Position numbers and translations under genes: made by a program. Below, piece by piece: positions 1-7,522 of a stretch of DNA of 7,522 nucleotides. The notes beneath the pieces are model-generated. The model saw only the letters and a program-made list of their open reading frames with translations. It was not told the origin of the DNA and did no database searches. Where the stretch lies: positions 1 through 7,522 of the forward strand of contig JAJYWM010000423.1 of NCBI GenBank assembly GCA_021791455.1. The letters run 5' to 3'. The stretch's first letter is position 1, and each line of letters opens with the position of its first letter. The stretch is from a bacterium (GTDB lineage: Bacteria; Chloroflexota; Dormibacteria; UBA8260; Bog-877).

Positions 1-71
1 GGTGCCGACGGGGAGTGCGTCGCCACAACCTGCAAGACATCCTTTAGGCGCAATAGACCCCATACGACCCA

Positions 72-100
72 TTGACAAGGTACACAGGAGCGAGTAGCAT
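72..100 (+). promoter_or_regulatory. Near-consensus sigma-70-type promoter for the binding-protein gene
   Basis: A perfect -35 box TTGACA lies at 72-77. A -10 box TAGCAT (4 of 6 matches to TATAAT, including the first two bases and the last) lies at 95-100. The spacer is exactly 17 bp. Transcription would start near 107, giving a leader of about 280 nt before the lipoprotein gene. The same arrangement, TTGACA-17-TAGCTT, precedes the regulator gene on the other strand. This is a pattern match; the start site is inferred. Confidence 0.6.
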
Positions 101-119
101 TCCACGAACTGTGGAATGC
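97..119. promoter_or_regulatory. Perfect 9+5+9 palindrome over the -10 box and start site (candidate operator)
   Basis: GCATTCCAC (97-105) and GTGGAATGC (111-119) are exact reverse complements around the 5-nt centre GAACT. The left arm overlaps the -10 box at 95-100, and the centre coincides with the predicted start near 107. Only the right arm would therefore be transcribed. This makes a DNA operator for a dimeric repressor more likely than an mRNA hairpin. No cognate regulator can be assigned, and no second copy was seen in this window. Confidence 0.5.
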
Positions 120-379
120 GTGCTGCAAGGCACCGGGATCGCCGAGCCTTTGACGGTTCGATCCAAGGTGGGGCCGCGCCCCACGAGAGTCCCGGGGTGC
201 GCGGTTCTCCCGTGACGTTTCTTGTACGGGGGTTGCCGGAGTGGCGGGTGACTGGGACAGCTGCACCAGCCCCCCTTTCACCTTTGGGGCTAGGGACTGA
301 GCAGATAGCTGCTCACCGCGGTGGCTTGGTAGATCGCGTGGTTGTACCGAATACGATTCCATTTCCGACGGCGCATCCA
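120..379 (+). promoter_or_regulatory. Structured 5' leader of the binding-protein gene
   Basis: This stretch of about 260 nt has no credible gene but several potential RNA stems. GGATCG/CGATCC (136-141 with 159-164) encloses an inner CCG/CGG. GTGGGGC/GCCCCAC (168-174 with 178-184) has a 3-nt loop. CCCGT/ACGGG pairs 209-213 with 226-230, AGCCCC/GGGGCT pairs 268-273 with 286-291, and TGAGCAG/CTGCTCA (298-304 with 309-315) has a 4-nt loop. I do not recognise a known riboswitch class. It may be a regulatory leader, or simply GC-rich sequence that folds readily. Confidence 0.35.
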
Positions 380-385
380 AGGAGG
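380..385 (+). promoter_or_regulatory. Ribosome binding site AGGAGG of the binding-protein gene
   Basis: AGGAGG at 380-385 is the only good Shine-Dalgarno sequence upstream of the gene. It is 2 nt from ATG 388 and 11 nt from the in-frame ATG 397. Neither spacing is ideal, and 397 may be the true start. The difference is three residues before the signal peptide. Confidence 0.6.
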
Positions 386-387
386 GT

Positions 388-2355
388 ATGAAGGCGATGT
401 TGAAACTTGGGTCACTGGGGAGGGTGCGTTCGCTGACCGTCGCACTTTCGGCCGCGCTCATCGTGTCCGGGTGTGCGTCGGCCGCCGCTTCTCACTCCAA
501 CTCCAGCACCGGTGGCACGGTCACCTTCGCCGAGCAGGCCAGCGCGCCGCCAAATTACATCTTCCCTCTAATGAGTGGAAACTACTTTGACCACAACAAT
601 CTGCCCTTCTTCGACTACCTCATGTACCGACCGCTGTACTGGTTCGGCGGCAACGGCCAGCCGGTGATCAACGAGAGTCTCAGCTTGGCCGAGCTCCCGA
701 CCTTCTCCCAGAACAACACGGTCGCCACGGTAAAGCTGAAGCACTGGAACTGGTCCGACGGTCGGCCCGTCACGGCACGGGACGTCGTCTTTTGGATGAA
801 TCTGCTCAGTGCGGCGACGGATCCTGGTGCTCCTACGGTCGGCAGCAGCACCTCGCCGGGTCCCGGCTGGGGCGCCGGCGTGCCAGGGGGCTTTCCGGAG
901 AATGTGGTGAGTTACAAAGCCACCGGCACCTACACCGTCGTGTTTCACCTCAATGCATCCTATAACCCGACTTGGTTTCTATACAACGAGCTGAGTCAGA
1001 TAACTCCGCTTCCCCAGGCCAGCTGGGATCGCCTCTCGACCTCCGGAACCGTGGGTGACTATGACATGGGTGCTCAGGCCCGCATGTTGGCTCCCGCGTC
1101 CGATGCTTTGCCAGCCAATTCGTACGTCACTGCCGACCCTGGGACGGCCTCGACCGGGGCCTTAGGGGTTGCCCAGTTCCTCAACTTGCAGTCCCAGAAC
1201 CTCTCCACGTACGCCACTAATCCGCTCTGGCAGGTGGTCGACGGACCCTTTAGGTTGGTCCAATTCACGACCAGCGGTTACGTCAAGCTGGTTCCAAACC
1301 GCGCATATTCGGGGTCTCCGAAGCCCAAGATTTCTGCGTTCGAAGAGGAGCCGTTCACGAGTGACAGCTCCGAGTTCGCTGCCCTGCGCAGCGGAGCCCT
1401 CACCATGGGTTACATTCCGGTGCAGGATCTGAACCAGGCTCCAGCTGTGGAGAAGCAGGAGGGGTACACCTTGGCTCAGTGGCACTCCCCGACCACCGTC
1501 TATTTCCCCTACAACTTCACGAACCCGATCGCGGGGCCGATATTCCGCCAGCTGTACTTTCGTCAAGCGTTTCAATCCCTGGTCAATCAAGAGCAGTACA
1601 TCAAGGATTTCTCGAGTGATTTGGGGGTGATAAACAACGGTCCCGTACCGGAATATCCACCCCACAATGTCGACGAAAGTCCGTTGATCTCGTCCGGGAA
1701 GCCCTTGTATCCCTTCAATCCGGCGAGGGCTGTGTCCTTGCTCAAGGCCAACGGTTGGTCGGTGGCGCCTGGTGGAACGACATACTGCGCCAGGCCCGGC
1801 ACTGCTACTGGCGACTGTGGTTCGGGCATCGGCAACCACCAAGCCCTTACCTTCTCGCTCCTCTACGCTAGCGGATCGGTACAGCTCACCAACGAGATGG
1901 AAGCTATGCAGTCCATCATGAAGTCGGCCGCGGGGATTACTTTGAACCTGACATCTTCGCCCTTTGCCACCGTGATCGGGACGGTGTTTAACAGCTGCAC
2001 CTTCAAGACTCCTTGCAAGAGCTGGCAACTGGCGGACTGGGGAGGGGGCTGGAACTACAACCCTGACAACTTTCCGACCGGAGGCGAGATCTTCCAAACA
2101 GGCGCTGCCAGCAATGCGGGAGACTACTCGAGCTCCGTCAACGACGCGAACATTCAGGCCACTCACACGGCACCGACACAGGCGGCTGAGTACAGCGCAC
2201 TCTACAAGTACGAGGACTACCTAGCCCAGCAGCTGCCGGTCGTGTGGATGCCTGACGGTCCTTATCTGATCGAAATGTACAAGTCTGATCTGCACGGCGT
2301 GCTCTCTAAGGGGGTCGATGGATTCAAGCTGTATCCCGAATTCCTTAGCTTCTGA
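388..2355 (+). CDS. ABC transporter substrate-binding lipoprotein, family 5 (peptide/nickel type)
   Basis: A 655-residue extracytoplasmic solute-binding protein of the SBP_bac_5 family, which delivers oligopeptides or other small ligands to an ABC importer. The N-terminus is a lipoprotein signal: basic residues, a hydrophobic stretch at about 16-26, and the lipobox V26-S-G-C29, so the mature protein should be lipid-anchored on the outer face of the membrane. A Ser/Thr-rich linker follows. The family hallmark WSDGRPVTARDVVFW lies at about 122-136, and NPARAVSLLKANGW at about 444-457. The length is slightly above the usual 500-600. Two close cysteine pairs, C467/C477 and C537/C543, could form disulfides outside the cell. 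The gene has its own promoter and a hairpin downstream. No permease or ATPase gene is visible, so the ligand and transporter partners are unknown. The start may be ATG 397 instead. Confidence 0.93.
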   Translation: MKAMLKLGSLGRVRSLTVALSAALIVSGCASAAASHSNSSTGGTVTFAEQASAPPNYIFPLMSGNYFDHNNLPFFDYLMYRPLYWFGGNGQPVINESLSLAELPTFSQNNTVATVKLKHWNWSDGRPVTARDVVFWMNLLSAATDPGAPTVGSSTSPGPGWGAGVPGGFPENVVSYKATGTYTVVFHLNASYNPTWFLYNELSQITPLPQASWDRLSTSGTVGDYDMGAQARMLAPASDALPANSYVTADPGTASTGALGVAQFLNLQSQNLSTYATNPLWQVVDGPFRLVQFTTSGYVKLVPNRAYSGSPKPKISAFEEEPFTSDSSEFAALRSGALTMGYIPVQDLNQAPAVEKQEGYTLAQWHSPTTVYFPYNFTNPIAGPIFRQLYFRQAFQSLVNQEQYIKDFSSDLGVINNGPVPEYPPHNVDESPLISSGKPLYPFNPARAVSLLKANGWSVAPGGTTYCARPGTATGDCGSGIGNHQALTFSLLYASGSVQLTNEMEAMQSIMKSAAGITLNLTSSPFATVIGTVFNSCTFKTPCKSWQLADWGGGWNYNPDNFPTGGEIFQTGAASNAGDYSSSVNDANIQATHTAPTQAAEYSALYKYEDYLAQQLPVVWMPDGPYLIEMYKSDLHGVLSKGVDGFKLYPEFLSF

Positions 2356-2413
2356 GTGATAGGCCTGTCTGGATGGCGATGGGTCGCCTAGTCGATGCGC
2401 GGGATGAGCCTGA

Positions 2414-2438
2414 GGGGTCGGGCGCGTGGCCCGACCCC
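2414..2438 (+). terminator. Perfect 10-bp hairpin, probable terminator of the binding-protein gene
   Basis: GGGGTCGGGC (2414-2423) pairs exactly with GCCCGACCCC (2429-2438) around the loop GCGTG. It begins 58 nt after the stop codon. There is no U-tract, as is often the case in high-GC actinobacteria, so termination is inferred from strength and position. Being symmetric, it could also stop readthrough from the opposite strand. Confidence 0.5.
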
Positions 2439-2442
2439 GGCC

Positions 2443-2474
2443 GACCGCCCACCGTCAGCCCCCCACGGGCGGTC
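2443..2474. terminator. Second 8-bp inverted repeat, possible back-up terminator
   Basis: GACCGCCC (2443-2450) and GGGCGGTC (2467-2474) are exact complements around a 16-nt loop. The stem starts 4 nt after the first hairpin, so the two form a tandem. The plus strand continues AACAAAA and neither side carries a T-run. It could act bidirectionally between the convergent genes. Confidence 0.35.
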
Positions 2475-2546
2475 AACAAAAGTCCGCGGCAGGTGAGACG
2501 TCAACGCCTGCATGAGACGCCGAACTGTGTTTACAGCCTCGGGTGA

Positions 2547-2576
2547 GCGACGACCGGGCCCCGGCCGGCTCGTCGC
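2547..2576 (-). terminator. GC-rich hairpin downstream of the M24 gene, possible terminator
   Basis: GCGACGA (2547-2553) and TCGTCGC (2570-2576) are exact complements. CCGG tracts inside the loop can extend the stem past a one-base bulge. It lies about 60 nt beyond the M24 stop codon on the minus strand. There is no T-tract, so the role rests on position and stability only. Confidence 0.35.
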
Positions 2577-2637
2577 GATCTGCTACCGGCGTGAGTCGGA
2601 AGCCTACCCGGAGGCCATGTGGCTGTGCCCGGTCAGG

Positions 2638-4074
2638 TCAAGGTGTCTGTCCGGTTCGGACCCACTCCTCAACGGCAGCCCGGGCTGAGGGTAGCGCGGT
2701 ACTCAATACCACCGGGCCGTCCTCGGTCACCAGCACATCGTCACCTATACGTGCCCCGATGCCTCGATACTCCGGCGGAACCGTTTCATCGTTGGCTTGG
2801 AAGTAGAGTCCGGGTTCCACCGTCAGCACCATGCCGGGGGCGAGATGGCCATTGGGATAGGAGTTCGGCGTGGCGTGAGCGCAGTCGTGCACATCGAGGC
2901 CCAGCATGTGGCTCGCGCCGTGCACCGTGTAACGGCGATGCAGGTGAGAATCCGCTGCCAGCGATTGCTCAGCGGGAATCGAGAGGACACCCAGGTCGTA
3001 CAGGCCTCGGGCCAGGACTGCTTGGGCAGCATCGTCCAGAGCATAGAAGGGATTGCCAACTCTAACTCGAACTATAGCCTCCTGCTGCGCCGCCCAGACT
3101 AGATCGTAGATGGTGCGCTGGGCGCGGGTGAAACGCCCTCCGATCGGCAGGGTCCTCGCAATGCTAGCTGTGTAGAATGACTTAGCCTCTACGCCAGCGT
3201 CGAGGAGGAGCAAGTCGCCAGATCGGAGCTGCCCGGAATTGCGATGCCAGTGCAATATCGTGGCGTGGGCGCCGGCGGCGGCGATCACCGGATAGCCAAC
3301 GTCATTGCCAGAGGTCCGTGCCGCACCGCAGAATATCGTCTCGACGTCACGCTCCGTCTGCATTTGATGAAGGTTACGGACAACTCGATCGAAAGCCGCC
3401 ACCGTCGCGTCGACGGCTTCCTTAAGGTACCGGATCTCGAGTTCATCCTTTATGAGGCGAAGATTGGCCAGGGCTGCTTGCAGGTCGTGATCAAGGGCCG
3501 TCGGCGGTAAATCCAGTCGATCGAGATCTGGGCTGATGCCGCGAACCACGGCAAGTGACGTGCGGGTGTTCACGAAGCTCGAAAGTGTAGCGCGTGGGGC
3601 GCCCCTGATCCCGAGACGCGCGGCCATCTCAGCGAGCCCCATCTTTGGCCCGACCCAGAACTCGCCGCGAATGCGATCTGTGAAAAAGTCAGGGGAGCTC
3701 GGGTCGGTATCTGGGTCGCTGAATAAGAGACTGGTGTGGCCGCCACCGGGAAGTGCATCCATCACGAGGACATCATTGGGAGAGGCTTCGCCGACCAGAT
3801 ATAGGAAGTCGCTAGAGGGTCGAAAGCGATACTTTGAGTCGGCCGATCGGACGACGAGCTGCCCGGCGGGAATTACTAAGCTGAGCCCCGGAAACTGCTC
3901 AGACAATCTACGTCGCCGATCTTGGTAGTGGTCTGCTCCTTCAATGGGCTCGTTGGTCGCAGGCGTGCGTTCTGCCCAGCCGGTCTGCAGGAAGTTCAGC
4001 AGGGCCACTGGCGGGGCCAAGTCGTGACCAGAGCGAGACCCCCCGGATCGTTCCAACCTGCGATCTTCTGACAC
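2638..4074 (-). CDS. Aminopeptidase P family (M24) protein with two missing metal ligands
   Basis: Homologue of Xaa-Pro aminopeptidase, a cytosolic enzyme that removes the residue before an N-terminal proline using two metal ions. The start chosen is GTG 4074 (478 residues), with GGAGG 9 nt upstream; an in-frame ATG at 4131 would give 497 residues but has no ribosome site and lies upstream of the predicted transcription start. Numbering below is for the 497-residue form. The AMP_N domain spans about 65-190 and the pita-bread catalytic domain about 230-475. Conserved are H294 (LHWHRN), D311 (LLLDAG), H404 and H408 (HGASHMLG), H415 (LDVHD), E439 (TVEPG) and R461. However, the second Asp of the first metal motif is Ser323 (YTASIAR) and the last Glu is Gly463 (RIGDD). 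These correspond to E. coli Asp271 and Glu406, the bridging ligands. The fold is certain; peptidase activity is doubtful. The reading frame is intact, so this is not an obvious pseudogene. Confidence 0.9.
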   Translation of the reverse strand: MSEDRRLERSGGSRSGHDLAPPVALLNFLQTGWAERTPATNEPIEGADHYQDRRRRLSEQFPGLSLVIPAGQLVVRSADSKYRFRPSSDFLYLVGEASPNDVLVMDALPGGGHTSLLFSDPDTDPSSPDFFTDRIRGEFWVGPKMGLAEMAARLGIRGAPRATLSSFVNTRTSLAVVRGISPDLDRLDLPPTALDHDLQAALANLRLIKDELEIRYLKEAVDATVAAFDRVVRNLHQMQTERDVETIFCGAARTSGNDVGYPVIAAAGAHATILHWHRNSGQLRSGDLLLLDAGVEAKSFYTASIARTLPIGGRFTRAQRTIYDLVWAAQQEAIVRVRVGNPFYALDDAAQAVLARGLYDLGVLSIPAEQSLAADSHLHRRYTVHGASHMLGLDVHDCAHATPNSYPNGHLAPGMVLTVEPGLYFQANDETVPPEYRGIGARIGDDVLVTEDGPVVLSTALPSARAAVEEWVRTGQTP

Positions 4075-4083
4075 GAACCTCGT

Positions 4084-4088
4084 CCTCC
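4084..4088 (-). promoter_or_regulatory. Ribosome binding site GGAGG deciding the M24 start
   Basis: On the minus strand GGAGG (plus-strand CCTCC) lies 9 nt before GTG 4074. The upstream alternative ATG 4131 has no comparable site. The predicted -10 box at 4122-4127 also places the start of the message downstream of 4131, which favours 4074. Confidence 0.55.
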
Positions 4089-4121
4089 GGTCAGCAGCAC
4101 TGTTAGGGCCCAGCAGCTGTG

Positions 4122-4149
4122 AGTTTAGCATCGCTGCCGACGACGTCAG
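4122..4149 (-). promoter_or_regulatory. Possible promoter of the M24 gene
   Basis: On the minus strand CTGACG (plus 4144-4149; 4 of 6 to TTGACA) and TAAACT (plus 4122-4127; 4 of 6 to TATAAT) are separated by 16 bp. Transcription would begin near 4115, leaving a leader of about 40 nt to GTG 4074. A long inverted repeat abuts the -35 box. The boxes are moderate matches, so this is tentative. Confidence 0.35.
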
Positions 4150-4172
4150 CTGAGCATGGACCCATGCTCAGC
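4149..4172. promoter_or_regulatory. Perfect 11+2+11 inverted repeat upstream of the M24 gene (candidate regulator site)
   Basis: GCTGAGCATGG (4149-4159) and CCATGCTCAGC (4162-4172) are exact reverse complements around the 2-bp centre AC. Such a long, tightly spaced palindrome is typical of a binding site for a dimeric HTH regulator. It touches the proposed -35 box of the M24 gene, and its centre is about 46 bp upstream of the predicted start, suiting an activator or a repressor. The arms differ from the palindrome at 97-119, so a different regulator is implied. A two-base loop makes an RNA hairpin less likely. Confidence 0.5.
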
Positions 4173-4639
4173 ATTTGGTGCTGGCCGGACGACAGGCAAG
4201 GGAACTGGCGGCGCGAGACTTTGCCAGTGTAAGCCATGGCAGCCGCCCGATGCACAGAGTCCGACGCAGCGCGAGATCCGGGGGCCGGAGAGAGGAGGAC
4301 CTACGCGGTGCGTGTGGCTCTACTCCGGCCTCACCGACCACGGTGGCCATGGACGATCGCGTACCAACGCCGTTGCGGCGATGATATGCGGGAAGTGGAG
4401 TAATCGGCGCCCCCACGGTCACGAAGGCCGGTTGTGGTGGCCCATCCCGCTGGTCTGTAGGACCTCGGGTAGGCTCGGCCTTGGTCGCCACGACTCCTGC
4501 CGGTGACATGGGAAACGCCCAACGACGTAACTTCATAGAAGGCGGCTGGGCCAAACGGGGAACGCGGGCATCTGTGGCCGACTCCAGTGCCGTCCGCAAC
4601 TGCACGTACACCATGGCCGATGACGCCGTGCCTTGGGCA

Positions 4640-4803
4640 CCCACTGTCCCGGGTACCACTCGCCCTGATGCCACCGCTCCCACCGGACGAAGCGCGCTCC
4701 CGCCGCGCGACTAGGACCTTCATCAGCCTGACCACGACCAATGCGATGATGGCCGGCCGGCGCCGAGTCCCAGATTGAGCATCGCGTCGTAGAAACCGGG
4801 CAT
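4640..4803 (-). pseudogene. Possible frameshifted remnant of a small membrane-protein gene
   Basis: From ATG 4803 the minus strand reads MPGFYDAMLNLGLGAG and then closes with a stop at 4723-4725. Another frame entered at about 4753 reads AIIALVVVRLMKVL followed by ARRERA, which resembles a membrane segment with a basic cytoplasmic flank. The switch falls in a GGCCGGCCGG tract, where slippage of one base would join the two frames. No family is recognised and there is no ribosome site before 4803. The downstream end is arbitrary. It may equally be chance. Confidence 0.2.
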
Positions 4804-4806
4804 TTC

Positions 4807-4836
4807 GATGGCTGATTCGTATGTCGCTCAGCCATC
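4807..4836. repeat. Perfect 9-bp inverted repeat with 12-nt loop
   Basis: GATGGCTGA (4807-4815) and TCAGCCATC (4828-4836) are exact complements around a 12-nt spacer. It lies about 200 nt beyond the threonine synthase stop and just before the possible remnant at 4803. No T-tract follows on either strand. It could be a distal terminator-like hairpin or an operator left from a lost gene. Confidence 0.4.
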
Positions 4837-5032
4837 ACGTCGCGGTGCAGTCGACTTCCGCGGGCCGGAATGCGGGGCAGGTAGGTCATGCGCCTGCGCT
4901 TGGTTACCAGCCGCGGCGCGTTCGCAGATTTGCTGGTACCGTCCGGAACGACACATTGCACGGTGCAGGTGGGGGCGGAGGCCGGCACGCCGCCACTCGG
5001 GTGCCAGTACTTAAAGCGACCTGCGTAGGGGT

Positions 5033-6247
5033 CTAGGCCTCCGGGATGCTTGACCCCTTGGCCAGGATAGGCACGGTCACCGCGACCGTGTCGGGGTACT
5101 TGATCCCCGCACCGGTGTTGAACACGACCACCTCTTCGTCGGCCGCTATCCACCCGGACCTGGCCAGCTGTGCTACAGCGGCAAAGCATGCGGCGCCCTC
5201 TGGGCAGATGAACGCCCCCTCCCTTCGCGCTAGGTGTTGTTGCGCAGCGAGGATTTCCTGATCGTCGACCGCTATGGCACGCCCCGATGTCGCATACACA
5301 GCCTGGAGAATGAGAAAGTCGCCCAGCGCCTTCGGCACGGTAATGCCGAAGGCTATCGTGGAGGCATTCTGCCACGGCTCCGAGAAATCGGCATGCTCTT
5401 CGAAAGCTCGCACGATGGGAGCGCAGCCTTGCGCCTGCACGGCTACCAGGCGGGGCAGTTTGGCCCCAAGCCACCCCATCGCCTGGCACTCAAGCAAGGC
5501 TTTGTAGATGCCGATGAGACCAACACCACCCCCCGTTGGGTAGAGGATTACATCTGGAACTCGCCACCCGAGTTGTTCAAAGAGCTCTAAGCCCATCGTT
5601 TTCTTGCCCTCCAGTCGGTAGGGCTCCTTCAGGGTCGAGGCATCCGCATATTTCTGCGTGTCGAGCGCGGCCGCCACCATAGCGCCAGCGTCACTAATGA
5701 GGCCGTCGACCAGAAATAAGCGGGCGCCGCTGATGGCACACTCGCCTCGCGGTATGGAAGGGGCGTCCTTGGGCATGACAATGAGGGTCTCGATTCCAGC
5801 CCTGGCCGCGTATGTCGCCCAAGCCGCACCGGCATTCCCGTTGGTCGGCATGGCAACCTTCGACACCCCAAGCTCCCGGGCCCGTGAGATACCCACCGCC
5901 GCGCCCCTAGCCTTGAAACTTCCGGTGGGAAGCAGCCCCTCGTCCTTCATGAGGAGATTGGAGAGCCCAAAGTCCGCGCCTAGTTTGGGCAGGGGCAGGA
6001 GCGGCGTCATGCCCTCCCCTAGGGTGACCACGTTGTGCGGGCTTCTAACTGGCAGGATCTCGTGGTACCGCCAAAGATCAGGGGGCCGAGTCGCGATATC
6101 GTCCCTCGTCCACGTCGCTGCGGCCGTCGCCAGGTCGTACCGCGCCAAAAGTGGTGCTCCGCAAGAGCAGGTGCTCTGCACCACGTCGGCATCGTGGTGC
6201 TTCCCGCATCGTCCACATTCGAGGTGAGTGAGATAGCTGAATTCCAA
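5033..6247 (-). CDS. thrC: Threonine synthase family PLP-dependent enzyme
   Basis: A fold-type II PLP enzyme; threonine synthase converts O-phosphohomoserine to threonine and phosphate in the cytosol. The start chosen is TTG 6247 (404 residues), preceded by AGGAG at 5-nt spacing and giving the usual N-terminus EFSYLTHLECGRCG; the upstream GTG 6304 has no ribosome site. In the 404-residue form the N-terminal zinc knuckle has Cys 11, 14, 27 and 29. The PLP lysine is K112 in PTGSFKARG, the cofactor asparagine motif is TNGNAGAAW at about 136-144, the phosphate-binding loop PTGGGVGLIG is at about 237-246, and NTGAGIKYPDT lies near the C-terminus. The length suits the family, and no key residue appears lost. 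It follows a YheO-type regulator by 88 nt, probably in one transcript, without thrA or thrB nearby. A catabolic or specialised relative with another substrate is therefore possible. Confidence 0.88.
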   Translation of the reverse strand: MEFSYLTHLECGRCGKHHDADVVQSTCSCGAPLLARYDLATAAATWTRDDIATRPPDLWRYHEILPVRSPHNVVTLGEGMTPLLPLPKLGADFGLSNLLMKDEGLLPTGSFKARGAAVGISRARELGVSKVAMPTNGNAGAAWATYAARAGIETLIVMPKDAPSIPRGECAISGARLFLVDGLISDAGAMVAAALDTQKYADASTLKEPYRLEGKKTMGLELFEQLGWRVPDVILYPTGGGVGLIGIYKALLECQAMGWLGAKLPRLVAVQAQGCAPIVRAFEEHADFSEPWQNASTIAFGITVPKALGDFLILQAVYATSGRAIAVDDQEILAAQQHLARREGAFICPEGAACFAAVAQLARSGWIAADEEVVVFNTGAGIKYPDTVAVTVPILAKGSSIPEA

Positions 6248-6252
6248 ATTCG

Positions 6253-6257
6253 CTCCT
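6253..6257 (-). promoter_or_regulatory. Ribosome binding site AGGAG supporting the TTG start of the threonine synthase gene
   Basis: On the minus strand AGGAG (plus-strand CTCCT) is 5 nt before TTG 6247. The alternative GTG 6304 lacks any purine-rich site and would add 19 Arg/Ala-rich residues not typical of the family. A second AGGAG further upstream (about 6288-6292) has no start codon at a useful distance. Confidence 0.6.
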
Positions 6258-6335
6258 GATGCCCCGGCGCTCCGCCTGGGTTTATCTCTCCTAGCTGTCT
6301 GCACAAGTGCGTCTGGCCGCTACTCTCTCGGCGGC

Positions 6336-7181
6336 TCAGTTCGCGGTCCGCACCGGGTGATCTTGAGGTTCCGGTCCCCCATCGCTGCTACGCAGCTCAT
6401 TGAGGTAGTTGTAGATTGTGTAGCGACTCACCCCCAGGGTTGCGGCGATGGAGTCGACTGCGGATCGGATCATAAAGAGGCCGCTCTGGTCAGCGGCCCG
6501 AACCACTTCAAGCTTATGGGCCTTCTGCATGAGGTGTATGGGTATCCCAAGCTGATCAACGGCCTGCTGTACCACTGCCTCCGCGAGTTCTTCGACGCTG
6601 CGAGCGAAGACCTCACCGTGCTCGGTGCTTGGTGCCGCTATGGCGCTTGCGGTTGACTCGAGATGGCCCCTCGCCGCGGAGTCCACTCCCGTCATGCCCA
6701 AGCTGCTGTGCCCGAGCGCGGCCATGCCGCTCAAGACATCGCTCAGTGCCTGGTGGAGACCAAGCAAGCTACTGATGTCGGTGTTCAGGCATAGGCACGC
6801 GTAGGGGCGCCCCTCATGGTCCCTCAGAAAGATGGTAGAAGACTGGAAAGTTCGGCCGCGATGGCTTACCCGGTACCGGAGCATGTCTTCAGTTTGGTGC
6901 TCCTTGATGCGGCGCAGCATGAGATCGGTCATCGGTCCGCCGACGGTGCGCCCTGTAAGGTTTCCACCGACGGCCACTATGGAGTTGGGAAGGCGGGCGA
7001 GGTCATGCAAGACGACTTCCACGTTCGGTCCCAACGCCGTAGCCAAGGCAGGCGTGATCGCCCCTAGGTGGCGGAGAACCGATTCTGCGTCTACAACCGG
7101 TCCCAGCATATCTCCCCGGGCAACGGCACCTCCCCCGCCGCTCACGCGATGTGTCCGAGACGCGGTGTGCCTACTCGCCAC
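6336..7181 (-). CDS. YheO/DauR-type transcriptional regulator (PAS-like domain plus HTH)
   Basis: A 281-residue DNA-binding regulator. Residues about 33-145 form the YheO-like PAS domain, with the characteristic GPNVEVVLHDL (51-61), NSIVAVGGNLTGR (66-78) and FQSSTIFLRDHEGRPYACLC (112-131). The C-terminal helix-turn-helix spans about 215-263 and ends in AVDSIAATLGVSRYTIYNYL (241-260). The named relative DauR of Pseudomonas represses a D-arginine utilisation operon, and other members adjoin amino-acid genes; the effector here is unknown. The gene precedes the threonine synthase homologue on the same strand and likely controls it. Start candidates are GTG 7181, GTG 7145 and ATG 7109; none has an ideal ribosome site. 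ATG 7109 (GGGGAG only 2 nt away) would remove a low-complexity 24-residue N-terminus outside the domain. GTG 7181 is the longest. Confidence 0.9.
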   Translation of the reverse strand: MASRHTASRTHRVSGGGGAVARGDMLGPVVDAESVLRHLGAITPALATALGPNVEVVLHDLARLPNSIVAVGGNLTGRTVGGPMTDLMLRRIKEHQTEDMLRYRVSHRGRTFQSSTIFLRDHEGRPYACLCLNTDISSLLGLHQALSDVLSGMAALGHSSLGMTGVDSAARGHLESTASAIAAPSTEHGEVFARSVEELAEAVVQQAVDQLGIPIHLMQKAHKLEVVRAADQSGLFMIRSAVDSIAATLGVSRYTIYNYLNELRSSDGGPEPQDHPVRTAN

Positions 7182-7249
7182 GGCACCGGTCCCGATCGAG
7201 CGGCGGTGACGCGCCTCCTACTCCTGTGGAGGTCTTCAACACACTGGGG

Positions 7250-7278
7250 AAGCTATCAGCGGCTGCGAGCCATGTCAA
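7250..7278 (-). promoter_or_regulatory. Near-consensus promoter of the regulator and threonine synthase transcript
   Basis: On the minus strand a perfect TTGACA (plus 7273-7278) and TAGCTT (plus 7250-7255; 3 of 6 to TATAAT, including the first two and last bases) are separated by exactly 17 bp. Transcription would start near 7243, giving a leader of about 60 nt to GTG 7181 or 134 nt to ATG 7109. An AGGAGG at plus 7214-7219 lies in this leader, but no start codon follows at proper distance. Confidence 0.5.
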
Positions 7279-7452
7279 CGGCCGTCGCCTGAGAAACCAG
7301 GGCCGGTGCTTGGTGGCTACAGCGAGGGATAGGTGCCGGGGCCAACCCTCTCGGCCGCGAAAACCGATGGGACGGAGCTGGGCGAAGCGGAAGGGAGGCT
7401 CTGGTGCCCAACGCCGGGACAGTTCGTGCGGTAAGAGCACTGGCTGGCCGCA
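7279..7452. other. Right-hand flank without a secure gene
   Basis: Short open frames here are Arg/Pro-rich on both strands, and none resembles a known protein. A plus-strand GGGAGG before GTG at about 7402 opens a frame that runs to the window edge, but its composition is not convincing. A tRNA-like phrase near 7420-7475 does not fold as a tRNA. Confidence 0.4.
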
Positions 7453-7522
7453 ATGGAGGGGCTGGTGTTCAAGTCAAGCATGATCACCCACGCCGCACTG
7501 GCCTGGGGTCGCCTTCCACGGA
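7453..7522 (+). CDS. Possible start of a gene running off the right edge
   Basis: From ATG 7453 an open frame of 23 codons reaches the window end. It begins MEGLVFKSSMITHAAL and reads like an ordinary protein N-terminus, unlike the Arg/Pro-rich frames around it. An in-frame TAA at 7432-7434 limits the upstream extent. There is no good Shine-Dalgarno site before ATG 7453. The product cannot be named from this length, and chance is a real possibility. If genuine, it would be divergent from the regulator gene. Confidence 0.2.
   Translation, partial: MEGLVFKSSMITHAALAWGRLPR

Follow-up and report, generated by a model that had tools for sequence, protein, structure and literature searches.

The bacterial aminopeptidases P (PepP; MEROPS M24B), such as those of Escherichia coli (1a16) and Pseudomonas aeruginosa (5wze), are dinuclear metalloenzymes. 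In the P. aeruginosa enzyme MnA is bound by H354, D271, E384, and E408 and MnB by D260, D271, and E408, with Asp271 and the second Glu each contacting both Mn ions (PMC5723419), and E. coli PepP mutants at Asp260 or Asp271 are reported to be inactive (PMC10377022). A natural loss of both bridging residues has been described in the aminopeptidase P-related domain of PID-5 from Caenorhabditis elegans, in which Asn868 stands for the bridging Asp and Gly981 for the bridging Glu, the site A His and Glu and the fold being kept; its authors predict PID-5 to be a pseudoenzyme and APP-1 has been identified as its interactor (PMC10377022). Other M24-type proteins have also departed from peptidase activity. 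PA2G4/Ebp1-type proteins are described as non-peptidase pseudoenzymes, although they are kin to methionine aminopeptidase rather than to PepP (PMC3888471), and the DMSP lyase DddP combines an M24-type fold with altered chemistry but retains a full dinuclear iron site (PMC4108388). No bacterial pseudo-aminopeptidase P is described in the titles and abstract openings that made up the literature searched, most subscription papers lying outside it.

The window, by which we mean the whole stretch of 7,522 nucleotides analyzed here, carries an M24B gene located between a gene for a family 5 solute-binding protein and genes for a threonine synthase-type enzyme and a YheO-like regulator:

388..2355, plus strand: family 5 extracellular solute-binding protein, a peptide-type ABC transporter component (PF00496, 2.5e-42)
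2638..4074, minus strand: M24B aminopeptidase P-like gene (PF00557, 2.6e-48, and PF05195, 2.5e-15)
5033..6304, minus strand: threonine synthase-type PLP enzyme (NF006050, 637 bits, cut-off 303)
6336..7181, minus strand: YheO-like PAS/HTH regulator (PF08348 and PF13309)

Both the AMP_N and the Peptidase_M24 matches of the M24B protein exceed the curated Pfam cut-offs, its translation contains no stop, and its closest solved relatives by sequence are the Yersinia and E. coli PepP (HMMER). Two start codons are conceivable, an ATG at 4131 (ORF 2638-4131, 497 aa) and a GTG at 4074 (478 aa); the GTG looks better because a GGAGG sits nine bases 5' of it. Residue numbers follow the 497-aa ORF throughout. 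The protein falls short of the NCBIfam equivalog PRK10879 for PepP (219.7 bits, cut-off 465), a result that does not discriminate since its relatives P0002, P0003, P0004, and P0020 also miss this cut-off (214-242 bits). Judged by its parts, it has the domains, the His/Arg shell, and the fold of PepP together with an incomplete version of the five-ligand set D, D, H, E, E.

In the HMMER alignment with the E. coli and Yersinia enzymes, its YTASIART lies against YAGDITRT, which contains Asp271, and its RIGDD against RIEDD, which contains Glu406. The residues concerned, and the ligands that the alignment indicates as kept, are the following:

3163..3165, minus strand: Ser323 (AGC) at the site of the bridging Asp (E. 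coli Asp271); the closest Asp codon differs from AGC at two bases
2743..2745, minus strand: Gly463 (GGT) at the site of the bridging Glu (E. coli Glu406); the closest Glu codon differs from GGT at two bases
3157..3159, minus strand: Ala325 (GCG) for the Thr of the D-x-T-R motif, a third change
3199..3201, minus strand: Asp311, kept metal ligand (E. coli Asp260)
2908..2910, minus strand: His408, kept metal ligand (E. coli His354)
2815..2817, minus strand: Glu439, kept metal ligand (E. coli Glu383)

Codons, translation, and alignment agree on Ser323 and Gly463 at the Asp271 and Glu406 positions, as a preliminary description of this DNA had read them. The alignment likewise bears out its statement that Asp311, His408, and Glu439 persist along with His294, His404, His415, and Arg461, the equivalents of E. 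coli His243, His350, His361, and Arg404, to which we presume substrate-shell roles. The change T325A, absent from that description, lies two residues from Ser323 in the same motif, at a column where Thr is universal, both in the 226 background rows of our comparison and in a second set of proteins (111/111). The window protein therefore resembles bacterial PepP in domain order, pita-bread fold, three of the five metal ligands, and the shell His and Arg residues, but has Ser, Gly, and Ala where PepP has the bridging Asp271, the bridging Glu406, and the Thr of D-x-T-R. The bridging role that the preliminary description assigned to the Asp271 and Glu positions matches the P. aeruginosa enzyme (PMC5723419).

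We compared these positions across two sets of homologues. The first (n = 228) comprised 119 proteins, P0002-P0120, drawn from the best 120 of 7993 matches listed, and 109 of 110 loci, L004 being left out as identical to L081; P0001 was set aside. The second consisted of 111 further proteins that neither duplicate a first-set sequence nor form part of one. The bridging-Asp position is Asp in all 339 other homologues (228/228 and 111/111) and the bridging-Glu position is Glu in 337 of the 339 (227/228, with one Asp in P0017, and 110/111, with one gap), many of these rows being closely related and not independent. P0001, encoded on another contig (5546 bases), carries the Ser and the Gly too. 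It is identical to the window protein over the 478-aa gene, the one difference, at residue 18, falling ahead of the start codon that we favor, and its cluster holds 11 member sequences, the two residues having been read in P0001. The next relatives among the matches listed, P0002 (74% identity) and P0003 (71%), both have Asp and Glu. As far as their sequences indicate, the substitutions are confined, among the homologues examined, to the one lineage of the window and P0001, and nothing points to an established subfamily with a rewired site, since the nearest relatives keep both carboxylates. The preliminary description had named as unfavorable to its argument a situation in which close homologues all have Asp and Glu, and this is largely what the closest ones, at 71-74% identity, present. 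It had also looked to relatives sharing the Ser and the Gly, of which the near-identical P0001 is one, with none further among the matches listed, and to actinobacterial PepP for comparison, whereas the named relatives nearest to the window protein, among those listed, are Candidatus Dormibacteria. More distant Ser/Gly cases may exist, because the first search covered the best 120 of 7993 matches and a second one the best 120 of 1571.

That second search, made with residues 306-346, led us to reject a widespread Ser/Gly subfamily: Ser occurs only in P0001, and the remaining 119 of its best 120 matches (111 new and eight first-set rows) have Asp.

P0001 also bears on the suspicion that the odd residues come from a sequencing or assembly artefact, which we consider highly improbable. 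The window may be a metagenome record, a type of sequence in which consensus errors would be commoner. However, an assembly error is unlikely because a near-identical gene on a separate contig, albeit perhaps from the same sample, has the same residues together with a difference at codon 18, 5' of the probable start; in addition, the two codons are each two bases off, and the neighboring threonine synthase-type protein of the window is clean, with changes at 0 of 150 near-invariant columns. On these three grounds sequencing error was judged unlikely as well.

A quick tree of 88 rows places the window, P0002, and P0003 together as a clade, with support, within the PepP of Dormibacteria. The end branches measure 0.38 for the window, the longest, and 0.14 and 0.24 for the others, and the clade stem measures 0.97, a length that makes its placement unsure. 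The M24B gene thus appears to be a fast-diverged three-row offshoot of Dormibacteria PepP. P0002 has a unique change of its own, G313V, in which Val replaces the DAG-motif Gly, a residue invariant in the 226 background rows and adjacent to the Asp260 ligand, and because of it catalytic constraint may be fading across the whole clade.

A serious rival to the reading that we prefer below, and the next after it, is recent inactivation with early decay. The gene would have become dispensable in this lineage, its missing ligands would reflect neutral hits that became fixed, and stops or frameshifts would be yet to come. We regard this as possible, if doubtful. The intact bridging positions of the nearest relatives, the damage to a conserved Gly in P0002, the long window end branch and the stem of 0.97, and some 900 bp upstream of the gene devoid of any recognized gene are all consistent with it, as is the third-position G+C of the M24B gene, which at 0.661 falls inside the intergenic range (0.615-0.695), whereas the three neighboring genes have 0.70-0.75. 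Decay is harder to reconcile with the frame without stop, with the two base changes needed for each of the replacements of Asp by AGC and of Glu by GGT, and with the distribution of the changes, which cluster at the metal site.

This distribution can be followed at several levels of conservation. Three of the 77 columns with ≥99% conservation are changed in the window (D323S, T325A, and E463G), against two in P0002 (G313V and Q445H) and two in P0003. Over the 148 columns with ≥90% conservation the totals are similar (11 changes in the window, 10 in P0002, and 10 in P0003), and at seven of these columns all three depart from the consensus. The changes found only in the window, with both sisters at consensus, are E223N, D323S, T325A, and E463G, three of the four being at or beside bridging ligands. 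That at least two of four random changes in 148 columns should fall on the five ligands has P = 0.005, and the corresponding concentration for three changes in 77 columns P = 0.010, both statistics being partly post hoc since the motif was noticed before the test. Among the 226 background rows, six have at least three changes at ≥99% columns, one of them, L110, being a truncated match. The number of near-invariant changes is unremarkable; their placement on ligands is unusual.

The rest of the protein speaks of constraint. Of 60 window-specific changes relative to P0002 and P0003, only nine lie in the 191 of 448 columns with low entropy (binomial P 4e-6, tested against an even spread over columns), and of the nine, three or more (81, 101, and 445) more plausibly arose in the ancestor of the sisters. 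The low-entropy columns being spared, most of the window branch therefore evolved under constraint, and their protection counts against decay. The low-entropy share does not differ significantly between the window (9/60) and the sisters (5/57; Fisher P 0.40). We also simulated neutral evolution on the window gene (six t values from 0.005 to 0.1, 4000 runs each, no indels). Runs that stayed free of stops, took three conserved hits or fewer, and struck two ligands or more made up at most 0.22% of cases; scored as a pattern with at least one double-hit codon, the outcome arose in at most 1.4%, so that the joint probability under decay is at most 0.2-1.4%. The earlier argument that losing two ligands in an intact frame tells against random decay gains moderate support from these partly post hoc results (three changes in 77 columns, all in metal-site motifs, double-hit codons, no stop, and the simulation), although it is weakened by the closest homologues, whose Asp and Glu go most of the way toward what its authors had named as contrary evidence.

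Structure modeling, which the preliminary description had proposed, indicates that the PepP fold is retained. The AlphaFold2 model (59 sequences) has a pLDDT of 86.3 and a pTM of 0.85, and its top Foldseek matches are structures of aminopeptidase P, one of them the D271A mutant 2bwu, with TM-scores against E. coli PepP entries of 0.86-0.88 by target length and 0.76-0.78 by query length. For P0003, modeled with the same 59 sequences headed by P0003, the pLDDT is 90.0. One segment stands out in the window model:

3232..3291, minus strand: residues 281-300 with His294 (E. coli His243), AlphaFold2 confidence 61 and 66, overlapping blocks of P0003 86-91

The predicted drop in this segment cannot be pinned on the lost ligands because the window has other changes in the same stretch.

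With Asp271 and Glu406 replaced, site A retains only His408 and Glu439 and site B only Asp311, which makes a dinuclear metal centre very unlikely. An active enzyme with a rewired mononuclear site could in principle hold one ion on Asp311, His408, and Glu439 and carry out hydrolysis or another reaction, but we find this quite improbable. The three ligands and the His/Arg shell are indeed kept, and DddP illustrates that M24-fold proteins can change their chemistry, although DddP does so with its full dinuclear site (PMC4108388). Asp271 mutants of the E. coli enzyme are reported to be inactive (PMC10377022), no positive sign of a compensating ligand is seen at the sequence level, and the confidence of the predicted model near the active-site His294 is below that of the P0003 model. 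The preliminary description had offered a mononuclear or differently wired site and a non-peptidase as alternatives; the former finds no positive support, whereas the latter is the most likely reading. Its comparisons with creatinase and Spt16 are, we assume, more distant analogies for the window protein than PID-5.

We accordingly favor, while granting it about an even chance of being correct, a lineage-specific pseudo-aminopeptidase P resembling PID-5 of C. elegans. A PepP of the Dormibacteria type, sited unusually in the genome with genes for a peptide-type binding protein and an amino acid enzyme as neighbors, would have diverged fast and then lost both bridging carboxylates and the nearby Thr. 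Without the bridging Asp and Glu the dinuclear centre would fail to form and Xaa-Pro hydrolysis would be lost, and the folded protein might still bind Xaa-Pro peptides through its kept His/Arg shell, a function that the kept shell and fold would suit. Its role could then be that of a non-cutting peptide binder or of a partner of an active PepP subunit. The resemblance to PID-5 lies in the loss of both bridging residues with the site A His and Glu and the fold kept; unlike the bacterial window protein, which retains both of these residues, PID-5 also lacks the equivalents of Asp260 and His243, and it has an eTudor domain (PMC10377022). The substitutions themselves, P0001, the sparing of conserved columns, the simulation, the fold, the E. 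coli mutants, and the PID-5 precedent all point to a pseudoenzyme. Against it stand the restriction to one lineage, the intact sisters, G313V in P0002, the long end branch, the similar change totals, the third-position G+C, the background rows with at least three changes, and, for the partner model, the lack of a second full-length PepP in the genomes of the related order (0/50). If real, the case would be one in which nature has cleanly taken both bridging residues out of a dinuclear peptidase and left the pocket around them in place, and it would let one ask what an M24 pocket does without metals and how pseudoenzymes begin. It is also a warning that naming by domain only is risky, since the source records of many relatives call them Xaa-Pro aminopeptidase.

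The genomic setting was compared with that in the order of the genome G136, which also contains Candidatus Amunia macphersoniae (phylum Candidatus Dormiibacterota) and to which the host likely belongs, a placement left unsettled because a YheO-like regulator matches in only two of the 50 genomes of the order. A PepP match occurs in 31 of these 50 genomes and two full-length copies in none (0/50), G312 having a partial piece on each of two contigs. Identity to the window protein is only 48-57% for the PepP of the order genomes that were fetched. In five of the eight larger PepP loci fetched from the order, PepP adjoins genes for a carbohydrate phosphorylase and a DUF6909 protein, names that rest on one locus, L136. 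Automatic gene calls in these high-GC loci were partly in the wrong frame, and we used only homology-backed calls. The four enlarged threonine synthase loci contain no PepP match. Since the usual neighbors are absent from the window and the threonine synthase loci of relatives are without PepP, the M24B gene lies outside its usual neighborhood, in an apparent peptide and amino acid use locus. A bolder version of our preferred reading, which we think unlikely, is a PID-5 counterpart of independent origin: selection would have disarmed a PepP by taking away no more than the bridging Asp and Glu and the Thr close by, and the protein would now trap peptides containing proline, or tune the activity of a working PepP, within a locus for peptide uptake and amino acid use.

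In two of the four enlarged threonine synthase loci (L133 and L134), family 5 solute-binding genes, in at least two copies each, adjoin the threonine synthase-type gene. Six near-identical variants of the window threonine synthase (P0121-P0126) occur on 29 contigs altogether, so the species has been sampled repeatedly. These database variants start at residue 20 of ORF 5033-6304, and for this reason the true start is probably that residue. The interval 4132-5032 between the M24 and threonine synthase genes (about 900 bp, 66% G+C) contains no recognized gene. Among its four overlapping ORFs (six were scanned), none has a Pfam match up to E 0.1 that would mark a remnant gene, six-frame pieces of the gaps have no match in the fetched loci, and promoter and terminator signals between 2300 and 5100 are at chance level.

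Some homologues show peculiarities of their own. The Asp of P0017 is the only residue other than Glu at the bridging-Glu position among the 339, besides the one gap. The His404 position (E. coli His350) is Cys or Ala in five loci from Streptomyces and Kitasatospora (L023, L061, L063, L078, and L080), all with metal ligands kept, and also in 13 of the 111 second-set proteins. Two loci labeled Klebsiella pneumoniae (L009) and Bifidobacterium breve (L028) come from bins that may be misnamed because their PepP genes resemble those of other phyla, that of L009 grouping with Myxococcota and Eremiobacterota rows in the tree.
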